Positions 1 through 64,000 of a DNA stretch of 64,000 bases are shown here, one piece after another. How positions within the stretch are numbered: position 1 is the first letter of the stretch; each line of letters starts with the position of its first letter. The position numbers were made by a program, and so were the translations under genes. The stretch is from Sphingomonas sp. 37zxx (GTDB lineage: Bacteria > Pseudomonadota > Alphaproteobacteria > Sphingomonadales > Sphingomonadaceae), in contig NZ_JROH01000004.1 in the NCBI RefSeq assembly GCF_000786205.1, forward strand, positions 124,001-188,000. Reading direction: 5' to 3'. The notes beneath the pieces were generated by a model. It worked only from the letters and a program-made list of their open reading frames with translations. It was not told the DNA's origin and ran no database searches.

Positions 1-5
1 AGCCT

Positions 6-2057
6 GTGGCGCTGGTCCAGTTGATTGCAGCGCTTTGCGTCCCGCCCGCGCTGATCGCTATCGTCTATTTGCTTTCGACCCGTAACGGGCGTGCCGAAGC
101 GCGTCGTTTCGGTGCCACCGCGCAGGCGATGCGCGTGGAAGCCGCAACGCTCGAAGTGCGGATCGCCGCGCTGTCGGATCGGATCGAGGCCAATCGCGCG
201 GCGCTGAACGAACAAGCGCACGCGCTGATCGCCGCCGGCGACGAGACGAGCGAGCGGTTGCAGCATGTCAGCAACGTCGTCGTCCGCGACGTCGCCTCGG
301 TCCACGCCGCCGCGCGCACGCTGGGCGAATCGGCGGACACTGCCAGCAAGCGGCTGGCGGTGCTGATCGCCACGATGCCGCGCGCCAATGCCGAAGTGCA
401 GACGATGACCGAAACGCTCGACCGGCTCGGGCTGGCAGCTGGACAACAGGTATCCGGGCTCGACGCACAATTGGCAGCGCTCGCCGAGCGTGGCCGGGTC
501 GCCGACGAACTGACCGGCGGTGCGGCGCAGCGGCTGGCGGCACATATCGCGCGGATGGAGGCGACCAGCGAAAGCGCGGGCGCGCGGCTTGAGGCGGTGA
601 CCGCCGACACCTCCGCTGCGGTCGATGCGGTGCTCGATCGCGCGGCGCAGGCGATCGATGAGGCGCGACGCGGCATCGCGGCGCAGGGCGATGCGATGAT
701 GGCGATGCTCACCTCGAACCAGGCAACGCTCGACCGCGTGGGCCGCGAAGGGATGGATACGCTCGTAGCGCGGCTCGCCACGGTCGAGGAAGTGATCGCG
801 CGGATCGCGGCGGTGCTCGAGCGCGAACGCGACCATGCCGACCTGTTGTTCGACACGCTCGACACCAATGTCGCCGGGGCGACGGCGCAGCTCGATCTGC
901 TGCACGAAACCGGCGTTCAGCGCACCGGATCACTCGCCCAATCGGTGGCGGCGGTCACCATCGGCCTCGACGCGATGCGCGATTCGATGCGCGCGGGCGA
1001 CACCGTCGCGGCATCGACGATCGACCGTGCCGAAGGGCTGTTGACCGCGCTCGACGCCGCCGTGCGCGAAATCGACGAAACCCTGCCCGAAGCGTTGGCG
1101 CGGCTCGACGCGCGCGTGGGGCAAAGCCGGTCGATCGTCGGCGCCGCCAAGCCCGAGTTGCTCGCGCTGGTGAACGCCGCCGAGAGCACGCACGACGCAA
1201 TCGATGCGATCAACGCAACGGTTATCGCGCAGCGCGATACGCTGGTGGCGCTGTCTGCCGCATTGGTCGAGGCGCTCGGCACTGGCAGCGACCGAATCGA
1301 CGGTATCCAGCAATCGATCGAAACGACGATCGCGCAAACCCGCGACTTCGCCCATGAATCCGCCCCGCAATTGGTCGAGGCGCTGATCAGGATCCGCGAA
1401 ACCGCCGCTGCGGCGACCGAACATGCCCGCACGGCGTTGGCCAGCGTCATTCCCGAAGCCGCCACCCGCCTTGAAACCGCATCGGTGCAGGCGCTGGCCC
1501 GCGCGATCGACGAGGCCGTCACGCGGCAATTGGGGTTGCTGGGGCAAGCCGCCGACGATGCCGTGCGCGCCGCCACCCGCGCGTCGCAGCAAGTGGGCGC
1601 GCAGATGGAAAGCATCGCCGAGGCGACCGCGCGCATCGACGACCGGATCGACGAGGCACGCAGCGAACGCGAAGCCGCCGACCGCGACGGCTTTGGCAGG
1701 CGCGTATCGCTGTTGATCGAGGCGCTCAATTCGGCGTCGATCGACATTGCCCGCGCCTTGTCGTCGGATGTCTCGGACACCGCCTGGTCGGCCTATCTGA
1801 AAGGCGATCGCGGCGTATTCACCCGCCGCGCCGTAAAGCTGATCGAGCCCGGCCAGCTTCGCGAGATCACCCAGTTGTACGACACCGACGCCAATTTCCG
1901 CGACCAGGTGAACCGCTACATCCACGATTTCGAGGCTATGCTGCGCCAGGTACTGGCGCATCGCGATGGCTCCCCGCTGGGGGTGACCTTGCTATCGTCC
2001 GATGCTGGGAAGCTGTATGTGGCGCTGGCGCAGGCGATCGAGCGATTGCGGGCCTGA
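6..2057 (+). CDS. Membrane-anchored long coiled-coil protein, possibly 5'-truncated
   Basis: Function not recognised. The first ~25 residues form one hydrophobic membrane segment, followed by a basic turn and about 500 residues of Ala/Glu/Arg/Asp-rich heptad-like sequence typical of a long coiled coil. The last ~120 residues are different: a compact region with aromatic residues (around DTAWSAYLKGDRGVFTRRA) that looks like a folded domain. This suggests an inner-membrane anchor, a rod, and a C-terminal head. The frame is open to the window edge, so the GTG at position 6 is only the first visible start and the true start may lie upstream. It converges with the DUF1467 gene. An envelope or chromosome-organising role is only a guess. 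Confidence 0.7.
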   Translation: MALVQLIAALCVPPALIAIVYLLSTRNGRAEARRFGATAQAMRVEAATLEVRIAALSDRIEANRAALNEQAHALIAAGDETSERLQHVSNVVVRDVASVHAAARTLGESADTASKRLAVLIATMPRANAEVQTMTETLDRLGLAAGQQVSGLDAQLAALAERGRVADELTGGAAQRLAAHIARMEATSESAGARLEAVTADTSAAVDAVLDRAAQAIDEARRGIAAQGDAMMAMLTSNQATLDRVGREGMDTLVARLATVEEVIARIAAVLERERDHADLLFDTLDTNVAGATAQLDLLHETGVQRTGSLAQSVAAVTIGLDAMRDSMRAGDTVAASTIDRAEGLLTALDAAVREIDETLPEALARLDARVGQSRSIVGAAKPELLALVNAAESTHDAIDAINATVIAQRDTLVALSAALVEALGTGSDRIDGIQQSIETTIAQTRDFAHESAPQLVEALIRIRETAAAATEHARTALASVIPEAATRLETASVQALARAIDEAVTRQLGLLGQAADDAVRAATRASQQVGAQMESIAEATARIDDRIDEARSEREAADRDGFGRRVSLLIEALNSASIDIARALSSDVSDTAWSAYLKGDRGVFTRRAVKLIEPGQLREITQLYDTDANFRDQVNRYIHDFEAMLRQVLAHRDGSPLGVTLLSSDAGKLYVALAQAIERLRA

Positions 2058-2111
2058 CGAGAAAGCCCCTCCCTGGCAAGGAGGCAGCGCCTGGCTGCTG
2101 CGCGCCGAGCT

Positions 2112-2384
2112 TTACCGCCGGCGGGCGTTGACGAAGTCGAGCATCTCGGCGGTTACCCACCCGTTGACGTAATTCGCATAAAACGCGCCGAACAGCACCG
2201 CCGACACGATCGTCGTCAACAGCGCGACGCGGCCCATGTTGAAATGTGTCGGCGCGCTGTCGGCCTGGCCCGGCACGCGCTCAATCCCTGCTTCGTCGGT
2301 GGTCCGCACGCCGAACGGCAGCACGAAGAACACCGACAACGCCCAAAACAGGAAATAGATCGCCATTGCCGATTGCCAGGCCAT
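2112..2384 (-). CDS. DUF1467 family small membrane protein
   Basis: A 90-residue protein with two hydrophobic membrane segments (about residues 5-24 and 52-72) separated by a hydrophilic loop containing PFGVRTTDEAG. This pattern matches the DUF1467 family, which is common in alphaproteobacteria and has no known function. It starts 4 bases after the RNase J stop codon, so it is probably the last gene of the transcript that begins with nuo and runs through birA, coaX and rnj. Only weak hairpins (for example 2069-2085) lie between it and the converging upstream gene. Confidence 0.8.
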   Translation of the reverse strand: MAWQSAMAIYFLFWALSVFFVLPFGVRTTDEAGIERVPGQADSAPTHFNMGRVALLTTIVSAVLFGAFYANYVNGWVTAEMLDFVNARRR

Positions 2385-2388
2385 CGCG

Positions 2389-4029
2389 TCAGCCCTCGAT
2401 CAACAATACGTCGACCACCGGCTTCTTGCCGGTCCAACGGGTCGCCACCCGCCGCGTGGCAAGGCGGATCGCCTCGGTCCGCTTTTCGGCATTGCGCTCG
2501 CTGGTCGACAGCACCTTGATGATCGCGCCCTGCACTTCGGCGAGGAAGGGTTCGCGGTCTTCCTCGACCGGCACGCCCTGCACCTTCACCTGTGGCTGGC
2601 CGATAATGCGTCCGCCCTTGCCGATCGCCACCGCGACCGACATCTGACCATAGGTCGCAAGCCGCCGCCGCTCGTTGATCGTCGAACCATCGGCAGGCAG
2701 GATCACGTCACCGTCGAGCAACAGCCGGCCGACCGTAGCAAAACCGATCCGCTTGGGCTCACCCGGCGACAGCCGAAGCACATCGCCATTTTTTTGCACG
2801 ACCGAGCGCTTGATGCCCTGTGCCGTTGCGAACTTGCCATGTTCGGTGAGGTGACGACCCTCGCCATGTACCGGCACCACTATTTGCGGGCGGATCCACT
2901 TGTACATCTTGGCGAGTTCGGGACGCCCCGGATGGCCCGATACATGCACATGCGCCTGCTTGTCGGTGATCAGTTCGATCCCGCGCTCAGCGAGCGTGTT
3001 CATGATCTTGCCGATCGCGACTTCGTTGCCCGGAATCTGCTTCGACGAGAAAATCACCCGATCGCCCGATTCGAGCTTGAGCTGATGGCTGCCCGACGAA
3101 ATCCGCGACAGCGCAGCGCGATCCTCGCCCTGCCCGCCGGTGCCGATGATCAACAGCTTGCCGCGCGGCAGCCGCATCGCGGTGTCGAAGTCGACCGTCT
3201 CGGGGAAGTCCTTGAGATAGCCGGTCGCCTTGGCAACCTTCAGGATGCGGTCGAGCGAACGCCCGGCGACGCAGACCTGACGGCCATTGGCGATGGCGCA
3301 GCTTGCCAGCGTCTGCAGCCGCGCCGCGTTCGACGCGAAGCTGGTGACCAACACCCGCCGGCCCTCGGCCCGCGCGATTTCGGCGTGCAGCCCGGCGCGG
3401 ACGTCTTCTTCCGAACCCGATGCGGTTTCGTTGAGCACGTTGGTCGAATCGCACATCATCGCCAGCACGCCCTTGTCGCCGATGGCGGTCAATTGCGCCG
3501 GGCTGGCCGGGGTGCCGACTTGCGGCGCATCGTCGAGCTTGAAATCGCCGGTGTGGAACACGCGGCCATATTTGGTCTCGATCACCAGCGCGCTTGGCTC
3601 GGGGATCGAATGCGCCATCGGTACGAAGGTAACGCCGAACGGCCCCACCTTCACGCTGCCGCCGATTTCGATGATCTTGAGCTTCACCTGCTTGGCAATG
3701 CCCTCTTCCTCGAGCTTGCCGCGGATCAGCCCCGCGGTAAACGGCGTGGCATAGATCGGCACGCCCAAGTCGGCGGCGAAATAGGGCAAGGCACCGATAT
3801 GGTCCTCATGCCCATGCGTAATGACGATACCCGCCAGATCATCGACGCGATCTTCGATGAATTGCAGGTCGGGCAGGATGATGTCGATGCCCGGATAGGC
3901 AGGGTCGGCGAAAGTCACGCCGCAATCTACCATCAACCATTTACCGTCCGCGCCATACAGGCTGACATTCATGCCGATTTCGCCCGAGCCGCCAAGGGCG
4001 ACATAGAGCAGTTCTTTTCCTGGAGTCAC
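2389..4029 (-). CDS. rnj: Ribonuclease J
   Basis: A metallo-beta-lactamase/beta-CASP ribonuclease that acts as a 5'-3' exonuclease and endonuclease in mRNA decay and rRNA maturation. The zinc-binding signature HGHEDHIGALPYF is at about residues 73-85, further metal ligands are in HTGDFK, and the C-terminal beta-CASP motif VHVSGHPGRPE is present. At 546 residues it is the normal family length. The start is GTG, with AGGA five bases upstream. Alphaproteobacteria commonly carry RNase J beside RNase E. It follows coaX after a 135-base gap holding a strong hairpin, so it may have its own processing or transcription level. Confidence 0.95.
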   Translation of the reverse strand: MTPGKELLYVALGGSGEIGMNVSLYGADGKWLMVDCGVTFADPAYPGIDIILPDLQFIEDRVDDLAGIVITHGHEDHIGALPYFAADLGVPIYATPFTAGLIRGKLEEEGIAKQVKLKIIEIGGSVKVGPFGVTFVPMAHSIPEPSALVIETKYGRVFHTGDFKLDDAPQVGTPASPAQLTAIGDKGVLAMMCDSTNVLNETASGSEEDVRAGLHAEIARAEGRRVLVTSFASNAARLQTLASCAIANGRQVCVAGRSLDRILKVAKATGYLKDFPETVDFDTAMRLPRGKLLIIGTGGQGEDRAALSRISSGSHQLKLESGDRVIFSSKQIPGNEVAIGKIMNTLAERGIELITDKQAHVHVSGHPGRPELAKMYKWIRPQIVVPVHGEGRHLTEHGKFATAQGIKRSVVQKNGDVLRLSPGEPKRIGFATVGRLLLDGDVILPADGSTINERRRLATYGQMSVAVAIGKGGRIIGQPQVKVQGVPVEEDREPFLAEVQGAIIKVLSTSERNAEKRTEAIRLATRRVATRWTGKKPVVDVLLIEG

Positions 4030-4089
4030 TTCGTTCCTGTTCTTACTTCTAGTGGAATGAAGGCCCCCGCCGCCGCCCGATTCCTGAGC

Positions 4090-4127
4090 TTGTCAAAACG
4101 CCGGAAAAACCGGCGGCGTTTTGACAA
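4090..4127. repeat. Perfect 14-bp-arm hairpin between coaX and rnj
   Basis: Arms 4090-4103 and 4114-4127 are perfect reverse complements around a 10-base centre, and CCGG-A5-CCGG lies inside. No clear T-run follows on either strand, so it is not a textbook terminator. The flank (CTGAGCTTGTC) resembles the short GAGCTTGTCGAA-type palindromic repeats common in sphingomonads. A related fragment (CTTGTCGAAGTGCCGTCCTG) lies near 5024-5043 between birA and coaX. It may be an mRNA-stabilising or processing hairpin. Confidence 0.6.
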
Positions 4128-4164
4128 ACGCATGAGGGGGAAGATGGCGGAGGCCGTTTCGGTG

Positions 4165-4959
4165 CTATACCGATCCTTGCGCTATATGGCGACGCGACCA
4201 CAAAATCGCCAGCCCCTGAATGGTCAGGTCCGATTCAATCGTGTCGAATGCCTCAGTTTGTTTCTCGAACAACATCGCCAGGCCGCCGGTGGCGATCACT
4301 TTTACCGGCCGACCGATCTCGGCGCGCAGCCGTGCGACCAGCCCCTCGATCATCGCGATATAGCCCCAGTAGATGCCGATGTGCATTTGATCGACCGTGG
4401 TGCGGCCGATAACGCTGGCATTGCCCGGTGCCTCAATCGCGATACGCGGCAGTTTGGCGGTGGCGTTCACCAGCGCGTCGAGCGACAGGTTGATGCCCGG
4501 CGCGATGATCCCGCCCTTATATGCGCCGGTATAGTCGGCGACGTCGAACGTGGTCGCAGTGCCGAAATCGATGATGATCAGGTCGCCCGCATGGCTTTCA
4601 TGCGCGGCAATCACGTTGAGCGCGCGATCGGCCCCCACCGCATCGGGTTCATCGACATCGAGCGAGATGCCCCATGGCGCATCGCCCTTGCCCGCGATCA
4701 CCGCATCGGTCTTGAAATATTTCGATGCCAGCACTTGGAGGTTATGCAGCGCGCGCGGCACGACGGTGCCGACGATCACCCCGGTCACTTGGCTCCGCTC
4801 ATAGCCTTCGAGCGCCAGCAACTGGCTCAGCCACACCGCATATTCATCAGCGGTGCGGCGCGGATCGGTGGCGATCCGCCAGCGCGCACGGATCACGCGG
4901 TCGGCATCGACCAGCGCAAAGACGATATTGGTATTCCCGGCATCGATCGCGAGCAGCAT
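4165..4959 (-). CDS. coaX: Type III pantothenate kinase
   Basis: Phosphorylates pantothenate in the first committed step of coenzyme A synthesis. The N-terminus [16 protein letters not shown] is the ASKHA phosphate-binding motif with the catalytic Asp, GADRALN at about residues 98-104 is the pantothenate-binding signature, and DFGTATTFD is the second phosphate motif. The length of 264 residues fits the family, which is not inhibited by CoA. It lies between birA and rnj; this birA-coaX-rnj order downstream of nuoN is common in sphingomonads, to my knowledge. Confidence 0.95.
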
Positions 4960-5078
4960 TGGCAGTCCCTTACGTCACGCTGGCGAGGTTTAGCGGCCAA
5001 CCCCTACGCCGTTCGCCCCTGGCTTGTCGAAGTGCCGTCCTGTTTTTCGGGTCGCGAACATCGGGCGCAGCGCAGCGA

Positions 5079-5819
5079 TCAGACAAGAAACACATCCCCC
5101 GCATGCATGACATGCAACCGCCCATCGGCCAACCGCAGCATCAATGCGCCGTCGCTGCTAAGCCCTTCGAACAGGCCGTCGACTACGCCGCCGTCGGGCA
5201 GCCGCACCTGCAACGCCGTGCCAACGCGGTGCGCGTGCGCGGTCCAACGATCGCGCACCGGCCCCAAGCCCTCGCCGCGCCAGCGTCGGAGCCAATGGCC
5301 AAAGCTGTCGGCCAGCGTTTCGATGAAGTCGGCAGGTGCCACCACCGCGCCATGCACGGCAAGGCTTGTCGTGGCCCGGTCGGCCAGATCGGGATGGTGC
5401 GCCAGATTGACGCCGATGCCGGCGACCACGGCGTTGTCGGCGCGCTCCAGCAGGATACCCGCCAGCTTCGCTCGCCCGACCAGCAAATCATTGGGCCATT
5501 TCAGCGCGACGCCGCATCCCGCCCCTACATAGGAGAGCACGACCTCGGCCAGCGCGACCCCTGCTACCAGCGAAAGCGTGGCAGCGGGCGGATCGGTGGG
5601 GCGCAGCCGAACGAGCGTGCTGGCGTATAAATTGCCGACCGGCGACTCCCACGCCCTGCCCTGCCGCCCGCGCCCGGCAGTCTGTCGCTCGGCGCGAAGC
5701 CAGCTCGCCTCGGGCGCGCCGCTGGCGGCCAAGGCGAGCAGGTCGACATTGGTCGACCCGGTTTCAGCGACGCAGCGTATTTGGCTCAGAACAATGCTCG
5801 CGCCGCCAGGACGCTCCAC
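5079..5819 (-). CDS. birA: Biotin--[acetyl-CoA-carboxylase] ligase
   Basis: Activates biotin as biotinyl-AMP and attaches it to the biotin carboxyl carrier protein of acetyl-CoA carboxylase. It has the substrate motif ETGSTN (about residues 19-24), the GRGRQGRAW nucleotide loop (about 49-57) and KWPNDLL (about 106-112). There is no N-terminal helix-turn-helix, so this is a ligase without the repressor function of E. coli BirA. The only good upstream start, GTG at 5819, overlaps the end of nuoN by 34 bases, which implies translational coupling to complex I genes. Confidence 0.92.
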   Translation of the reverse strand: MERPGGASIVLSQIRCVAETGSTNVDLLALAASGAPEASWLRAERQTAGRGRQGRAWESPVGNLYASTLVRLRPTDPPAATLSLVAGVALAEVVLSYVGAGCGVALKWPNDLLVGRAKLAGILLERADNAVVAGIGVNLAHHPDLADRATTSLAVHGAVVAPADFIETLADSFGHWLRRWRGEGLGPVRDRWTAHAHRVGTALQVRLPDGGVVDGLFEGLSSDGALMLRLADGRLHVMHAGDVFLV

Positions 5820-7231
5820 CCGCCCAGCAGCGGGATCGCGAAATAGCCAAGCGGTGAAATGAACGCAGCGGTCACCGCGATGATGCCGTTCTCGACGGTG
5901 CTGCAGCTGCGCGGGAAGGCCGGGGCCGGTGCATCGAAATACATCGTCTTGATCACGCGCAGGTAATAATAGGCACCGATCACCGAAGCCGCGATACCGA
6001 TCACTGCCAGCGGAAACAGACCGGCGGAAACCGCAGCGTCGAACACCGCGAACTTGGCGTAGAAACCGAACAGCGGCGGGATACCGGCAAGGCTGAACAT
6101 GAACATCGCCAGCGCCAGCGCAAGGCCGGGGCGCGTCTGCGACATGCCCGACAGGCTGCTGAGCGTTTCGACCGGCACACCGTCATCATCGCGCATCTGC
6201 AACACGATCACGAAGCTGCCAAGCGTCATCGCAACATAGATGGTCATATAGACCAGCACGCTCGCCACGCCCTGTTCGGTGCCGGCCGCAAGGCCGATCA
6301 GCGCGAAGCCAACATTGTTGATCGACGAATAGGCGAGCAGCCGCTTGATGTTGGTCTGGCCGATCGCCGCGACCGCACCGAAGATGATCGACGCCAGCGC
6401 GGCAAAGATCACGATCTGCCGCCATTCCAGCAGTGCCGGTCCCATCGCCTCGGTCGCGACGCGCACCGTCAGCGCGACCGCGGCAACCTTTTGCGCGGTG
6501 GCAAAGCTGATCGTCACTGGGGTGGGTGCGCCCTCATAGACGTCGGGGGTCCACATGTGGAACGGCACCGCAGCGATCTTGAACGCCAGGCCGGCGAACA
6601 CGAACACCAGCCCGAACAGCAGCCCGGTCGACGTTCCGGCAGCATAGGCCGCCGCGATGTCGGCATAGATCGTCGTGCCGCTGAAGCCATAGACCAAGCT
6701 GATGCCGTACAGCAGGATGCCGCTGGCAAGCGCGCCGAGGATGAAATATTTGAGGCCCGCTTCGGCCGAACGCTGGTCGCGTCGCATGAAGCTGGCGAGG
6801 ACATAAGCGGCAAGGCTTTGCAGCTCGAGCCCAACATACAGGCTGAGCAAATCGCCCGCCGACACCATCATGCCCATGCCAACTGCGCTCAGCAGGATAA
6901 GCACCGGATATTCGGGCCGCAAGTCATCGCCCGAGGTCTGCTGGAAAAAGCGCGGGGCAATGACGATCGCCGCCGCCGACGCGATATAGATCAGCACCTT
7001 GGCAAAGGTGCCGAACGCATCGGCGCGATACAGGCCGTCAAACGCTTCACCGCCGGTCGATGCCGGGCCGATCAGCGAGATGCCCGCGCCCAACAATACG
7101 GCAATCGCCGCCCAGCTTACCGCGCGCGTCGATGCCTGGCCGCCCCAGGCCCCCACCAGCATCAGCGCCAGCGCACCGACCGTCAGTACCAGCTCGGGCA
7201 GGATCATCAGGAATTGGCTAGCGTAAGACAT
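5786..7231 (-). CDS. nuoN: NADH-quinone oxidoreductase subunit N
   Basis: An antiporter-like membrane subunit of the proton-pumping arm of complex I. The protein of 481 residues is almost entirely transmembrane helices and includes the conserved lysine-bearing motifs of this family (QTNIKRLLAYSSINNVGF in the discontinuous helix region). ATG at 7231 shares one base with the nuoM stop codon (TGATG). A TTG one codon upstream is possible but less likely. It is the last nuo gene of the operon and overlaps birA. Confidence 0.96.
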   Translation of the reverse strand: MSYASQFLMILPELVLTVGALALMLVGAWGGQASTRAVSWAAIAVLLGAGISLIGPASTGGEAFDGLYRADAFGTFAKVLIYIASAAAIVIAPRFFQQTSGDDLRPEYPVLILLSAVGMGMMVSAGDLLSLYVGLELQSLAAYVLASFMRRDQRSAEAGLKYFILGALASGILLYGISLVYGFSGTTIYADIAAAYAAGTSTGLLFGLVFVFAGLAFKIAAVPFHMWTPDVYEGAPTPVTISFATAQKVAAVALTVRVATEAMGPALLEWRQIVIFAALASIIFGAVAAIGQTNIKRLLAYSSINNVGFALIGLAAGTEQGVASVLVYMTIYVAMTLGSFVIVLQMRDDDGVPVETLSSLSGMSQTRPGLALALAMFMFSLAGIPPLFGFYAKFAVFDAAVSAGLFPLAVIGIAASVIGAYYYLRVIKTMYFDAPAPAFPRSCSTVENGIIAVTAAFISPLGYFAIPLLGGWSVLAARALF

Positions 7232-8811
7232 CAATGCTCTCCGCCTTCGGCACCGGCCGAATGCGCATAGGCGCTCGCAACCGCCGCGCGCTCGGCAACA
7301 GCGGCGCGGGCTTCGGGAGTACCAGGGGTCGGTCGGGAATCACTCGGCGGCGCTGCGCGATCCAGTCGTGCCAGCAATGTCGTGACGTCGGCGCGCATCG
7401 GGGCCAGGAATGGCTCGGGATAGACACCCATCCACAGCACCGCGGCAGCGATCGGGGCAAGCAAGGCAATCTCACGCCTCGACAGATCGGGCATCGCGCG
7501 GACATCGTCCTTGGTCAGCTCACCCCACACCACGCGGCGGTACAGGTACAGCATATATGCCGCGCCCAGGATAATCCCGGTGGTGCAAAGCAGCGCGATC
7601 GTCGTCGACACCTGATAGGTGCCCGCAAGGCTCAGGAACTCACCGACAAAGCCCGAGGTGCCGGGCAAGCCGATCGACGCCATCGTGAACAGCAGGAAGA
7701 AGATCGCATAGCGCGGCATGTTGTTGGCAAGCCCGCCATATCGTCCGATCTCGCGGGTGTGCAGCCGGTCATAGATCACGCCGACGCACAGGAACAGCGC
7801 AGCCGACACCAGGCCATGCGACAGCATGACGATCATCGCGCCCTCGATCCCCTGCTGATTGAACGCGAACAGCCCGATCGTGACGATCGCCATATGCGCG
7901 ACCGAGGAATAGGCGATCAGCTTCTTCATGTCCTGCTGCACCAGCGCCACCAGCGACGTATAAATCACCGCTACCGCCGACAGCCCGAACACCAGCCAGG
8001 TCAGTTGCCCCGATGCTTCGGGAAACATCGGCAGGCTGAAGCGAAGAAAGCCATAGCCGCCAAGCTTGAGCAGCACGCCCGCCAGGATCACCGAGCCTGC
8101 GGTCGGTGCCTGAACATGCGCGTCGGGCAGCCAGGTATGCACCGGCCACATCGGCATCTTCACCGCGAACGAGGCAAAGAATGCAAGCCACAGCCATGTC
8201 TGCACATCCGCCGGGAAATCATATTCCATCAACGCCGGGATCGACGACGTGCCCGCATTGACGCTCATATAGAGCATCGCAATGAACATCAGCACCGAGC
8301 CGAGCAGCGTGTAGAGGAAGAATTTGTAGCTGGCGTAAATCCGGTTTGCGCCGCCCCAGATGCCGATGATCAGATACATCGGGATCAGGCCACCTTCAAA
8401 GAAGATGTAGAACAGGAACAGATCCTGCGCCGCGAAGGTGCCGATCATCAGCACCTCTACCAGCAGGAACGCCGCCATATATTCTGGCACGCGCTGCGTA
8501 ACCGCTGTCCAGCTCGCGCCGATGCAGATCGGCATCAGGAACACGCTGAGCATGATCAGCATCAACGCAAAGCCGTCGATCCCCAGCGCCCAGGAAAAGC
8601 GCCCGAACAGCGGCGCATATTCGACGAACTGCCATTGCGCGGCCGCACCGCCAATGTCGAAATTGGCCCACAAAATACAGCCGAGCGCAAAATCGATCAG
8701 CGTCGCGACCAATGCCGTCAGCCGCGCCGTCCTGGCATCGACGAACAGGCAGGCAATCGCCGCCAGCGCAGGAACCGCTAGCATTACCGAAAGAATGGGA
8801 AAGCCTTCCAT
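7231..8811 (-). CDS. nuoM: NADH-quinone oxidoreductase subunit M
   Basis: The second antiporter-like subunit of complex I, 526 residues with about 14 membrane helices. Diagnostic segments include KMPMWPVHTWLPDAHVQAPT and QQDMKKLIAYSSVAHM, which carry the proton-channel lysines. The start ATG shares one base with the nuoL stop. The C-terminus has an unusual Ala/Pro-rich hydrophilic tail of about 40 residues ending in a His/Gly-containing segment, longer than in E. coli NuoM. Confidence 0.96.
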   Translation of the reverse strand: MEGFPILSVMLAVPALAAIACLFVDARTARLTALVATLIDFALGCILWANFDIGGAAAQWQFVEYAPLFGRFSWALGIDGFALMLIMLSVFLMPICIGASWTAVTQRVPEYMAAFLLVEVLMIGTFAAQDLFLFYIFFEGGLIPMYLIIGIWGGANRIYASYKFFLYTLLGSVLMFIAMLYMSVNAGTSSIPALMEYDFPADVQTWLWLAFFASFAVKMPMWPVHTWLPDAHVQAPTAGSVILAGVLLKLGGYGFLRFSLPMFPEASGQLTWLVFGLSAVAVIYTSLVALVQQDMKKLIAYSSVAHMAIVTIGLFAFNQQGIEGAMIVMLSHGLVSAALFLCVGVIYDRLHTREIGRYGGLANNMPRYAIFFLLFTMASIGLPGTSGFVGEFLSLAGTYQVSTTIALLCTTGIILGAAYMLYLYRRVVWGELTKDDVRAMPDLSRREIALLAPIAAAVLWMGVYPEPFLAPMRADVTTLLARLDRAAPPSDSRPTPGTPEARAAVAERAAVASAYAHSAGAEGGEH

Positions 8812-10877
8812 CAGCCTTGCCCCGCAATGGCCCAGGTGACCGCGGCGGTAAGCCCGATCAGCATGACAAACGCATAGGAATACACATATCCCGATTGAAT
8901 GCGGCCCGCGAGCCGACTGGAAAGCGCGACGACCGCCGCCGACCCGTTGGGACCGAACCGATCGATGGTCCCCTCGTCACCCGCCTTCCAAAACAATCGG
9001 CCGATGGCGAATGCAGGACGCACGAACAACAGGTCGTAAAGCTCGTCAAAATACCATTTGTTGAGCAGGAACCGGTAGAGCACGCGGAAGGTCTCGGCGA
9101 ACTTCGCCGGGAAAGCGGGTGCCCAGATATAGGCGAGCCACGCCACCACCAGCCCGATGACCATCACGATCGTCGCCGCCAGTTTCACCAGCAACGGTAC
9201 TTCGTGCATCTCGTGCGCCAGCGTCGAATCGAAGAAGATCGAACCCTTCCAGAAGGTCGCGCCCGCTTCGGGTTCGAGGAAATAATGGTGGAAGCCAAGG
9301 CCAGCGGCGACCGCGCCAACGGTGAGCACCAGCAAGGGGATCAACATCGCGATGCCACTCTCGTGCGGATGATAGCCACCAGTGCCGGTCTTCACCTCAT
9401 GCGCGCCCGGAGCATGGGCATGCGGATCGGCACTCGCATGTTCGTCCGCAGGCTCGTCATGATGATCGTGCGAGTCATGCAGCGCGTGCTGGATATGCTC
9501 CGATGCTGCCCAGCGCGGCTTGCCCCAAAAGGTGAGGAACATCAGCCGCCACGAATAGAAGCTGGTGAGCAATGCCGCGAGCGTCCCGACCCAGAACGCG
9601 CCCTGCCCTTCGGCACCCGAAGCCCAGGCGGCCTCGAGGATCGCGTCCTTCGAATAAAAGCCCGCAAAGCCGCCGAACCCGTAGATACCGACACCGGTGA
9701 TCGCGAGCGTTCCCGCCAGCATCGTCCAGAAGGTCACCGGGATCGATTTCCGCAGGCCGCCATAGAAACGCATATCCTGCTCATGGTGCATCGCATGGAT
9801 GACCGAGCCCGCGCCCAGGAACAGCAACGCCTTGAAGAAAGCGTGGGTGAACAGGTGGAACATCGCCGCGCCATAGGCACCGACGCCAGCAGCGAAGAAC
9901 ATGTAGCCGAGCTGCGAGCAGGTCGAATAAGCGATCACGCGCTTGATGTCGGTCTGCACCGTGCCGATCGTCGCGGCGAAGATGCAGGTCGCAGCACCAA
10001 CGCCGGTCACCACCGCCAGCGCCACCGGCGATGTCTCGAACATCGGCGACAGGCGGCAGACCATGAATACGCCAGCGGTGACCATCGTCGCGGCATGGAT
10101 CAGCGCCGACACCGGGGTCGGCCCCTCCATCGCGTCGGGCAGCCAAGTGTGCAGGCCGAGCTGCGCCGACTTGCCCATCGCGCCGATGAACAGCAGCAGG
10201 CAAAGGATCGTCATGGTGTCGAGGCGATAGCCGAGGAAACCAATCGTCGAACCCGCCATTTCGGGCGCGGCGGCGAGGATCTCGGGGATCGAGATCGTGC
10301 CGAACACCAGATAGGTGCCGAAAATCCCCAGCATGAAGCCCAGATCGCCAACGCGGTTGACGACAAACGCCTTGATCGCAGCAGCTTGCGCCGATGGCTT
10401 TTTGTACCAGAAGCCGATCAGCAGATAGCTTGCAAGGCCAACGCCTTCCCAGCCGAAGAACATCTGCACCAGATTGTCGGCGGTCACGAGCATCAGCATC
10501 GCGAAGGTGAACAGCGAAAGATACGCGAAGAAGCGCGGCTGATCGGGATCTTCGTCCATATAGCCCCAGCTATACAGATGGACGAGCGCCGAGACGGTAG
10601 TGATGACGACCAGCATGATCGCGGTCAGCGTGTCGACGCGCAGCGACCAGTCGACCGTCATCGTGCCCGACTGCATCCACAGCAATACCGGGGTGACGGT
10701 CGCATCGGCGCTGCCCGCGACGAACGACAGGAAGATCGGCCAAGAAAGCGCGCACGAAATGAACAGCGCGCCGGTCGTCACCAGCTTGGCCGGAACATTG
10801 CCGATCGCGCGATTGCCGAGGCCCGCGACGATTGCCGCGAGCAGCGGCAGGAAAACGATGATGGAAATCATGCTCAC
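8811..10877 (-). CDS. nuoL: NADH-quinone oxidoreductase subunit L
   Basis: The distal antiporter-like subunit of complex I, 688 residues with the long C-terminal lateral helix expected of the family. The motifs [20 protein letters not shown] and [19 protein letters not shown] are clear. A histidine-rich loop (about residues 465-490, [20 protein letters not shown]) is a striking local insertion before the last helices. GTG at 10877 is preferred over the in-frame ATG six bases later because a strong G-rich Shine-Dalgarno lies 4-5 bases before the GTG. That Shine-Dalgarno belongs to a repeat element filling the gap to nuoK. Confidence 0.96.
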
Positions 10878-10881
10878 GCAT

Positions 10882-10890
10882 CCCCCTCCC
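10882..10890 (-). promoter_or_regulatory. Shine-Dalgarno of nuoL inside a REP element
   Basis: On the minus strand this reads GGGAGGGGG and ends 4 bases before the nuoL GTG. It is at the same time the outer arm of the terminal hairpin of the REPIN-like repeat in the nuoK-nuoL gap, so hairpin formation would mask the ribosome binding site. Confidence 0.55.
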
Positions 10891-10981
10891 GCTGGCGGGA
10901 GGGGTTAGGGGTGGGGCTATCCACGAAGGTTGAAGCCATCAAAGGGCCCACCCCCGACCCCTCCCGCGAGCGGGAGGGGGG
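10882..10981. repeat. REPIN-like element in the nuoK-nuoL gap
   Basis: Two GC-rich palindromes, at 10882-10904 and 10958-10979, are arranged head to head: each reads inward as CCCCTCCCGC..GCGGGAGGGG followed by TYRGGGGTGGG. Two inverted REP sequences about 55 bases apart are the architecture of a REPIN, normally spread by a RAYT transposase; none is present in this window. It is the only sizeable spacer besides the nuoG-H and nuoI-J gaps in an otherwise overlapping operon. Confidence 0.8.
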
Positions 10982-11001
10982 AAGATCAAACAAGCGCACC
11001 A

Positions 11002-11307
11002 TCACCCCTTCATCCGATTGGCATCGTCGACCGCGATCGAACCGCGCCCACGGAAATAAATCACCAGGATCGCCAGCCCGATCGCTGCCTCGCCGGCAGC
11101 GACGGTCAACACAAACATCGCAAACACCTGCCCGACCAGATCACCCAGATACGCCGAGAACGCGACCAGGTTCAGGTTCACCGCCAACAGGATCAGTTCG
11201 ATCGCCATCAGGATGATGATCAGGTTCTTGCGATTGAGGAAAATCCCCATCACGCCCAGCGCGAAAAGTAGCGCGCCGACGACCAGATAATGGTTGAGGC
11301 CGATCAC
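11002..11307 (-). CDS. nuoK: NADH-quinone oxidoreductase subunit K
   Basis: A small membrane subunit of complex I with 101 residues and three helices. The helix-borne glutamates of the E-channel are visible in [16 protein letters not shown]. The start is GTG, overlapping the nuoJ stop as GTGA, which indicates coupled translation. Downstream, about 125 bases containing a REPIN-like repeat separate it from nuoL. Confidence 0.96.
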
Positions 11308-11915
11308 AATTCCACCCCCGTGCCAACCGGCTGGTTGATCTTGCGCACTGCATCCTTGGCCCGGCGATTCACCTGCGCCGAAATATTCTGCACGCGAACC
11401 CCGCCGCGCTCACGATGCGTCAGCACGATCGCGCCGATCATGGCGACCAGCAGAACCAGACCAGCACCTTCAAATACGAACAGATAGCGGGTGTAGAGCA
11501 GCCGCCCGATCGCCTCGATATTCGGCACCGCCGCGTCAATCGGCGCAATCCGCGTCGCAAGCTCGATGCCGCCGGCGCTCCAGGCACCGACACCGATGAT
11601 GATCTCCGCCGCCAGCGCCACCGCCAGCGCAAAGCCGATCGGCAGATACCGAACGAAGCCCGCACGAAGCTCGGCAAAGTCGATGTCGAGCATCATCACC
11701 ACGAACAGGAACAGCACCGCGACCGCGCCGACATATACCACGATCAGCAGCATCGCGATGAACTCGGCCCCGATCAGGATCATCAGCCCGGCGGCGTTCA
11801 GAAACGCCAGGATCAGCCACAACACCGAATGCACCGGGTTGCGCGCGGTGATCACCAGCGCGGCCGAAACCACCACGATCGATGCGAACAGATAAAAGGC
11901 GATTGCCTGGATCAA
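11304..11915 (-). CDS. nuoJ: NADH-quinone oxidoreductase subunit J
   Basis: A membrane subunit of complex I at the junction with the peripheral arm. I place the start at TTG 11915, giving 203 residues beginning with a membrane helix ([17 protein letters not shown]). GGGAG at 11924-11928 lies 8 bases upstream of it, and residues further upstream in the same frame do not look like a NuoJ N-terminus. The motif [21 protein letters not shown] is the conserved pi-bulge helix region. It overlaps nuoK by four bases. Confidence 0.93.
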
Positions 11916-11987
11916 CGAAGCGACTCCCGCACGCGAACCGTCGCCCCGGCAAAGGTCAGCAACGCGCGGCACAAGCGCGCGTTTCGA

Positions 11988-12005
11988 AGCCGGGAGGCCC
12001 CGGCT
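11988..12005. repeat. Short hairpin in the nuoI-nuoJ gap
   Basis: AGCCGGG and CCCGGCT form a 7-bp stem with a 4-base loop. The whole gap 11916-12059 (144 bases) has no gene and looks like a decayed palindromic repeat, since further GC-rich fragments surround the hairpin. Confidence 0.45.
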
Positions 12006-12059
12006 TTCGCCCGGGCAACGGTGAAACTCTTGGACATCTTGACCCCTCTGGCCGGTCGC

Positions 12060-12545
12060 TTAACGATACGGCGCGTCGGCGGCAAGGTTCGCGGCGATCG
12101 CGCGCTCCCAGCGATCGCCGTTCGCGAGCAGCTTATCCTTGTGATAGATCAACTCTTCGCGCGTTTCGGTCGAAAATTCGAAATTCGGCCCTTCGACGAT
12201 GGCATCGACCGGGCACGCCTCGGCGCACAAGCCGCAGTAGATGCACTTGGTCATGTCGATGTCGTAGCGCGTCGTGCGGCGGCTGCCGTCGTCGCGCGGC
12301 TCGGCCTCGATCGTGATCGCCAGGGCCGGGCACACCGCCTCGCACAGCTTGCACGCGATGCAACGTTCTTCGCCATTGGGATAGCGACGCAGCGCGTGCT
12401 CGCCGCGGAAGCGGGGCGAGATCGGGTTCTTTTCATACGGATAGTTGATCGTCGCCTTGGGCTTGAAGAAATATTTCAGCGTCAGCGCGTGCGCCTTCAA
12501 AAACTCCCACAGCGTGAAAGAGCGGACGACCTGGGCGAAACTCAT
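12060..12545 (-). CDS. nuoI: NADH-quinone oxidoreductase subunit I
   Basis: The ferredoxin-like subunit carrying two [4Fe-4S] clusters (N6a and N6b) in the peripheral arm. Two cysteine motifs are complete: [12 protein letters not shown] and [12 protein letters not shown], at about residues 61-72 and 100-111. The start is ATG 12545 ([10 protein letters not shown]), which overlaps the nuoH stop as ATGA and gives the usual 161 residues; the frame is open further upstream inside nuoH but that extension is not part of the protein. Confidence 0.96.
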
Positions 12546-13594
12546 GCCGAAACTCCATAGCGCGTCAGCATCAGATAACCCGACACGAGAAAGACGAAAA
12601 ACAGGCTGAGCGGCAGGAATATCTTCCAGCCAAGCCGCATCAACTGGTCGTAGCGATAGCGAGGCACCGTCGCCTTGATCCACGAAAACACGAAGAAGAA
12701 GAACAGCATCTTGGCAAACAGCCAGATGATCCCCGGTACTATATAGAGCGGTGCCCAATCGACCGGCGGCAGATAGCCACCCCAGAACAGCAGCGCGTTC
12801 AGCGTGCACATCAGGATTACATTGGCATATTCGCCAAGCCAGAACAGCGCGAACGCCATCGACGAATATTCAGTCTGATACCCCGCGACCAGTTCGCTCT
12901 CGGCCTCGGTCAGATCGAACGGCGCGCGCGCGGTTTCGGCGAGCGACGAGATCAGGAACACCACCGCCATCGGGAACAGCAGCGGATTGAAGCCGAACCC
13001 GTTGATGAAGCCGAAAATCGTGCCGCGCTGCGCCTCGACAATGCCCGACAGATTGAACGTCCCTGCCCACAAAACCACCGAAACCAGCACGAAACCGATC
13101 GCGACTTCATAGCTGACCATCTGCGCCGCCGCACGCAGCGCCGAGTAGAACGGATATTTGGAGTTCGACGCCCAGCCCGCCATGATCACGCCGTACACGC
13201 CAAGCGACGACGCCGCCAAAATGTACAGCAGACCGATATTGATGTCGGCCAGCACCACCCCGACCTGAAACGGTACCACCGCCCAGACGATCAGCGCCAC
13301 GGTGAAGGTGATGATCGGCGCAAGCAGGAACAGCCCCTTGTTCGCGCTGGTCGGGATGATGGTTTCCTGCAGGAACACCTTCAGCCCGTCGGCGAACGAC
13401 TGGAGCAGGCCGAACGGCCCGACGACGTTCGGCCCCTTGCGCAGCGCCATCGCCGCCCAGATCTTTCGGTCGGCATAGATGATCATCGCCACCGCCAGCA
13501 TCAGCGGCAGCGAGATGACCAGGATGCCGACGATCGTTGCGGTGAACCACGCGCCCTCATAGCCAAGGCCGAGCGACTGGAAGAAACTGGTCAT
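12542..13594 (-). CDS. nuoH: NADH-quinone oxidoreductase subunit H
   Basis: The membrane subunit that forms the quinone-binding chamber together with NuoB and NuoD. At 350 residues with eight or nine helices it has the expected size. The conserved loops are present: [25 protein letters not shown] near the N-terminus and the acidic segment [25 protein letters not shown] (shown here only as landmarks at about residues 53-77 and 220-244). It is separated from nuoG by 79 bases containing a degenerate GC-rich palindromic remnant. Confidence 0.96.
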
Positions 13595-13673
13595 CGACGA
13601 ACCCCTTCCCCCGCCCGGGCCGCGCGCAGGCCGGCCACGGTGAGGGAGCGTAACGGTGTTGAACTAAAACGGC

Positions 13674-15680
13674 TCATTCCGCCGCCTCGGCAAAATCCTG
13701 CCCATGCACCAATTCGGCCGAGCAACGCTGCATCGTCGGGCTGGCGCGGCAAATCGCGTTGGTGAGATAGAAATCGGCGATCGGATAGGTCACGCCGCCC
13801 TCTGCCTGACTGGCTAGCGCGGGTGGGTTCCAGTCATACCGGACCAGCCCTTCCTGCCCGAGCGCCGGCACATCGGCAGCCATCGCCGCGCGGAGAGCCT
13901 CCAGGCTATCGAACGGCAACCGCCGCCCGAGCACGTCCGAAAGCGCGCGGAAGATCGACCAGTCCTCACGCGCATCGCCCGGCGGGAACACCGCACGATC
14001 GCCGCGCTGCACGCGCCCCTCCAGATTGACATAAGTGCCCGGCTTCTCGGCATAGCTCGCCCCCGGCAGGATGACATCGGCATGCGCCGCACCCTTGTCG
14101 CCGTGATGGCCGACATAGACCTTGAAGCTATCGGCGAAGCTGGTGAAATCGACTTCGTCCGCGCCGAGGAAGAACACCAGCTTGGGTGCCGCCGCGACGA
14201 TGTCGGCAATGCCGCCCGCCTGCGCATACCCGAGCATCAACCCGCCCATCCGCGCCGCCGCCGTGTGAACAACGTTGAAGCCGTTCCAACCATCCCGAAC
14301 CAGATTGAGCGACCCGGCCAGCGCCAGCGCCGCGCCATGCCCGGCCTTCAGCGCGCCAGGCCCGACGATCACCGCCGGCCGTTCGGCCTTGCTAAATACT
14401 TCCGCCACCGCCTCGGGCAAATTGCCGAGCAACGACAAATCGTCGCCGAGCCACGTTGCGCGATAGGTCAAATCGACTTCGGGTCCGATCGCGAACACCT
14501 TGGCCCCGCGCTTCATCGCCTTGCGGATGCGGGTGTTCACCAGCGGCGCTTCGTGGCGCAGATTGCTGCCCACCAGCAGGATGGCGTCGGCATCCTCGAT
14601 ACCCGCAATCGTGGTGTTGAACGCGACCGCGCCCAGCGAGGTCACGTCATATGCCATGCCGGTCTGCCGCCCTTCGAGCAGCGACGAGCCAAAGCCCTCG
14701 ACCAGCTTCTTGGCGGCGAACATCGTTTCGCAATCGAGCAGATCGCCAGCGATTGCCGCGACGCTCGATCCGGCACCGGTCGCAACCTGCGCGATAGCGG
14801 CGAACGCTTCGTCCCATGACACCGCAACCAGCTTCCCGTCGCGGCGGACATAGGGCTTGTCGAGCCGGCGACGCACCAAGCCATCCACTGCGTGGCGGGT
14901 CTTGTCGTGCGCCCACTCTTCGTTCACGTCCTCATTGATCCGCGGCAGCGCGCGCAGCACCTGACGGCCCCGGCTGTCGAGGCGGATATTGCTGCCGACC
15001 GCGTCCATGACGTCGATCGCCAGCGTCTTTTTCAGCTCCCAGGGTCGCGCCTCGAACGCATAGGGCTTCGACGTCAGCGCACCCACGGGGCACAGATCGA
15101 CGACATTGCCGCTCAATTCGCTGGTCACCGCTTTTTCGAGATAGCTGGTGATCTGCATATTCTCGCCGCGATAGATCGCGCCAATCTCTTCGACGCCCGC
15201 GACTTCCTCGGCAAAGCGGACGCAGCGCGTGCACTGGATGCAGCGCGTCATCACCGTCTTGACGATCGGCCCCATATATTTCTCGGTCACCGCGCGCTTA
15301 TGCTCGGTGTAGCGCGAATGGCCGCGTCCATAGGCCATCGTCTGGTCCTGCAGGTCGCATTCGCCGCCCTGGTCGCAGATCGGGCAATCGAGCGGGTGAT
15401 TGATCAACAGGAATTCCATCACGCCTTCGCGCGCGGCCTTCACCATCGCACTGTCGGTGCGGATGTCCTGTCCTTCGGCGGCAGGCAGCGCGCACGAAGC
15501 CTGCGGCTTGGGCGGCCCCGGCTTCACTTCGACCAGGCACATCCGGCAATTGCCCGCGATGCTCAGCCGCTCGTGATAGCAGAAACGCGGGATTTCCTTG
15601 CCCGCGGCCTCACAGGCCTGCAGCACCGTAGCGCCCTGCGGCACCTCGACTTCGATTCCGTCGACTTTAAGCTTTGGCAT
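13674..15680 (-). CDS. nuoG: NADH-quinone oxidoreductase subunit G
   Basis: The large iron-sulfur subunit of the peripheral arm, related to molybdopterin oxidoreductases. The N-terminal [2Fe-2S] ligands are C34, C45, C48 and C63. The next cluster motifs, HPLDCPICDQGGEC and CIQCTRC with the downstream CPVGALTSKP, are intact. The remaining ~430 residues form the molybdopterin-enzyme-like fold, which carries no cofactor in complex I. The length of 668 residues is typical for alphaproteobacteria and mitochondria and shorter than E. coli NuoG. Confidence 0.96.
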   Translation of the reverse strand: MPKLKVDGIEVEVPQGATVLQACEAAGKEIPRFCYHERLSIAGNCRMCLVEVKPGPPKPQASCALPAAEGQDIRTDSAMVKAAREGVMEFLLINHPLDCPICDQGGECDLQDQTMAYGRGHSRYTEHKRAVTEKYMGPIVKTVMTRCIQCTRCVRFAEEVAGVEEIGAIYRGENMQITSYLEKAVTSELSGNVVDLCPVGALTSKPYAFEARPWELKKTLAIDVMDAVGSNIRLDSRGRQVLRALPRINEDVNEEWAHDKTRHAVDGLVRRRLDKPYVRRDGKLVAVSWDEAFAAIAQVATGAGSSVAAIAGDLLDCETMFAAKKLVEGFGSSLLEGRQTGMAYDVTSLGAVAFNTTIAGIEDADAILLVGSNLRHEAPLVNTRIRKAMKRGAKVFAIGPEVDLTYRATWLGDDLSLLGNLPEAVAEVFSKAERPAVIVGPGALKAGHGAALALAGSLNLVRDGWNGFNVVHTAAARMGGLMLGYAQAGGIADIVAAAPKLVFFLGADEVDFTSFADSFKVYVGHHGDKGAAHADVILPGASYAEKPGTYVNLEGRVQRGDRAVFPPGDAREDWSIFRALSDVLGRRLPFDSLEALRAAMAADVPALGQEGLVRYDWNPPALASQAEGGVTYPIADFYLTNAICRASPTMQRCSAELVHGQDFAEAAE

Positions 15681-15691
15681 CGTGTTTTAAC

Positions 15692-15922
15692 TCAATGCGA
15701 GGTGTCGGTGAGACCGAGACGCTTCTCGATCAGATCGACACGATTTTTCAGGTCGGCAACATCCGACTGCAATTGGTAGATCGACGTCATCATCCCGCGA
15801 ACATGATCCTCGATCGAAGACAATCGCATCCCTTGCGATAGCTGTTCGCGTTTGATCACTGATATGTCGGCCTGAATATTCTTCAGGATCTCCAGCATCA
15901 CGTCAGCTCTTTCGTCGGTCAC
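15692..15922 (-). CDS. Coiled-coil microprotein downstream of nuoF
   Basis: A 76-residue protein, mostly charged amphipathic helix with heptad spacing. The function is unknown. The start GTG overlaps the nuoF stop as GTGA, and the stop lies 11 bases before nuoG, so it is a true member of the operon. It aligns without gaps over about 66 residues to the microprotein upstream of nuoF (17223-17447): both share an LE.L start, MR..S, H..G.M.S and a near-identical end, RV..IE.RL.LTD. The two therefore arose by duplication. A role in complex I assembly or stability is inferred from position only. Confidence 0.75.
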
Positions 15923-17223
15923 TCCGCCGCCTCCTGATACGACGCCGTCTCACCGCCCTGACGCTCGGTGATCCGCCGCTCCATTTCGGGGCGGAAATGC
16001 TTGATCAGCCCCTGGATCGGCCATGCGGCGGCATCGCCCAGCGCACAGATGGTGTGGCCCTCGACCTGCTTGGTCACCTGGTACAGCGTGTCGATCTCGG
16101 AGATGTCGGCATCGCCGGTCCGCATCCGCTCCATCACCCGCCACATCCAACCGGTGCCTTCGCGGCACGGCGTGCACTGGCCGCAGCTTTCGTGCTTGTA
16201 GAAATAGGACAGGCGCGAAATCGCGCGGACGATGTCGGTGGACTTATCCATGACGATCACCGCCGCCGTGCCAAGGCCCGACCCAAGCTCCTTGAGCCCG
16301 TCGAAATCCATCGGCGCGTCCATGATCTGCGCCGCCGGCACCAATGGCACCGACGATCCGCCGGGGATCACCGCGAGCAGATTGTCCCAACCACCGCGAA
16401 TGCCGCCGCAATGCTTTTCGATCAGCTCGCGGAACGGGATGCCCATCTCCTCCTCGACGACACAGGGCGTGTTCACATGGCCGCTGATCTGGAACAGCTT
16501 GGTGCCCTTGTTGTTCTCACGCCCGAAGCTCGAGAACCATTCCGGCCCGCGCCGCAGGATCGTCGGCACCACCGCGATCGATTCGACATTGTTCACCGTC
16601 GTCGGGCAGCCATACAGACCCGCGCCTGCCGGGAAGGGCGGCTTCAGGCGCGGCTGACCCTTCTTGCCCTCAAGGCTTTCGAGCATCGCGGTCTCTTCGC
16701 CGCAGATATACGCCCCTGCCCCGCGATGCGCGAACACGTCGAAATCATAGCCCGACCCGCAGGCATTCTTGCCCAGAAAGCCGCGATCATAGGCCTCGGC
16801 GATCGCTGCAAACAGCGTCTCGGCCTCACGGATATACTCGCCGCGAATATAGATATACGCCGCCCGCGCGCGCATCGCGAACCCTGCGATCAGCGCGCCT
16901 TCGATCAGCTTGTGCGGATCGTGGCGGATGATCTCGCGATCCTTGCAGCTGCCAGGCTCGGATTCATCGGCGTTGATCACCAGGAAGTTGGGCCGGTCGG
17001 GCTTGGGCTCCTTGGGCATGAAGCCCCATTTCACGCCGGTGGGAAAACCAGCGCCGCCGCGCCCGCGCAGGCCCGATGCCTTGACGCGATCGATGATCGC
17101 ATCCTGGCCGACGTCCATCAGCGCCTTGGTATTGTCCCAGTCCCCGCGTTTTTCGGCAGCGCCGATATTCCAGGGCTGAAACCCGTAAACGTTGGTGAAG
17201 ATGCGGTCCTTATCGTGGAGCAT
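15919..17223 (-). CDS. nuoF: NADH-quinone oxidoreductase subunit F
   Basis: The flavoprotein that binds NADH and FMN and holds the N3 [4Fe-4S] cluster. The glycine-rich motif [15 protein letters not shown] (about residues 53-67) binds FMN/NADH, and [12 protein letters not shown] plus a later cysteine in HTICALGD provides the cluster ligands. The length of 434 residues is normal. ATG 17223 shares one base with the stop of the upstream microprotein, and its own stop overlaps the start of the downstream microprotein. Confidence 0.97.
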
Positions 17224-17447
17224 TATCGGGCATCCGTTAGATCGAGCCGTCGCTCGATGCGGCCGACCCGCTCGTCGAGGCGATCCAGCCTATTATTAAT
17301 TCCTGAAACCGACATCATGATGCCGCCCAGATGCTCGTCCGCCGACGTCATCCGCATTTTCAGGTCCACCACTTCGAGTTCGAACTTATCGAACCGAGCG
17401 TTGAGGCGGCGAAGTTGTTCAAGGACGAGATTTTCAACGTTTTCCAC
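17223..17447 (-). CDS. Coiled-coil microprotein upstream of nuoF
   Basis: A 74-residue amphipathic helical protein, paralogous to the one on the other side of nuoF. The start is GTG 17447: GGAAGG lies about 8 bases upstream and the GTG shares one base with the TAG of the upstream membrane microprotein. The sequence ([19 protein letters not shown]... ending [11 protein letters not shown]) has leucine and valine in heptad positions, suggesting a dimeric or heterodimeric coiled coil. No known domain is recognised. The frame is open further upstream into nuoE, but that part is antisense-like noise with no start signal. Confidence 0.75.
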
Positions 17448-17617
17448 TATCGCCCCTTCCCAATTGCCCGTTCGGCGAAGAAATATACCCCGACCGCGAT
17501 AGCGATCGCGATCAATATGCCGACCAGCTTGATCGCGCCGATCAGCAGTTCGACCGCCAGCCACAGCAGCACGATCCCGATGACGATCGCCAGCAGGACT
17601 GACGCGATCCCCTTCAC
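17447..17617 (-). CDS. Small hydrophobic membrane protein between nuoE and nuoF
   Basis: A 56-residue protein that is nearly all hydrophobic: two adjacent membrane segments (about VLLAIVIGIVLLWLAVELL and IKLVGILIAIAIAVGVYFF) and a short basic tail. I choose GTG 17617, which overlaps the nuoE stop as GTGA with GGGG 9 bases upstream; ATG 17632, five codons earlier, is the alternative. No family is recognised. Its place among overlapping nuo genes suggests it is cotranslated with complex I, possibly as an accessory or assembly factor. Confidence 0.65.
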   Translation of the reverse strand: MKGIASVLLAIVIGIVLLWLAVELLIGAIKLVGILIAIAIAVGVYFFAERAIGKGR

Positions 17618-18291
17618 GTGCCGATACCCCATTCGTTGCGATAATCATGGTTCGCATCGACCATCGCACGCAGGTTCGTCGTGCCGCCCTCGGCTTCACT
17701 GGTGTGGCGGCCATTCTGCGGCCCGGCCTTGGGGCTGTCGCCGCTGGCCAGCGCTTCGAGGATCGCGACCGTGCGATCATAATCGAGGTCTTCGAAATTG
17801 TCGTCGTTGATCTGGACCATCGGCGCGTTGGCGCAATTGCCCATGCATTCGACTTCGGTCAGCGTGAACAACCCATCGGGCGTGGTCTTGCCCTTGGCAA
17901 GCCCGCGATTCTTGCACGCCGCCAGCACATCGTCCGACCCGCGCAACATGCACGGCGTCGTCCCGCACACCTGCACATGATAGCGACCGACCGGGGCCAG
18001 ATTATACATGGTGTAGAAGGTCGCGACCTCGAACACGCGCATATACGGCATGCCAAGGTACCCGGCGACATATTCGATCACCGGCACCGGCAGCCAGCCC
18101 TGGGTGTGCGTTTCCTCGCCCACCTGCCGCTGCGCCAGATCGAGCAACGGCAAGGTCGCCGATTGCTGCCGCCCGGCGGGATAGCGCGCGACGATTTCCT
18201 TGGCCTTGGCAGCGCTTGCCTCGTTCCAGGCAAAGTCGCCCCAGCGTGCGCGGGTTTCGGCTTCGTTGGGGATATGGGGTGCGTCGGCCAT
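17614..18291 (-). CDS. nuoE: NADH-quinone oxidoreductase subunit E
   Basis: The thioredoxin-like [2Fe-2S] subunit (cluster N1a) of the NADH-binding module. The four cysteine ligands are in VCGTTPCMLRG and VECMGNCANAP, with the spacing expected of the family. The protein has 225 residues; the last ~50 form a hydrophilic tail. ATG 18291 shares a base with the stop of the NTF2-like gene. Confidence 0.96.
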   Translation of the reverse strand: MADAPHIPNEAETRARWGDFAWNEASAAKAKEIVARYPAGRQQSATLPLLDLAQRQVGEETHTQGWLPVPVIEYVAGYLGMPYMRVFEVATFYTMYNLAPVGRYHVQVCGTTPCMLRGSDDVLAACKNRGLAKGKTTPDGLFTLTEVECMGNCANAPMVQINDDNFEDLDYDRTVAILEALASGDSPKAGPQNGRHTSEAEGGTTNLRAMVDANHDYRNEWGIGT

Positions 18292-18629
18292 TAGCGGATA
18301 AACTCCACCCGATCGACCTTGTCGTCGGAGAACGTATAAATGGACATCACTTCAAAGGGTTCGGCCTGTGCCGAACGCGACACCCGCTCATGCAGCACGA
18401 CGGTTTCGCCAAGGACATGGCTGGCGAGAATGTCGGCGCGATTTTCCGGAAACTCGGCGAACATCGCCTTCAATCCCGAACGCACGCCTTCGCGACCCTC
18501 GCGCAGCACCGCACCCCGATATGTCGCCTCGCAGGCATCATCGGTCATCAACGCCACATAGGCATCGGCATCCTGGGCGTTGTAATGCTCAATCATGGCA
18601 TGTGCCGTCGCAATATGATCGACGCTCAC
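18291..18629 (-). CDS. NTF2-like (SnoaL-type) small protein within the nuo operon
   Basis: A 112-residue protein with the cone-like alpha+beta pattern of the NTF2/SnoaL superfamily: an N-terminal helix [17 protein letters not shown], a polar middle, and terminal strands ending in [19 protein letters not shown]. Members bind small molecules or act as isomerases or dimerisation modules; no catalytic assignment is possible here. Its GTG start overlaps the nuoD stop (GTGA) and its stop overlaps the nuoE start, so it is firmly part of the operon. It is not a subunit of canonical bacterial complex I. Confidence 0.8.
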
Positions 18630-19861
18630 CGATCACACTCCCCGAACACGATGTCCATCGAACCAAGGATCGCGGTCGTGTCGGCCAGCATATGGCCTCG
18701 GCTCATGAAATCCATCGCCTGCAAATGGCTGAACGCGGTCGGCCGGATCTTGCAGCGATACGGCTTGTTGGTGCCATCGGCGACCAGATAGATGCCGAAC
18801 TCGCCCTTGGGGCTTTCGGTCGCGACATAGACTTCGCCCGCCGGAACGTGGAAGCCCTCGGTATACAGCTTGAAGTGATGGATCAGCGCTTCCATCGATC
18901 GCTTCATCTCGGCGCGCTTGGGCGGCACGACCTTGCGGTCGAGCGACGCGATCGGCCCTTCGGGCATTTCGGCCAGGCACTGCTTCATGATCCGCGCCGA
19001 CTGATAGACCTCCTCGACGCGCACCATGAACCGGTCATAGCAATCGCCCTTGGTGCCCACCGGCACGTCGAACTCCATCCGGTCATACACGTCATAGGGC
19101 TGCGATTTCCGCAGATCCCACGGGATACCGGCGGCCCGGATCATAGGGCCGGAAAAGCCCCATTTGATGCAGTCCTCGCGGCTCATCGTGCCGATATCGA
19201 CATTGCGCTGCTTGAAGATGCGGTTCTCGGCCACCAAGCTGATCGCGTCGCCGAACAGGCGCGGCAGGCGGGTGTCGAGCCAGTCGGCAATGTCGGTCAA
19301 CAGCTTCAGCGGCACATCCTGATGCACGCCGCCGGGCCGGAAATAATTGGCGTGCATCCGCGCGCCGCTGGCCCGCTCGAAAAAGCCGAACGTGTCTTCG
19401 CGCAGTTCGAACATCCAAAGGTTCGGCGTCATCGCGCCGACGTCCATCACATGCGAACCAAGGTTCAGCATATGGTTCGAAATTCGCGTCAACTCGGCGA
19501 AGAACACCCGCAGATATTGCGCGCGCAGCGGCACTTCCAGATCGAGCAATTTCTCGACCGCCAGGACGAAGCTGTGCTCCATGCACATTGGCGAGCAATA
19601 ATCGAGGCGGTCCATATAGGGGAGCGCCTGGGTATAGGTTTTATACTCGATCAGCTTTTCGGTGCCGCGATGCAGCAGCCCGACATGCGGATCGATCCGG
19701 TCGATGATCTCGCCGTCCAGCTCCATCACCAGTCGCAACACGCCGTGCGCCGCAGGATGCTGCGGCCCGAAATTAATCGTGTAATTCTGGATTTCGACGT
19801 CGCCGATCGTCGGATCGGCGGCATCGGTGCGATAGGCGATTTCGTCGAGATACTCGGCCAT
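18626..19861 (-). CDS. nuoD: NADH-quinone oxidoreductase subunit D
   Basis: The 49-kDa-type subunit that lines the quinone-binding site, related to the large subunit of NiFe hydrogenases. The N-terminal signature [19 protein letters not shown] (about residues 30-48) carries the quinone-site histidine, and [24 protein letters not shown] follows (about 66-89). The length of 411 residues matches the separate (not NuoC-fused) form. ATG 19861 overlaps the nuoC stop by one base. Confidence 0.97.
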
Positions 19862-20706
19862 TACTGCTTTCCTTCCCCGCCATCGGGCGAGGGCACGTCG
19901 GGATCGACCGGCTTGTCCTTGGCCAGATTTCCCGAATCGGACCGGCCAGCGCCGGTATCAGCCCGGCTTTCGGTAACCTTCTTCTCGGCCGCTTGCGGTT
20001 CGACGTCCTTGGTCGATCCCGCCGGCGCCTTGGTCGCCTCGGCGGCGGTCACTGGCGAGGGCGCGCCCTTGGCCTGTGCCTGCGGTGCTGCGGCAGCCTT
20101 TTCGTCACCCGGCAGCACATATTGCGCGCCTTCCCACGGACTCATGAAATCAAAGCTGCGGAAATCCTGCGCCAGCTTCACCGGCTCATACACCACGCGC
20201 TTGGCTTCTTCCGAATAGCGAAGCTCGACGAAGCCCGACAACGGGAAATCCTTGCGGAACGGATGCCCGCGAAAGCCATAGTCGGTCAGGATGCGGCGAA
20301 GATCGGGATTGCCGTCGAACAGCACGCCGTACATGTCGTACACTTCGCGTTCGAGCCAACCCGCGACCGGCCAGATCGCGACGATCGACGGCACCGGCTT
20401 TTCCTCGTCGGTCGTCACGCGCACGCGCAGCCGGTGGTTCCGCGTCAGGCTGAGCAAATGATAGCAGACGTCGAACCGCTCGGGCCGCGAGGGATAATCG
20501 ACGCCGGCGATTTCCATCAGCTGCTGATATTCCAGCCCCGGCGTGTCACGCAGCGCGATCATGGCGTCGTACAGCGATAGGCGGTCAACGGTGATCGTCA
20601 CCTCACCGACCTTGTCCTGTGCGTCGACGACCATGCCGCCCAGTGCGGTCTGCACCAGGTCGAGCGTGTCGCCGGTCTCGGCATAACGGGGAGCGGGTGC
20701 CTTCAT
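19861..20706 (-). CDS. nuoC: NADH-quinone oxidoreductase subunit C with a C-terminal tail
   Basis: The 30-kDa subunit of the peripheral arm. The core spans residues 1 to about 202 and includes [17 protein letters not shown] and [19 protein letters not shown], the family signatures. Residues about 203-281 form a low-complexity Ala/Pro/Lys/Asp tail that has no counterpart in short bacterial NuoC. The start is ATG 20706, two bases after the nuoB stop; the frame is open upstream inside nuoB, but only this ATG yields a proper NuoC N-terminus. Confidence 0.95.
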
Positions 20707-20708
20707 GT

Positions 20709-21287
20709 TCAACGCTCGATCGTGCCGATGCGGCGGATTTTCCGCTGCAACTGCATTACACCATATAGGAGAGCTTCGGCGGTCGGTGGGCAGCCGGGCA
20801 CGTAAATGTCGACCGGCACGATCCGGTCGCAACCGCGAACGACGCTGTAGCTATAGTGATAATAGCCACCGCCATTGGCGCAGCTGCCCATCGAAATCAC
20901 ATATTTCGGCTCGGACATCTGATCGTACACGCGGCGAAGCGCCGGGGCCATCTTGTTGCACAAGGTGCCCGCGACGATCATCACGTCGGACTGGCGCGGC
21001 GATGCACGCGGCGCGGCCCCGAACCGCTCCATGTCATAGCGCGGCATGTTGACGTGGATCATCTCGACGGCGCAGCACGCAAGGCCGAACGTCATCCACC
21101 ACAAGCTGCCGGTGCGCGCCCAGGTGAACAGATCCTCGGTCGACGTGACCAGAAAGCCCTTGTCGTTCAGCTCACCATTGAGGTCGCCGAAAAATTGCTG
21201 GTCGGGCGGCGTCACGACGCCTGCCCCACCGGTCAGACCAACGGCACCGCGCTGTGCGGGGTGCGCGGGGTTAAACTCTACTCCCAA
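20709..21287 (-). CDS. nuoB: NADH-quinone oxidoreductase subunit B
   Basis: The PSST-type subunit that holds the terminal N2 [4Fe-4S] cluster near quinone. The ligands appear as the tandem cysteines in [10 protein letters not shown], the cysteine of MGSCANGGG and that of PGCPPT. I assign the start to TTG 21287 (then [13 protein letters not shown]), giving 192 residues. GGGAG at 21295-21299 is 7 bases upstream of it and the gene then overlaps nuoA by 10 bases. No ATG or GTG gives a plausible N-terminus; the open frame further upstream is antisense-like sequence in nuoA. Confidence 0.94.
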
Positions 21288-21652
21288 TCGAGAGCTCCCT
21301 TCTTCCAGGCGTAAATCAGGCCGAGCGCCAATTCGCCGATGAATACCATCATCGAAATCCAGGCGACCCAGCCCAGATCGAACACGGTCACTGCCCAAGG
21401 ATATAGGAACGCCGCCTCGAGATCGAAGATGATGAAGAGGATTGCGACCAGATAAAAACGAACGTCGAACTGGCTGCGCGAATCCTCGAACGCGGGAAAG
21501 CCGCATTCATATTCGGTCAGCTTTTCCGGCGTCGGTTTATGCGAACCGGTGAAGCGCGACGCCACCATCGGCAAAAAGACGAATGCCGATGACAGGATCA
21601 GGGCAACGCCCAGAAACAGCAGGATCGGCAGATATTGCGACAGGTCGACCAA
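21278..21652 (-). CDS. nuoA: NADH-quinone oxidoreductase subunit A
   Basis: The first gene of the complex I operon: a 124-residue membrane subunit with three helices. The conserved acidic loop [20 protein letters not shown] (about residues 48-67) and [12 protein letters not shown] in the second helix are diagnostic. The only in-frame start at the right place is TTG 21652, with a GAGAAG Shine-Dalgarno just upstream; an out-of-frame ATG at 21657 overlaps it. Confidence 0.93.
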
Positions 21653-21688
21653 AACATCTTCTCGCAGTTGCGGTAGGAAGTTCGAGGG

Positions 21689-21717
21689 CTTCTAGGCGGA
21701 TGGACACAGCGGAGCAA
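21689..21717 (-). promoter_or_regulatory. Weak candidate promoter for the nuo operon
   Basis: On the minus strand TTGCTC (21712-21717) and TAGAAG (21689-21694) are separated by 17 bases, about 37 bases upstream of the nuoA start. The match to sigma-70 consensus is modest, so this is a candidate only. Confidence 0.3.
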
Positions 21718-21789
21718 TACCGCGACCGACTGAGAATCACTCGCAAAACTGCGGCTTTCCGCCCGCTGCTGCCCCGCGATGCAAGTTGA

Positions 21790-22611
21790 TCAAACGTTCC
21801 GCAGCGATCCCGCCAGCAGCTTGTGCAGCTTGGAATGCATGCCGTCATTGGCGGCGAGCAATTGCTTGCGCTCGATCGGCGAATCGCCCCCCCGGAAATC
21901 GGTGACGAAGCCGCCTGCTTCCTTGATCAACAGGATACCAGCCGCACAGTCCCACGGCTCCAGCCCGCTCTCCCAAAAGCCGTCATAACGCCCAGCCGCC
22001 ACCCAGGCGAGGTCGAGCGAAGCGGCTCCCAGGCGGCGGATACCCGCCACTTCAGGGGCAACCGCACCGAAGATCCGGCTCCATTCGGCGAAATTGCCAT
22101 GTCCCATGAACGGGATGCCGGTGGCGATCAGCGCTTCGGACATGTCGCGCCGCGCCGACACGCGAAGCCGCGCATCCTGCAACCACGCCCCGCGGCCCTT
22201 TTCGGCCCAGAAGCTCTCATCGGTCAGCGGCTGATAGATCAGCGCATGGGTGATCTCGGGCCGACCCTGGGGTCCGCGCGGGTCTTCGACGGCGATCGAA
22301 ATCGCGAAATGCGGCATGCCGTGCAGGAAGTTGGTGGTGCCATCGAGCGGATCGACGATCCAGCGCGGCTTGTCGGGGTCGCCCTTGATGTCTCCGCCTT
22401 CCTCCATCAGGAACCCCCAATCGGGGCGCGCCTTGAGCAATTCGTCGTACAAGGTCCGCTCGGCGCGCTGATCGGCCATCGACACGAAATCGGCGGGGCC
22501 TTTCTTCGACACTTGCAGATGCTGCACTTCGTTGAAGTCACGACGAAGCCGTGGTGCCGCCTTGCGAGCGGCGCGTTCCATGACGCTGAGAAGGCCGGAT
22601 AGGGCTGCCAT
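21790..22611 (-). CDS. Inositol monophosphatase family protein
   Basis: A Mg-dependent, lithium-sensitive type phosphatase of the inositol monophosphatase/SuhB family; the natural substrate could be inositol-1-phosphate, a nucleotide phosphate or another sugar phosphate. The metal-binding motifs are complete: EEGGD, then WIVDPLDGTTNFLHG, and near the C-terminus LEPWDCAAGILLIKEAGG. The start is ATG 22611 (MAALSGLLSV), giving 273 residues; nine codons upstream of it run into a REPIN-like repeat. It lies downstream of efp on the same strand. In E. coli SuhB also acts in rRNA antitermination, which cannot be judged here. Confidence 0.9.
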   Translation of the reverse strand: MAALSGLLSVMERAARKAAPRLRRDFNEVQHLQVSKKGPADFVSMADQRAERTLYDELLKARPDWGFLMEEGGDIKGDPDKPRWIVDPLDGTTNFLHGMPHFAISIAVEDPRGPQGRPEITHALIYQPLTDESFWAEKGRGAWLQDARLRVSARRDMSEALIATGIPFMGHGNFAEWSRIFGAVAPEVAGIRRLGAASLDLAWVAAGRYDGFWESGLEPWDCAAGILLIKEAGGFVTDFRGGDSPIERKQLLAANDGMHSKLHKLLAGSLRNV

Positions 22612-22624
22612 AATTTTCTTCTTC

Positions 22625-22733
22625 CCCCCTCCCGCCATGCGGGAGGGGTCAGGGGGAGGGCTTGTTTACAAATGAAGATGACGTCGCCCGCTGACACGCC
22701 CTCCCCTGGCCCCTCCCGCCAAGCGGGAGAGGA
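22625..22733. repeat. REPIN-like element between efp and the IMPase gene
   Basis: Palindromes at about 22625-22648 and 22710-22732 face each other, each followed inward by TCAGGGGGAGGG or its reverse complement. The layout and sequence match the element in the nuoK-nuoL gap. Confidence 0.8.
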
Positions 22734-22738
22734 AGCAA

Positions 22739-23302
22739 TTAATCGGCGCGCTTTACATAGGTGCGCTCATACACATCGACGACGATCTTCGTCCCCGCGC
22801 CGATATGCGGCGGCACCATTACGCGGACGCCGTTTTCGAGGATTGCGGGCTTGTACGACGACGACGCCGTCTGCCCCTTCACCACCGCATCGGCCTCGAC
22901 GATCAGCGCTTCGATCGTGTCGGGCAATTGCACGCTGATCGGGCGCTCGTCATAACATTCCATCACCACGTCCATCCCGTCCTGCAGGAAGTCGGCGGCG
23001 TCGCCCAGCACGCCCTTGTCGAGCGTGATCTGTTCGTAATTGTCCTTGTCCATGAACGTCAGCGTGTCGCCCTCGGCGAACAGATACTGGAAATCCTTGG
23101 TATCGAGCCGAACCCGCTCAACCGACTCCGCCGAACGAAAGCGAACATTGTTCTTGCGCCCGTCGATCAGGTTCTTCAGCTCGACCTGCATATAGGCGCC
23201 GCCCTTGCCGGGCTGGGTGTGCTGAATCTTCACCGCGCGCCAGATGCCGGTTTCATATTCGATGATGTTGCCGGGACGAATGTCCACGCCGCTGATCTTC
23301 AT
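22739..23302 (-). CDS. efp: Elongation factor P
   Basis: Relieves ribosome stalling at polyproline stretches. The 187 residues show the three-domain pattern: a KOW-like N-terminal domain ([16 protein letters not shown]), the S1/OB-like middle, and the C-terminal signature [22 protein letters not shown]. The tip loop TQPGKGGAY places lysine 33 at the position that is beta-lysylated in E. coli; no epmA or epmB is seen in the window. The start is ATG 23302; the frame is open upstream but that part lies in the neighbouring M23 gene. Confidence 0.95.
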
Positions 23303-23340
23303 GGGTCCTGCCTGGATTAGAAAGAGCTGAGCGCGGCGCT

Positions 23341-23979
23341 TTAGCGAGCGGCGGCTGTTCCGGCAAGCAGCGGCGTTGGATCGACCGCGCGGCCCTCGTG
23401 CCAGGCGTCGCCCGGCTGCATCAGGTGCATCCCGAAATGCAGGTGATAATTGCCAATGCCGGCATTGCCGGTGTCGCCGACGAACCCGATTTTTTCGCCG
23501 GCACGCACCGCAAGCCCCTCGCGCATGCCCGGCGCATAGCCGGCCAGATGCGCGTAATAATAGGACCATTGCCGGTCGGGCGAGCGAATATACAGCGTCG
23601 TGCCGCCCCCGCCGCCGCTGTCGAACAATTTTTCGACCGTCCCGTCAGCCGCGGCCAATACCGGCGTGCCCCGCGCCGCCATGATGTCGTTGCCCTGATG
23701 CGCGCGATCACCCTGCCCGCGCGGGTCGTTCCAGCTCGACCGGATCGAATCGCGCGAAACGCCCGCCACCGGCACCGTCAGTAGCGGCCCGCTCCAGCGA
23801 ACCCGCCCCGGCGTCGCCGCCAGCGGATCGGCCGGCGTGACCACAGACACCGGCTGCTCGCGCCGGAACGACACTAGCGGTTCGCGCGTGGCGTTGCCGG
23901 GTCCGAACGACAGCATCGCCCCGAACAGCGCGACGCCGCCCAGGATCAGCAACAGGATCGTCCAGCCCAGCCGAGTCAT
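23341..23979 (-). CDS. M23 family metallopeptidase (LytM domain)
   Basis: A probable periplasmic peptidoglycan endopeptidase anchored by an N-terminal membrane segment (about residues 6-24). The LytM domain keeps the zinc and catalytic residues: H94 and D98 in HQGND, H144 in YYAHLAG, and H179 and H181 in NYHLHFG. It therefore looks catalytically competent, unlike the NlpD-like protein at 60 kb. It lies between an L,D-transpeptidase gene and efp, on the same strand, so a cell-wall role with its neighbour is likely. Confidence 0.88.
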
Positions 23980-23991
23980 TGTCTCAGCCGA

Positions 23992-25020
23992 TCACCGCTG
24001 GAACACCGCTTTGGTGCCCGGCTTGACCATCATCGAAACCCTAGCCGCGTCCCAATTCATCAGGCGAATACAGCCATTGCTCTCGGTGCGGCCGATATTG
24101 GCGGGCTCGGGCGTGCCGTGGATGCCGTAATGCTCCTTCGACAGGTCGATCCACACGATGCCGACCGGGTTGTTCGGCCCCGGCGGCACGATCGCTTCTT
24201 TCGCGTCGGGCGCGGTGCCAGCGATCAGCTTGGGGTCGAACGACCAATCGGGATTGCGCGCGACGCCCTTGATCGTCCAGGTGCCGATCGGCAGCGGAAA
24301 CTGGCTCGATCCCATCGTCGCGCTGAACTGCGCCACCAGCCGGTCGCTGGCATCATACACCTTCAGCACGCCTTCGGATTCGTCGACCACCACGCGCTCG
24401 GCCACCGGCTGGCGGGCATCGACGTTGAGATAGGCCAAAGTCCGCCGCCAGCCCTCATCATCGACATCATAGTCGCGTGACGTCGGCAGCGCGTTGGGGA
24501 AGATCACCTCCTGCCCGACCTTCAGCGGCGTCTGGCGGCTGTTGAGCGCCACCAGGGTTTCGGGCGTGGTGTGGAACATCTCGGCCAGCTTTTCGAGTGG
24601 CGAGCGATAGGGAATGCCCGGCAACTTTGCCTGCTCGGCATAGCCCTTGGGCGGGTTCGGCATGAACGGCCCGGCGAGCATGCCCGGCGTCAGCGCGATC
24701 ACCTTGGTCGGTCGCCAATTTCGGTAGCGGCCCAACAGCTTCAGCGTCGCGCGATCGGCCTTGCCGGTCACCGGCAGCCCGCGACTGGTCTGAAACCCCC
24801 GTAGCGCCGCGGTCAGCGACTGGCCGCCCTTGCCGTCGAGCACACCAGGGCCGAACCCCAATTTGTCGAGGATGACCTGGACATGCAGCGTGCTTGCATC
24901 GACAGCAGCGACTGGCTGCGCTGTCACCTGGGCAGTCGCCGCGCCCACCGGCATCAGGCTGACCGCCGCTGCCGCGAGCACCGCGCTGCCGCCCAAACCA
25001 ACCATCGCTCGAAACCGCAT
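23992..25020 (-). CDS. L,D-transpeptidase with peptidoglycan-binding and LysM-like regions
   Basis: A periplasmic YkuD-fold enzyme that makes 3-3 crosslinks in peptidoglycan or attaches proteins to it. The order is: signal peptide (about 1-30), a PGRP-like peptidoglycan-binding helical region (VILDKLGFGPGVLDGKGG, about 50-95), a LysM-like stretch around FHTTPETLVALNSR, then the YkuD domain. The catalytic motif is complete: HGT, then SNGCIRL with the nucleophile at C317. At 342 residues it is typical of the ErfK/YbiS class. The next gene downstream, 12 bases away, is the M23 peptidase. Confidence 0.92.
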   Translation of the reverse strand: MRFRAMVGLGGSAVLAAAAVSLMPVGAATAQVTAQPVAAVDASTLHVQVILDKLGFGPGVLDGKGGQSLTAALRGFQTSRGLPVTGKADRATLKLLGRYRNWRPTKVIALTPGMLAGPFMPNPPKGYAEQAKLPGIPYRSPLEKLAEMFHTTPETLVALNSRQTPLKVGQEVIFPNALPTSRDYDVDDEGWRRTLAYLNVDARQPVAERVVVDESEGVLKVYDASDRLVAQFSATMGSSQFPLPIGTWTIKGVARNPDWSFDPKLIAGTAPDAKEAIVPPGPNNPVGIVWIDLSKEHYGIHGTPEPANIGRTESNGCIRLMNWDAARVSMMVKPGTKAVFQR

Positions 25021-25104
25021 CTGCCTTGCCCCCGTTACGCCACTGCGTAACCAGACAAACGACGCGAACCGCCGATGTTTCCCCAGGCGTTACAAATCAG
25101 CGCG

Positions 25105-25788
25105 TTATGCGAGCAATTGTCCGAAGCGCGCCATCGCCGCTTCCTCGTCATGCCCCCACACCGCACCCGACACCGCCAGGAAATCGGCTCCGGCCTCGAT
25201 CAACGGCGGCGCGTTGACCGGAGTGATCCCGCCGATGGCGACGCACGGCATTTCAAACACTGTCGCCCACCACGACAGGATCACCGGATGCGGGTGATGC
25301 TTGGCTTCCTTGGTGGTTGACGGATAAAAGGCACCAAAGGCGACATAGTCCGCCCCCGCCTCACCCGCTTCCATCGCCAGATGGCGGCTGTCGTGGCATG
25401 TCACGCCGATCTGCGCCGCCGGCCCCAGCACCGCGCGCGCCTCACGCGGATCGCCATCGTCCTGCCCCAGATGCACGCCGTCAGCGCCCAGCCGCTTGGC
25501 CAGGCTGATGCTGTCATTGACCAGAAACGCGACATCATGCTCGGCGCAGATGCGTTGCAACGGTTCGGCCAGCGTCGCGGCCTTGTGCTGATCGACGTCC
25601 TTCACCCGAAACTGGAACGCAGCCGCCGGCCCCGCCCCAAGCGCGCGCCGCAGCCGATCGGGAAAAGCGCCAGCCACGTCGAGGGGGGAGATCAGGTAGA
25701 GCTGGCATTTGGGCCGTCGGTCGTCGCGCTGGAATTGCACGGCGAAAGCGGGGTCTAGCGGGCCTAGCGGGTCTTCAAATTCGTTCAT
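25105..25788 (-). CDS. thiE: Thiamine phosphate synthase
   Basis: Joins the hydroxymethylpyrimidine and thiazole halves of thiamine phosphate. The TIM-barrel motifs are visible: QFRVKD (the phosphate/substrate region), FLVNDSISLAKRLGADGVHLGQDD and GADYVAFGAFYPSTTK, followed by CVAIGGITPVN. The N-terminal ~25 residues are an extension. No TPP riboswitch could be made out upstream. It follows the class I aldolase gene on the same strand, an arrangement seen in other alphaproteobacteria. Confidence 0.9.
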   Translation of the reverse strand: MNEFEDPLGPLDPAFAVQFQRDDRRPKCQLYLISPLDVAGAFPDRLRRALGAGPAAAFQFRVKDVDQHKAATLAEPLQRICAEHDVAFLVNDSISLAKRLGADGVHLGQDDGDPREARAVLGPAAQIGVTCHDSRHLAMEAGEAGADYVAFGAFYPSTTKEAKHHPHPVILSWWATVFEMPCVAIGGITPVNAPPLIEAGADFLAVSGAVWGHDEEAAMARFGQLLA

Positions 25789-25851
25789 CGACGCGCTCTA
25801 GCCGCTTGCGGCGGTCGCGGGAAGGATGATGCACATCCCTCCCGCCGGCAT

Positions 25852-26751
25852 TCAGGCCGCCACCTTCTGAATCGACGCGGCATGGATTTCGTCGATCGCG
25901 CTGCCCAGCACCGCGTCGAACTCGGCATCGCTCATGCCGTGGCGCAGATCGGCCAGCAACGCGCGGCTGAAGCTGGCGATCATGCCGCGATTCTTGGCAA
26001 GCTCGGTGCAGGCCTCCGGCCGCGCGAACCCACCCGACAGCGCCACGACGCGCAATACGCGGGGATGCTCGACCAATGCGTCGAACTGACAGGCTTCGGC
26101 CGGAATCGACAGCTTCAACATCACCTTGGCATCCCCCGGCATCGCATCGAGCGCCGCCAACAGCGAATCGCGAAGCAGCACATCGGCGGCGGCGCGCTCG
26201 GGGCTCTTGATGTTCACCTCGGGCTCGAGGATCGGCATTAGCCCGGCATCCAGCACCTGCCGCGCCACGGCCATCTGCTGCGCGACCACCGCGTCGATCC
26301 CGTCGGCATCGGCACGATGCACCACCGATCGCTCCTTGGTGCCGAACACACCCAGACCGCGCGCACGCGCCAGCAGCGAATCCAGGCCGGGTATCGGCTT
26401 CAGCAACTGGACGCCGTTCGCCTCGTCCTCCAGCCCCTTGTCGATCTTGAGGAACGGCACCACCCCGCGTTCGATCAGCGCCTGTGGGGCCGCCTTGCTG
26501 TCGACCAGGCCGTCCATCGTCCGTTCGAACAGGATCGCTCCGATCACCTTGTCGCCGGTAAACACCGACGACGTGATGATGCGGGCGCGCATCTGATGGA
26601 TCAGCGCGAACATCTCGTCGTCGCTGCCCCAGCTACCCGCTTCGACGCCGTAGCCGGTCAATGCCTTGGGGGTCGATCCGCCCGACTGGTCGAGCGCTGC
26701 GATGAACCCGTTACCTTGTGCGATCTTGGCAGTCATTTCGGCGGTGTTCAT
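25852..26751 (-). CDS. fba: Class I fructose-bisphosphate aldolase
   Basis: Cleaves fructose-1,6-bisphosphate to triose phosphates through a Schiff-base lysine. The N-terminal ALDQSGGSTPKAL and LKIDKGLE segments and ILEPEVNI are class I signatures, and the lysine in KVMLKLSIP is the likely Schiff-base residue. ATG 26751 is chosen because GGGAG lies 8 bases upstream; GTG 26754 is an alternative one codon earlier. At 299 residues it is the short bacterial form. It belongs with tkt, gap and pgk, but the tlpA-like gene on the opposite strand splits the group. Confidence 0.93.
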   Translation of the reverse strand: MNTAEMTAKIAQGNGFIAALDQSGGSTPKALTGYGVEAGSWGSDDEMFALIHQMRARIITSSVFTGDKVIGAILFERTMDGLVDSKAAPQALIERGVVPFLKIDKGLEDEANGVQLLKPIPGLDSLLARARGLGVFGTKERSVVHRADADGIDAVVAQQMAVARQVLDAGLMPILEPEVNIKSPERAAADVLLRDSLLAALDAMPGDAKVMLKLSIPAEACQFDALVEHPRVLRVVALSGGFARPEACTELAKNRGMIASFSRALLADLRHGMSDAEFDAVLGSAIDEIHAASIQKVAA

Positions 26752-26870
26752 CACATTTTCTCCCTGTGGCGGCTTTGCCGCGTCTATTTCAATCGGGCCT
26801 TAAAGAGCGCGCCGACAAGCCGCAACCATTGTGCCCGACCCGCTGACCTTCGCGCTGGATTTGGCTCAAA

Positions 26871-26899
26871 TTGACACGGTGCCGGTCGCGGGGCAGCAT
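26871..26899 (+). promoter_or_regulatory. Candidate promoter of the TlpA-like gene
   Basis: A perfect TTGACA at 26871-26876 and CAGCAT at 26894-26899 are 17 bases apart, 36 bases before the start codon. It lies in the 184-base divergent region shared with the aldolase gene. The -35 is consensus while the -10 is weak. Confidence 0.4.
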
Positions 26900-26935
26900 C
26901 GCGGAAAGGGCGCATTTACCGGGGGCGGCAACGCG

Positions 26936-27445
26936 ATGCACAGACGACCGATGATCGCCGCTGCGGCAATGCTGTGGCTGGGCCTTGGTGCCGCAATCCC
27001 CGCACCACCGCCGCCACCCAAGGTCGGCGACATTGCCCCGCCGTTTGAAATCAGGCTGATCGACGGCACCCGCATCCGTTCACAGGAGCTTGCCGGTCAG
27101 GTCGTCGTACTGAATTACTGGGCCACCTGGTGCGCGCCGTGCAAGGTCGAGCTGCCGCTGCTCGATCGCTACTACTCGATGCGCCGTGACGCGGGGCTTC
27201 GGGTATTTGCGATCACCACTGAGGATTCGCTGCCGGCGTCGCGCTTGAAGCAGCTATTCTCCGTGATGCACATCCCTGCGGTACGCAGCCTGCGCGGCAA
27301 ATATGGCACGCTGGGCGCGGTGCCGACCAACTACATCATCGATCGTGCAGGACGGGTTCGCTATGCCAAGGCTGCGGCGCTCGAGCTTGAAGACCTCAAC
27401 ACCCTGCTGGTCCCACTGCTACGCGAACCCGCGCCTGCTTCCTAG
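26936..27445 (+). CDS. TlpA-family periplasmic thioredoxin-like protein
   Basis: A thiol-disulfide oxidoreductase of 169 residues. It starts with a hydrophobic signal or anchor (IAAAAMLWLGLGAAIPAPP), then a TlpA/ResA-like fold with the redox motif WCAPC in VVVLNYWATWCAPCKVELP. The cis-proline region is VPTNYIIDRAGRV. The chosen ATG 26936 has GGGGGCGG upstream; an upstream in-frame GTG would add 35 residues that do not resemble a signal peptide. Proteins of this class reduce apocytochrome c or protect against oxidation; the partner is unknown. Confidence 0.87.
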   Translation: MHRRPMIAAAAMLWLGLGAAIPAPPPPPKVGDIAPPFEIRLIDGTRIRSQELAGQVVVLNYWATWCAPCKVELPLLDRYYSMRRDAGLRVFAITTEDSLPASRLKQLFSVMHIPAVRSLRGKYGTLGAVPTNYIIDRAGRVRYAKAAALELEDLNTLLVPLLREPAPAS

Positions 27446-27489
27446 CGCAGCGGTTTGTTTTCAGGGACCATGCCACGTCCAGAACGTCC

Positions 27490-27514
27490 TCCTCAGGGGT
27501 TCGCCCCCTGAGGA
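27490..27514. terminator. Bidirectional hairpin between converging tlpA-like and pgk genes
   Basis: TCCTCAGGGG and CCCCTGAGGA form a perfect 10-bp stem around a 5-base loop (TTCGC) in the 84-base convergent gap. No long T-run follows, so termination strength is uncertain. Confidence 0.55.
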
Positions 27515-27529
27515 ACGCGAGCGTTCGGT

Positions 27530-28723
27530 TCAGCTACGCGCCAGCGCCGCGACGCCGGGCAAATCCTTGCCCTCCATCCACTCGAGGAACGCGCCGCCTG
27601 CGGTGGATACGAAGCTCATCTCGCCCGCGACACCCGCCTGATTCAGCGCCGCGACGGTGTCCCCGCCGCCTGCGACCGATACCAGCGATCCATCGGTAGT
27701 AAGCGCGGCGGCAGTCCGTGCCAGCGCCATCGTGGCGGTATCGAACGGCGGCGTTTCGAACGCACCCAGCGGTCCGTTCCACACCAGGGTGCGACAGTTC
27801 TTGAGCACATCGCCCAGCGCCTCGGTCGCCGCCGGCCCGATGTCTAGGATCATTTCGTCGGCAGCCACTTCATGCACGTTGCACGTCCGCAGCGATGCCG
27901 GATTGGCGGCAAACTCCTTCGCCACCACCACGTCATAGGGCAGATGGATGGTGCAATTGGCCCGCTCGGCCTGCTCAAAGATCGCCTCGGCAGTGGCGGT
28001 CAGGTCATGCTCGGCCAGGCTCTTGCCGACCTTGACGCCGCGCGCCGCCAGGAAGGTATTCGCCATCCCGCCGCCGATGATCAGATGATCGACGCGGCCC
28101 ACCAGATGCGTCAGCACGTCGAGCTTGGTCGAAACCTTCGCGCCGCCGACCACTGCCGCGACCGGATGCTCGGGATTGCCCAGCGCCTTGTCGAGTGCGT
28201 CGAGCTCGGCCTCCATCTGCCGCCCGGCAAAAGACGGCAGCTTGTGCGCCAGCCCTGCGGTAGAGGCATGCGCGCGATGCGCCGCCGAAAAGGCATCGTT
28301 CACATAGAGATCACCAAGCGCGGCAAAGCGATCGACGACGACCGGGTCATTCTTTTCCTCACCGCCAAAGAAACGGGTATTTTCGAGCAACGCGATGTCG
28401 CCCGGCGACAGCATCGCCACCGCCTCAACAGCGTTTTCCCAGTCGATATAGCGCACCTCGCGCCCCAGCACCGCCTCGAACGGCTTGGTCAGCAGCGCGG
28501 TCGAAAGCTCGGGGCTTGGCCCCTTGGGCCGTCCGAAATGCGCCAGCACCAGCACGATCGCGCCCTTGTCGGATAGCTCGCTCACCGTGTGAACTGCGGC
28601 GCGCAACCGTGTGTCGTCGCTGACCTTTCCGTCGGCCATCGGCACGTTCAAATCTTCGCGCACCAGCACGCGCTTGCCGGTGATGTCGCCCATGTCGTCG
28701 AGCGTCTTGAAATTGCGTGCCAT
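27530..28723 (-). CDS. pgk: Phosphoglycerate kinase
   Basis: Transfers phosphate between 1,3-bisphosphoglycerate and ADP. The signatures are [22 protein letters not shown] and [15 protein letters not shown], and the C-terminal hinge sequence [13 protein letters not shown]. The protein has 397 residues. ATG 28723 shares its A with the stop of the MOSC gene (TGATG), and GGGAG lies 8 bases upstream. It is the last gene of the tkt-gap-MOSC-pgk run. Confidence 0.96.
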
Positions 28724-29190
28724 CAATAATTCTCCCTGCCGCCCTGGGCAATTTCATCACCAACGCGGATTTCGCCGCCGGCGAGCACGCGCCCGAGCGC
28801 GCCGCCGCGCCAATCGGGCGTCAGCACCGCGCGCAATCCCGGCAGAATCTCTTCCATCCGGCTGCACGGATCGCACTCCTGGGTGATCTCGATCACCACA
28901 TCGCCGATCCGCAGCAAACTGCCCGGAATGCGCGGCAATGCGATGCCATCGACCAGCAGATTGCAGCGCCGATGCCACCAGGGCAGGTCATGCCCAAGCT
29001 CAACCATCGCCGCCGCCCAATGATCCGCCTGCATCAACGAAACCTGTCGCCGCCCGCGACCACCGGGCTTCACCGCGCCGCGAAAATCGCCCGACAGCCC
29101 GCCTTCGACCGAAACCGATACATGGTCGAGCGTCTCCATCGGCCCGCGTGCCCGGCCATGACGGGCGATGCCCAGCAGCCGACCGGTCAA
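28723..29190 (-). CDS. MOSC domain-containing protein
   Basis: MOSC domains are found in molybdenum cofactor sulfurases and in YiiM/YuaD-type proteins and are thought to carry sulfur on a conserved cysteine. Visible motifs are [36 protein letters not shown] and the cysteine segment [14 protein letters not shown]. The start at TTG 29190 (then [11 protein letters not shown]) gives 155 residues, the usual size; no ATG lies further upstream in a convincing place, and its Shine-Dalgarno is weak. It is inserted between gap and pgk, which is curious for a sulfur/molybdenum-type protein. Confidence 0.82.
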
Positions 29191-29323
29191 TGCCTTGCAC
29201 CACTCGATGCACCGCCAAATCCGTTGGTGTCGAGCGAAGTCGAGACACCGCCAGCCACGCAATGCGTGGTGACGGCTTCTCGACGACGCTCGAAGCGAAC
29301 GGTTAGGAGCGCGTGCAAGTAGG

Positions 29324-30328
29324 TCAGCCCAGCTTCGCCATCGCGCTGGCGGTATCGACCATGCGGTTCGAGAAACCCCATTCATTGTCGTACCAGCTCA
29401 CGACACGCACCAGCTTGCCGTCGATCACCGACGTTTCCAGGCTGTCGATCGTCGACGAGAATGGCGTGTGGACGATGTCGATCGAAACCAGCGGCTCGTC
29501 GCTATATTCGAGCACACCCTTCATCGGCCCCTCGGCGGCTGCCTTCAGCAGTGCGTTGACTTCTTCCTTGGTGGTGTCGCGCGACGGGGTGAAGGTCAGG
29601 TCGATCAGGCTGCCATCGGGCACCGGCACGCGGATCGCCGATCCGTCGAGCTTGCCCTTCAGTTCGGGCAACACTTCGGCCACCGCGCGCGCTGCGCCCG
29701 TCGTCGTCGGGATCATCGACATCGCCGCCGCACGCGCACGGCGAAGATCGGGGTGGATCTGGTCGAGGATCTTCTGGTCGTTGGTGTAGGCGTGGATCGT
29801 CGTCATCAGCCCGCGTTCGATGCCGATCGAATCGTTCAGCACCTTGGCGACCGGAGCCAGGCAGTTGGTGGTGCAGCTGGCGTTCGACACGATCACATGA
29901 TCGGCGGTGAGCTTCTCATGGTTGACGCCGTACACCACCGTCAGGTCCACGCCCTTGCCAGGTGCCGAAATCAGCACCTTCTTGGCCCCTGCATCGATAT
30001 GCTTCTGGCACGATGCCTTATCGGTGAAGAAGCCTGTGCATTCGAGCACCAGATCAATGCCCTGTTCGGCATGCGGCAGGTTCGCCGGATCGCGTTCGGC
30101 GGTGACGCGAATTCGCTTGCCGTCGATGACCAGATCATCGCCGTCAGCCGCGACCTCGCCCGGATAGCGGCCATGCACCGAATCGCGGCTGAACAGCCAT
30201 GCGTTCGACTTGGCGTCGGCCAGGTCGTTGATCGTCACCAGTTCAAGCCCGCAATCGGGCCGCTCCATGATGGCGCGCGCCACCAGGCGGCCGATGCGTC
30301 CGAAGCCGTTGATCGCTACCTTCGTCAT
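29324..30328 (-). CDS. gap: Glyceraldehyde-3-phosphate dehydrogenase
   Basis: Oxidises glyceraldehyde-3-phosphate with NAD. It has the N-terminal Rossmann motif INGFGRIGR, the catalytic cysteine in SNASCTTNC, and [11 protein letters not shown] and [12 protein letters not shown]. The start is ATG 30328 with GGAG ten bases upstream, giving 334 residues; the frame is open upstream into tkt only as an out-of-frame shadow. It begins 4 bases after the tkt stop, so they are cotranscribed. Confidence 0.97.
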
Positions 30329-30332
30329 GCGC

Positions 30333-32321
30333 TTAATTCTCCGTGGCTTGCAGCCGGGTCTTGACGGCTTGCGTGATGGTTTCCGGCGTAAGGCCGAACT
30401 TTGCGTACAGCTCGGGCGCAGGCGCCGATGCACCGAAACGGTCGATCCCGAACCGAAGCCCGTCGACCATGGTGTAACGCTCCCAACCCATCGTGGTGCC
30501 CGCCTCGATCGACACGCGAAGCAGATCGTCGGGCTTGGCGTGCGGCAGCACGTCGTTGCGATATTCGGCAGGCTGCGCGTCGAAGCGCGACCAGCACGGC
30601 ATCGACACCACATCGGCCCCGATCCCATCGGCCTCCAGCGCAGCCCGCACCGCAACCGCGATTTCAACTTCCGAGCCGGTAGCGATCAGGATCACCCGGC
30701 GCGGCGCGGATGCCGCCTGCAAGCGATAGGCACCGCGCGCCGAGCGGTTCTCGGCAGCTTCGGTCCGCAATTGCGGCAGGTTCTGGCGGCTAAGCGCCAG
30801 CAGCGACGGCCCGTCGCTTCGCTCGACCGACAATTGCCAGCATTCGGCGGTCTCGATCGTGTCGCATGGGCGATAAACGTCCAGTCCCGGGATCAACCGC
30901 AGGCTGGTGAGATGCTCGACCGGCTGGTGCGTCGGGCCATCCTCGCCCAATCCGATCGAATCATGCGTCATCACATAAACCACGCGCATATTTTGCAGCG
31001 CCGAAAGCCGGATCGCCGGGCGGCAATAATCCGCGAACACCAGGAAGGTGCCGCCATATGGGATCACGCCGCCATGCAGCGCCATGCCGTTCATCGCCGC
31101 CGCCATGCCGAATTCGCGAATGCCGTATGAGACATAGCGCCCGCCATAATTGTCGGCGTTCAGCGGCCCGGTCGCCTTGGTGCGCGTGTTGTTCGACCCG
31201 GTCAGGTCCGCCGATCCGCCGATCAGTTCGGGGATGCCGGCGGTCAGCGCCTCTAGCGCCATTTCCGAAGCCTTGCGCGTCGCGACCTTTTTGGGGTCGG
31301 CAAGCAGGCCCGCGATATACTCGTCGAGCGAGAAGCCTTCGGGCAAGGTACCCGCCATCCGGCGTTCGAATTCGACGCGATCCGAATGGCTTGCCAGCCG
31401 CTCCTTCCACGCTGAATGATCCGCGACCGAACGCTTGCCTGCGGCCAGCCATGTCGCGCGAATATCTTCGGGCACCACAAACGGTGCATGCGCCCAGCCC
31501 AATGCCTCGCGCGCGCCCTCAATCTCCTTGGCACCCAGCGGCGATCCGTGGCTGCCCGAGGTACCCGCCTTGGTCGGCGCGCCCTTGCCGATGATCGTGC
31601 GGCAACGGATCAACGACGGCAGGTCGCTGGCAAGCGCTTCGTCGATCGCGCGGGCGATATCGGCATAGTCATGGCCGTCGCACTCGGCGACATGCCAGCC
31701 GGTGGCGCGATAGCGCGCGGGAATATCCTCGCTCGACGACAGCGATACCGCGCCGTCGATCGTGATCCGGTTGTCATCCCACAGGACGTTCAGCCGGCCG
31801 AGCTTCAAATGCCCCGCCAGCCCGATCGCTTCATGGTTGATCCCTTCCATCAGGCAGCCGTCGCCGGCGATCACCCAGGTCTTGTGATCGACCAGATGAT
31901 CGTCGAACGTCGCATTCAACTGCCGCTCGGCAATCGCAAAGCCCACCGCCATCGCCAGCCCCTGGCCCAGCGGCCCGGTGGTCGCCTCGACGCCGTCGAG
32001 CATGAAGTTTTCAGGGTGGCCGGCGCAGGGCGAACCCGATTGGCGGAAGTTCTTGAGGTCGTCGAGCGTCGGGCGCGCATAGCCGGTGAGATGGAGCAGG
32101 CTGTACACCAGCATCGATCCATGCCCCGCCGACAGGATGAAACGATCGCGATCGGGCCAGTGCGGATCGGCGGGATCGTGCTTCAGGTAACGCTGCCACA
32201 GCACCGTCGCGACATCGGCCATGCCCATCGGCATGCCGGGGTGCCCCGAATTGGCGGCCTCGACCGCGTCCATCGCCAGGGCGCGGATGGCGTTCGCGCA
32301 ATCGCTATCGGTCGGATGCAT
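30333..32321 (-). CDS. tkt: Transketolase
   Basis: A thiamine-diphosphate enzyme of the pentose phosphate pathway. The motifs are [11 protein letters not shown], the TPP-binding [31 protein letters not shown] and the C-terminal [20 protein letters not shown] 32321 has GAGGGG six bases upstream and gives 662 residues. It heads the tkt-gap-MOSC-pgk operon and is divergent from zauP-zapA. Confidence 0.96.
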
Positions 32322-32507
32322 CGGATTCCCCTCGGCCGGCCGGCTCGACACGATAGTCACGCAGCAAAGGCGCGCCGGCGATTCAAAACTCGCGCTGCCT
32401 TTGCGGCGCGCGGGCGTTCGCGTCAACCGGCGCGCCAATCACGACGAGCGCCCATCCCGGCGGCCCAGCGTCCTTGCCGCGCTGGCAGGCCATGCTATCC
32501 AAAGGCG

Positions 32508-32717
32508 ATGGCTTCAGAACCCCCACATCCCGCGATCGAGCGGATCGAACGTGCTGTCGCGCGCATCGAAAAGGCCGCCGCCGCGCGCGCATTTGACGCC
32601 GATTCGATGGCACGCCGCCACGCCGCGCTGCGCGAGCGGATGGAAGAGGCGGTGGCCGCGCTCGATGAACTGATCGCGCGCGAAGGCGGGGACGCGGACC
32701 AGGGGAACAAGCGCTGA
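32508..32717 (+). CDS. zauP: ZauP-like coiled-coil partner of ZapA
   Basis: A 69-residue charged helical protein (PAIERIERAVARIEKAAAAR, then RRHAALRERMEEAVAALDELI) that looks like two short coiled-coil segments. In Caulobacter a small coiled-coil protein encoded directly upstream of zapA, ZauP, binds ZapA and tightens the cytokinetic Z ring; position, size and composition here match. Its stop overlaps the zapA start as TGATG. Sequence identity to ZauP was not tested. Confidence 0.7.
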   Translation: MASEPPHPAIERIERAVARIEKAAAARAFDADSMARRHAALRERMEEAVAALDELIAREGGDADQGNKR

Positions 32718-33019
32718 TGGCCGAAGTCACGCTCACCATCGCCGGTCGCGACCACAAGGTCGCCTGCCGCGACGGCGAAGAAGGGCAGTTGCGCGCACTC
32801 GCCGGCAAGCTGGAGGCGCACGGTGCCGCCGCATTGCGCGCCTCGGGCGGGCTTAGCGGCGAGCGCACGATGTTGTTCATCGCGCTGATGCTGGCCGACC
32901 AGCTCGTCGAACAGGAAGTCGCTCCCCCCAGCGGCATTCCGCCGATGCTGCTCGATCGAATCGCCGATCGCCTCGAAGCCGTCGCATCGGCTCTTGAGGA
33001 TGACGGCGCGGCGCACTAG
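32717..33019 (+). CDS. zapA: Cell division protein ZapA
   Basis: Binds and crosslinks FtsZ filaments at the division site. The N-terminal strand pair MAEVTLTIAGRDHKVACRDGEE is the ZapA head domain, and the C-terminal part is a coiled-coil helix containing ERTMLFIALMLADQL. The length of 100 residues is typical. It is followed by 6S RNA and the 5-formyltetrahydrofolate cyclo-ligase gene, a well-known conserved order. Confidence 0.9.
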   Translation: MAEVTLTIAGRDHKVACRDGEEGQLRALAGKLEAHGAAALRASGGLSGERTMLFIALMLADQLVEQEVAPPSGIPPMLLDRIADRLEAVASALEDDGAAH

Positions 33020-33020
33020 A

Positions 33021-33176
33021 TTGGCGTTGGCGGGTACTGCCCGGTGCGAGCTTTAGCGAAAATCCCTGAGGCGATAATCATCCTATGGGGGCTGTCCCTG
33101 CCCGGATCCTGGTCCGACGCACATGGTTCCCACCTGACGTACTTGGCGTCAGAGGATCTTCCAGCCAACGGCCACG
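33021..33176 (+). ncRNA. ssrS: 6S RNA
   Basis: Binds sigma-70 RNA polymerase and represses housekeeping promoters in stationary phase. The assignment rests on position (zapA-6S-ygfA is conserved in proteobacteria) and on structure: GGCGTTGGCGGG at 33023-33034 pairs with CCAGCCAACGGCC at 33161-33173 to close a long stem, with CTGCCCGG-type sequence and a large central region between. A GC palindrome GGCGGGCCCGCC follows at about 33177-33188. Exact ends are approximate. Confidence 0.75.
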
Positions 33177-33197
33177 GCGGGCCCGCCACCTGCCCCG

Positions 33198-33899
33198 ATG
33201 ATTGATCCCAAATCAGCGATGCGTGCGCGCATCCGCGCCGCGCGCGATGCGTTCATCGGCGCGATGGAGCTTGATGGGTCCCCCTCCCGCTTGCGGGAGG
33301 GGCAACATCAGTCCCCCTCCCGCAGGCGGGAGGGGCTAGGGGAGGGCCTGTCGGCGAGCACCGACGCTGTCGGCATACAACACCCCCTCCCCCGACCCCT
33401 CCCGCAGGCGGGAGGGGAGACGATAGCACCACCGCCTGCCTATCTCGCTCGCCTGACCCCCGGCACGATCGTCGCCAGCTACATCCCCCTGGGCAGCGAA
33501 GCCGACCCTACCGCGCTGGTCGCCGCAGCGCTCACAAATGGCTGCACGCTCGCCCTGCCCCATGTCATCAGCCGTCAAGCGCCCATGCGCTTCCTCGAAT
33601 GGAACCCCGCGCGGCCCCTCGAACGCGGCATATACGGCCTCCAGCAGCCGCCAGCCGATGCGCGCGAACTCGCGCCCGACATCGTCCTGGTCCCGCTGGT
33701 AGCATTCGACAGCGCACTACACCGCCTTGGCCAGGGCGCAGGCTATTATGATCGCGCGCTGGCCAGCCTGCCCGCTGCATGGCGGCTGGGCGTCGCCTGG
33801 TCGGTGCAGCAGGTATCGCAGGTCCCGGTTGACCCCTGGGACGTGCCGCTGCACGGCGTCGTCACCGAACGATCGGTGAAATTTGCAGGAGATAGCTGA
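33198..33899 (+). CDS. ygfA: 5-formyltetrahydrofolate cyclo-ligase with a repeat-derived insert
   Basis: Converts 5-formyl-THF to 5,10-methenyl-THF with ATP. The C-terminal two thirds are a clean family match: VASYIPLGSEADP, ALPHVISRQAPMRF, PDIVLVPLVAFD and the signature RLGQGAGYYDRAL. Residues about 27-74 are foreign to the family and are encoded by a triple REP/REPIN-like repeat at 33278-33416 in an open frame. Without it the protein would be about 187 residues, the normal length, but some N-terminal helix may have been replaced rather than merely interrupted. Whether the enzyme still works is unknown; the frame and active-site region are intact. Confidence 0.88.
   Translation: MIDPKSAMRARIRAARDAFIGAMELDGSPSRLREGQHQSPSRRREGLGEGLSASTDAVGIQHPLPRPLPQAGGETIAPPPAYLARLTPGTIVASYIPLGSEADPTALVAAALTNGCTLALPHVISRQAPMRFLEWNPARPLERGIYGLQQPPADARELAPDIVLVPLVAFDSALHRLGQGAGYYDRALASLPAAWRLGVAWSVQQVSQVPVDPWDVPLHGVVTERSVKFAGDS
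33278..33416. repeat. Triple REP (single REP plus REPIN) inside ygfA
   Basis: Three palindromes of the CCCCTCCCGC..GCGGGAGGGG type lie at 33278-33300, 33312-33334 and 33395-33416. The second and third are in inverted orientation with the same inward-facing GCTAGGGGAGGG-type sequence as in the other REPINs. The whole array stays open in the ygfA frame. Confidence 0.85.
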
Positions 33900-34106
33900 A
33901 TGGACCCCAGTTGGCGCAAGCCCGCCGGCATGTTTGCCATCCTGGCACTGATCCTGGTGTGGGTCGTGCTGATCGCCAGCTTTGCCGGCCTGATCGGCCA
34001 ATTGCACTGGACGTTGCAGGCGGTGGTCTATCTCGTCACCGGCATCATCTGGATCATGCCGCTCAAGCCGCTGCTGCGCTGGATGGAAGTCGGCACCTGG
34101 CGCTGA
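33900..34106 (+). CDS. DUF2842 family small membrane protein
   Basis: A 68-residue protein with two membrane segments (about residues 10-31 and 39-55) and the tail IWIMPLKPLLRWMEVGTWR, which matches DUF2842. Function unknown. It begins directly after the ygfA stop, so it is probably cotranscribed with ygfA. Confidence 0.85.
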   Translation: MDPSWRKPAGMFAILALILVWVVLIASFAGLIGQLHWTLQAVVYLVTGIIWIMPLKPLLRWMEVGTWR

Positions 34107-34114
34107 GGCCCTAA

Positions 34115-34133
34115 CCCGCTTGTTTCGAGCGGG
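34115..34133 (+). terminator. Hairpin after the DUF2842 gene
   Basis: CCCGCT and AGCGGG pair around TGTTTCG, 8 bases after the stop codon. There is no T-run, so it is only a plausible terminator of the ygfA-DUF2842 transcript. Confidence 0.4.
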
Positions 34134-34165
34134 CGGGCCATGCCCCGGCACATCCCTGAAACGAC

Positions 34166-34199
34166 GGAAGCCCGACCCTCTTGCGAGGGCCGGGCTTCC
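34166..34199 (-). terminator. Terminator of tRNA-Asp
   Basis: A long imperfect stem formed by GGAAGCCCGGCCCTC and its near-perfect complement around a TTGC-type loop, 17 bases beyond the tRNA 3' end. On the minus strand it is followed by GTCGTTTC, a weak T-rich stretch. It may also stop transcription arriving from ygfA. Confidence 0.75.
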
Positions 34200-34215
34200 A
34201 TAAATACTCACCGAG

Positions 34216-34292
34216 TGGCGCGAGTGACGGGGCTCGAACCCGCGACCTCCGGCGTGACAGGCCGGCACTCTAACCAACTGAGCTACACCCGC
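34216..34292 (-). tRNA. tRNA-Asp (GTC)
   Basis: A 77-base cloverleaf on the minus strand: acceptor GCGGGTG pairs with CACTCGC, the D-loop reads AGCTCAGTTGGTTAGAG, the anticodon loop CCTGTCACG carries GTC (34256-34258), and GGTTCGAGCCC is the T arm. The 3' CCA is encoded. Confidence 0.97.
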
Positions 34293-34310
34293 TAACTCGG
34301 TGAGGAGGCG

Positions 34311-34339
34311 CGTCTAACCGGGCCTCGCAGGGGTGTCAA
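34311..34339 (-). promoter_or_regulatory. Promoter of tRNA-Asp
   Basis: On the minus strand consensus TTGACA (34334-34339) and TAGACG (34311-34316) are 17 bases apart, placing transcription start about ten bases upstream of the tRNA. The -35 box contains the TGA stop codon of the AI-2E-family gene. Confidence 0.65.
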
Positions 34340-35601
34340 CTTGGTTGATCGCGTTTTTGCATAAAGGCTGTGGATGAACGCGGCGGTTCCTTTACCAACG
34401 TGCCGTGTTCGAACAGGAATCCGGCGATATCAGGCTTGCCTGCCGCTTTGAGCACCGTCTGAATGATGATGAGCAGCGGCACCGCCAGCAGCGCGCCGGT
34501 CGTGCCCCACACCCAGCCCCAGAAGCTGAGCGACACCAGAATCATGATCGGATTGATCGTCAGCCGGTGCCCGACGATCAGCGGCGTGATCGCATTCGCC
34601 TCGATCAGATGCGCCACAACCATGATGATCGCCGGCAGCGACGCCAGCCAGATGTCGTCATAGGTCATCAACCCGCCCAGCGCGAGCAACAGCGCCGCCA
34701 TCACCGGCCCGAAATACGGGATGTAGTTCAGCAGCGCGACGATCCCGCCCCACATCAGCGGCGTCGGCATCCCGATCACATATAATGCCGCCGCGACGAT
34801 CAGCCCCAGCAGCAGATTGATGACGGTGATCGTGCCGAGATAGGCCGAGGTATCGTCGACCACATCCTGGATCACCCGCGCGGTGGCGATCGCGCCGCCA
34901 AAGCTCGTTCGGCTGGTGATCGCGTTGCGCCGCAGCCGCGTCCAGCCGCTGAGGAAGAAATAGATGACCAGGATCGCAAAGAACATTTCGATGATCGCCG
35001 ACGGGGCCGAGGTGCCGACCAGATCGAGCAGTCCGGTCGGCGGCGCGGCGGTCGCCACTTCGGCAGTCTTGCGCGCGGGTGCGGTCGCGAAATTCTCGAT
35101 CGTCCGATTCACGAATCGCTCGGCGTTCGAATAGAAATCAATCAGCGGCGCAACGTTCGATTGAATCTGCTCGATTCGCTCAGGGAGAATGCGCACCCAT
35201 TGCCACGCCGGCACGACGATCGACGCCAGCGCGGCGTTGGCGACCCCCAAAAACAGGATCACACAGGTCAGCGACGCCAGCGGCGCAGGCACCCGCCGTC
35301 GCTCCAGCCATTCGAGCAGCGGCACCAGCGCGATCGCGATCACGATCGCAGCGGTCAGCGGCATGAAAAACTCGGCCCCCGCCTTCAGCGCGAAGGGGAT
35401 CGCCAGGAACAGCCCAACCCCCGCCATCAATGTCAGTGCCGCCAACAGCCGGTCACGGCGAAGCTGCTCTCCCGGGGTTTCGTCCTGCCCTGTCGCAGGG
35501 GGCGCGGCGGGCGGCGTCACCGGCGACGCAAGCGGCGACACGGCGGGTTGGTCAGACTGGTCCGACTGGGCTGGCTCGATGGGCGGAGAAAGATCGTTCA
35601 C
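34336..35601 (-). CDS. AI-2E family transporter (TqsA/PerM type)
   Basis: An inner-membrane protein of 421 residues with about eight helices in the AI-2E exporter arrangement, and the family signature LLNYIPYFGPVMAALLLALGGLM near residue 300 (only its core cited). Members export autoinducer-2, act as Na+/H+ antiporters or have unknown substrates. The N-terminal ~50 residues are hydrophilic and Pro/Gln/Asp-rich. The start is GTG 35601 with a weak Shine-Dalgarno. It reads towards tRNA-Asp. Confidence 0.88.
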   Translation of the reverse strand: MNDLSPPIEPAQSDQSDQPAVSPLASPVTPPAAPPATGQDETPGEQLRRDRLLAALTLMAGVGLFLAIPFALKAGAEFFMPLTAAIVIAIALVPLLEWLERRRVPAPLASLTCVILFLGVANAALASIVVPAWQWVRILPERIEQIQSNVAPLIDFYSNAERFVNRTIENFATAPARKTAEVATAAPPTGLLDLVGTSAPSAIIEMFFAILVIYFFLSGWTRLRRNAITSRTSFGGAIATARVIQDVVDDTSAYLGTITVINLLLGLIVAAALYVIGMPTPLMWGGIVALLNYIPYFGPVMAALLLALGGLMTYDDIWLASLPAIIMVVAHLIEANAITPLIVGHRLTINPIMILVSLSFWGWVWGTTGALLAVPLLIIIQTVLKAAGKPDIAGFLFEHGTLVKEPPRSSTAFMQKRDQPS

Positions 35602-35724
35602 ATCGCAACTCTAGCGCGATTGTGGACAAGTGTAATCCTGGTTCGATTGCGGATGGGGGTTCCCCCCACCCCAGCGGCCTTGCCTGCCATTGGCCCGCGC
35701 CGCGCGTGGAGCTACCCTGCCCTC

Positions 35725-37194
35725 ATGTCCGAATACATCCTCGTCATCGACGCCGGCACTACCTCGACCCGCGCCATGCTGTTCACGCGCGATGGCCGCT
35801 GCCACGCGGCCACCGCCACCGCGCTGACCCAGCATTACCCCGAGCCCGGCCATGTCGAACACGACGCCGACGAAATCTGGACCAGTTCGCTCGGGGCCGC
35901 CCGTGCGATGATCGATCGCGCGGGCGGCCCCGACCACATCGCCGCGATCGGCATCGCCAACCAGCGCGAGACCGTGGTGTTCTGGGACCGCGACACCGGC
36001 GAAGCATTGGCCCCCGCGATCGTCTGGCAGGACCGCCGCACCGCGCCGATGTGCCGCGCCTGGCGCGAATCGGGCGAAGAACCCGGCGTTCAGGCGCGCA
36101 CCGGACTGTTGCTCGATCCTTATTTTTCGGGGACCAAGATCGCCTGGGCGCTCGAACATTGGCCGCAGTTGCGCGCGGCGGGGTCTTCGCTGGCGATCGG
36201 CACCGTCGAAAGCTGGCTGGTGTGGAAGCTCACCGGCGGCGAACATATCACCGATGCCACCAACGCATCGCGCACCCTGTTAATGGCGCTGGGCAGTGGC
36301 AGTTGGGACGACGGGCTGATCGACCTGTTCGGCGTGCCGCGCGGCGCGCTGCCGCATATCGTCGACAATGCCGGCCACCTTGCCGACACCAGCATCTTCG
36401 GCGGGCGAATCGCGATCTGCGGCATGGCGGGCGATCAGCAGGCGGCAACGATCGGGCAGGCCTGCCTGGCCCCCGGCCAAAGCAAGGCGACCTTCGGCAC
36501 CGGCGCATTCGTCCTTACCAATTGCGGCCACACCCCACCCACCTCGCGCCACCGCCTGCTTGCCACCGTCGGCTGGCAGATCGGCGGCAGGCGAACCTAT
36601 GCACTCGAAGGATCGGTGTTTGTCGCGGGCAGCCTGATCCAATGGCTGCGCGATTCGCTGCAAATCATCGCCAGCGCCGACGAAACCGAAGCGCTGGCGC
36701 GATCGGTGCCCGACAATGGCGGCATCTATCTGGTGCCAGCGCTCGCCGGGATCGGCGCACCCTGGTGGGAGCCAGCCGCGCGCGCCGCGATCACCGGCCT
36801 CAGCTTCGCCACCGGCCGCGCGCATCTGGTCCGCGCCGCGCTCGAGGCGATGGCGCACCAGAGCCACGACCTGAAGACCGCCTTCGCCGCCGACGGTGCC
36901 GATTGGGCAACGCTGCGGATCGATGGCGGCATGGTCGCCAACGACTGGATGGCGCAGGATTTGGCCGACATGCTTGGGCTTCCCGTCGAGCGGCCGAATT
37001 TTACCGAAACCACCGCTTTGGGTGCGGCCATGCTCGCAGGCGTCGGCTGCGGCTGGTTTGCCTCGCTGGACGAAGCCGCAGCGATGCGCGGCGAGGTGGA
37101 AACCTTCCTGCCCGCCAGCGACGAACCGCGCCGCCAAGCCCGGCTGGACGGCTGGCAGGCGGCAATGCGCCAAGTGGTCGAATCAGCGCGCTAA
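35725..37194 (+). CDS. glpK: Glycerol kinase
   Basis: Phosphorylates glycerol to glycerol-3-phosphate. FGGY-kinase motifs are clear: VIDAGTTSTRAMLF (ATP phosphate binding), NQRETVVFWDRDTGEALAPAIVWQDRRT (about residues 84-111), GMAGDQQAATIGQAC, and WWEPAARAAITGLSF near the C-terminus. At 489 residues it is the expected length. No glpF or glpD is next to it. ATG 35725 begins 123 bases after the divergent AI-2E gene; that gap shows no clear promoter. Confidence 0.93.
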   Translation: MSEYILVIDAGTTSTRAMLFTRDGRCHAATATALTQHYPEPGHVEHDADEIWTSSLGAARAMIDRAGGPDHIAAIGIANQRETVVFWDRDTGEALAPAIVWQDRRTAPMCRAWRESGEEPGVQARTGLLLDPYFSGTKIAWALEHWPQLRAAGSSLAIGTVESWLVWKLTGGEHITDATNASRTLLMALGSGSWDDGLIDLFGVPRGALPHIVDNAGHLADTSIFGGRIAICGMAGDQQAATIGQACLAPGQSKATFGTGAFVLTNCGHTPPTSRHRLLATVGWQIGGRRTYALEGSVFVAGSLIQWLRDSLQIIASADETEALARSVPDNGGIYLVPALAGIGAPWWEPAARAAITGLSFATGRAHLVRAALEAMAHQSHDLKTAFAADGADWATLRIDGGMVANDWMAQDLADMLGLPVERPNFTETTALGAAMLAGVGCGWFASLDEAAAMRGEVETFLPASDEPRRQARLDGWQAAMRQVVESAR

Positions 37195-37262
37195 GCTTTC
37201 AGTCACCATTTTATACTAATCTGCAGGTTCGGAGTCGGTACCCACCCGCGAAGGAGCGGATC

Positions 37263-37580
37263 ATGCGCCAAGCCGCAACGAAGCCCAGCGAACAGCGCGC
37301 CTATTGCCGCATCTCGCTATCGGCCCCGGCTCGCGTCTCGGAACCCTATTACGGTCAACACGCCGTCGAGCTGCTCGATATTTCGCCGAGCGGCGCACGT
37401 ATCGCCACGTTCCGGCAATTTCAGGTCGATCAAAATATCTATCTGACGATCGACACGATGCAGGCGATCAAATGCGATGTCCGCTGGGTCGTACCCGGCG
37501 AGATAGGCGTGAGCTTTTGCAATCGGTTACACCCATCGGTGGTCGACCACATCGCTGCCAACAACCCGGCAAGCCGCTGA
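37263..37580 (+). CDS. PilZ domain protein
   Basis: A 105-residue single PilZ domain, the usual c-di-GMP receptor. The beta-barrel motif DISPSGARI corresponds to the conserved (D/N)xSxxG element; the N-terminal arginine motif is reduced to YCRISLSAPARV, so c-di-GMP binding is likely but not certain. AAGGAG lies 6 bases before the ATG. It sits directly upstream of an EAL phosphodiesterase gene on the same strand. Confidence 0.87.
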   Translation: MRQAATKPSEQRAYCRISLSAPARVSEPYYGQHAVELLDISPSGARIATFRQFQVDQNIYLTIDTMQAIKCDVRWVVPGEIGVSFCNRLHPSVVDHIAANNPASR

Positions 37581-37600
37581 AACGATGCTGCCGCCGGCGG

Positions 37601-37618
37601 CTTGGCCGCTCGGCCAAG
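37601..37618. terminator. Hairpin between the PilZ and EAL genes
   Basis: CTTGGCCG and CGGCCAAG pair perfectly around two bases, and a second hairpin (AACCGG..CCGGTT) follows at about 37622. No T-run is visible, so it may attenuate rather than terminate. Confidence 0.4.
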
Positions 37619-37701
37619 TGGAACCGGGCGCCGGTTACTCTATGATAGCTATAGCCGGCTTTCTTCCCGCTAGCATGAGATCGAACGAATAAGGACGAAA
37701 T

Positions 37702-38469
37702 GTGCAGGCAGGTTGTCAGGGATGCAGGTCGCCGGGTCAGGCCATGGACATCGCCATGGCATTCCAGCCGATCATCGATGCGCAGACCGGGCAAGTCTAT
37801 GCCTATGAAGCGCTGGTGCGCGGGGCCAATGGCGAGCCGGCCGCCGAGGTAATCGCGCGGGTAACGCCCGAAAATCGCTATGCCTTTGACCAGCAATGCC
37901 GGGTCGCGGCGATCGAGGGCGCGGTGGCCGCAGGGATTCTGAAAACCGGCGCGCGGCTGTCGATCAATTTCCTGCCCAACGCCGTTTATTCACCCGCCGC
38001 CTGCATCCAGCTTACGCTCAAGACCGCGCAGGCGACCGGCTTTCCGCCTGACCGGCTGATCTTCGAATTCACCGAAGACGAAGAGATGGCCGACACCGAC
38101 CATGTCAAACATATCGTCGAAACCTATCAGAAAATGGGCTTCGCCACCGCGATCGACGATTTCGGCGCGGGTCATGCCGGGCTTGGGCTGTTGGCCAAGT
38201 TCCAGACCGACATCATCAAGATCGACATGGAGTTGGTCCGCAATCTTGACGCCAGCCTGCCGCGCCGGCTGATCCTGGACGGCGTGGTCCGCATCGCCGC
38301 CTCGCTCAATATCCTGGTGATCGCCGAGGGGATCGAAACCGAGGGCGAATATGCCGCGATCCGCACGCTCGGCATTCGTTATGTCCAGGGCTATCTATTT
38401 GCGCGCCCCGGCTTTCGTGAATTGCCTCAGGTGGTGATGCCCGGCCAGGATTTCGCCGCCGTCGCCTGA
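37702..38469 (+). CDS. EAL domain c-di-GMP phosphodiesterase
   Basis: A free-standing EAL domain of 255 residues that should hydrolyse c-di-GMP to pGpG. All usual catalytic elements are visible: YEALVRG (the EAL triplet), INFLPN, the FEFTE glutamate, AIDDFGAG, IKID with the catalytic lysine, and AEGIETEGE with VQGYLFARP. The GTG start at 37702 is favoured by AAGGA six bases upstream; ATG 37744 is an alternative. No GGDEF or sensor domain is attached, so regulation must come from partners. Confidence 0.92.
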   Translation: MQAGCQGCRSPGQAMDIAMAFQPIIDAQTGQVYAYEALVRGANGEPAAEVIARVTPENRYAFDQQCRVAAIEGAVAAGILKTGARLSINFLPNAVYSPAACIQLTLKTAQATGFPPDRLIFEFTEDEEMADTDHVKHIVETYQKMGFATAIDDFGAGHAGLGLLAKFQTDIIKIDMELVRNLDASLPRRLILDGVVRIAASLNILVIAEGIETEGEYAAIRTLGIRYVQGYLFARPGFRELPQVVMPGQDFAAVA

Positions 38470-38485
38470 GGCATATCGCCGCGGT

Positions 38486-40237
38486 TCAAGCCACCGCCGG
38501 CTCGAACATCGCGCGCAATTCCTTTTTCAATATCTTGCCATTGGCGTTGCGCGGCAGCACCGCATCGACGAACTTCACCGCCACCGGTACCTTGAACCCT
38601 GCCAGATGCTTGCCGACCCAGGCTTGCAGCTCGGCCTCGGTCGCCGAACAGCCGGGGCATAGATGCACCACCGCCGCCGGCTCTTCGCCCAGCGTCCGGT
38701 GCGGCACCCCCACCAGCGCGGCGTCGGTCACCGCCGGATGCGCATAGAGGACATTCTCTACCTCGATCGAATAGATGTTCTCACCGCCGCGGATGATGAT
38801 GTCCTTGGCGCGATCGACGATGTAGCAAAATCCTTCGTCGTCGAGCTTGGCGAGGTCGCCGGTGCGCACCCAGCCGTCGATAAAGGTTTCGGCGGTCGCT
38901 TCGGGCTTGTTCCAATATCCCTTCACCACCATCGGCCCGCGCGCCCATAATTCGCCGACTTCGCCGATCGCCAGCTGGGCCGCGCCATCGGGCGACATGA
39001 TCTTTAGTTCAGCAACCGGCACCGGCGGGCCGCAGCTATCGGGGCGGTTGAGATAATCCTCGCCCTGATGGCTGGTCACCGTCGCCATCGTTTCGGTCAT
39101 GCCCCAGCCATTGCCGGGCAGCGCGCCGAACTCCTGGTAAATGCGCCGCACCAGTTCGGGGGCCGAGGGTGCCCCACCATAGGAGATATTCTCCAGGCTC
39201 GACAGGTCGTATTTGGCGCGATCGGGATGTTCGAGCAATTGCCAGGCGATCGTCGGCACCCCGCCGGTGGCATGGATATGCTCGCGCTCGATCAGCTTAT
39301 ACGCCTCTATCGTGTCCCATTTCCGCATCAGCACGATCGTGCCGCCGGCCACGATGTTACCCATCAGGAACGCGCTGCACGCCGTGACGTGGAAGAAGGG
39401 AATGACGATCAAATTGATCTTGGGCTCGGGCATGGGCGGGGGCACTTCGCCGCGCCGCAGCAGCATCCGCGCCGCGCCGTAACCGGTCGAAAAAATGTTC
39501 GACAGCATGTTGCGATGGGTGCCCAATGCGCCCTTGGGATGGCCGGTGGTGCCGCTGGTGTAAAAGATCGCGACCTCGTCATCGGCGCGGATCGTCATCG
39601 CGATTTCGGGCAGGCCGATTTCATCGAGCGATGCCCAGGTCGTCGGCGGCCCGACCAATGTTTCAAACGCTTCGGCCTTGCCCTCCAGCGGCCCCTTGGC
39701 GCGGGTGACCAGGATATGCGCGACGCCGGGCATCGCAGGGTAATGCTCGGCCAGCCGCACATGGCGCTCGCCATCGAGGATCAGCAGCTTCGCGCCCGAA
39801 TCATTGACGCCATATTCAAGCTCGGCCCCGGTCCACCAGGCGTTCAGCGGCACCGCGATCGCGCCGATCGCGGTCACCGCGAAGAATATCTGCGTCCATT
39901 CGGGCAGGTTACGCATTGCAAACGCCACCCGGTCGCCCCGGCCGATCCCCATTGCGATCAGCTTATGCGCCAGATGCGCGACCGCGCGGAAATGCGAATC
40001 ATAGCTGATCCGTTCCTCCTCATGGATCAGGAACAACCGGTCGCCATGACTGCGCGAGAACATCGTCAACAGCGCCAGGCTGGCGGGGGCATGTTTCCAC
40101 ACCCGCGTCAGCACGCCGCGAATATCGACCGTCTCATATTCGAATCGCTGTCCAGGCGCGGTCAGCAGCGCCTCGATCTGCGCCAGCGTCATCTTGGGCC
40201 ATGCAGGGTCGAGCGCGACGAGCGGGTCTTGGGCCAA
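38486..40237 (-). CDS. Class I adenylate-forming acyl-CoA ligase
   Basis: Activates a carboxylic acid to its CoA thioester through an acyl-AMP. The AMP-binding motif IFYTSGTTGHPKGALGTHRN (about residues 213-232), the A8 hinge VRTGDLAKLDDEGF and the catalytic lysine motif near the end, PRNANGKILKKELR, are all present. At 583 residues it fits long-chain or aromatic acyl-CoA ligases; the substrate is not clear. The start is TTG 40237 with GGAG nine bases upstream. It is divergent from the fatty-acid oxidation gene at 40503. Confidence 0.92.
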   Translation of the reverse strand: MAQDPLVALDPAWPKMTLAQIEALLTAPGQRFEYETVDIRGVLTRVWKHAPASLALLTMFSRSHGDRLFLIHEEERISYDSHFRAVAHLAHKLIAMGIGRGDRVAFAMRNLPEWTQIFFAVTAIGAIAVPLNAWWTGAELEYGVNDSGAKLLILDGERHVRLAEHYPAMPGVAHILVTRAKGPLEGKAEAFETLVGPPTTWASLDEIGLPEIAMTIRADDEVAIFYTSGTTGHPKGALGTHRNMLSNIFSTGYGAARMLLRRGEVPPPMPEPKINLIVIPFFHVTACSAFLMGNIVAGGTIVLMRKWDTIEAYKLIEREHIHATGGVPTIAWQLLEHPDRAKYDLSSLENISYGGAPSAPELVRRIYQEFGALPGNGWGMTETMATVTSHQGEDYLNRPDSCGPPVPVAELKIMSPDGAAQLAIGEVGELWARGPMVVKGYWNKPEATAETFIDGWVRTGDLAKLDDEGFCYIVDRAKDIIIRGGENIYSIEVENVLYAHPAVTDAALVGVPHRTLGEEPAAVVHLCPGCSATEAELQAWVGKHLAGFKVPVAVKFVDAVLPRNANGKILKKELRAMFEPAVA

Positions 40238-40502
40238 GGCATGTCTCTCCGATAGTTGAATGTCGGGTTTGGGCTTTTGCCCTTGGGCGTAAGGTTAGTA
40301 TTGATTCGCGATACACTCAAGGCAATAGAGGAACCGCACGCTTCTGCGGTGCCCCGTTGCGCTGGTTTCGAATGGAAGGTACGCATTTCCCATGATGACC
40401 GTCGCGCCTGCCCCGACGCCGATGACGACGGCACCGCTCTTCACCCCGGCCACCGCGCCGTAACGCCACCCCGTTCGCCCGACTATCGGAGAAACGACAC
40501 CC

Positions 40503-42527
40503 ATGACCTCGCCCATCACCACCGCCCGCCACGGCGACATACTTGTCGTCACCTCAAACAATCCGCCGGTCAACGCGCTGGGGGCTGCCGTCCGCACCGG
40601 CCTCGACGCGGCGCTGAAGGAAGCCGCCGACGAATCGATCACCGCCGTCATCATCACCTGCGCCGGCAAGACTTTTTTCGCAGGGGCCGACATCACCGAA
40701 TTCGGCAAGCCGCCGGTCGAGCCGTTGCTCCCGACGTTGGTCGACTCGATCGAGGCGCTCGACAAGCCGGTGATCGCGGCGATCCACGGCACCGCACTTG
40801 GCGGCGGGTGCGAGGTCGCGCTTGCCTGCCATTATCGCATCGCCGTCCCTTCGGCGAAATTGGGCGTGCCCGAGGTGAAGCTGGGCCTGCTGCCCGGCGC
40901 TGGCGGTACGCAGCGGCTGCCGCGAGTCGCTGGCGTCGAACTTGCGCTCGAAATGACCGCCAAGGGCGATCCGATCTCAGCGAAGAAGGCGCACGACGCC
41001 GGGCTGGTCGATCGGCTGGCGGGTGAAGCCAGCCTGCTCGACGACGCGCTCGCCTTCGCCGCCGAAGTCGCCGCCGCGCGTCCGCTGCCGCGCGCCAGCG
41101 AAAAGACCGCCACCGCCGATGCCCAGGTCTTTGCCGATTTCCGCAAGGCCAATGCCCGCCGCTTTCGCGGCTTCGACGCGCCCGAGGCCAATATCGCCTG
41201 CGTCGAAAAGGCGACGCAGGTACCGTTTGTCGAAGGGATCCAGTTCGAACGCGAAAGCTTCATGAAGCTGATGTTCGGCGTGCAATCGGCAGCGCAGCGG
41301 CACATTTTCTTTTCCGAACGCAAGGCATCGAAGATCGACGGCATCGCACCCGACATCGCGCTTCGCGACATCAAGCGTGTCGGCGTCATCGGCGCTGGCA
41401 CGATGGGCGGCGGCATCGCGATGAACTTCCTGTCGGCGGGCATCCCGGTGACGATCGTCGAGATGCAGCAGGAAGCGCTCGATCGCGGCACCGGCGTCGT
41501 CCGCAAGAATTACGAGGCATCGGCGGCCAAGGGCCGGATCAAGCCCGAACAGGTCGAACAGGCGATGGGCGCGCTGAGCCCCACGCTTTCGCTCGACGAC
41601 CTTGCCGATTGCGACCTGATTATCGAGGCGGTCTATGAGAATATGGACGTCAAGAAGGAGCTGTTCGGCAAGCTCGACAAGATCGCCAAACCCGGCGCGA
41701 TCCTCGCCTCGAACACCTCCTATCTCAACGTCGACGAAATCGCTGCAGCTACCTCCCGTCCGCAAGACGTGCTTGGCATGCACTTCTTCTCGCCCGCCAA
41801 TGTGATGAAATTGCTCGAAGTCGTGCGCGGGGCCAAGACCGCCGACGATGTGCTCGCCACCGTGATGGCGCTGGGCAAGACGATCCGCAAAGTCGCGGTC
41901 GTCTCGGGCGTCTGCCACGGTTTCATCGGCAACCGCATGCTGATGCCGCGTCAGGTAGAGGCGATGAAGCTGCTGATGGAGGGAGCCACCCCCGAACAGA
42001 TCGACAAGGTCCATGTCGCCTTCGGCATGCCGATGGGGCCGTTCCAGATGAGCGACCTGGCCGGCGTCGACATCGGCTGGCACCGCGATCCCACCCGCAT
42101 CGAAAATATCCGCGACGCGCTGGCCGCCGAAAAGCGCTGGGGGCAAAAGACCCAGGCGGGCTTTTATGACTATGACGAAAAGCGGAACCCCTCGCCCAGC
42201 CCGCGCGTCGCCGAGATCATCGAGGAATTCCGGGCGAAAACGGGTGCCGTGCAGCACGACATCACCGATGAGGAAATCGTCGAACGCACGCTCTACACGA
42301 TGGTCAACGAAGGCTCGCTGATCCTTGAGGAAGGCATGGCACAGCGCGCGAGCGACATCGATGTCGTGTGGATCTATGGCTATGGCTGGCCGGTCTATCG
42401 CGGTGGCCCGATGTTCTGGGCCGATACCGAGGGGCTGAAGAAGATCGTCGCCGGGCTGGAGAAGCACGGCTTCGAGGTCGCAAAGCTGCTGCGCGACAAG
42501 GCCGACAAGGGCGAGCGCTTCAATTGA
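40503..42527 (+). CDS. Bifunctional enoyl-CoA hydratase / 3-hydroxyacyl-CoA dehydrogenase
   Basis: Carries out the middle two steps of beta-oxidation. The N-terminal hydratase domain keeps the two catalytic glutamates ([10 protein letters not shown] and GVPEVKLG); the dehydrogenase begins at about residue 293 with the NAD motif [17 protein letters not shown], followed by [17 protein letters not shown] and the C-terminal helical domain. At 674 residues it is closer to FadJ or peroxisomal-type enzymes than to FadB. No fadA-type thiolase lies in the window. The 265-base gap upstream contains only weak promoter-like sequence (TTGATT-17-AATAGA near 40301). Confidence 0.94.
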
Positions 42528-42546
42528 GCGCTGACCGGTCGAAGCT

Positions 42547-42667
42547 CCTCCCCGGCACGGGGAGGGGGACCGCCAAAGGCGGTGGAGGGGGCTCGCCGCA
42601 AGCGCATCGTTCGTGGAGCGCCCCCTCCGTCAGCGCTTCGCGCCGCCACCTCCCCGTACCGGGGAGG
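42547..42667. repeat. REPIN-like element, second subtype, before the amidase gene
   Basis: Two inverted ends, each reading inward as CCTCCCCGG..CGGGGAGG followed by a second small palindrome and GGAGGGGGC, bound the element. The right-hand end (GGGGAGG, 42661-42667) is 5 bases before the amidase ATG and is its apparent Shine-Dalgarno. The sequence differs from the CCCCTCCCGC subtype but matches the element before surE. Confidence 0.78.
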
Positions 42668-42672
42668 ATTGG

Positions 42673-44001
42673 ATGAACCCGCCCCTCACCGCCCACGCCA
42701 CCGCCGCCGCGATCCGCGCGGGCACCACCAGCGCGCGCGAGCAAGCGCTCGCCGCGATCGCGCGGATCGAGGCGCTCGATCCGGCGATCAACGCGGTGCC
42801 GGTGCGCGATTTCGAGCGGGCGCTTGCCGCCGCCGACGCCGCCGATGCGCGCCTTGCCGCGGGCGATACCGCGCCGCTGCTCGGCGTGCCGATGACGGTG
42901 AAAGAGGCGTTCGACATCGCCGGCCTGCCCACCCATTGGGGCTTTGCCGAGCATCGCAACAATATCGCGACCACCGACGCGCATGCCGTCGCTCGCCTGA
43001 AGGCGGCGGGTGCGATCATCCTGGGCAAATCTAACGTGCCCAAGGGGCTGGGCGACTGGCAATCGGTCAATTCGATTCACGGCCGCACCAATCATCCGCT
43101 CGATCCCGCGCGCACCCCCGGCGGCAGCTCAGGCGGCGGCGCGGCGGCGGTGGCGGCGGGGATGGTGCCGATCGAGCTTGGCAGCGACGTCGGCGGCTCG
43201 ATCCGGGTGCCCGCGCATTTCTGCGGCATTTGGGGGCACAAGCCGAGCTGGAACGCGATTTCGTCCGACGGCCATCGCTATCCCGGCACCGACGGGGCCG
43301 AAACGGTACTGGGGGTCATCGGCCCGCTCGCGCGTGATCCGCAGGATCTGGCGCTAATGACCGACCTGCTCGCCACGCTGCCGCTGCCGCGCCCGGCGGC
43401 GCGCGCCAGGCGCGTCCTGGTCCTGACCCAGCATCCCGAAACCCGCACCGCGCATGCGGTAACCGAGGGGGTCGAGCGCGCCGCAGCAGCGCTTGCCCGC
43501 GCCGGTGTCGAAGTCGTTCGCGACAGCGATCTGCTCCCCGATCTCACGCGCCAGCATGCCGCTTATGGCGATCTGCTGAACGTCACCTTCGCGCGCAGCA
43601 ATCCCGCGCTGCACCACACGCTGCCGTCGTTGCTGAAATGGCTCAGCATGCTCGATGCACAGGCACGCAGCACCCGCGCCTGGGGCGTGTTGTTCGGCGA
43701 GTTCGACGCGGTGATCGCGCCGCCCGCCGCGACCCAGGCGTTCGCGCATGACCACAGCCCGCTTGCCGACCGCACGCTCGACATTGATGGCACCCCCGGC
43801 CCTTATGACGCGCATCTCGCCTGGGCCGGCCTCGCCACTTATCCCGGCCTGCCCGCGACCTGCATGCCGGTCGGGCTGATCGATGGGCTGCCCACCGGGG
43901 TGCAGGTCATCACCAACCTTCACCAGGATCATCGCGCGATCGAAATTGCCGCGCTGATCGCCGAGCATCTTTCCCCGTCTCCACAAGGAGCAATCGCATG
44001 A
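42673..44001 (+). CDS. Amidase signature family enzyme
   Basis: A Ser-cisSer-Lys hydrolase. The triad is visible: lysine in [10 protein letters not shown], and the two serines in [11 protein letters not shown] and [16 protein letters not shown]. At 442 residues it is normal for the family, which includes amide hydrolases and GatA; no gatB or gatC is adjacent, so a metabolic amidase is more likely. ATG 42673 follows a G-rich Shine-Dalgarno that belongs to a REPIN-like repeat. The stop overlaps the next acyl-CoA dehydrogenase gene as ATGA. Confidence 0.9.
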
Positions 44002-45179
44002 CCGATCTGGCCACCTTCCGCAGCGAAACCCGCGCCTGGCTCGAAGCCAATTGCCCGCCCGAAATGCGGGCACCCGTGCGATCGGACAAGGACATTTGCT
44101 GGGGCGGGCGCAATCCCGATTTTCAGCCGGGCCAGCGCGAATGGCTCGATGTGATGGCCTCGCGCGGCTGGACCGTGCCCGATTGGCCAACCCAATATGG
44201 CGGCGGCGGCCTCAGCCCCGCCGAAACCAAGGCACTGCGCGAGGAAATGGCGGCGCTGCATTGCCGTAACCCGCTCAACAGCTTCGGCATCTCGATGCTC
44301 GGGCCGGCGCTGCTCAAATACGGCACCGAAGCGCAAAAGCTCGACCATCTGCCCAAGATCGCGCGCGGCGAAATCCGCTGGTGCCAGGGCTATAGCGAAC
44401 CCAATGCCGGATCCGATCTCGCCAGCCTCGCCGCCTCGGCCGAGGACGCGGGCGATCATTATATCGTCAACGGGCAAAAGGTGTGGACCAGCTATGCCGA
44501 CAAGGCCGACTGGATCTTCTGCCTCGTCCGCACATCGAAGGAATCGAAGCAGGGCGGCATCAGCTTCGTGCTGTTCGACATGGCGAGCGAAGGCGTTTCG
44601 ACCAAGCCGATCCTGCTGATCTCGGGCTATTCGCCCTTTTGCGAAACCTTCATGGACAATGTCCGCGTCCCCAAGGCCAATCGCATCCATGACGAGAATA
44701 AGGGCTGGGACGTCGCCAAATATCTGCTGGGGCATGAGCGCGAGATGATCTCGGGCATGGGCCTGGCCAGTGCCGGCGGCGGCAACCCGCTGATCGAGGG
44801 TGCGATCGCTGCGGTTGGGCTGGACGCGCAAGGGCGGCTCGCCGATCCGTTGCTACGCGCCTCGATCGCCATGTTCGAAGTCCGCGCGCGCGCCTTCGGG
44901 GCGATGTCCGAACGCTTCATCGACGAACTCAAGGCGGGCCGCGCGCACCCGGCACAGCCGAGCATGATGAAATATTACGGCACCGAACTGAACAAGGCAC
45001 GCCACGAGCTGCAAATGGCGGCGGGCGGATCGGACGCACTCGAATGGGAAAGCGGCGCGTCAAATGGCGGCGCGGCGGCGCGTGCATGGCTTCGCACCAA
45101 GGCCAATTCGATCGAGGGCGGAACGAGCGAGATCCAGCTCAACATCGTCGCGAAACGGATTTTGGACTTGCCGGCATAA
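43998..45179 (+). CDS. Acyl-CoA dehydrogenase family protein (1)
   Basis: An FAD-dependent acyl-CoA dehydrogenase of 393 residues. The signature [15 protein letters not shown] is the FAD/substrate motif, then [19 protein letters not shown] and the C-terminal [25 protein letters not shown] lies six bases before the ATG, which overlaps the amidase stop. It is followed by a second acyl-CoA dehydrogenase gene, a paired arrangement typical of heterodimeric or ACAD10/steroid-catabolic enzymes in actinobacteria and sphingomonads. Confidence 0.92.
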
Positions 45180-45182
45180 CTA

Positions 45183-45314
45183 CCCTCCCCCGCCTGCGGG
45201 AGAGGCGCGAGACTTGGAGCGCGAATCGAACCTAGTCGCAGCGGTGAGGGTCTTCTCGTCCGCTGCGACAGGAAACAGGCTCTCACCCAACCCTCTCCCG
45301 CACGCGGGAGAGGG
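45183..45314. repeat. REPIN-like element between two acyl-CoA dehydrogenase genes
   Basis: A decayed CCCTCCCCCGC..GCGGGAGAGG end at 45183 and CCCTCTCCCGC..GCGGGAGAGGG at 45291-45314 face each other across about 80 bases. The interior CGCAGCGGTGAGGG and its counterpart suggest a third subtype. It also separates the two genes enough to affect coupled translation. Confidence 0.7.
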
Positions 45315-45337
45315 CTTTGAGAAGAAAAGAGAAGAAT

Positions 45338-46465
45338 ATGCCCCTGTATCTCGACGATCAGCAGACGATGCTGCGCGACACCGCGCGTGATTTCATCGCC
45401 GAACACGCGCCGCCTTCGCACCTGCGCGCACTGCGCGACGCAAACGACGCGACCGGCTTCAGCCGCGACCTGTGGAAGCAGTTCGCCGATATGGGCTTCA
45501 CCGGCATCCTGATCCCGGAGGCGCAAAGCGGCATGGGGCTTGGTCATGTCGAGGCGGGGGTGGTGCTCGAGGAAATCGGCCGCAACCTGTCGCCCTCGCC
45601 CTTCCTGACCACGGCGGTCGCGGCGGTGGAGGCACTGCGCGGCACCGCGCATGCCGATCGCTATTATCCCGGCATCCTGGCGGGCGACACGATCGCCGCG
45701 CTGGCGATCGACGAGCGCGCGAAATTCGGCGACGGCATTTCGCTCACCGCGCAGCGATCGGGCAATGGTTTCCGGCTTTCGGGCACCAAGCAATTCGTCG
45801 CGCACGCGCATGTCGCCGACCTGATCCTGGTCGCCGCGCGCACCTCGGGAGCCGAGTCCGACCAGGACGGCGTGACGCTGTTCGCGGTCGATCCCAAAAC
45901 CGCCGCACCCGACATCCGGCCCGAACGCCTTGCCGATTCGAGCCTGGCGTCGCGGATCACCTTCGCCGATCTGCAACTCGATGCCGATTCGGTCGTCGGC
46001 GAGGTGGACAATGGCCGCGAAGTGCTGAACCGTCTGCTGGCGGCAGGGCGCAGCGGCGCTTCGGCCGAGCTGCTGGGTGTCGGCGGCGGTGCGATGGACC
46101 TGACCGTCGCGTACCTCAAGGAACGCAAGCAGTTCGGCCAGACAATCGGCAGCTTCCAGGCGCTCCAGCACCGCGCCGCACACCTATATGCCGAAATGGA
46201 AGTCGCGCGTGCTGCGGTGCTCAAGGCGCAGCAATTGCTCGATGCGGGCAGCCCAAATGCGAGCGAGGCCGTCGCGGTCGCCAAGGCGATGACCGGCCTT
46301 GCCACCACCCTTAGCGTACAGGAAAGCATCCAGATGCACGGCGGCATCGGTATGACCGACGAATATGATGTCGGTTTCTATATGAAGCGCGCGCGCGTGC
46401 TCGCCGAAATGTTCGGCGACGCGAATTATCACGCCGACGCGCTGGCGCGCGAAAACGGCTATTGA
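45338..46465 (+). CDS. Acyl-CoA dehydrogenase family protein (2)
   Basis: A 375-residue acyl-CoA dehydrogenase-like protein. The N-terminal domain MPLYLDDQQTMLRDTARDF and GFTGILIPEAQSGMGLGHVE and the C-terminal QMHGGIGMTDEYDVGFYMKRA are typical. It lacks the Q/T-GxxEPxxGSD motif seen in its upstream neighbour; it could be the partner subunit of a heteromeric enzyme. GAAGAAAAGAGAAGA precedes the ATG as a purine-rich Shine-Dalgarno. Confidence 0.9.
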   Translation: MPLYLDDQQTMLRDTARDFIAEHAPPSHLRALRDANDATGFSRDLWKQFADMGFTGILIPEAQSGMGLGHVEAGVVLEEIGRNLSPSPFLTTAVAAVEALRGTAHADRYYPGILAGDTIAALAIDERAKFGDGISLTAQRSGNGFRLSGTKQFVAHAHVADLILVAARTSGAESDQDGVTLFAVDPKTAAPDIRPERLADSSLASRITFADLQLDADSVVGEVDNGREVLNRLLAAGRSGASAELLGVGGGAMDLTVAYLKERKQFGQTIGSFQALQHRAAHLYAEMEVARAAVLKAQQLLDAGSPNASEAVAVAKAMTGLATTLSVQESIQMHGGIGMTDEYDVGFYMKRARVLAEMFGDANYHADALARENGY

Positions 46466-46476
46466 GCGCGCACCGC

Positions 46477-47367
46477 ATGACCGAACCCCATGAACGCGCC
46501 ACCACCCCGCAAGCATTGGTCGCACAACTGATCGACCTGCTTGATGTCGAGGAAATCGACACCGACCTGTATCGCGGTGCTCGCCAGCCCGGCGGCACCG
46601 GGCGGGTGTTTGGCGGGCAGGTGATCGGCCAGGCGCTGCAGGCGGCGCAGCGATCGGTCGACTCGCCCAAGGTCGCGCACTCGCTCCACGCCTATTTCAT
46701 GCGTCCGGGCAGCGAGGATCATCCGATAATCTACCGCGTCGTGCGTGATTTCGACGGGCGCAGCTTCGCCAATCGCCGGATCATCGCGATTCAGCGCGGC
46801 GCGCCGATTCTCAACATGATCGCGTCGTTCCATGTGCCCGAGGAAGGGTTGCACCATCAGGACGCGATGCCCGACGTTCCCGATCCCGACACGCTGCGAT
46901 CGGACAGTGATCTGCGCGAGGAAATCCGCGATCAGGTGCCCGAAAGGCTCCGTAGCTTCTTCCTGCGCGCCCGCCCGATCGAAATCCGCCCGACCAACCC
47001 GCGCAACTGGTTCGCGCCCGAACCCTCGACACCGCAGCAGCATAGCTGGTTCCGCGTGGCCGCGCCGCTGCCCGACGATCCAGCGCTCCACCGCGCGATG
47101 CTGGCTTATGCCAGCGACATGAGCCTGCTCGGCACCTGCATGCTGCCACACGGCGTAAGCTGGATGTCGGGCCGCGTCCAGACCGCCAGCCTCGATCATG
47201 CGGTGTGGCTGCACGAGCCGTTCCGCTTCGACGATTGGCTGCTCTACACCACCGACAGCCCCTGGGCCGGGCATGCGCGCGGCTTCAATCGCGGACGCAT
47301 CTTCACCCGCGACGGACGGCTGGTGGCGAGCTGCACGCAGGAGGGGCTGATCCGGGTGAAGGACTAA
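46477..47367 (+). CDS. tesB: Acyl-CoA thioesterase II
   Basis: Hydrolyses acyl-CoA to free acid and CoA. The double hot-dog fold signatures are FGGQVIGQALQAA, HSLHAYFMRPG and, in the second half, LPHGVSWMSGRVQTASLDHAVW with WLLYTTDSPWAGHARGF. At 296 residues it is the normal TesB size. ATG 46477 is chosen over the overlapping TTG 46462. The stop overlaps the converging secreted-protein gene by four bases. It closes the amidase/acyl-CoA dehydrogenase group. Confidence 0.93.
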   Translation: MTEPHERATTPQALVAQLIDLLDVEEIDTDLYRGARQPGGTGRVFGGQVIGQALQAAQRSVDSPKVAHSLHAYFMRPGSEDHPIIYRVVRDFDGRSFANRRIIAIQRGAPILNMIASFHVPEEGLHHQDAMPDVPDPDTLRSDSDLREEIRDQVPERLRSFFLRARPIEIRPTNPRNWFAPEPSTPQQHSWFRVAAPLPDDPALHRAMLAYASDMSLLGTCMLPHGVSWMSGRVQTASLDHAVWLHEPFRFDDWLLYTTDSPWAGHARGFNRGRIFTRDGRLVASCTQEGLIRVKD

Positions 47368-48089
47368 TCCTTCGGGCGCACGACCATGTTGTAAGGTATA
47401 TACAGGAACACGTCGGTCAGCCCCGCCCGCGCCCATTCGACCGGACGATCGAGACCCTTGAGTTCGACGCCATATTCCGGCCCCATCCGCCCCGCGACCG
47501 CTTTTGCGTCGGCTGCGAGAATATCGAGTATCTCGCTTCGGAACCTATCTGGCCCGACGATCGACAATGTCAGATCATCGCTCCCTCCCCGGATTTCGGC
47601 GCGACCGACTGCGGGAACCGCCTTGACGAACCGCCCAATCCGATCACGGGCGGCAGCCCCGTCTACGCCGTCGCCAAGCTTCACCTTGACGAGGAACGTC
47701 GTGCGATCGGTGTCGGGGCGGCTGTCGTTCAACAAACTCAGATCGCGATAATTGGCGATCGTCAGCGCTTCCACCACTTCGTCGCCGGTCGCCAGTTGCA
47801 CCGCGAATTTCGGCGCGATCTCGATGGCGCTCTTTACCATCGCCAATATCTCGCTGCGGCGCTTTTCGGCATCGCGGGTGTCGCCTGCGATAGTGACCTC
47901 CAGAATCGCGAAATCAGCGGCCCGGCGCAGCCCGACCACAGGACGACTCTCGTCAAAGCCATCGGTGTCACGCCGCGATCCGGTAACTACCACCTCAGCC
48001 TCGCTGAAATCCTGTGCCTGGGCGACAACAGGCACCCCTAGCGCCGCAAAGATCAGCGCAATCGGAACCCACAAAAACAGCTTTCGCAT
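47364..48089 (-). CDS. Secreted protein of unknown function
   Basis: A signal peptide (MRKLFLWVPIALIFAALGVP then VVAQAQ) precedes about 215 residues with alternating strands and helices. Segments such as ADFAILEVTIAGDTRDAEKRRSEIL and VGRAEIRGGSDDLTLSIVGPDRF suggest a two-repeat alpha/beta periplasmic fold, perhaps distantly SIMPL/DUF541-like, but I do not claim this. It converges with tesB, sharing four bases at their stops. Confidence 0.7.
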   Translation of the reverse strand: MRKLFLWVPIALIFAALGVPVVAQAQDFSEAEVVVTGSRRDTDGFDESRPVVGLRRAADFAILEVTIAGDTRDAEKRRSEILAMVKSAIEIAPKFAVQLATGDEVVEALTIANYRDLSLLNDSRPDTDRTTFLVKVKLGDGVDGAAARDRIGRFVKAVPAVGRAEIRGGSDDLTLSIVGPDRFRSEILDILAADAKAVAGRMGPEYGVELKGLDRPVEWARAGLTDVFLYIPYNMVVRPKD

Positions 48090-48150
48090 CGCATCCCCCC
48101 TTTTTGACCTTATCTTTTCGTATAGATCAGCAGCGACAGGACCGAGTCAA

Positions 48151-48948
48151 TCAGAACGCCGTCTTCCCGAACATCTGCCGCGTCACCGGGTGGCTGGACG
48201 ACAGCCCGCCATCGACTGCCCATGCCTGGCCGTTGACATAGCTGGCATCGTCGCTGGCGAGGAACAGCGCTACGCGGGCGATTTCGTCCGGCACGCCCGC
48301 GCGGCGCAGCGGGTTTAGCTGGCCCAGCCTGTCCTCCTTGCCGACCTCGCGGGCATAATCGAACGCGCGCTGGGTCATGCCCGTTTCGATCAAGCCGGGG
48401 CAGATCGCATTGACCCGGACGTTCGACGTGGCAAGTTGCTGCGCCGCGGTCTGGACCAGGTTGATGACGCCCGCCTTGCTCGCCGAATAGGCCGGACCGC
48501 CCGCGCCCGATCGCAGCCCGGCGACACTGGCGGTACACAGGATCGCACCGCCGCCGCGCTCCGCGATACGAGGGGCGGCGTGCTTGATGCCCAGAAACGG
48601 ACCGATCAGGTTGACGCGCAGCACTTCGGTCCACAGTTCGACCGAGGAATCGAAGATGCCGTCCGCGCCCCCTGAAATCCCTGCATTGGCATAGAAAATG
48701 TCGAGCCCGCCGAAACGGTCGCACGCAGCGGCAACCAGCCGGGCGACATCGGCTTCGTCACCCGCATCAATGCGCAGCGCGATGGCGGTGTCGAGGCCGG
48801 CGACGGTTTCATCCACCGCGTCGCTCAGATCAGCGGCGATCACCCGCCCACCCTCCGCCGCAAAGGCGCGGGCGGTGGCGCGGCCGATCCCCGACCCCGC
48901 CCCGGTGACGATGATCGACTTGCCCTCGAACCGTGCGCGCATCGTCAT
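48151..48948 (-). CDS. Short-chain dehydrogenase/reductase
   Basis: An NAD(P)-dependent oxidoreductase of 265 residues with the Rossmann motif [19 protein letters not shown] and the catalytic YSASK with upstream serine (TASVAGLRS). The C-terminal ending [18 protein letters not shown] is standard. It is translationally coupled to the phosphotransferase (ATGA overlap). The substrate is unknown; the operon context suggests a hydroxyacyl-CoA or alcohol. Confidence 0.92.
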
Positions 48949-49979
48949 GCTCCTGCTTTCAGCGCAAAGCCCCATGCCGCCTCGGCCAGCGCAGGGACCC
49001 GCGCGGCGGTTGCCTCGGCGGCGGCGTTCGATGCGTTGCCGTCGAGCCAGCGCTTCTTGATCCCCTGGACGATGCCCATCAGCCGGAACAGATTATAGGC
49101 AAAATACCAGTTGAGGTCGGGCACGTCATCGCGCCCCGTCCGCGCGCAGTAACGCTGGGTCACGTCCTCCAGCGTCGGGATGCCGGTGCCGCCGCCGGTC
49201 TGCCCCATCACCCCCGAACGCCCCTCTGGCTCAGTCACCCAGTTCATCGCGAAATAGGCGAAGTCGGCAAGCGGATCGCCCAAGGTCGACAGCTCCCAAT
49301 CAAGCACCGCCAGGATGCGCGGCGCGTCGGGCGCGAAGATCATGTTGTCGATGCGATAATCGCCATGCACGATCGCGGTGCGAGTCTGCGGCGGCACCGT
49401 GCGCGCGAGATAGTCGATCAGCGCTTCGGCGGCGGGGATGTCGTCGGTTTGCGCGGCGCGATATTGCCGGGTCCATCGCGCCACCTGGCGCTCGAAATAA
49501 TTGCCGGGCTTGCCGAAATCGCTGAGGCCCGCCGCCGCGTAGTCAATCGCGTGCAGATCGGCGAGGGTATCGACCATCGCCTCATAATGCGCGCGGCGAT
49601 CGGCGGGGGGCATGTCGGGCAGCGTCCCGTCCCACAAGGTCCGCCCCTCAACCATCTCCATCAGATAGAACATCGACCCGATCACCGCCGGGTCGTCGCA
49701 CAGCCCGAAACAGGGCCGCGCGACGGGAAAGCCGGTCGGATGCAGTGCGGCGATCAGCCGATATTCGCGGTCGACCGCATGCGCCGATGGCAGCAGCGCG
49801 CCGAAGGGCTGGCGGCGCAGCACATAGCTGCCCCCTGGCGTCTCGACGCGATAAGTTGGGTTAGATTGGCCGCCGGCGAATTTGCTCAACGCCACCGGCC
49901 CGGCAAAACCGGGGCGTTGCGCGCGCATCCACCGCTCGAGCGCGGCGGTGTCGATCGAGTCTTCGCCCGGCGCACTCAT
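48945..49979 (-). CDS. APH-type phosphotransferase (ACAD10/11-like kinase)
   Basis: A 344-residue aminoglycoside-phosphotransferase-fold kinase. The Brenner-type motif [12 protein letters not shown] and the DFG-like [15 protein letters not shown] are intact. Near acyl-CoA dehydrogenases these enzymes are usually part of ACAD10/11-like pathways for 4-hydroxy acid catabolism, where the kinase phosphorylates the hydroxyl before dehydrogenation; aminoglycoside resistance is unlikely. Both ends overlap neighbours by four bases, so it is part of the adh-aph-sdr operon. Confidence 0.9.
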
Positions 49980-51061
49980 GCGAACATGATCACCGATCGC
50001 GCGGTGTCGCCGGTACGCAGCTTGGCCATCGCATCGTTGACCTGATCGAGCGTGATCCGTTCGGCCACCATCGTGTCCAGGTCGAGCTTGCCGTCGAGAT
50101 ACATCTGCACCAATCGCGGCATGTCGATCGGGAATTGCGTAGATCCCAGCAGCGATCCTTGCAGCTTCTTGCCGGTCAGGAAGGTGTGGCCGGGGATGGT
50201 GACCGACTGGCCGGGTGAGATCATGCCCAGGATCGTCGCGGTGCCGCCGCGCCGCAACAGGTTCCAGGCAAGCTCGGCGGTCGCGGGACGTCCCACCGCC
50301 TCGATCGCATAATGCACCCCGCCATCGGTGAGCTTGAGCACCGCCTTGGCCAGCCCTTCGTCGGACGGATCGAACAGATGCGTTGCGCCCATCTTGCGCG
50401 CCAATTCGCGCTTATGCGGCACCGGATCGATCGCCAGGATCATGCCCGCGCCGGCGATTTTGGCGGCGTTGATCGCCGACAGCCCAATCCCGCCCGCACC
50501 GATCACCGCCACGCTTTCGCCGGGCTTCACCTTGCTGTCATTGAAGATCGCCCCCGCGCCGGTGATGACCGCGCAGCCAAGCAGCGCCGCGCGATCGAGC
50601 GGCATGTCATGGCTGATCGCGACACAGGCATTTTCATGCACCAGCATCATTTCGGCAAAGGCCGACAGGTTCAGAAACGGCGTCAGCGCCTGTCCGCCAG
50701 CCAGCCGCAGCCGTGGCTCGGCATCAGGCGCGCGACGAGTCGACGGATCGGTACACAAAGAAGGCCGGCCCGAAATGCAGAACTCGCACCTGCCGCAAAA
50801 TGCCGTCAGGAACGTGATGACGTGGTCGCCGGGCTTCACGCTCGCCACGCCATCGCCCACCGCCTCGACCACGCCGGCGGCTTCATGGCCGGGAATGGTC
50901 GGCACCGGATGCGGGAAGCTGCCGTCGATGAAATGCAGGTCCGATCGGCAGACCCCCACCGCGGCGGTGCGGATCAGCACCTCGCGCGGGCCGGGCTTGT
51001 CGACGCGCACTTCCTCGATCACCAGCGGCGTCTTCGCCTCGTGCAGAACGGCTGCTTTCAC
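49976..51061 (-). CDS. Zinc-dependent alcohol dehydrogenase
   Basis: An MDR-superfamily enzyme of 361 residues. The catalytic zinc ligands are in GVCRSDLHF and GHEAAGVVE, and the structural zinc motif FCGRCEFCISGRPSLC carries four cysteines. The NAD motif is GAGGIGLSAINAA. It resembles class III/benzyl-alcohol-type bacterial enzymes. The GTG start at 51061 has AAGGGG nine bases upstream. Confidence 0.92.
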   Translation of the reverse strand: MKAAVLHEAKTPLVIEEVRVDKPGPREVLIRTAAVGVCRSDLHFIDGSFPHPVPTIPGHEAAGVVEAVGDGVASVKPGDHVITFLTAFCGRCEFCISGRPSLCTDPSTRRAPDAEPRLRLAGGQALTPFLNLSAFAEMMLVHENACVAISHDMPLDRAALLGCAVITGAGAIFNDSKVKPGESVAVIGAGGIGLSAINAAKIAGAGMILAIDPVPHKRELARKMGATHLFDPSDEGLAKAVLKLTDGGVHYAIEAVGRPATAELAWNLLRRGGTATILGMISPGQSVTIPGHTFLTGKKLQGSLLGSTQFPIDMPRLVQMYLDGKLDLDTMVAERITLDQVNDAMAKLRTGDTARSVIMFA

Positions 51062-51082
51062 GCTGTCGCACCCCTTTCGTCA

Positions 51083-51100
51083 CCCCGGCGAAGGCCGGGG
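51083..51100. repeat. Short REP hairpin between acyl-CoA dehydrogenase and adh genes
   Basis: CCCCGGC and GCCGGGG form a perfect 7-bp stem around GAAG, in the 51-base gap. The flank TCGTCACCCCGGCGAAGGCC is the common sphingomonad REP consensus. It may limit read-through from the upstream gene into adh. Confidence 0.5.
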
Positions 51101-51112
51101 CGCGGACGATAT

Positions 51113-52351
51113 TCAAACCGCATATTTGCCGAATTCGGCGCGGGCGATGGCGCGATTATGCACTTCGTCCGGCCCATCGGCGAAACGAAGCGTCCGCAGG
51201 CTAGCCCACGCGCCAGCCAGCGGCGTGTCGCCCGAAACGCCAGCGCCACCATAGGCCTGGATCGCATCGTCGAGCAGTTGCAGCGCCATCATCGGCGCCT
51301 GCACCTTGATCATCGCGATTTCGAGCTGTGCCGATTTGTTGCCCGCCTTGTCCATCATGTCGGCGGCCTTCAGGCACAGCAGGCGGGTCATTTCGATGTC
51401 GATGCGGGCGCGCGCGATCCGCTGTTCCCAGACCGACTGGTCGGCGATCCGCTTGCCGAACGCGGTGCGGCTCAGCAGCCGCTTCGCCATCAGTTCGATC
51501 CCCATCTCCGCCGTGCCGATCGTGCGCATGCAATGATGGATGCGCCCCGGCCCAAGCCGGCCTTGCGCGATCTCGAATCCCCGCCCTTCGCCCAGCAACA
51601 GATTGGTGACCGGAACCCGGACATTTTCGAGCACTACTTCGCCATGACCGTGCGGCGCGTGATCATACCCATATACCGAAAGCATCCGCTCGATCTTCAC
51701 GCCGGGCGTGTCGAGCGGCACCAGGATCATGCTTTGCTGCGCGTGGCGTTTGCCCTCCGGATCGGTCTTGCCCATCACGATCGCGACCTTGCAGCGCGGA
51801 TCGCCGGTGCCCGACGACCACCATTTGCGCCCGTTGATGACATAATCACCGCCATCACGAACCATCGAGGTTTCGATATTGGTCGCATCCGACGAGGCAA
51901 CCGCCGGCTCGGTCATAAGAAACGCCGATCGGATTGCGCCATCCATCAATGGCTTGAGCCAGCGCTCCTTCTGCTCGCGCGTGCCATAGCGATGGAACAC
52001 CTCCATATTGCCGGTGTCGGGGGCCGAGCAGTTGAAAATCTCGCCCGCCCAATGGATTCGCCCCATCTCCTCGGCACACAGTGCATATTCCAGATTGGTT
52101 AGCTGCGCACCCTCGAACGCGAAGCTGTCATCGACATGAGTCTGGCCCGAATGCGGCGGCATGAACAGATTCCACAGCCCCGTCTCCTTCGCGCGCGGTT
52201 TAAGCGACTCGATCACCTTCGACGGTGCCCAGCGGTCGCCGCTATGCACATCGGCATGATATTCGTCATCGCGCGGGACGATATGCTGGGTGATGAACGC
52301 CCTCACCCGATCGCGGAAATGCGTTTCGCGGTCGTTCAGCGTGAAATCCAT
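51113..52351 (-). CDS. Acyl-CoA dehydrogenase family protein (3), ACAD10/11-like
   Basis: A 412-residue acyl-CoA dehydrogenase. It has [18 protein letters not shown] as the FAD/substrate motif and [27 protein letters not shown] as the C-terminal signature (only landmarks cited). This form is the one that often sits with APH-type kinases, supporting an ACAD10/11-type pathway. It heads the minus-strand operon with adh, aph and sdr, and is divergent from the twin-TetR regulator gene. Confidence 0.92.
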
Positions 52352-52383
52352 GGATCATCCTCTCGCGCGCTTCTGTTTCTTTC

Positions 52384-52400
52384 CGGGTAGACCATACCCG
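52384..52400. promoter_or_regulatory. Candidate operator palindrome in the divergent acyl-CoA dehydrogenase / TetR region
   Basis: CGGGTA-GACCA-TACCCG is a perfect 6-bp inverted repeat with a 5-base centre. On the minus strand it overlaps a possible -10 region (TTTACC, 17 bases, TACCCG) for the acyl-CoA dehydrogenase operon. TetR-type regulators commonly bind such sites in divergent promoters, so regulation by the adjacent gene is a reasonable inference. Confidence 0.45.
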
Positions 52401-52473
52401 ATCTTCGGTAAAGCACCTGCCGCCAGGTTTTGCCGTTACGGTGGCCTTGTATGGCCGCCATGAAAAAAACACT

Positions 52474-52486
52474 GTTTCTTCGAAAC
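52474..52486. promoter_or_regulatory. Second inverted repeat near the TetR start
   Basis: GTTTC-TTC-GAAAC lies about 20 bases before the TetR ATG. TGTTTCTT occurs again at about 52374, making a pair of similar half-sites across the divergent region. Possible autoregulatory operator. Confidence 0.35.
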
Positions 52487-52506
52487 GAACCCGCTACTCT
52501 AAATTG

Positions 52507-53751
52507 ATGCACGCCCCGCAAAACGTTCGCCCACCGGCGGAAACAGGTACCAAACGCTTTCAGGCCAAACGCGACGCGATCCTCGCGGCGGCGGCCGAAG
52601 CCATTAACGAACAATCGGCCAAGGGCATGACCTTTGCCGATGTCGCGCGCCGCGTCGGCCTCAACACCACCAGCGTGACCTATTATTTCAAGCGGAAAGA
52701 GGATCTTGCCGCCGCCTGCTTCGATCAGACGCTCACCACCTTGCTGGCGATGCTCGACGAAGCGCTGCAACTGCCAACCCCCGAACAGCGGGTCGAACGC
52801 TTTCTGGCGATAAACATGGAGCGACTCACCCGCATCCGCACCGGCGAGGAAACCGACTTTGCGATTCTCTCGGATCTTCGCGCGATGGAGGAGCCGCTAA
52901 AGGCGCAATTGCTCGCCGGCTGGCGCGAAGTGTTCCGCAAGACCCGCAGCCTGTTCGGCACGCCGCAATCGCGCGCGCACACCGATCTCAACGGCGCCCG
53001 CGCGCATGTGCTGCTCGAAAACAGTTTCTGGCTGAACGTCTGGCTGGAACGCTATGGCATCGATCAATATCCGCGAGTCGAGGCGCGGGTGATGGAAGTC
53101 TTCCGCCACGGCATCGCCGGCCCCGGCCAGCGCTGGTCCCCCGCCCCGCTCGACCTGACGCATGGCCAATCGACCTCGAGCCGCGAAAGCTTCCTGCTCG
53201 CCGCCACTCGCCTGATCAACGAACTCGGCTATCGCGGGGCTTCGGTCCAGCGGATCGCGTCCGAACTGAACGTGACCAAGGGCAGCTTCTACCACCATCT
53301 CGATGCCAAGGATGACCTGGTCATCGAATGCTATAAACGCAGTTTCGGCACGATCACCGATGCCCAGCGCGAGGCAGACGATCAGGGCGGCAGCCATTGG
53401 CAGCGATTGTCATCGACGCTGGCGACCTTGCTCGACATCCAATTTTCCGAACGCGGCCCGCTGCTTCGCACCACCGCATTGTCGGGCCTGCCGGTCGAGG
53501 TACGTCAGACGATGATCGACCGATCGAACCGAATCGCCCGCCGCTTCGCCGGCACGATGAGTGACGGCATCGCCGAAGGCTCGATCCGCGCGATCGATCC
53601 CCTGGTTGCCAGCCAGATCCTGATGGCGCTGCAAAACGCCGCGTTCGACATGCGCAAATGGGCCAGCACCATGCCCAGCGACCGCGCAGTGGCGTTTTAT
53701 GCCTCGACGCTGTCGTTCGGATTGTTCGACGACCGGGCGCTGGCGGGATAG
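52507..53751 (+). CDS. Twin-TetR transcriptional regulator (two TetR domains in one chain)
   Basis: A 414-residue protein made of two full TetR/AcrR units. The first helix-turn-helix (MTFADVARRVGLNTTSVTYYF, about residues 41-61) starts a domain of ~200 residues; a second DNA-binding region begins at about residue 223 (GASVQRIASELNVTKGSFYHHL). Since ordinary TetR proteins are ~200 residues and act as homodimers, this chain may work as a covalent pseudo-dimer or a tetrameric complex. It faces the acyl-CoA dehydrogenase operon and is probably its regulator, sensing an acyl-CoA or its acid. Confidence 0.88.
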   Translation: MHAPQNVRPPAETGTKRFQAKRDAILAAAAEAINEQSAKGMTFADVARRVGLNTTSVTYYFKRKEDLAAACFDQTLTTLLAMLDEALQLPTPEQRVERFLAINMERLTRIRTGEETDFAILSDLRAMEEPLKAQLLAGWREVFRKTRSLFGTPQSRAHTDLNGARAHVLLENSFWLNVWLERYGIDQYPRVEARVMEVFRHGIAGPGQRWSPAPLDLTHGQSTSSRESFLLAATRLINELGYRGASVQRIASELNVTKGSFYHHLDAKDDLVIECYKRSFGTITDAQREADDQGGSHWQRLSSTLATLLDIQFSERGPLLRTTALSGLPVEVRQTMIDRSNRIARRFAGTMSDGIAEGSIRAIDPLVASQILMALQNAAFDMRKWASTMPSDRAVAFYASTLSFGLFDDRALAG

Positions 53752-53765
53752 TGACGCAGTGCCAT

Positions 53766-53838
53766 CGTCATTCCCGCGAAGGCGGGAAGCCATAATCCAG
53801 AGCAGAAGGTACGGCTTCCCGCCTTCGCGGGAATGACG
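53766..53838. repeat. Long perfect inverted repeat (REP pair)
   Basis: Arms 53766-53791 and 53813-53838 are 26 bp each and perfectly complementary around a 21-base loop. The arm contains CGTCATTCCCGCGAAGGCGGG, a REP consensus frequent in sphingomonads. It lies in the convergent gap between the TetR and DUF1465 genes and could terminate both. Confidence 0.85.
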
Positions 53839-53875
53839 TGCAAGTTTCGGCCGGGGTAAAAACCCCGCGTTCCCC

Positions 53876-54334
53876 TCAAAACGCCCCGGCCAGCCGATCC
53901 ATCATCGACCGCGCCGGGCTGGGCGCAAATAGCGGCCTTGCCTGTGCCTCGTCGAGCAGGCCCGCCCGCCGATGCAGGTCGATGCTCGCGCGCACCAATG
54001 TCGCAGCGCCCTCGGGCATGGCCGCGATCGCTGCAGGGTCGCTTGCGGGCGCGCCGCCCAGTCGTCGCGATCGATCGAGCGCGTCGCGCAGGGTGAGTTC
54101 GCCCGCCGCCACCGCGCGCTGCGTCAACAACCACGCGATGATGTGCATCAGGCGAGTCGTGATCTTGAGCGATTCGCAGGAAAACGACACGCGGGTTAGC
54201 GGGTCGAGTCCTTCGCGGTCCTGCCGCCCGCCTTCATCGAAATAGTCGCGCGCCTCGTCGGCCAGCACCATGGCCTCGACATACAGCGAATCGATCAGCC
54301 GCCGTTCGATGCGCGCCGCGTTGTTTTGGTTCAT
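53876..54334 (-). CDS. DUF1465 family protein
   Basis: A 152-residue helical cytoplasmic protein. The N-terminal RRLIDSLYVEAMVLADEARDYFDEGG and the following SCESLKITTRLMHIIAWLL match DUF1465, an alphaproteobacterial family of unknown function. I chose ATG 54334 (MNQNNAARIE) as the start; a longer ORF exists upstream but is not family-like. It lies 92 bases downstream of the YdcH-type gene on the same strand. Confidence 0.82.
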   Translation of the reverse strand: MNQNNAARIERRLIDSLYVEAMVLADEARDYFDEGGRQDREGLDPLTRVSFSCESLKITTRLMHIIAWLLTQRAVAAGELTLRDALDRSRRLGGAPASDPAAIAAMPEGAATLVRASIDLHRRAGLLDEAQARPLFAPSPARSMMDRLAGAF

Positions 54335-54426
54335 GCTATTTTGCTGCCACAGCGCAGCGTCGCCCGAAACCGACAAAAAACGGCCTGTTTGCGCCTGTCC
54401 CAAAACGGCGCGGACCGGGGTGGCGT

Positions 54427-54624
54427 TCACGCGATGATGTCTGGGATCATCTCATCCTCGACCAGCGCGATTTCATCGCGCAGCCGCAGCTTGCGTTTCT
54501 TCAGCCGCGCAATCTGCAGCTGGTCGGTCGATCCGGTGCCCATCATCGCCGCGATCGCCGCGTCCAGATCGCGATGCTCGACGCGCAGCGCTTCCAGGCG
54601 GCGCAGCAGTTCAGCCTCGTCCAT
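54427..54624 (-). CDS. YdcH (DUF465) family small protein (1)
   Basis: A 65-residue helical hairpin: a Glu-rich first helix (MDEAELLRRLEALRVEHRDLD), a loop, and a Lys/Arg-rich second helix (LQIARLKKRKLRLRDEI). That is the YdcH/DUF465 pattern, a conserved proteobacterial family without clear function. The ATG is at 54624. Confidence 0.85.
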   Translation of the reverse strand: MDEAELLRRLEALRVEHRDLDAAIAAMMGTGSTDQLQIARLKKRKLRLRDEIALVEDEMIPDIIA

Positions 54625-54778
54625 CACTAATCCTTCGCGCCCCGGTGCCGACGGCGGCCATTCGAATTGGGCCGTGATTTCGGCACGGCACGTCGATCGC
54701 ATCGTTTTTGCAAGGCGACAAGCGCCGCGATCGGTGTTTTACTCAGCATCCCCCTAACAACCACCGGAGAACGCAGCC

Positions 54779-54934
54779 ATGCAAAGTCCGCATCTGTCCG
54801 CACTGGAAGCAAAGCACGCAACGCTCGATCGCAAGATCGCCGCCGAGTCGCAGCGCCCGCTTCCCGATCCGACGGTGTTGCGTGGCCTCAAGCGAGCCAA
54901 GTTGCGCGTGAAGGAAGAAATGACCACCCAGTAA
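54779..54934 (+). CDS. YdcH (DUF465) family small protein (2)
   Basis: Only 51 residues: SPHLSALEAKHATLDRKIA then LRGLKRAKLRVKEEM. It has the same helix-loop-helix form as the YdcH protein on the other strand 154 bases away, with the LKR.KL..K.E motif conserved. GGAGAACGCAGCC before the ATG provides the Shine-Dalgarno. Confidence 0.75.
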   Translation: MQSPHLSALEAKHATLDRKIAAESQRPLPDPTVLRGLKRAKLRVKEEMTTQ

Positions 54935-55017
54935 ACGCCGCATCAACACAAGCGTTTACCCCTGCCGCGTGGCCCCGGGCCGCGCGGCAGATCACCAGTC
55001 TAAAAAAACGGCGAACC

Positions 55018-55392
55018 TTAAAGACGGCGAAGCGGCGGCTTCAGATACATCGGCGTCTTGGCACCTGCCCCCACCGGCTTGCGCGCCAGCTTGGGATCGA
55101 TCGGCGAATCGAAGGCGATGCCCAACCGGCCATCGGTGGCCCAAGCCACCTTTCCCCCCACCCAGCCGATCCCGCGCACATCGATGTCGACCGGCGTGCC
55201 GCTGGCAAGCGCGATCGGATATTCCGCCATCAGCCCGCCCGCCGAAAGGTTGCGGATTCGAACATTGGTTTCGTCACCATCGACCCGCAGCGTGGCGGCC
55301 AGCAACAGGCTGTCGCGCGTAGCATTGCGCTTCGCGTCTACCGTTTCGTCCCCTCGCGGGTTCGGTACGGAATCCTGTGCGTAACGGTCCAT
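55018..55392 (-). CDS. PilZ domain protein
   Basis: A 124-residue protein with a PilZ fold: the N-terminal RNATRDSLLLAATLRVDG carries the arginine-rich loop in reduced form, and IRNLSAGGLMAEYP is the NxSxGG-type motif. C-terminal ~20 residues are basic and may be a tail. c-di-GMP binding is plausible; the first arginine pair is not the canonical RxxxR. It stands alone; the EAL gene is about 17 kb away. Confidence 0.85.
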   Translation of the reverse strand: MDRYAQDSVPNPRGDETVDAKRNATRDSLLLAATLRVDGDETNVRIRNLSAGGLMAEYPIALASGTPVDIDVRGIGWVGGKVAWATDGRLGIAFDSPIDPKLARKPVGAGAKTPMYLKPPLRRL

Positions 55393-55493
55393 GGTGATGC
55401 TCGATACTCATGCTGATACGGGTCGTTGCAAGGCTAACACAGCAAACCTTACCAAATTCATTCAGCAGCACATAAGCAAGGCGGTGCGGCGCG

Positions 55494-55964
55494 TTACTCT
55501 TCGCGCGATACCTTTTCCTGCCGCTCGTGCTTTTCCTGCGCCTCGACCGTCATCGTCGCGATCGGCCGCGCCTCCAGCCGCGCAAGCGAGATCGGCTCGC
55601 CGGTGACTTCGCAATAGCCATATTCGCCATCCTCGATCCGCCGCAGCGCCGCGTCGATTTTCGAAATGAGCTTGCGCTGGCGATCGCGGGTTCGCAACTC
55701 GATCGACCAGTCGGTTTCGCTCGACGCGCGATCGGTGAGGTCGGCCTCGCGCAGCGAGTCATTCTGCAACTGGCTAAGCGTATCCTTGGCTTCCTGATGA
55801 ATAGCATCCTTCCACGCCAGCAACTTTCCCCGAAAATAGGCCTGTTGCCGCTCGTTCATGAACGTTTCGTCGGCATGAGGGCGATAGCCTGAGCCATCGC
55901 CATCATTCGCTGCCGGCGGACCCGATTTCTCAGGGTCGTTGAATCGATCCAAAACCGTTGCCAT
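55494..55964 (-). CDS. dksA: DksA/TraR family protein with reduced zinc-finger
   Basis: An RNA polymerase secondary-channel regulator that works with ppGpp in the stringent response. The 156 residues show a long coiled coil with the acidic tip (TLSQLQNDSLREADLTDRAS, about residues 62-81) and the C-terminal globular domain GEYGYCEVTGEPISLARLEARP. Of the four zinc cysteines of E. coli DksA only the first remains (positions 2-4 are Gly/Thr/Val-type), as in other alphaproteobacterial DksA. GGAGAGTGGG precedes the ATG. Confidence 0.9.
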   Translation of the reverse strand: MATVLDRFNDPEKSGPPAANDGDGSGYRPHADETFMNERQQAYFRGKLLAWKDAIHQEAKDTLSQLQNDSLREADLTDRASSETDWSIELRTRDRQRKLISKIDAALRRIEDGEYGYCEVTGEPISLARLEARPIATMTVEAQEKHERQEKVSREE

Positions 55965-56399
55965 CCCACTCTCCACACCGGCTTGCCGTGTCGGCCCCCA
56001 ATGGCTGTGGCGCGCCTGCATTGCTCTGGCGCGGCTATACGGACGCTGCAAGCGCATCACAAGCGACGAAAGCCCGTCTTTCCCGGTAATTATCTTTCAA
56101 AACCGACCATTTGGCGCGGCAGCCCAAACCGCCGGGGTGATTCGCGCCGAAGCGCCTGTGCGCGGCAGCCGGTTTCGAACTCGCCAGAACCACATAGCCG
56201 CTGCAATCGTCCCAATCCCGGACGTTAACCAGAAACGGGCCTTCGCTTGATTGTATTTGCCGTCCTTAGGCCTCGCTAAGAGGGTTAACGCTGTTGAAGT
56301 TAGCGTTTTCTTCGGCAGTGTAATTTTATTGGCAATCGCTGGTTGCCTCCCCCGATCGTCCGCACGCGGCCGTTCGGAAAACGAAGAAGAGATGGCGAT
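55965..56399. other. 435-base intergenic region between dksA and the PEP-CTERM-like gene
   Basis: No convincing gene was found on either strand. A short minus-strand open stretch around 56097-56270 includes a WLTSGIGTIAAAMWFW-like hydrophobic run but has no proper start. An ACACCGGC..GCCGTGT hairpin lies next to dksA (about 55977-55993). CGCTAA..TTAGCG arms flank GTTAAC at about 56275-56305. Together with AT-richer sequence at 56255-56335, this region likely holds the promoters of both divergent genes. Confidence 0.5.
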
Positions 56400-57245
56400 A
56401 TGTCGGTACGAATGGCTGTGGCGAAACTTTGCGCGTTCACTTGCGGCGGCGCGATCGTCGGCGGGGGCGCGGTCCATGCCGTCGATACCGCGCGGACCGA
56501 GCGGATCATCGAAAAGCGCGTCGCCGAAAAGCAGGTCGCCCGCAAGCGCGTGCAATATGCCGCGGCACCCGGCAAAAAGCTGGTCCGCCGCACGATCACC
56601 AAGACCGCGACCTGCGCGCCGCAAACGGTGACCGTCACCACCCAGGGCGCACCGATCCCGCTGCCCGCGCCCTATCTTGGATCGAGCGGTGCGGCACCGG
56701 TGATCAGCGGCGGCGGCTTTGGCGGCGGGCCGGTGATGGTCGGGGGATCTGGCGGATTCTTTGGCGGCGGCGGCTTTATCGGCGGTGGCGGCTTCGTTGG
56801 CGGCGGCGGCGGGGGCGGCAGCATCGTGGTGTCATCGACATCCAGCTCCAGTTCGAGCTCAAGCTCGAGCTCGAGCTCGAGCGGCGGCACCAGCGTCGTG
56901 ATCGACAACAACAACAGCTCGAATAACAACAATTCCAGCAACAACAGCAATCAGAACAATAACAGCAACCAGAACTCAAATCAGAACAACAACAATAATA
57001 ACAACAACAATTCGAATCAGAACAACAACTCGAACGAAAACAACAATTCCAACGACAATGACAATGGCGGCAAGCCAGGCAAGCCCGGCTGGTCGAGCGG
57101 GGGGCACAACCCCAATCCGCCGGGCACGTCGTCGGGCAACCCCACGCCGGTGCCTGCACCGCCGATGCTGCTGCTGTTCGGCGGTGCCGCAGCCGCGCTG
57201 GTCGCACGCGGGCGCTTTGGCAAGAAGGCGGCGAAGCGGGACTGA
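56400..57245 (+). CDS. Ser/Asn-rich surface protein with a PEP-CTERM-like C-terminus
   Basis: A 281-residue exported protein. Residues 1-28 are a signal-like segment, 31-80 a basic helical region, 84-142 Gly/Pro-rich (GGGGFIGGGGFVGGGG), then a run of Ser from 145 to 161 and a Asn/Ser/Gln-rich tract at about 169-222. The C-terminus VPAPPMLLLFGGAAAALVARGRFGKK is a proline motif, hydrophobic helix and basic tail as in PEP-CTERM sorting signals (VPxP). Such proteins are handled by exosortases and tied to extracellular polysaccharide. No exosortase is in the window. No other function is recognised. Confidence 0.75.
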   Translation: MSVRMAVAKLCAFTCGGAIVGGGAVHAVDTARTERIIEKRVAEKQVARKRVQYAAAPGKKLVRRTITKTATCAPQTVTVTTQGAPIPLPAPYLGSSGAAPVISGGGFGGGPVMVGGSGGFFGGGGFIGGGGFVGGGGGGGSIVVSSTSSSSSSSSSSSSSSGGTSVVIDNNNSSNNNNSSNNSNQNNNSNQNSNQNNNNNNNNNSNQNNNSNENNNSNDNDNGGKPGKPGWSSGGHNPNPPGTSSGNPTPVPAPPMLLLFGGAAAALVARGRFGKKAAKRD

Positions 57246-57280
57246 CCCGCTTCGCGCCCCTCATCACTAACTCGCCGCGA

Positions 57281-57724
57281 TCAATCGGCGGCGAGCAGCG
57301 CCTTTTCGATGTCGGCAACGCTATGGCCGGTCAGATCCTTGTCGATCTCGCCCGAGAGCCGCGCCTGCACTTCCTTGTGATAATGTTTGCGTAGTTCGCC
57401 CAGCGTCTTGGGCGGCGCAACGATGATCAGCGTTTCGAAATCGTTGTTCAGCGCGCGTGTCTTGAGCAAGTCGGCGGTATGCGCCGCGAACCGGTCTTCC
57501 TCCAATTGGTGAAAGTCGGTTTCGGAATAGGCGCTTCGGCCCGCGCCGACGCTGGAAAAGGTGCGGCCGGGGCGGTCGGTCGACTGATCGCCATCGGACG
57601 GATTGTCCTGCTCGCGCACCCGCTCGACCACCAGATTGGGATGCACCGCGTCGCCCTCGTTGCGAAAGAACAGCATCTTGCGGCCATCGGCGACGACGAC
57701 GAATGCCTTGTGCGGAACCTGCAT
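57281..57724 (-). CDS. Host attachment family protein
   Basis: A 147-residue cytosolic protein of the family first described in Agrobacterium as required for attachment to plant cells (AtsE-like). Landmarks are KAFVVVADGRKMLFFRN, DRPGRTFSSVGAGRSAY, LIIVAPPKTLGELRKHYHKEV and the eRF1-like fold of the C-terminus. ATG 57724 with AAGGA seven bases upstream is the best start. Biochemical role is unknown. Confidence 0.87.
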   Translation of the reverse strand: MQVPHKAFVVVADGRKMLFFRNEGDAVHPNLVVERVREQDNPSDGDQSTDRPGRTFSSVGAGRSAYSETDFHQLEEDRFAAHTADLLKTRALNNDFETLIIVAPPKTLGELRKHYHKEVQARLSGEIDKDLTGHSVADIEKALLAAD

Positions 57725-57819
57725 CGGGATATCCTTGTTTATCGTGGCATGAAGCCGGGTAACGCGCCGCATCACCAACGGGTTGCGCCCGCCCCCGCCG
57801 CCGGGCCATAGCGTCGGCC

Positions 57820-59097
57820 ATGCACGACATCCGCTCCATCCGCGAAAACCCCGCCGCTTTCGACCAGGCGCTCGCCCGCCGCAGCCTGCCGCCCCAGGCC
57901 GATTCGCTGGTCGCGCTCGACGAGCGGCGGCGCGCGGTGCTCACCCAATTGCAGGCGGGCCAGGCGCGCCGCAACGAAGCATCCAAGGCGATCGGTGCCG
58001 CCAAGGGCAAGGGCGACCACGCCACCGCCGACGCGCTGATGGCCGAAGTCGCAACGCTCAAGGAAGCGATGCCCGCACTCGAAACCGAGGAAAAGGCGCT
58101 CGCGGCCGAGCTGGGCACCACGCTCGCGGCAATCCCCAACCTGCCCGCCGCCGATGTGCCGCCGGGCGATGGCGAGGACGATAATGCGCTGGTCCATCTG
58201 CGCGGCGAGCCGACCAGCTTCGCCTTCGCGGCGCGCGAGCATGATTCGATCGGCCCCGCGATCGGCCTCGATTTCGAAACCGGCGCGGCGATGGCGGGCG
58301 CGCGCTTCACCCTGCTGCGCGGCCCCGTCGCGCGCCTGCACCGCGCGCTCGGCCAGTTCATGCTCGACACGCTGACCCAGCAGCATGGCTTCGAAGAAGT
58401 CGTACCCCCGCTGCTGGTGCGCGATGAGGCGGTGTACGGCACCGGCCAGCTTCCCAAATTCGCCGAAGACCTGTTCCGCACCACCGATGGCCGCTGGCTG
58501 ATCCCCACCGCCGAAGTGTCGCTGACCAACATCGTCGCAGGCCAGATCCTCGCCGAAAAGGAGCTGCCGCTGCGCTTCGCCGCGCTTACGCCGTGCTTCC
58601 GTTCCGAAGCCGGCGCGGCGGGGCGTGACACGCGCGGCTATATCCGCCAGCACCAGTTCGAAAAGGTCGAAATGGTAGCGATCACCACCCCCGAAGCCTC
58701 CGACGCCGAGCATGAAGCGATGACCGGTCATGCCGAGGGTATTCTCTCGGCGCTGGGGCTGCCGTTCCGCCGGATGAAGCTGTGCACCGGCGACATGGGC
58801 TTTTCGGCGGCGCGCACCTATGATCTCGAAGTGTGGCTGCCCGGCCAGGCGCGCTACCGCGAGATTTCGAGCGTCTCGACCTGCACCGATTTCCAGGCGC
58901 GCCGCATGAACGCGCGCTACCGGCCCGAGGGGGAAAAGGGCACGCGCTTCGTCCACACGCTCAACGGTTCGGGGCTGGCGGTCGGGCGAACGCTGGTCGC
59001 GGTGCTGGAGAACTACCAGCAGGAAAGCGGCGCGGTCGCGGTGCCCCCGGTGCTACAGCCATATCTGGGCGGCCTGACGATGCTGGAGCCAAAGTGA
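57820..59097 (+). CDS. serS: Serine--tRNA ligase
   Basis: Charges tRNA-Ser. The N-terminal coiled-coil tRNA-binding arm spans about residues 28-105; class II catalytic motifs follow: motif 2 [22 protein letters not shown] and motif 3 near the C-terminus ([16 protein letters not shown]). [16 protein letters not shown] is the serine-specific segment. The length of 425 residues is usual. It is separated from surE by a REPIN-like repeat. Confidence 0.97.
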
Positions 59098-59112
59098 TCG
59101 GTGCGACAAAAT

Positions 59113-59250
59113 CCTCCCCGAGCTCGCTCGGGGAGGGGGACCATCGCAAAGCGATGGTGGAGGGGCAAAGCCGCAAGCGCGCCGCCTGCGTCGCTGCCCC
59201 TCCACCCCTCGCTACGCGAGCGGTCCCCCTCCCCATCTTCGATAGGGAGG
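59113..59250. repeat. REPIN-like element between serS and surE
   Basis: CCTCCCCGAG..CTCGGGGAGGGGGACC at 59113 and its inverted counterpart ending GGGAGG at 59250 enclose secondary palindromes (CATCGC..GCGATG and TCGCTACGCGA). It is the same subtype as the element before the amidase. The right end GGGAGG (59245-59250), 8 bases before the surE ATG, is the apparent Shine-Dalgarno. Confidence 0.78.
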
Positions 59251-59258
59251 ATTAAATA

Positions 59259-60026
59259 ATGCGAATCCTCATCACCAATGACGACGGCTATCACGCCCCC
59301 GGCCTCAAAATCCTCGAAACCCTCGCCGCCACCTTCTCCGACGACATTTGGGTGGTCGCCCCCGCCGAAGAGCAATCGGGTGCCGGCCATTCGCTCACCC
59401 TGTCCCGCCCCTTGCGAATCCGCCGTTTCGGCGAAAAGCGCTACGCGGTCGATGGCACGCCAACCGACGCGGTGATGATGGCGCTGGCCAAGATCATGGC
59501 CGATCAGCCGCCCGACCTGATCCTGTCGGGGGTCAATCGCGGCGCGAACCTGGCCGAGGACGTCACCTATTCGGGCACTGTCTCGGCGGCGATGGAGGGG
59601 GCGCTTGCCGGCGTGCGCTCGATTGCCTTGAGCCAGGTCTATGCGCGCGAAGCGATGGGCGATTCGGTGCCGTTCGACGCCGCCGCCGCCTGGGGCCGCC
59701 GCGCGCTCGAACCGCTGATGGCGCTCGATTGGGCACCGCGCACGCTGGTGAACATCAACTTCCCCGCGCTGCCTGCCGACCGGGTCAAGGGCATCCGCGT
59801 CGCCGATCAGGGCCTGCGCGATTATGGCCGTTTGCAGATCATCACCAATCGCGATCCGCGCGGCTATGAATATCACTGGTTCGGCCTTGGCCCGACGATC
59901 GAGACGCCCGCGCATTCGACCGACCTCGAAGCGATCCGGGACGGCTATATTGCGGTGACGCCGCTGCATCTGGACCTGACGCATCGTCCGTCACTGGCGA
60001 TGCTCACCCAAGCGTATCGCGAATGA
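59259..60026 (+). CDS. surE: 5'/3'-nucleotidase SurE
   Basis: A metal-dependent nucleotidase/exopolyphosphatase induced under stress. The N-terminal MRILITNDDGYHAPGL carries the tandem metal-binding aspartates; SGVNRGANLAEDVTYSGTVSAAMEG (about residues 87-111) is the second family signature. The length of 255 residues is normal. The stop overlaps the next gene by four bases (ATGA). Confidence 0.95.
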   Translation: MRILITNDDGYHAPGLKILETLAATFSDDIWVVAPAEEQSGAGHSLTLSRPLRIRRFGEKRYAVDGTPTDAVMMALAKIMADQPPDLILSGVNRGANLAEDVTYSGTVSAAMEGALAGVRSIALSQVYAREAMGDSVPFDAAAAWGRRALEPLMALDWAPRTLVNINFPALPADRVKGIRVADQGLRDYGRLQIITNRDPRGYEYHWFGLGPTIETPAHSTDLEAIRDGYIAVTPLHLDLTHRPSLAMLTQAYRE

Positions 60027-61153
60027 AGGGGCGACGAATGGCGCGAACCGAGCGCGGCACGGAGCGACCTGGCTGGCCTTATAAACAGACCACCCCCTCC
60101 CCGTTCGCGCTGATGGGGGGACTTTCCCTCCCCCTCACCCTCGCCGCCTGCATCCCCGGCACCAGCCAGCCTCCCACCGCGCCGCCGCCGCCGCCGCCGC
60201 CATCGCAAACCGTCCGCCAGCCGCTTGCCGAAAAAATCACCGCACTCCCCTCGCCGCTCCCCGCCTGGGAAGCCCGCCGCGTCTCCCCCGACGCGCGCAG
60301 CGTAGCAGCGACCACCTACACCGTAGCCCCCGGCGACACATTGCGCGGCATCGCCGCCAAGACCGGGGCAGGCTCCGAAGCCATTGCCCGCGCCAACGGC
60401 ATCGCCCCGCCCTTCACGATCCTGACCGGCCAGCGGCTGACCATTCCCGGCGGGCGCTATCATCTGGTGCGCGACGGCCAGACCGGCATCGCCATCGCGC
60501 GCGCCTATGGCGTCGATTGGGGCCGGATCGTCACCGCCAACATGCTCGAGGAGCCCTACATCCTGCGTACCGGCCAGCGCGTGCTGATCCCCGGCGAAGC
60601 AACCCCGCGCAGCGCCGCCGAGCGCGCGCAGGCCTTCACCCTCGACATCGACGACATCATCACCGGCGGCGAACCCGCGCTTGCCGCCAATACCGCACCC
60701 ACCCGCCCCACCTCGTCATCGAAGCGTGTGCTGCCCTCGACCGCCGCGGTCGCTGAACCAGCGCGGCTGCGCGGCGGTTTCCAATGGCCGGTCGAGGGGA
60801 GGATCGTGCGCCGCTTCGGCCCCGGTGCCTCTGGCGAGCGTAACGACGGCATCAAGATCGCGGTGCCGCTGAAAACCCCGATCCTCGCCACCGCCGACGG
60901 CGTCGTCGCCTATGTCGGCAGCGACATTCCCGCACTCGGCGGGCTGGTCATCCTTCGCCACGGCGACGGACTTACTTCGGTCTATGGCCATGCCGGCGGC
61001 CTGCTGGTCCAGCGTGGCCAATCAGTGAAGCGCGGTCAGCGGATCGCGCTGTCGGGCGATTCGGGCGCGGCGAACCGCCCCGAACTGCATTTCGAGCTTC
61101 GCCAAGGGCGCACCCCGGTCGACCCGCTTACCCGCTTGCCGGCGCGAAACTGA
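60023..61153 (+). CDS. nlpD: NlpD-like LysM/LytM lipoprotein with degenerate active site
   Basis: Probably a periplasmic activator of cell-wall amidases at division. The N-terminus is followed by a lipobox (L40-A-A-C43). One LysM domain (TYTVAPGDTLRGIAAKTG, about residues 98-140) and a second weaker one (about 145-190) bind peptidoglycan. The LytM domain from about residue 262 lacks the zinc ligands: where M23 enzymes have HxGxD it reads NDGIKI, although LHFELR near the end is kept. This matches non-catalytic EnvC/NlpD-type activators. Its linkage to surE resembles E. coli surE-pcm-nlpD. Confidence 0.85.
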   Translation: MKGRRMARTERGTERPGWPYKQTTPSPFALMGGLSLPLTLAACIPGTSQPPTAPPPPPPPSQTVRQPLAEKITALPSPLPAWEARRVSPDARSVAATTYTVAPGDTLRGIAAKTGAGSEAIARANGIAPPFTILTGQRLTIPGGRYHLVRDGQTGIAIARAYGVDWGRIVTANMLEEPYILRTGQRVLIPGEATPRSAAERAQAFTLDIDDIITGGEPALAANTAPTRPTSSSKRVLPSTAAVAEPARLRGGFQWPVEGRIVRRFGPGASGERNDGIKIAVPLKTPILATADGVVAYVGSDIPALGGLVILRHGDGLTSVYGHAGGLLVQRGQSVKRGQRIALSGDSGAANRPELHFELRQGRTPVDPLTRLPARN

Positions 61154-62181
61154 TGGCAAAACCGCAGCATCCAGGCACGCTCAAGCGCAAATCCTCGACC
61201 CCCGTCTGGCTGGCGATCACCTGGCGAGTCATCGCGGTCCTGACATTGGTCGGCATCGCGATCGCGGTCCACTGGTTCGACCGCGAAGGGCTGCGCGACA
61301 ATTATGACGGGCACATCAGCTTTGCCGATGTCGTCTATTTCACGATGATCTCGATCACCACCACCGGCTATGGCGACATCGCCCCGGTCACCGAAAAGGC
61401 GCGGCTGTTCGATGCGCTGATCGTCACCCCGATTCGGGTGTTCGTGGTCGTGCTGTTCATCGGCACCACCTATAATTTCGTCCTCAAGCGCGGCTGGGAT
61501 AAATGGCGCATGGCACGTATTCAACGCAATCTTGACGGCCATGTCGTCGTCGCCGGCTATGGCAAGACCGGCTCCGAAGCCGTTGACGAACTGATCGCGC
61601 GCGGTCGCGATCCGGCCAGCATCGTGGTGATCGATGGCGACACCGATCAGCTTGCCAAGGCCGAGGAATGCGGCTGCAACGTCCTGCTGGGCGACGCCAC
61701 CCGCGATGCGACGTTGATGGACGTGCAAATCGCCCGCGCCTGCGCGATGATCGTCGCCGGCGGGCGCGACGACACCTCGATCCTGATCGTGCTCACCGCG
61801 CGCCACCTCGCCCCCGACCTGCCGATCAGCATCATCGTCAAGGCCGAGGACAATGAACTGCCCGCCCGTGCGGCGGGGGCAACGACAGTGATCAACCCGG
61901 TCAGCTTCGCCGGACTGTTGCTCGCCAGTTCCTGCACCGGGCGGCACATCGCCGATTATATGATGGACCTGGCCTCCTACGAAGGCCGCGTGCAATTGTC
62001 CGAACGCACCGTCCAGCTCGACGAGGTCAACCAGCCGCTGTCGGCCATCACCACCGGGCTTGGCCTTCGAATTTATCGCGGCGGCGAGGTGTACGGCTTC
62101 AGCGCACCCGAGGCGCAGGCGCTGCATGAAGGCGATGTCATCGTCGAAATCCTGCCGCGCCACGGCATGGGAAAACAGTGA
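61153..62181 (+). CDS. Potassium channel with a TrkA-N (RCK) domain
   Basis: A two-helix ion channel fused to a cytoplasmic regulator. The first helix spans about residues 22-41, the selectivity filter is TTTGYGD (69-75), and the second helix follows. The RCK/TrkA-N domain begins at GHVVVAGYGKTGSEAV (about residue 130) with the NAD/nucleotide-binding GYGKTG. It ends in a TrkA-C-like region. At 342 residues it resembles MthK/KchE-type channels. The start overlaps the nlpD-like stop by one base, suggesting coregulation with cell-wall genes. Confidence 0.92.
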   Translation: MAKPQHPGTLKRKSSTPVWLAITWRVIAVLTLVGIAIAVHWFDREGLRDNYDGHISFADVVYFTMISITTTGYGDIAPVTEKARLFDALIVTPIRVFVVVLFIGTTYNFVLKRGWDKWRMARIQRNLDGHVVVAGYGKTGSEAVDELIARGRDPASIVVIDGDTDQLAKAEECGCNVLLGDATRDATLMDVQIARACAMIVAGGRDDTSILIVLTARHLAPDLPISIIVKAEDNELPARAAGATTVINPVSFAGLLLASSCTGRHIADYMMDLASYEGRVQLSERTVQLDEVNQPLSAITTGLGLRIYRGGEVYGFSAPEAQALHEGDVIVEILPRHGMGKQ

Positions 62182-62289
62182 TGAAGCGGCGGTAACGCAG
62201 CGCAGCGCACTTCCCCTCTCCCAAACCGCTCCCCAAAAGGGCAGAGGGCTATGAAGTCCGCGCGGAAATCACTATGTGCGCCGACGATC

Positions 62290-63618
62290 ATGGCAACCCA
62301 ATTTCCTGAACCGCCCCGCGTGGGCATGGTGTCGCTCGGCTGTCCCAAGGCACTGGTCGACAGCGAACGCATCCTCACCAAGCTGCGCTCGGACGGCTAC
62401 GGCCTGTCGCAGGACTATGCCGGTGCCGATGTCGTGCTGGTCAACACCTGCGGCTTTCTCGACAGCGCCAAGGAGGAAAGCCTTGAGGCGATCGGCGAGG
62501 CGATGGCCGCCAATGGCCGCGTGATCGTCACCGGCTGCCTGGGGCAGGAAGCCGAGATGATCCGCGCGCGCTTCCCAAACGTCCTGGCGATCAGCGGCGC
62601 GCACCAGTACGAAGCCGTCGTCGGCGCGGTGCATGATCACGCGCCGATGCCGCCCAATGCCTTTCTGAACCTGGTGCCCGAAAGCGGCCTGAAGCTCACG
62701 CCGCGCCATTACAGCTATCTGAAAATTTCGGAGGGCTGCAACCACCGCTGCTCATTCTGCATCATCCCGTCGATCCGCGGCGATCTTGTCAGCCGCCGCC
62801 CCGACGCGATCCTGCGCGAAGCCGAAAAGCTGATCGAAGCGGGAACGCGCGAATTGCTGGTCATCAGCCAGGATACCTCGGCCTACGGCGTCGACATCCG
62901 CAAGGAACCGCGCGCCTGGAAGGGGCGCGAGGTCGTGCCGCACATGACCGATCTGGCGCGCGAACTGGGGCGTCTGGGGGCATGGGTGCGGCTGCATTAT
63001 GTCTACCCCTATCCGCATGTCGATCAGGTCATCCCGCTGATGGCCGAGGGGCTGGTGCTCCCCTATCTCGACATCCCGTTCCAGCACGCCGCGCCCGACG
63101 TGCTTCGCCGGATGCGCCGCCCCGCCAATGAGGCCAAGGTGCTCGAACGGCTCAAGGCGTGGCGCGCGATCTGCCCCGACATCGCGATCCGATCGTCGTT
63201 CGTCGTCGGCTTCCCCGGCGAAACCGACGCCGATTTCGAATATCTGCTCGACTGGCTCGACGAAGCCCAGCTCGACCGTGTCGGCGCGTTCCGCTTCGAA
63301 CCGGTCGAGGGTGCCGCCGCCAATGCGCTGCCCGATGCCGTGCCCGAGGAGGTGAAGGAAGAACGCTACGCTCGCATCATGGAGCGCACCGCTGCGATTT
63401 CGGCGGCCAAGCTCCAGGCCAAGGTGGGCCGCGAGCTCGACGTGATCCTTGACGCGGTCGACGATGAAGGCGGCGCGACCGGCCGCTCGCAAGCCGACGC
63501 CCCCGAGATCGACGGCGAAGTCCATCTGCGCGACACCTTCGATCGCAACCCCGGCGACATCATCCGCGTGCGGATCGAGGACGCCGACGACCATGACCTG
63601 TTTGGAGTGCCGGTCTAG
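62290..63618 (+). CDS. rimO: Ribosomal protein S12 methylthiotransferase RimO
   Basis: Adds a methylthio group to Asp88 of ribosomal protein S12. It contains the N-terminal UPF0004 cluster cysteines (C18, C54, C83), the radical SAM CX3CX2C motif (C150, C154, C157 in CNHRCSFC), and a C-terminal TRAM domain. The start is ATG 62290 ([10 protein letters not shown]), giving 442 residues; an upstream ATG at 62251 would add 13 residues. The preceding 108 bases contain a decayed REP fragment. Confidence 0.95.
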
Positions 63619-63625
63619 CAAGCGG

Positions 63626-63654
63626 TCGTCACCCCGCTCACTGCGGGGTGACGA
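63626..63654 (+). terminator. Perfect hairpin after rimO
   Basis: TCGTCACCCCGC and GCGGGGTGACGA form a 12-bp stem with a 5-base loop, 7 bases after the rimO stop. There is little T on the downstream side (TTGGGAGG). It may be terminator or REP. Confidence 0.6.
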
Positions 63655-63700
63655 TTGGGAGGCTGGTAGTCTGGGCGGTGCATGACTACCCTCTGGGCCG

Positions 63701-64000
63701 ATGACCGATTTCACCCCCTGCCTCGCCCCCGATCGCGGCCAGCCCGCCCACAGCATCCACCTGGTCGATCCCGCGGGTTATGACGACTGGCTCAACCGCC
63801 AGCCGCCGCGCCACCGCGCCGCCATCGCCGCCCACCGCATGAAGCCGACGGGCTATGCCAGCGCGATCCTGCCCGGCGATGCGCCCGAAAGCTGGTCGGT
63901 CGTCACGATCGTCGCCAACACCCAATCGCTGTCGCCCTGGTGCCTGGCGCGGCTCGCTGAAACATTGCCCGAGGGCGTGTATCGCGTCGAGGGTCATGAA
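63701..64000 (+). CDS. Leucyl aminopeptidase family protein, 3'-truncated by the window
   Basis: The first 100 residues only. The N-terminal part MTDFTPCLAPDRGQPAHSIHLVD and later ALSPWCLARLAETLPEGVYRV-like segments resemble the N-terminal domain of sphingomonad leucyl aminopeptidases (M17). The catalytic domain lies outside, so the family call is moderate. Confidence 0.6.
   Translation, partial: MTDFTPCLAPDRGQPAHSIHLVDPAGYDDWLNRQPPRHRAAIAAHRMKPTGYASAILPGDAPESWSVVTIVANTQSLSPWCLARLAETLPEGVYRVEGHE

Follow-up and report, generated by a model that had tools for sequence, protein, structure and literature searches.

Sphingomonas sp. 37zxx (genome G000 in what follows; 3,694,812 bases, or 3.69 Mb) carries, within the reading frame of ygfA, the gene for 5-formyltetrahydrofolate cyclo-ligase, a palindromic element whose REP units occur in many copies in its genome, and elements of this kind also lie in frame in other conserved genes of the strain and its relatives. 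Judging from comparisons of sequences, we consider it very probable that a REPIN, i.e., a recurring unit of two inverted REPs a short distance apart, has been fixed in frame in a permissive loop of YgfA and is translated as a tolerated peptide, and that ygfA exemplifies a process general to these bacteria. The features concerned are listed in Table 1, where coordinates without a locus handle refer to the stretch of DNA analysed here (the window), 64,000 nucleotides of contig NZ_JROH01000004.1.

Table 1. Features of the ygfA region and the glyS loci compared
Feature	Coordinates or loci	Strand	Basis or remark
zapA, neighbour upstream of ygfA	32717..33019	+	PF05164
Probable 6S RNA (ssrS), directly upstream of ygfA	33031..33187	+	Rfam RF00013, 40 bits (below the gathering score of 46.4), E 1.6e-6
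ygfA, 5-formyltetrahydrofolate cyclo-ligase, insert included	33198..33899	+	233 aa, ATG start
Codons 27-73 of ygfA, 47 residues missing in insert-free relatives	33276..33416	+	alignment to insert-free Sphingomonas YgfA
Single REP head (palindrome), within a 42-nt stretch lacking in G010 and G198	33281..33302		palindrome analysis, sequence comparison
REPIN, two inverted REPs with tails and spacer	33314..33417		layout equal to that of other REP pairs in the genome
REPIN left REP head	33314..33335		palindrome analysis
REPIN tails and spacer, beginning CTAGGGGAGGG and finishing CCCTCCCCCGA	33336..33395		sequence
REPIN right REP head	33396..33417		palindrome analysis
DUF2842 protein, neighbour downstream of ygfA	33900..34106	+	PF11003
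glyS of G000	L169:1-2304		two REPINs
glyS loci of relatives	L258-L287; L318-L387

The product of ygfA belongs to the 5-formyltetrahydrofolate cyclo-ligases by the curated cut-offs of both Pfam PF01812 (97.6 bits against 27) and TIGR02727 (129.5 bits against 84.9), and its core, including the motif GQGAGYYDRA, is undamaged. The original prediction, made from the letters of the window, had described a REPIN-like array of one single and two inverted palindromes translated as a segment foreign to the family, in a gene with neither stop nor frameshift at the insert and with intact downstream active-site sequences, and all of this is borne out by the open reading frame and by alignment with insert-free sphingomonads, which places the extra peptide (GSPSR...QAGG, 47 residues, rich in Pro, Ser, Arg and Gly) at residues 27-73, in the loop after helix 1. 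The insert thus has the properties of a coding palindromic element: it lies in a conserved gene, in frame and stop-free, and is absent from orthologues.

Each of the three REP heads is a perfect 22-nt palindrome with 10-bp arms and a 2-nt centre (CCCCTCCCGC-NN-GCGGGAGGGG), and together they occupy codons 28-35, 39-46 and 67-74. The REPIN proper, of about 104 nt, has 38-nt arms (33314-33351 and 33380-33417) that are 82% complementary. That these palindromes are REPs, short palindromes present far beyond chance, is evident from the 93 copies of the 22-mer CCCCTCCCGCNNGCGGGAGGGG in the G000 genome, as against none of its reversed control. Inverted pairing is likewise common, with 26 plus/minus pairs (52 of 84 orientation-listed sites in G000) whose starts lie 59-88 nt apart, and we extracted 32 REPINs from G000, the layout in ygfA being that of such a pair, 30 from the related genome G198 and 14 from a third, G010. 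These surveys used exact patterns, so that decayed copies are missed, among them the ygfA copy of G198, whose REPs have mismatches; the G010 survey covered sites other than that at position 3310789. All 13 REPIN spacers inspected start with GCTAGG, GTCGGG, GTTAGG or GCTGGG. Elsewhere in the window, a further inverted REP pair lies at 10884-10978, where no spanning open reading frame has coding signal on both sides (L181). The REPs of the GTAG and CGTC superfamilies bear an unpaired GTAG or CGTC tag at one end, and CGTC stems are 8-9 bp long with loops of 4-5, according to PMC3733652; the ygfA REP, with its 10-bp GC arms, 2-nt centre and neither tag, falls outside both.

As RNA, the ygfA insert folds very strongly (-110.3 kcal/mol, z -8.2), which could hinder translation. 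Rfam returned microRNA-like matches in the insert, which we rejected as low-score chance matches to a GC hairpin. An AlphaFold model of the protein places helix 1 at residues 4-25 and gives pLDDT below 50 at residues 26-72, as well as at 170-180 and 202-233; the model is poor (mean pLDDT 62, 16 sequences), so the disorder it suggests for the peptide is weak evidence, and its best fold matches are the cyclo-ligases 1sou and 2jcb.

We aligned an insert-free Sphingomonas YgfA to 137 ygfA loci drawn from two overlapping sources, of which 133 aligned through helix 1. The loop has 47 extra residues in G000, 32 in G010 and 34 in G198, and no other Sphingomonas ygfA among the 133 has 15 or more. Six further loci with at least 15 (L101, L106, L107, L108, L110 and L111) belong to other taxa, have low scores and look like misalignments. 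A genus-wide search gave a ygfA match at E 1e-30 in 287 of 295 genomes, and only those of G000, G010 and G198, among the matches listed, ran from residue 1; a two-contig, 100%-complete genus genome (G008) is without a ygfA match at the thresholds used. G010 and G198 are single-contig assemblies, and the three genomes measure 3.4-3.7 Mb.

Among these three genomes, gaps inside the insert measure 42, 6 and 3 nt, all multiples of three. For insert and remainder of ygfA, respectively, pN/pS values are 0.155/0.311 and 0.126/0.411 between G000 and G010, 0.22/0.228 and 0.123/0.439 between G000 and G198, and 0.091/0.237 and 0.043/0.133 between G010 and G198. In all three pairs pN is higher in the insert than in the remainder; pS is lower in the insert in both G000 pairs and higher in it between G010 and G198. 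Taken with the multiple-of-three gaps, these values indicate drift of the peptide with retention of the insert's frame, and by its sequence the insert is a relaxed peptide within a constrained gene. Perfect palindrome arms are found in G000 and G010, mismatched ones in G198. REPIN spacers in ygfA are identical at 0.71 (G000-G010), 0.79 (G000-G198) and 0.77 (G010-G198) of positions, values that unrelated REPINs also reach (background mean 0.68, 95th percentile 0.77, single pairs up to 0.80), so separate insertions at one spot are possible; the insertion was probably a single one, in an ancestor shared by the three related species, which spacer similarity alone does not prove. The genes differ in which genomes they make closest: in rnr G000 is nearest to G010 (pS 0.12), and in ygfA G010 is nearest to G198 (pS 0.13), a conflict that may reflect recombination between species.

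These comparisons suggest the following history. A REPIN of about 104 nt, arriving by REP mobility, would have entered the YgfA loop between helix 1 and the core, probably in the ancestor of the three species, and the lineage of G000 would have come to possess the further 42-nt stretch with its single REP as well. YgfA would be made with a Pro/Ser/Arg/Gly-rich peptide of 32-47 residues looping out, retained in an enzyme that presumably works with it, and the insert would owe its survival to a net length divisible by three and to the lack of stops in the frame in which it is read. More generally, REP-type elements would enter many places, those in coding sequence surviving mostly in frame and in loops, and the extra peptides, under weak constraint, would decay, drift or be replaced by other repeats at the same site.

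The in-frame position of the ygfA insert stands, as predicted; its standing as a lone oddity does not. We scanned the stretches around 95 REP sites of G000 (64 clusters, ygfA included) for open reading frames with coding signal on both sides of the REP and then compared these with Pfam and NCBIfam. Eleven of the 64 clusters lie in frame within ten recognisable genes, mostly housekeeping: ygfA, uvrA, dnaE, glyS (with two REPINs), putA, rnr, ileS, leuS, hrpB and pccA, the last for the alpha chain of propionyl-CoA carboxylase. Four of the inserts are in three aminoacyl-tRNA synthetases. Five further G000 candidates (L143+, L155, L162-, L176 and L194+) had no Pfam family match and were dropped. 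In-frame REPINs were found in glyS, putA, rnr and leuS of G198 (50 clusters examined), and REPs in rnr and ygfA of G010 (26 clusters, ygfA included); eight candidates from these two genomes (L204, L210, L211, L213, L227, L229, L234 and L247) were dropped for want of an NCBIfam match at 1e-10, the family scan having covered candidates other than L207, L209, L238 and the second frames of L225 and L232. Alignments to PDB structures set the REP peptide between aligned blocks in glyS (290/324 and 410/461), ileS (499/553), uvrA (250/305), rnr (433/491) and dnaE (325/366).

The leuS insert is 97% identical in nucleotides between G000 and G198 (spacer 98%), as against 91-93% in its flanks. In glyS of G000 both REPINs have the same reading frame; they are 92% similar to each other and 87% similar to the REPIN of rnr. 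The rnr insert is only 60% identical between G000 and G198, between flanks of 93-95% identity, and between G000 and G010 it is 94% identical apart from an additional in-frame stretch in G010. Judging by these cases, the elements seem to pass from one coding site to another and to replace each other at a given site.

The rnr loop was also inspected at 29 loci of the relatives chosen for glyS, of which 15 have long loops, 11 short ones and 3 lack an anchor. Of the 15 long loops 14 have a length divisible by three, and in 10 an inverted repeat surpasses those of shuffled sequences. Two of the "short" loops, those of G206 and G163, are frame-breaking REP remnants, so that the in-frame rule has exceptions in rnr. 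In these two loci (L306 and L307, of similar sequence) RNase R is split by the frameshift at the remnant, in the usual insertion loop, and the two halves keep open frames, of 444-475 and 358 aa, which would be compatible with decay, with frameshifting or with an enzyme made in two pieces. In the rnr loop of G211 (L303), a second palindrome is apparently nested within a repeat of another type with the frame open, and that of G152 (L311) holds a GGGGAGGGGGACC-type insert in which nine consecutive G accompany a frame shift, so that the gene may be truly disrupted or the homopolymer misread.

The glyS loop after LVEEGIV holds inserts of several repeat types across the Sphingomonadaceae. Its length was measured between the anchors D-K-V-x-R and L-x-K-A-D-L in three sets of loci. 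Of 28 relatives chosen, 27 gave a match; in these and G000, 21 loops are long, 5 short and 2 without an anchor. An insert-free glyS query matched 148 of 149 genomes of the family (91 genera), and at least 46 of the matches are broken at query positions 419-447; 40 of the 45 further loci with a broken match were taken and all 40 have long loops (150-231 nt, every one a multiple of three), a sample that is not random since the loci were chosen for that break. The best 30 loci comprise 26 short loops, one long loop and 3 without an anchor. Over the three sets 61 of 62 long loops are multiples of three, the exception, in G211, containing masked bases, and in-frame stops are absent from all 62. Compared with 40 shuffles, 47 of the 62 hold an inverted repeat that exceeds the best shuffled one (19/21, 27/40 and 1/1 by set), and the other 15 do not.

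The occupants of this loop include CGTC-type REPs, CTGTCGAAG-type, AGCGAAGTCGAG-type and GGGGAGGGGGACC-type inserts and several GC-stem types, with two inserts that fit none. Types were assigned by hand-typed motifs, of which the expressions for groups D and E overlap; A, B, D and E may represent a single style in several variants, and types C, CGTC, CTGTCGAAG and AGCGAAGTCGAG look clearly different. Single-linkage clustering was abandoned in favour of these motif labels, as it chained 57 of 60 inserts into one cluster. Genomic copies were counted for CTCCCCTTCAGGGGAG among the glyS insert types, and for the window's own REP type in G000, G198 and G010. Each of the eight genomes with CTCCCCTTCAGGGGAG in glyS has 5-77 copies of it on both strands; there are 10 copies in G159, whose glyS loop is short, and none in G000, G249 or G045, and the reversed control is absent from all 12 genomes searched. 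On a glyS tree the loop states require 45 changes, against a mean of 53.4 and a minimum of 47 in 200 shuffles, a weak sign of some phylogenetic order from a tree built in part from short fragments and from loci among which filled loops are over-represented.

We suggest, tentatively and with rather more doubt than confidence, that a few protein loops, above all that of glyS after LVEEGIV, may be standing landing sites at which different palindromic families arrive, persist in frame and are replaced within short divergence. Host proteins would then evolve by a cassette-like exchange of selfish DNA, and the position, as an mRNA hairpin or a flexible interdomain peptide, may be favoured by insertion targeting or by selection. 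We found no report of a re-colonised glyS loop in the literature on Sphingomonas REPINs, on palindromic inserts in glycyl-tRNA synthetase and on intragenic REPs at common sites, a search that covered main texts and few subscription papers.

The insert in ygfA might instead be useful and kept by selection, its mRNA hairpin pausing ribosomes or tuning expression or its flexible peptide adding a contact. The great stability of the hairpin would suit such a role, as would the occupation of one glyS loop in many lineages and the closer identity of the leuS inserts than of their flanks; we nevertheless think it unlikely, as ygfA and rnr show peptide sequences that drift or are swapped, the hairpin arms in the G198 ygfA are mismatched, and the glyS loop is short in many of the family's genomes (26 of the 27 measured among the best 30 loci). 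Removal or skipping of the peptide, by protein processing or translational bypassing, seems to us scarcely credible. Inteins are far larger than 47 residues, which counts against removal of the YgfA peptide. Skipping would require neither a length in multiples of three nor the absence of stops, yet both prevail in the long glyS loops; untranslated palindromic elements that are bypassed do exist in yeast mitochondria (PMC6649704).

That ygfA of G000 is decaying, unexpressed or started after the insert is very unlikely. The insert does lie close to the N-terminus, a region in which numerous REPs have been wrongly annotated as coding (PMC3733652), and aligning G000 with G010 requires a 1-nt gap close to the 3' end of ygfA, away from the insert, where the last residues differ, which indicates that not every indel in ygfA keeps the frame. 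Against decay, the frame is held through the insert in three species, two of them with single-contig assemblies, and the remainder of the gene has pN well below pS (0.126 against 0.411 for G000-G010); on the frame within the insert and on pN/pS we rejected a pseudogene. Use of a start codon downstream of the repeat, which the original prediction had named as evidence against itself, fails as well: in-frame ATG, GTG or TTG codons occur at codons 1, 8, 23 and 32, the last inside the insert, and then at 130, 203, 216 and 227, so that no start follows the insert ahead of the first core strand, and helix 1, which comes before the insert, can be aligned with that of relatives. Whether the peptide is tolerated, cut out or functional had been left as a question by that prediction; the data favour toleration over function, which is less probable, and give no support here to excision.

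A REPIN tolerated in frame has close counterparts in known systems. Selfish palindromes inserted in frame in functional, tolerant proteins of Rickettsia have reportedly been described by Ogata (2000, 2002) and by Claverie and Ogata (2003), and Di Nocera and colleagues are said to have described the GTAG and CGTC intragenic REPs. Rickettsia palindromic elements (RPEs), the older precedent, belong to reduced intracellular genomes; the work on them is cited in PMC6649704. The ygfA insert would share with RPEs the keeping of selfish palindromes in frame by tolerant proteins, and differs in lineage and in the size of the three genomes, the likeness drawn here being one of mode of action. As a likeness in concept, which is how it was first proposed, this comparison is supported, and the class is already published in the form of intragenic REPs (PMC3733652). 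That paper locates REPs of the GTAG and CGTC kinds within genes, many of which serve replication and repair (uvrA, and also dnaE of R. conorii), and within tRNA synthetases of X. oryzae, E. litoralis and S. alaskensis, reports different REPs at about one site in recB of two Xanthomonas species, and argues that such REPs are neutral in loops or alter repair; individual genes of the present set may already be listed in its Additional file 3. Palindromes and dimers in frame inside conserved genes are common to those REPs and to ours, which differ in that here one loop is filled in many genera. Hairpins are also tolerated inside translated mitochondrial genes of Nematomorpha, where, according to PMC6649704, both arms encode conserved residues; the ygfA element instead adds residues.

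The class being known from RPEs and intragenic REPs, ygfA itself is a further member of it, and the part without precedent found in the literature searched is the repeated re-colonisation of a single loop. It is the return of different repeats to shared loops of essential proteins that gives the case wider interest. The empty, filled and swapped states in close relatives form a natural insertion series, which makes it testable whether the peptides are merely tolerated, whether the loops attract insertions and how the elements turn over without a visible transposase. REPINs are mobilised by RAYT transposases. The elements studied here share with those systems the two inverted REPs, the short spacer and the many copies, and differ in that a profile search found no RAYT-type transposase (PF01797) in G000 or G198, so that a REPIN/RAYT system with its cognate Y1 transposase was not found in G000; RAYTs are discussed in PMC3733652. 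Matches to PF01797 occur in 3 of the 12 genomes searched (G010, G207 and G033), and that of G010 (L388, G010:C1:2623036-2623391) consists of two adjoining pieces, perhaps a broken relative of RAYT.
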